Shown here: piece by piece, positions 1 to 5,701 of the stretch | How positions within the stretch are numbered: position 1 is the first letter of the stretch | How the letters are laid out: the number at the start of each line of letters is the position of its first letter | Assembly (NCBI GenBank): GCA_021789095.1 | Contig: JAJYJX010000141.1 | Location: 1 to 5,701, forward strand | Direction: 5' to 3' | Length of the DNA: 5,701 bases | Origin: a bacterium | GTDB lineage: Bacteria; JAMCPX01 | Position numbers and translations under genes: made by a program | The notes under the pieces: model-generated | What the model was told of the DNA's origin: nothing | Database searches by the model: none | Seen by the model: only the letters and a program-made list of their open reading frames with translations

Positions 1-1
1 T

Positions 2-499
2 GAGGCCGAGAAGATCAAGATAAAGTACGGGACTGCTCTCAGGACCAACGTGGACAAGTCTGAAATGGTGGAAGTGCCGGGCATAGGCAACAGAAAGACC
101 AGGACCATATCGCGTATGACTCTGGCGGAGATCATAGAGCTCAGGACCGAGGAGATACTGTCGCTGGTTGACAAGGAGATCACGAAGTCCGGGTTCAAGG
201 AGTTCATCTCCGCCGGCATAGTGCTTACCGGCGGCAGTTCGGTGCTCGACGGCATGGTCGATCTCGGGGAGCAGATCTTCAACCTGCCCGTAAGGATAGG
301 TTTCCCCTCGGGTGTGGGCGGCCTGACGGATGTTATCAAAGACCCGTCTTACGCAACGGCGGTCGGGCTTGTGATATACGGCAGCAAGCATGCACACGTC
401 AGAGGTTCATACAACGGGAAGGATACAGACCTTCTCAGAAACATAAGGGAGTTTTTTGCAAATATAGCATCAAAATTATTTATCAAAAAAGGAGGATAA
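2..499 (+). CDS. ftsA: Cell division protein FtsA, C-terminal part (5' end outside window)
   Basis: FtsA is the actin-like ATPase that anchors FtsZ filaments to the inner membrane and recruits later divisome proteins. The frame is open from base 2 and continues out of the window, so no start is seen; the GTG at 50 is internal. About 165 C-terminal residues are present. Visible family marks are the AEKIKIKYG stretch (bases 5-31), the phosphate/adenosine-binding segment IVLTGGSSVLDGM near bases 218-256, and SYATAVGLVIYG near the end of the actin fold. The last ~22 residues, beginning LLRNIREFF and ending in KKGG, form a plausible amphipathic helix, the known FtsA membrane-targeting element. TAA is at 497-499. 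The ftsZ ribosome binding site GGAGG lies inside the last codons and ftsZ starts one base after the stop, so the two genes are almost certainly cotranscribed and coupled. Many FtsA proteins have GG followed by G or A where this one has GGSS; this is a minor variant. Confidence 0.95.
   Translation, partial: EAEKIKIKYGTALRTNVDKSEMVEVPGIGNRKTRTISRMTLAEIIELRTEEILSLVDKEITKSGFKEFISAGIVLTGGSSVLDGMVDLGEQIFNLPVRIGFPSGVGGLTDVIKDPSYATAVGLVIYGSKHAHVRGSYNGKDTDLLRNIREFFANIASKLFIKKGG
491..495 (+). promoter_or_regulatory. Ribosome binding site of ftsZ inside ftsA 3' end
   Basis: GGAGG is followed by 5 bases and then ATG at 501. The site is made from the final two glycine codons and the start of the stop region of ftsA, so ribosomes finishing ftsA can re-initiate on ftsZ. 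It fixes the ftsZ start. Confidence 0.85.
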
Positions 500-500
500 A

Positions 501-1652
501 ATGTTTGAGCTAAGTAACGAGTATCATCATTCTGCAAGGATCAAGGTCGTAGGCATCGGCGGCGGCGGAGGCAATGCCGTGAATACCATGATAAAGCAGG
601 GAATGAGGGGCGTGGATTTTATAGCAGCGAATACGGATATGCAGGTGCTTACAAGGAACAAGGCAGCGAACAAGGTACAGCTCGGGGCAAAGCTGACAAA
701 AGGACTCGGCGCAGGAGCAAATCCCGAGATCGGCAAGGAGGCAGCCCTTGAGGACCAGACAAAGCTGAAGGACATGCTTGCAGGGGCAGACATGATCTTT
801 TTGACCGCAGGCATGGGCGGAGGCACAGGGACGGGTGCAAGCCCGGTCATTGCGGAACTCGCAAAGTCTCTCGACTCGCTTGTCGTTGCGGTCGTGACAA
901 GGCCTTTCGAATTTGAAGGCAGGAAAAGGGCAGCACAGGCGGAAAAAGGCATTGAAGAACTGAGCCAGTTTGTAGACACGTTGATAGTTATACCCAATGA
1001 CAGGCTGTTCAACATAGCCGACAACAAAACGACCGTGCTCGACGCGTATGCGAAGGTTGACGATGTGCTTGTGCAGGCTGTAAGGGGCATATCCGACATC
1101 ATAACCATCCCGGGGCTTGTGAATGTCGATTTCGCGGATGTAAGGACAGTAATGGGAGAGATGGGTATGGCGATGATGGGTACCGGCAGGAGCGAAGGGG
1201 AAAAGAGGGCAAAGGATGCTGCGCAAAAGGCGATATCGAACCCCCTTCTTGAAGATATATCCATAAGCGGCGCAAAGGGAGTTCTTATAAACATTACGGG
1301 CGATGCCTCAATGACGCTGAACGAGGTAAAGGATGCATGCGAGCTTGTGAAGGAGCAGGTGGATGACAATGCAAACGTCATATACGGTACCGTGATAAAC
1401 GAGGACATAGGCAGCAGTCTGAACGTTACGGTAATAGCAACGGGCTTCGGGGAAAGGAACATAAAAGACAAGTATTCCAGCAAACTATCCATCATCCACA
1501 ACAACAAAGACAGGGAAATACCCGCTTTCAAGCGTGCGGACAAGAGGATAGACGAGATCGACTCCGTGAAATCCGTAAAAAAGGTCATGCTTACAGGCTA
1601 CGATGAGGATGAGCTTGACATACCGACATTTCTGAGGAAGAAAGCGGATTAA
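501..1652 (+). CDS. ftsZ: Cell division GTPase FtsZ
   Basis: FtsZ is the tubulin homologue that polymerises at mid-cell into the Z ring, using GTP hydrolysis to drive filament turnover. The 383-residue length is normal. Visible motifs in order are the N-terminal nucleotide-binding GIGGGGGNAVNTM (residues 18-30), the NTD stretch 44-46, and the tubulin signature GGGTGTG (106-112) preceded by TAGM. TRPFEFEGRKR is at 133-143. The synergy (T7) loop NVDFADVRTVM keeps the catalytic N208, D210 and D213. The globular core ends near residue 318. A linker of roughly 50 residues leads to the conserved C-terminal peptide DIPTFLRKKAD, which binds FtsA and other partners. The ATG at 501 has a strong GGAGG. 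The stop TAA (1650-1652) abuts the purM ATG. Nothing suggests decay or a paralogue with altered function; identification is secure. Confidence 0.99.
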   Translation: MFELSNEYHHSARIKVVGIGGGGGNAVNTMIKQGMRGVDFIAANTDMQVLTRNKAANKVQLGAKLTKGLGAGANPEIGKEAALEDQTKLKDMLAGADMIFLTAGMGGGTGTGASPVIAELAKSLDSLVVAVVTRPFEFEGRKRAAQAEKGIEELSQFVDTLIVIPNDRLFNIADNKTTVLDAYAKVDDVLVQAVRGISDIITIPGLVNVDFADVRTVMGEMGMAMMGTGRSEGEKRAKDAAQKAISNPLLEDISISGAKGVLINITGDASMTLNEVKDACELVKEQVDDNANVIYGTVINEDIGSSLNVTVIATGFGERNIKDKYSSKLSIIHNNKDREIPAFKRADKRIDEIDSVKSVKKVMLTGYDEDELDIPTFLRKKAD

Positions 1653-2684
1653 ATGAAATACAGCGACGCCGGCGTTAACATAGACAGGGGCAATGCCTTT
1701 GTCGAAAGGATAAAGTCTGCTGCCAGGTCAACCCTGAGAAAGGGCGTACTTTCCGGTATAGGAGGGTTTGCAGGGCTTTTTGAGATAGACAGGAAAAAGT
1801 ACAGGCATCCTGTCATCGTTACATCGACGGACGGTGTAGGGACAAAACTCAAGATAGCCTTTGCAATGGGTGTCCATGATACGGTCGGCATTGACCTTGT
1901 TGCCATGAATGTAAACGATGTTGTTGTCAATGGTGCAGAGCCGGTGGCGTTCCTTGATTATATTGCCACATCAAGGCTCAAGCTCGGTATTGCCGAAGAC
2001 ATCGTAAAGGGCATAGTCAACGGGTGCAGGCAGGCGGACTGTTCGTTGCTCGGCGGCGAGACAGCAGAGCTGCCCGGTTTTTATGCAAACGACGAGTATG
2101 ACCTTGCCGGGTTTGTAATAGGCGTGGTGGGGAAGAATAAGATTCTGACAGGCTCTGACGTAAGGCCCGGCGATGTACTCATAGGCATAGGCTCAAGCGG
2201 CCTGCACAGCAATGGTTATTCGCTCGCACGGTATGTGCTGCTTGAAAAAAAGAGGATAAAGCTCAATGCATATATAGACGAGCTGGGATGCAGGCTCGGA
2301 GAGGAACTGCTGAGGCCGACGATCATATATGTAAGGACTATCCTTGCGCTTTTTAACGGCAACCTCTTAAAGGCCGCCGCACACATAACCGGCGGGGGCA
2401 TACCGGACAACCTCCCAAGGGTATTGCCCGGGAAATACGGGGCTGTTATCAGAACGGGCTCATGGCAAGTGCCGCCTGTATTCAGTATGATCAAGAAGCT
2501 CGGCAGCGTCGATCAAACAGAGATGCTCAGGACATTCAACAACGGGCTTGGCATGATAGTGGTCGTCGGTAAGGACAGCGTTGATAGCGCCGTGCGCATC
2601 ATAAGATCACAGCGTCAAAGGGCTTACGTCATCGGAGAGATGCGCCACTCCGGCAAGTCAAAACGCCGTGTTGAATTTGTGTAA
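1653..2684 (+). CDS. purM: Phosphoribosylformylglycinamidine cyclo-ligase (AIR synthetase) PurM
   Basis: PurM closes the imidazole ring in purine synthesis, converting FGAM plus ATP to AIR in the cytosol. The 343-residue length matches the family (about 345). Family motifs are SDAGVNIDRGNAFV at the N-terminus, STDGVGTK (residues 58-65, ATP and substrate binding), the GIDLVAMNVND segment (79-89), and GGETAELPG with the following aspartate-rich turn. After these come GIGSSGLHSNGYSL in the second half and HITGGGIPDNLPRVLP in the C-terminal domain. The ATG directly follows the ftsZ TAA with no gap. The only Shine-Dalgarno-like sequence is GAGGA at 1634-1638, 14 bases away, so translation probably depends on coupling to ftsZ. 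The usual partner purN does not follow; a repeat-rich spacer does. Linkage of purM to ftsZ rather than to other pur genes is the only odd point. Confidence 0.97.
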   Translation: MKYSDAGVNIDRGNAFVERIKSAARSTLRKGVLSGIGGFAGLFEIDRKKYRHPVIVTSTDGVGTKLKIAFAMGVHDTVGIDLVAMNVNDVVVNGAEPVAFLDYIATSRLKLGIAEDIVKGIVNGCRQADCSLLGGETAELPGFYANDEYDLAGFVIGVVGKNKILTGSDVRPGDVLIGIGSSGLHSNGYSLARYVLLEKKRIKLNAYIDELGCRLGEELLRPTIIYVRTILALFNGNLLKAAAHITGGGIPDNLPRVLPGKYGAVIRTGSWQVPPVFSMIKKLGSVDQTEMLRTFNNGLGMIVVVGKDSVDSAVRIIRSQRQRAYVIGEMRHSGKSKRRVEFV

Positions 2685-2724
2685 AATCGACCTTCACTGA
2701 TCATCTCCATTTGCATTTTTTGTT

Positions 2725-2776
2725 GTCATTCCTGCCCCGCACATGCGGAATAAACTCCAGTAGGAATCCAGTTTTC
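2725..2776 (+). repeat. Palindromic dispersed repeat, copy 1 (degenerate or composite)
   Basis: It starts GTCATTCC and contains CCGC-ACAT-GCGG closing into GGAAT. It ends in GGAATCCAGTTTT (2763-2775), which recurs exactly at 2799-2811 in copy 2. The extra ~14 bases between GGAAT (2748-2752) and GGAATCC (2763) suggest two merged or decayed units. Confidence 0.6.
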
Positions 2777-2780
2777 CCGT

Positions 2781-2807
2781 GTCATTCCCACGAAAGTGGG
2801 AATCCAG
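2781..2807 (+). repeat. Palindromic dispersed repeat, copy 2
   Basis: The unit runs from GTCATTCC to GGAATCCAG. Its core is a perfect 8-bp stem, ATTCCCAC (2784-2791) with GTGGGAAT (2796-2803), closed by a GAAA tetraloop. Bacterial spacers often carry elements of this form as REP-like units; their function is not known from the sequence. Confidence 0.8.
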
Positions 2808-2825
2808 TTTTTGAATAGATCTTTT

Positions 2826-2853
2826 CTGGATTCCGCATCAAGTGCGGAATGAC
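2826..2853 (-). repeat. Palindromic dispersed repeat, copy 3 (inverted)
   Basis: Read on the - strand it begins GTCATTCCGCA and ends GGAATCCAG, with stem ATTCCGCA/TGCGGAAT and a short loop. It faces copy 2. GTCATTCC (2781-2788) can pair with 2846-2853, and GGAATCCAG (2799-2807) with 2826-2834, so copies 2 and 3 together could fold into one long imperfect hairpin. It is nearly identical to the copy at 3622-3648. Confidence 0.8.
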
Positions 2854-2913
2854 ATTTTTGGCTTTCAGCCAAAAATGAAGTCCCCACCTTTGGTGGCGGT
2901 AGTTCACAATTTG

Positions 2914-2939
2914 CTTGCATAACTGACGCAAGTTTTTTT
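2914..2939 (+). terminator. Weak Rho-independent terminator candidate after purM
   Basis: CTTGC (2914-2918) pairs with GCAAG (2928-2932) across a 9-base loop and is followed at once by seven T residues (2933-2939). The stem is only 5 bp and not very GC-rich, so efficiency would be low. It is the only intrinsic-terminator-like structure that I see between purM and the thioesterase gene. Confidence 0.3.
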
Positions 2940-3045
2940 ACGCAAACTCACTTATTGCACTTTTCGGGTTATTTTCACAAGCGTTTTTGGAAATTAGCTT
3001 GAACATCATTTCATGCCAGTTTATCCTTTTTCATGTCTCCGTAGA

Positions 3046-3073
3046 TTGATTAAAAAAACAGGATTATTATCTT
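3046..3073 (+). promoter_or_regulatory. Possible weak promoter for the thioesterase gene
   Basis: TTGATT (3046-3051), a 16-base spacer, then TATCTT (3068-3073), in an AT-rich stretch about 40 bases before the start codon. The match to sigma70 consensus is modest and alternative -10 boxes overlap, so this is a guess about where transcription begins. Confidence 0.25.
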
Positions 3074-3113
3074 AATAAGAACAAGCCAAAAACTTGAGAA
3101 AGGATGTTTTTAT

Positions 3114-3590
3114 ATGGAAGAAAAACGGATACGTGATTCGGAGGTTACGCTGAGCCAGCTTATGCAGCCCGAGAACGCCAACAATCTGGGCAATATACAC
3201 GGCGGCGTGCTGATGAAGCTGATAGACGAAGCAGGTGCAATGTGTGCTACGCGACATGCAAGGGCCCCGGCTGTAACGGTAGCGGTTGATTCTCTTACAT
3301 TCCTTGAACCTGTGCATATCGGCGATCTTGTTACATTCAATGCAAAACTGACCTATGCGGGCCGTACGTCCATGGAGGTGGAGGTCTGCGTGGAAGCGGA
3401 AGAGATCCTTACCGGCAGGCGAAGGGTGACAAACCGGGCGTACGTAGTGTATGTGGCACTGAGCGGCGAAGGACGTCCGGTTGAAGTGCCGTGCATCGAC
3501 CTTGAAACGGACGAAGAACGCAAACGATGGAAACAGGGGGAGCAGCGGCAGAAAGAGCGGCTCGCCCGCAGGATCCAGCAGGCGGTATAA
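3114..3590 (+). CDS. Hotdog-fold acyl-CoA thioesterase (YkhA/ACOT7-like)
   Basis: The likely reaction is hydrolysis of acyl-CoA to free fatty acid and CoA in the cytosol. The 158-residue length suits the single-hotdog bacterial enzymes, which usually assemble as hexamers. The motif MQPENANNLGNIHGGVLMKLIDEAGAM begins at residue 17. It has the conserved N23/N24, the HGG at 29-31 on the hotdog helix and the acidic D38, the residues that line the active site in this family. The sheet-forming segment with SLTFLEPVHIGDLVTF follows, and the stretch around GRTSMEVEV matches the second half of the fold. After about residue 120 the chain turns into a charged tail rich in E, R, K and Q, also usual for YkhA-type proteins. 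The start ATG has AAAGGA (3099-3104) 9 bases upstream. The gene stands alone between repeat-bearing spacers. Substrate chain length cannot be read from the sequence. Confidence 0.92.
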   Translation: MEEKRIRDSEVTLSQLMQPENANNLGNIHGGVLMKLIDEAGAMCATRHARAPAVTVAVDSLTFLEPVHIGDLVTFNAKLTYAGRTSMEVEVCVEAEEILTGRRRVTNRAYVVYVALSGEGRPVEVPCIDLETDEERKRWKQGEQRQKERLARRIQQAV

Positions 3591-3621
3591 GAAAACAATG
3601 CTACGTTCCTATCTTCCTTCC

Positions 3622-3648
3622 GTCATTCCACACTTGATGCGGAATCCA
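3622..3648 (+). repeat. Palindromic dispersed repeat, copy 4
   Basis: GTCATTCC...GGAATCCA with stem ATTCCACA/TGCGGAAT, which has one unpaired C/A position. Apart from that base and the terminal G/A it equals the - strand reading of copy 3 (2826-2853). It sits 31 bases after the thioesterase stop, in the same relative position to a gene 3' end as the copies behind purM. Confidence 0.75.
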
Positions 3649-3716
3649 AATACTCTTAAGCAGAAGAGCAAAATACACTCTTTTATCTAACACCTTCATT
3701 TTCTTAAGCATGCAGC

Positions 3717-3760
3717 CTTTCGTTCACCTGCGGATGAACGAAAGTGAACGCATGTGAACG
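3717..3760 (+). repeat. Inverted repeat plus three TGAACG words at 10-base period
   Basis: CTTTCGTTCA (3717-3726) and TGAACGAAAG (3735-3744) form a perfect 10-bp inverted repeat with an 8-base loop. TGAACG recurs at 3735-3740, 3745-3750 and 3755-3760, exactly one helical turn apart; the last two are GTGAACG. The block ends 20 bases before the ATG at 3781. The arrangement looks like a set of operator half-sites, or an RNA hairpin in the leader. No binding protein can be named. Confidence 0.6.
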
Positions 3761-3764
3761 AATC

Positions 3765-3773
3765 AAAAGGAGG
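3765..3773 (+). promoter_or_regulatory. Strong ribosome binding site deciding the start at 3781
   Basis: AAAAGGAGG followed by 7 bases, mostly T, and ATG at 3781. This near-perfect site argues for the ATG at 3781 over the in-frame GTG at 3754, which lies inside the TGAACG repeat block and has no such site. Confidence 0.7.
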
Positions 3774-3780
3774 CTTTTTT

Positions 3781-4011
3781 ATGGAAATAGACAAGGCTTA
3801 CGAGCGGAAGATCGGGGTAATCGAAAGGGAGATCGGTGACAAGCTGTTTTTCCTGCTGTGGTTCATGACATTGACCCAGCTTGTCCTTATTATCTGGGAA
3901 TGGATACACCTTGTCTGCATTCAAGGGAAGGGCAAAACCAAAAGATGCATATACGCGTCCTGTCAGAAAACTGCTCGAACCCGGTCTGATCAAGCGTTCG
4001 GGCAACGGTAG
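3781..4011 (+). CDS. Small putative membrane protein, unrecognised, probably with a foreign or frameshifted C-terminus
   Basis: I do not recognise a family. The 76-residue product starts MEIDKAYERKIG, a charged N-terminal helix (residues 1-21). A hydrophobic segment, about residues 22-47 (LFFLLWF...QLVLIIW...), is long enough for one membrane span. The remaining ~29 residues are basic and cysteine-containing with no recognisable pattern. The near-consensus AAAAGGAGG supports real initiation. The C-terminal third overlaps, in another frame, a stretch that reads like the end of a winged-helix protein (3875-4036), so this reading frame is probably not original past about base 3920. It may be a relic: a small gene whose 3' part was replaced by a deletion or insertion. 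The other possibility is a genuine short membrane peptide with a spurious tail. Expression is plausible, function unknown. Confidence 0.4.
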   Translation: MEIDKAYERKIGVIEREIGDKLFFLLWFMTLTQLVLIIWEWIHLVCIQGKGKTKRCIYASCQKTARTRSDQAFGQR

Positions 4012-4036
4012 AAACGTGACCTACACGGCGGGATAA
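3875..4036 (+). pseudogene. Fragment resembling the C-terminus of a winged-helix protein, no start
   Basis: In a frame different from the 3781 ORF, codons are open from after the TGA at 3872-3874 to the TAA at 4034-4036, without a start codon or ribosome binding site. The last ~30 residues, including YTRPVRKLLEPGLIKRSGNG and then RNVTYTAG, have the look of a recognition helix followed by a beta wing, as at the end of many small DNA-binding domains. The first part of the open frame is not convincing. The most economical reading is the 3' remnant of a lost regulator fused to the 5' end of another small gene. The fold call rests on pattern only, and no specific parent family is claimed. Confidence 0.3.
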
Positions 4037-4074
4037 GCAGGGGTGGTTCAAAATTAATATCCAGGTTATTTCTA

Positions 4075-4103
4075 TTGCAAGCACTGGCTTTTTGGCTTAT
4101 ATA
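4075..4103 (+). promoter_or_regulatory. Candidate sigma70 promoter of the two-gene cassette
   Basis: TTGCAA (4075-4080), a 17-base spacer, then TATATA (4098-4103). It would start transcription near 4110 and leave a leader of about 80 bases carrying a strong ribosome binding site and a mini-ORF before the gene at 4189. Confidence 0.4.
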
Positions 4104-4144
4104 TCATAATACTTCCTTGAAGTCCGGAGACATTGATAAATCTG

Positions 4145-4154
4145 AAAAGGAGGT
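4145..4154 (+). promoter_or_regulatory. Strong ribosome binding site upstream of a leader mini-ORF
   Basis: AAAAGGAGGT lies 35 bases before the ATG at 4189, too far to serve it directly. It is 6 bases before a TTG at 4161. The gene at 4189 has only GAGAAG (4175-4180) at a suitable distance, and an in-frame TGA at 4174 prevents any upstream extension. Confidence 0.5.
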
Positions 4155-4160
4155 TTGTCA

Positions 4161-4187
4161 TTGCGTCCCGGAATGAGAAGTATATAA
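4161..4187 (+). CDS. Possible 8-codon leader peptide coupled to the downstream gene
   Basis: TTG-CGT-CCC-GGA-ATG-AGA-AGT-ATA-TAA, initiated from the AAAAGGAGGT at 4145-4154 and ending one base before the ATG at 4189. Such spacing would let a terminating ribosome re-initiate on the next gene, setting its translation level. The peptide itself has no recognisable feature. The alternative is that the ribosome binding site is left over from a decayed gene. The TTG start and the tiny size keep confidence low. Confidence 0.25.
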   Translation: MRPGMRSI

Positions 4188-4188
4188 A

Positions 4189-4494
4189 ATGGAACCTGTA
4201 TTATCAGTAAACAAAGTCTCCATTAGACTAACCGAAGAAAGATGGTTACATATAACAGAGGAGCACTCTGAAATGGCAGGATATTATTTTGAGACAATGG
4301 AAACTGTTTCAAGCCCTGATGCTGTTTATGCAGGTAAGTCGGGAGAATGTATTGCCTTAAAACGGATAGCTACCAATAAATCAATAGTTGTTGTATATAA
4401 AGAAATAAGTAGCGAAGATGGTTTCGTTATAACTGCATTTTTGACAAGCAGAGAAAAGCAGTTTGAAAGGAGGGTCAGACTATGGCCACATTAG
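4189..4494 (+). CDS. Small protein of a BECR/PBECR-like putative nuclease family; candidate toxin
   Basis: The 101-residue product belongs, by recall of its pattern, to a widespread family of ~100-residue proteins. Its hallmarks are IRLTEERWLHITEEH near the N-terminus (residues 12-26), SSPDAVYAGKSGE (41-53), a KSIVVVYKE strand (64-72) and DGFVITAFLTSR (77-88). Conserved polar positions that could be catalytic are R13, H21, H26, R59, Y70, T82, T86 and R88. The helix-then-sheet order with a C-terminal ITAFLT strand fits the BECR (barnase-EndoU-colicin/RelE) nuclease fold that I associate with PBECR-type domains; this assignment is inference. The gene is AT-rich: three 60-base lines counted by hand (4201-4260, 4321-4440) hold 61 GC of 180, against 62 of 120 in two ftsZ lines. 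This points to acquisition. It overlaps the next gene by 13 bases, so both are one operon. No RNase activity is shown by sequence alone. Confidence 0.6.
   Translation: MEPVLSVNKVSIRLTEERWLHITEEHSEMAGYYFETMETVSSPDAVYAGKSGECIALKRIATNKSIVVVYKEISSEDGFVITAFLTSREKQFERRVRLWPH
4466..4474 (+). promoter_or_regulatory. Ribosome binding site of the DUF2283 gene, inside the upstream CDS
   Basis: AAAGGAGGG lies in the last codons of the 4189 gene, with 8 bases from GGAGG to the ATG at 4482. This is much stronger than the site of the upstream gene. More translation of the second protein than of the first is thus expected, as is often the case for antitoxins. Confidence 0.75.
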
Positions 4495-4724
4495 AAATAA
4501 GTAAGCTTTTGAGTATAGTTCCAAATCTTATACAAATACCCTATAAGAACATTTGGTATAGCTATGATGCGCAGGCCGATGTCCTTTACCTGAACTTTAA
4601 GAAACCAAGCCATGCGGACGACAGTGAGATGACCGATGACGATGTAATCATCCGCTATGAAAAAGGCGAGATAATAGGGATTACCATATTGAACGCAAGT
4701 AAAAGAGGGCAAAAAGCAGCATAG
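4482..4724 (+). CDS. DUF2283 domain protein, candidate partner or antitoxin of the preceding gene
   Basis: An 80-residue protein. Residues 26-73 match DUF2283: YSYDAQADVLYLNF (26-39), an acidic stretch DDSEMTDDDVIIRY (46-59) and GEIIGITILNAS (62-73). This small beta-rich domain is common in bacteria and often sits next to small toxin-like or nuclease-like genes; its biochemical role is not established. The first ~25 residues (MATLEISKLL to IPYKN) form an extra N-terminal segment that could contact a partner or RNA; that is a guess. The start codon lies within the upstream gene and is fixed by a strong ribosome binding site at 4466-4474. No helix-turn-helix, ribbon-helix-helix or membrane segment is visible, so it would not look like a DNA-binding antitoxin. 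The family call is firm; the pairing with the 4189 product rests on overlap and shared transcription. Confidence 0.8.
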   Translation: MATLEISKLLSIVPNLIQIPYKNIWYSYDAQADVLYLNFKKPSHADDSEMTDDDVIIRYEKGEIIGITILNASKRGQKAA

Positions 4725-4802
4725 AATATACTGCCTTCAAATACCCCAGGGGCGGTCCACCTACCGCAGAGTGCCGTGCCGAACGTCCGTGTGTCTCTAC
4801 CT

Positions 4803-4815
4803 GTGGGAATGACAC
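4803..4815 (-). repeat. Half copy of the palindromic dispersed repeat
   Basis: GTGGGAATGACAC is the exact reverse complement of 2779-2791, the left arm of copy 2 with its two flanking bases. The other arm is missing. A 13-base match could arise by chance in a window of this size, but its identity with a repeat arm makes a remnant more likely. Confidence 0.4.
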
Positions 4816-4884
4816 ATATAATCTTACCGAGTTTTTTGCTTTCAAAGAACTGCCCGCTTTGCTCTACACTTACAAGTGGAAGTC

Positions 4885-4913
4885 TTGAGTATTTCGTAGA
4901 ATGAGTATATAAT
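4885..4913 (+). promoter_or_regulatory. Sigma70-type promoter for hsdM
   Basis: TTGAGT (4885-4890), an exact 17-base spacer, and a consensus TATAAT (4908-4913). Transcription would begin near 4920, giving hsdM its own promoter and a leader of about 130 bases that includes the hairpin at 5003-5035. This is the best promoter in the window. Confidence 0.6.
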
Positions 4914-5002
4914 CGAATCAGTTAATCCGTCATCGAATACAGACCTTGCAGGGGATTTGGGTTATGAAGTTCAGAAAAATCGCCAAAACGAAATCCTTCT
5001 GC

Positions 5003-5035
5003 GTCCCCCCTCTTAGAGTAAGAGGAGGTGGGGAC
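5003..5035 (+). repeat. Strong bulged GC hairpin in the hsdM leader
   Basis: GTCCCC (5003-5008) pairs with GGGGAC (5030-5035), and CCTCTTA (5009-5015) with TAAGAGG (5019-5025). The loop is GAG, and four unpaired bases (AGGT, 5026-5029) lie on the 3' side: 13 base pairs in all. The 3' arm contains AGGAGGT, a perfect Shine-Dalgarno word, partly buried in the stem. It may be a dispersed palindrome inserted in the leader, or a regulatory RNA structure. There is no T-run after it, so it is not an intrinsic terminator. Confidence 0.6.
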
Positions 5036-5050
5036 GTTACGGTATAGCTC

Positions 5051-5701
5051 ATGGCACGCAAGGTAAAGACTGCTAAAAAACAGAACGGCAACGGCGCAAC
5101 CCTTGGGTTCGAAGAAAAATTGTGGCAGGCTGCGGACAAGCTGCGCAACAACATGGACGCAGCCGAGTACAAACACGTTGTTCTTGGCCTTATCTTTCTG
5201 AAATACATATCAGACGCCTTCGAGGAACATCAAGCAAAGCTTGCCGAAGATAAAAAGAGTGGAGCAGATCCAGAAGACCGTGATGAATACATGGCTGCGA
5301 ATATCTTCTGGGTACCCAAAAAAGCCCGCTGGACATACCTTCAAGCCAATGCAAAACAACCCAGCATAGGGAAACTCATTGATGATGCCATGTTTGCTAT
5401 CGAGAGCGACAACAAGGTACTGAAAGGTGTTTTGCCGAAGACCTATGCACGCCAGGAACTCGACAAGCAGCGGCTCGGCGAGCTGATAGACCTTATCGGT
5501 ACTATAGGCATGGGCGACAAAGAGAACCGTTCAAAAGACATTCTCGGCCGTGTTTATGAATATTTTCTTTCCGAGTTTGCCAGTGCAGAGGGCAAAAAAG
5601 GCGGCCAGTTCTATACGCCGCGATGTGTAGTCCAGACGCTTGTCGAGATGCTTGCGCCGTATAAAGGCCGCGTATATGACCCGTGCTGCGGCTCAGGAGG
5701 C
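5051..5701 (+). CDS. hsdM: Type I restriction-modification DNA methyltransferase subunit HsdM, N-terminal part (3' end outside window)
   Basis: HsdM is the adenine-N6 methyltransferase of a type I system; with HsdS it methylates the recognition site, and with HsdR it forms the restriction complex. The frame is open from the ATG at 5051 to the window end (217 codons). It runs off the edge without a stop. Residues ~19-60 ([23 protein letters not shown], then [15 protein letters not shown]) are the HsdM N-terminal helical domain. The catalytic-domain entry is [20 protein letters not shown] followed by [16 protein letters not shown]. Motif I, the SAM-binding DPCCGSGG, is at the very end of the window. 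The catalytic NPPF-type motif IV and the stop lie beyond it. TAG at 5045-5047 is in frame, so no longer start exists. No Shine-Dalgarno lies at normal distance; AGGAGGT is 21 bases away inside a hairpin. GC content is similar to ftsZ, unlike the AT-rich cassette upstream. Confidence 0.95.

Follow-up and report, generated by a model that had tools for sequence, protein, structure and literature searches.

The 5,701-nt stretch of DNA analysed here (the window) carries two small overlapping genes, A and B, which probably form a small, mobile, type II-like toxin-antitoxin module in toxin-first order, with A as an RNase toxin and B as a member of a new antitoxin family. Two-gene toxin-antitoxin modules with a BECR toxin are already known as a kind; what appears to be undescribed is this antitoxin family, this subfamily of toxins and their overlapping, toxin-first layout. 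The preliminary description of this DNA had proposed much of this reading, and its suggestions of a BECR fold, pairing with DUF2283, unequal translation and toxin-antitoxin-like evolution have held, whereas the defence region that it drew around the pair and the adjacent methyltransferase is not supported as a rule. DUF2283, a family so far without assigned function, thereby gains a testable one, and BECR toxins gain a widespread predicted antitoxin type.

Organisation and translation signals

The cassette and its signals comprise the following features, each given with its basis.

4189..4494, + strand: gene A, ATG start, 101 aa; predicted BECR-fold RNase toxin related to PBECR/DUF4258 (open reading frame, AlphaFold2 model, fold comparison, conservation)
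4482..4724, + strand: gene B, ATG start, 80 aa; DUF2283, predicted antitoxin (open reading frame, PF10049 match)
4482..4494, + strand: overlap of A and B, 13 nt (sequence)
4468..4473, + strand: ribosome-binding site of B, AGGAGG, within the A coding sequence (sequence, duplex energy)
4161..4187, + strand: possible 8-codon leader open reading frame with TTG start and AGGAGG at 4148-4153 (sequence)

The overlap of 13 bases is thus as first reported. The GC content of A (37.3%) and B (39.9%) is low compared to ftsZ (50.8%), purM (51.6%) and hsdM (49.9%), with neighbouring genes at about 50-56%; the first gene is AT-rich relative to its surroundings as had been said, although the earlier figure of about 34% was slightly low. 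Predicted pairing with the 16S tail (anti-Shine-Dalgarno duplex) amounts to -12.7 kcal/mol for B and -4.1 for A, confirming a far stronger ribosome-binding site on the second gene, and the site of B exceeds that of A in 36 of 45 loci (Wilcoxon p=4e-5). One qualification comes from the leader (TTG CGT CCC GGA ATG AGA AGT ATA TAA), which has a properly spaced AGGAGG of its own and a stop 1 nt before the ATG of A. Translation of A may therefore be coupled to the leader, and its output may exceed what the weak site implies. The leader is absent 5' of A in the two nearest relatives, L068 and L081.

Gene A as a predicted BECR-fold RNase

The AlphaFold2 model of A, built on an alignment of 44 relatives, has high confidence (pLDDT 94.5, pTM 0.87) and shows two helices followed by four main strands. 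Candidates from the PDB were collected with Foldseek and re-aligned by VIA-align 2, and the first 15 rows of the VIA list are all BECR toxins (BrnT, RelE, YoeB, HigB and CdiA-CT) at Z 4.9-7.8, values below 8 that taken singly are not decisive since they can reflect a common arrangement. The closest are 7vd7 (Z 7.8, rmsd 3.4, 84 residues), whose title says only toxin-antitoxin complex, BrnT 3u97 (Z 7.4, rmsd 3.2, 77 residues) and CdiA-CT 7m5f (Z 7.1, rmsd 2.7, 83 residues). By element order, with N-terminal helices ahead of a sheet of 4-5 strands as in BECR toxins, and by these 15 matches, the model places A in the BECR-fold superfamily, and the assignment draws on the agreement of this uniform list with independent sequence matches of its relatives to PBECR2, DUF4258 and PBECR3, all of which occur among family members.

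The one meaningful Pfam match of A itself is to PBECR2 (PF18810), at 22.1 bits and E=1.9e-4, which is under the gathering cut-off of 27.1 bits; the profile fits some relatives more closely (best E=1e-7). The Pfam search gave no match of A to DUF4258 (PF14076; cut-off 25 bits) at E<=1, while 7 of 48 relatives match that family at E<=0.01. Filing A as PBECR2 or as DUF4258 was rejected on these grounds. As its PBECR2 match lies only under the cut-off, A is set apart, from its sequence, in a predicted sister family near DUF4258/PBECR that is neither PBECR2 nor DUF4258 proper. In the BFVD collection, A matches a phage PBECR-like minor capsid protein at E=2e-5. Searching by sequence for solved relatives returned nothing meaningful for A or B, nor for a generic DUF2283 protein or a paired DUF4258-like protein.

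Residues conserved in the 44-relative alignment are Arg13, Trp19, His26, Pro43, Gly78-Phe79, Ile81-Thr82-Ala83 and Thr86. His26 (43/44) lies at the end of helix 16-25 and Thr82 (44/44) in strand 77-86. In the 80-locus set described below, invariance of FxITA is partly an ascertainment artefact, because those loci were found with a motif covering D77-F84; T-A-[YF] persists also in the pattern-free set. The PBECR active site combines a His in an N-terminal helix with a C-terminal Thr or Ser, and Arg replaces the His in one family (PMC5512222). His26 and Thr82 fit this site by position and are candidate active-site residues of A, and Arg stands at the position of His26 in one relative (L193).

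The DUF2283 protein B

The second gene is a DUF2283 gene, as originally assigned (PF10049, E=3.4e-16, 59.6 bits, above the gathering cut-off of 23 bits). The model of B has moderate confidence (pLDDT 75.8), and no clear PDB relative of it was found. Its fold neighbours, the N-terminus of YtpR (Z 4.5, rmsd 1.9, 52 residues) and CdiI 7vmc (Z 3.9), are only weak matches and were set aside as relatives; the NCBIfam YtpR model matches B at E=0.065. Pfam recognises no DNA-binding domain in B, of which the N-terminal 20 residues are modelled with low confidence and unassigned.

Pairing of A and B across prokaryotes

A tblastn search of plasmids found a relative of A in a Leptospira noguchii plasmid, followed by a DUF2283 gene that overlaps it by 8 nt, and the same arrangement in cyanobacterial plasmids of Synechocystis and Chondrocystis. 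A motif scan of 84,980 species genomes yielded 80 A loci from Cyanobacteria, Nitrospirota, Chloroflexi, Desulfobacterota, Latescibacterota, Verrucomicrobia, other bacteria and several archaeal groups. A DUF2283-like reading frame begins just before the end of A in 72 of the 75 scored loci, the three exceptions hitting a contig end, and 51 of the 72 relatives measured have an offset of exactly -13. A pattern-free profile search placed the A family in 40 of 386 genomes, and B occupied the overlapping position in all 29 loci read from it, very divergent copies of A included. The pairing with DUF2283 suggested earlier is therefore far beyond chance, as all complete loci examined repeat its order and overlap. 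A conserved partnership of two small neighbouring genes on one strand is also what type II toxin-antitoxin modules present. Distances of A and B correlate (Mantel r 0.83), as would be expected if the pair moves together. Because the gene pair travels together across distant bacteria and archaea, DUF2283 is a strong candidate antitoxin family, widespread and so far undescribed.

DUF2283 genes in general

How often DUF2283 genes lie directly downstream of such proteins, a survey proposed at the outset, was determined from the family at large. DUF2283 is matched in 106 of 386 genomes, and 89 loci were read, giving 83 DUF2283 reading frames. A small BECR/DUF4258-like reading frame stands directly upstream on the same strand in 59 of the 83, a count whose profiles were partly built from those loci, and downstream in one and on the opposite strand in none. 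Two independent counts weigh more. Pfam puts 29 of 54 proteins upstream of DUF2283 in DUF4258, and coordinates of Pfam and profile matches place DUF4258 or A upstream of 47 of 150 DUF2283 genes, with none downstream and none opposite. In profile-profile comparison, the DUF4258-like proteins paired with DUF2283 match the A family (probability 96.4, E=1.3e-9) and also a third group (EWC...IHNAF; probability 97.8, E=7e-13).

From these observations, it is an evenly balanced question whether DUF2283 supplies the antitoxins for a whole superfamily of small BECR RNases (the A family of the window together with the DUF4258-like and EWC/IHNAF groups), through a neutralising domain that does not bind DNA. 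If true, this would amount to a major toxin-antitoxin class not yet described, present in more than a quarter of the 386 prokaryote genomes sampled. For 24 of the 83 DUF2283 genes the BECR neighbour was undetectable, so DUF2283 may have other roles as well.

At two loci, the DUF2283 gene lies directly downstream of another kind of gene in place of the BECR protein, a HepT-like RNase in L092 and a reading frame that is PIN-like by eye in L156, which suggests partner exchange by DUF2283. In L199 (369-1725, - strand), a 452-aa open frame carries the A domain at its C-terminus, and DUF2283 is still next.

Evolutionary behaviour

DNA similarity of the window extends over 4186-4720 compared to L068 and over 4201-4730 compared to L081, in both cases the two genes and nothing else. 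As DNA homology is confined to A and B, the pair itself is the unit of exchange. Estimates of dN/dS against the same relatives, about 0.09-0.11 for A and about 0.04 for B, are rough as synonymous sites are near saturation, and they indicate purifying selection on both genes. The occurrence of A in the family of the host is sporadic, and in the 9-genome phylum of the window, A itself is found only in the genome of the window.

Decay of the pair is directional. Seven loci (L034, L035, L086, L115, L200, L201 and L203) retain an intact B while their A is interrupted, frameshifted or deleted, and the reverse occurs in one (L191). In L115, the last codons of A are retained together with the ribosome-binding site of B and an intact B. 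Sequencing errors could account for some of the frameshifts in A, but not readily for their direction, nor for deletion. Such a bias, together with the asymmetry in translation, is the signature to be expected where a toxin is neutralised by its partner, and the toxin-antitoxin-like pattern that had been anticipated is thus supported.

Proposed mechanism and alternative explanations

From its fold and the conserved His26 and Thr82, A would be a single-domain, metal-independent BECR-fold endoribonuclease which, when free, would cleave cellular RNA (mRNA or tRNA) and stop growth. B would be made in excess from the strong ribosome-binding site inside the 3' end of A, and, as the obligatory pairing suggests, this excess could bind A and block its RNase site. 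Loss of B, for instance with loss of a carrier element, would then free A, leading to RNA cleavage and growth arrest. Type II antitoxins mostly carry a DNA-binding domain that gives autoregulation, which is usual and not universal. As B has no recognised domain of this sort, autoregulation of the pair, if any, would differ from the usual type II scheme.

Any two-subunit enzyme could show such obligatory pairing and such strong purifying selection, and A and B could instead form an obligate complex of nuclease and accessory subunit in housekeeping or regulatory RNA processing rather than in addiction or defence. The best structural hint for DUF2283, the YtpR N-terminus, comes from a tRNA-binding protein family and points the same way. 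A housekeeping pair, however, would not be expected to be as patchy as the A family and absent from family relatives, nor to be carried on plasmids, exchanged as a cassette and left with B after the loss of A, and we consider such a complex unlikely. The toxin-antitoxin reading could also hold in another form, with B as antitoxin and A as a BECR-fold toxin working by other means than RNA cleavage, such as a ParE-like action on DNA gyrase. BECR-fold toxins include gyrase inhibitors (PMC11980606), and ParE chains are among the weaker VIA rows for A. ParE toxins lack the catalytic residues of BECR RNases (PMC11980606), whereas A keeps both His26 and Thr82, and the closest folds to A include the RNase toxins BrnT and CdiA-CT, which makes a toxin of this type very improbable.

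That A is what remains of a phage PBECR protein, degenerate or domesticated, next to an unrelated B can scarcely be credited, even though PBECR domains are known from phages (PMC5512222) and the BFVD matches of A are to phage capsid-associated proteins. The two genes are intact and under purifying selection, and their pairing across bacteria and archaea already contradicts it. No relatives of A were found in the phage collections searched or, by a pattern-limited search, in IMG/VR, and a phage origin of A was rejected accordingly.

Relation to known systems

One parallel is the type II system BrnT-BrnA, which is likewise toxin-first and whose BECR-fold RNase toxin is among the closest PDB folds to A. 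BrnA is a DNA-binding antitoxin, whereas B is a DUF2283 protein without a recognised domain of that function. The phage BECR nucleases PBECR2 and PBECR3 (PF18812) share with A the BECR fold, the N-terminal-helix His and the C-terminal Thr (PMC5512222). The PBECR2 members found are mostly larger reading frames of 184-869 aa, with one of 141, and align confidently with A over a short stretch only, whereas A is a stand-alone protein of 101 aa with DUF2283.

Gerdes 2025 (PMC11980606) counts DUF4258 among the BECR-fold toxin families, giving its target as unknown and citing no references for it. The DUF4258-like group paired with DUF2283 resembles A in its small size and ITxY strand and likewise precedes DUF2283. 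DUF4258 as described in the same source has antitoxin-first order and MqsA fusions, in contrast to the toxin-first A-B pair, and DUF2283 follows none of the top 60 strongest DUF4258 matches. UPF0175/COG2886 antitoxins (PMC2701414) are encoded just upstream of the A-B pair in the Leptospira plasmid, but are absent from the window and most relatives and show no sign of relation to DUF2283. Among the main texts of openly available papers that were searched, no paper naming DUF2283 was found. The single literature match for PF10049, as a calcineurin-like phosphatase (PMC6733907), was discarded as apparently a misprint for PF00149.

Genomic surroundings

The hsdM fragment of the window, which starts at 5051 and runs to the end of the contig, does represent a true type I methyltransferase. 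Of more than 100 other loci, only 2 (L043, L191) have HsdM-like genes in the vicinity of the pair, another DNA methyltransferase adjoins it in L005, and other neighbours vary freely. These cases are too few for a general rule linking the pair to restriction-modification, and a defence-region link to hsdM was rejected as not recurrent.

In the Leptospira plasmid locus L002 (2690-3004), the UPF0175 gene overlaps the start of A by 4 nt, and ParB and VapC genes adjoin; UPF0175, A and B could represent a three-gene variant. A conserved third gene upstream was rejected, as it is not general among the loci. Upstream of the cassette, the window holds a small reading frame at 3881-4036 ending in RKLLEPGLIKRSGNGRNVTYTAG; by eye it resembles the tail of a winged-helix protein and is perhaps a gene remnant. 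Further upstream, two intergenic arms of a 27-nt inverted repeat (2827-2853 and 3622-3648) are 96% complementary and resemble a dispersed intergenic repeat, and a 38-nt match also occurs at L008 (1485-1522).
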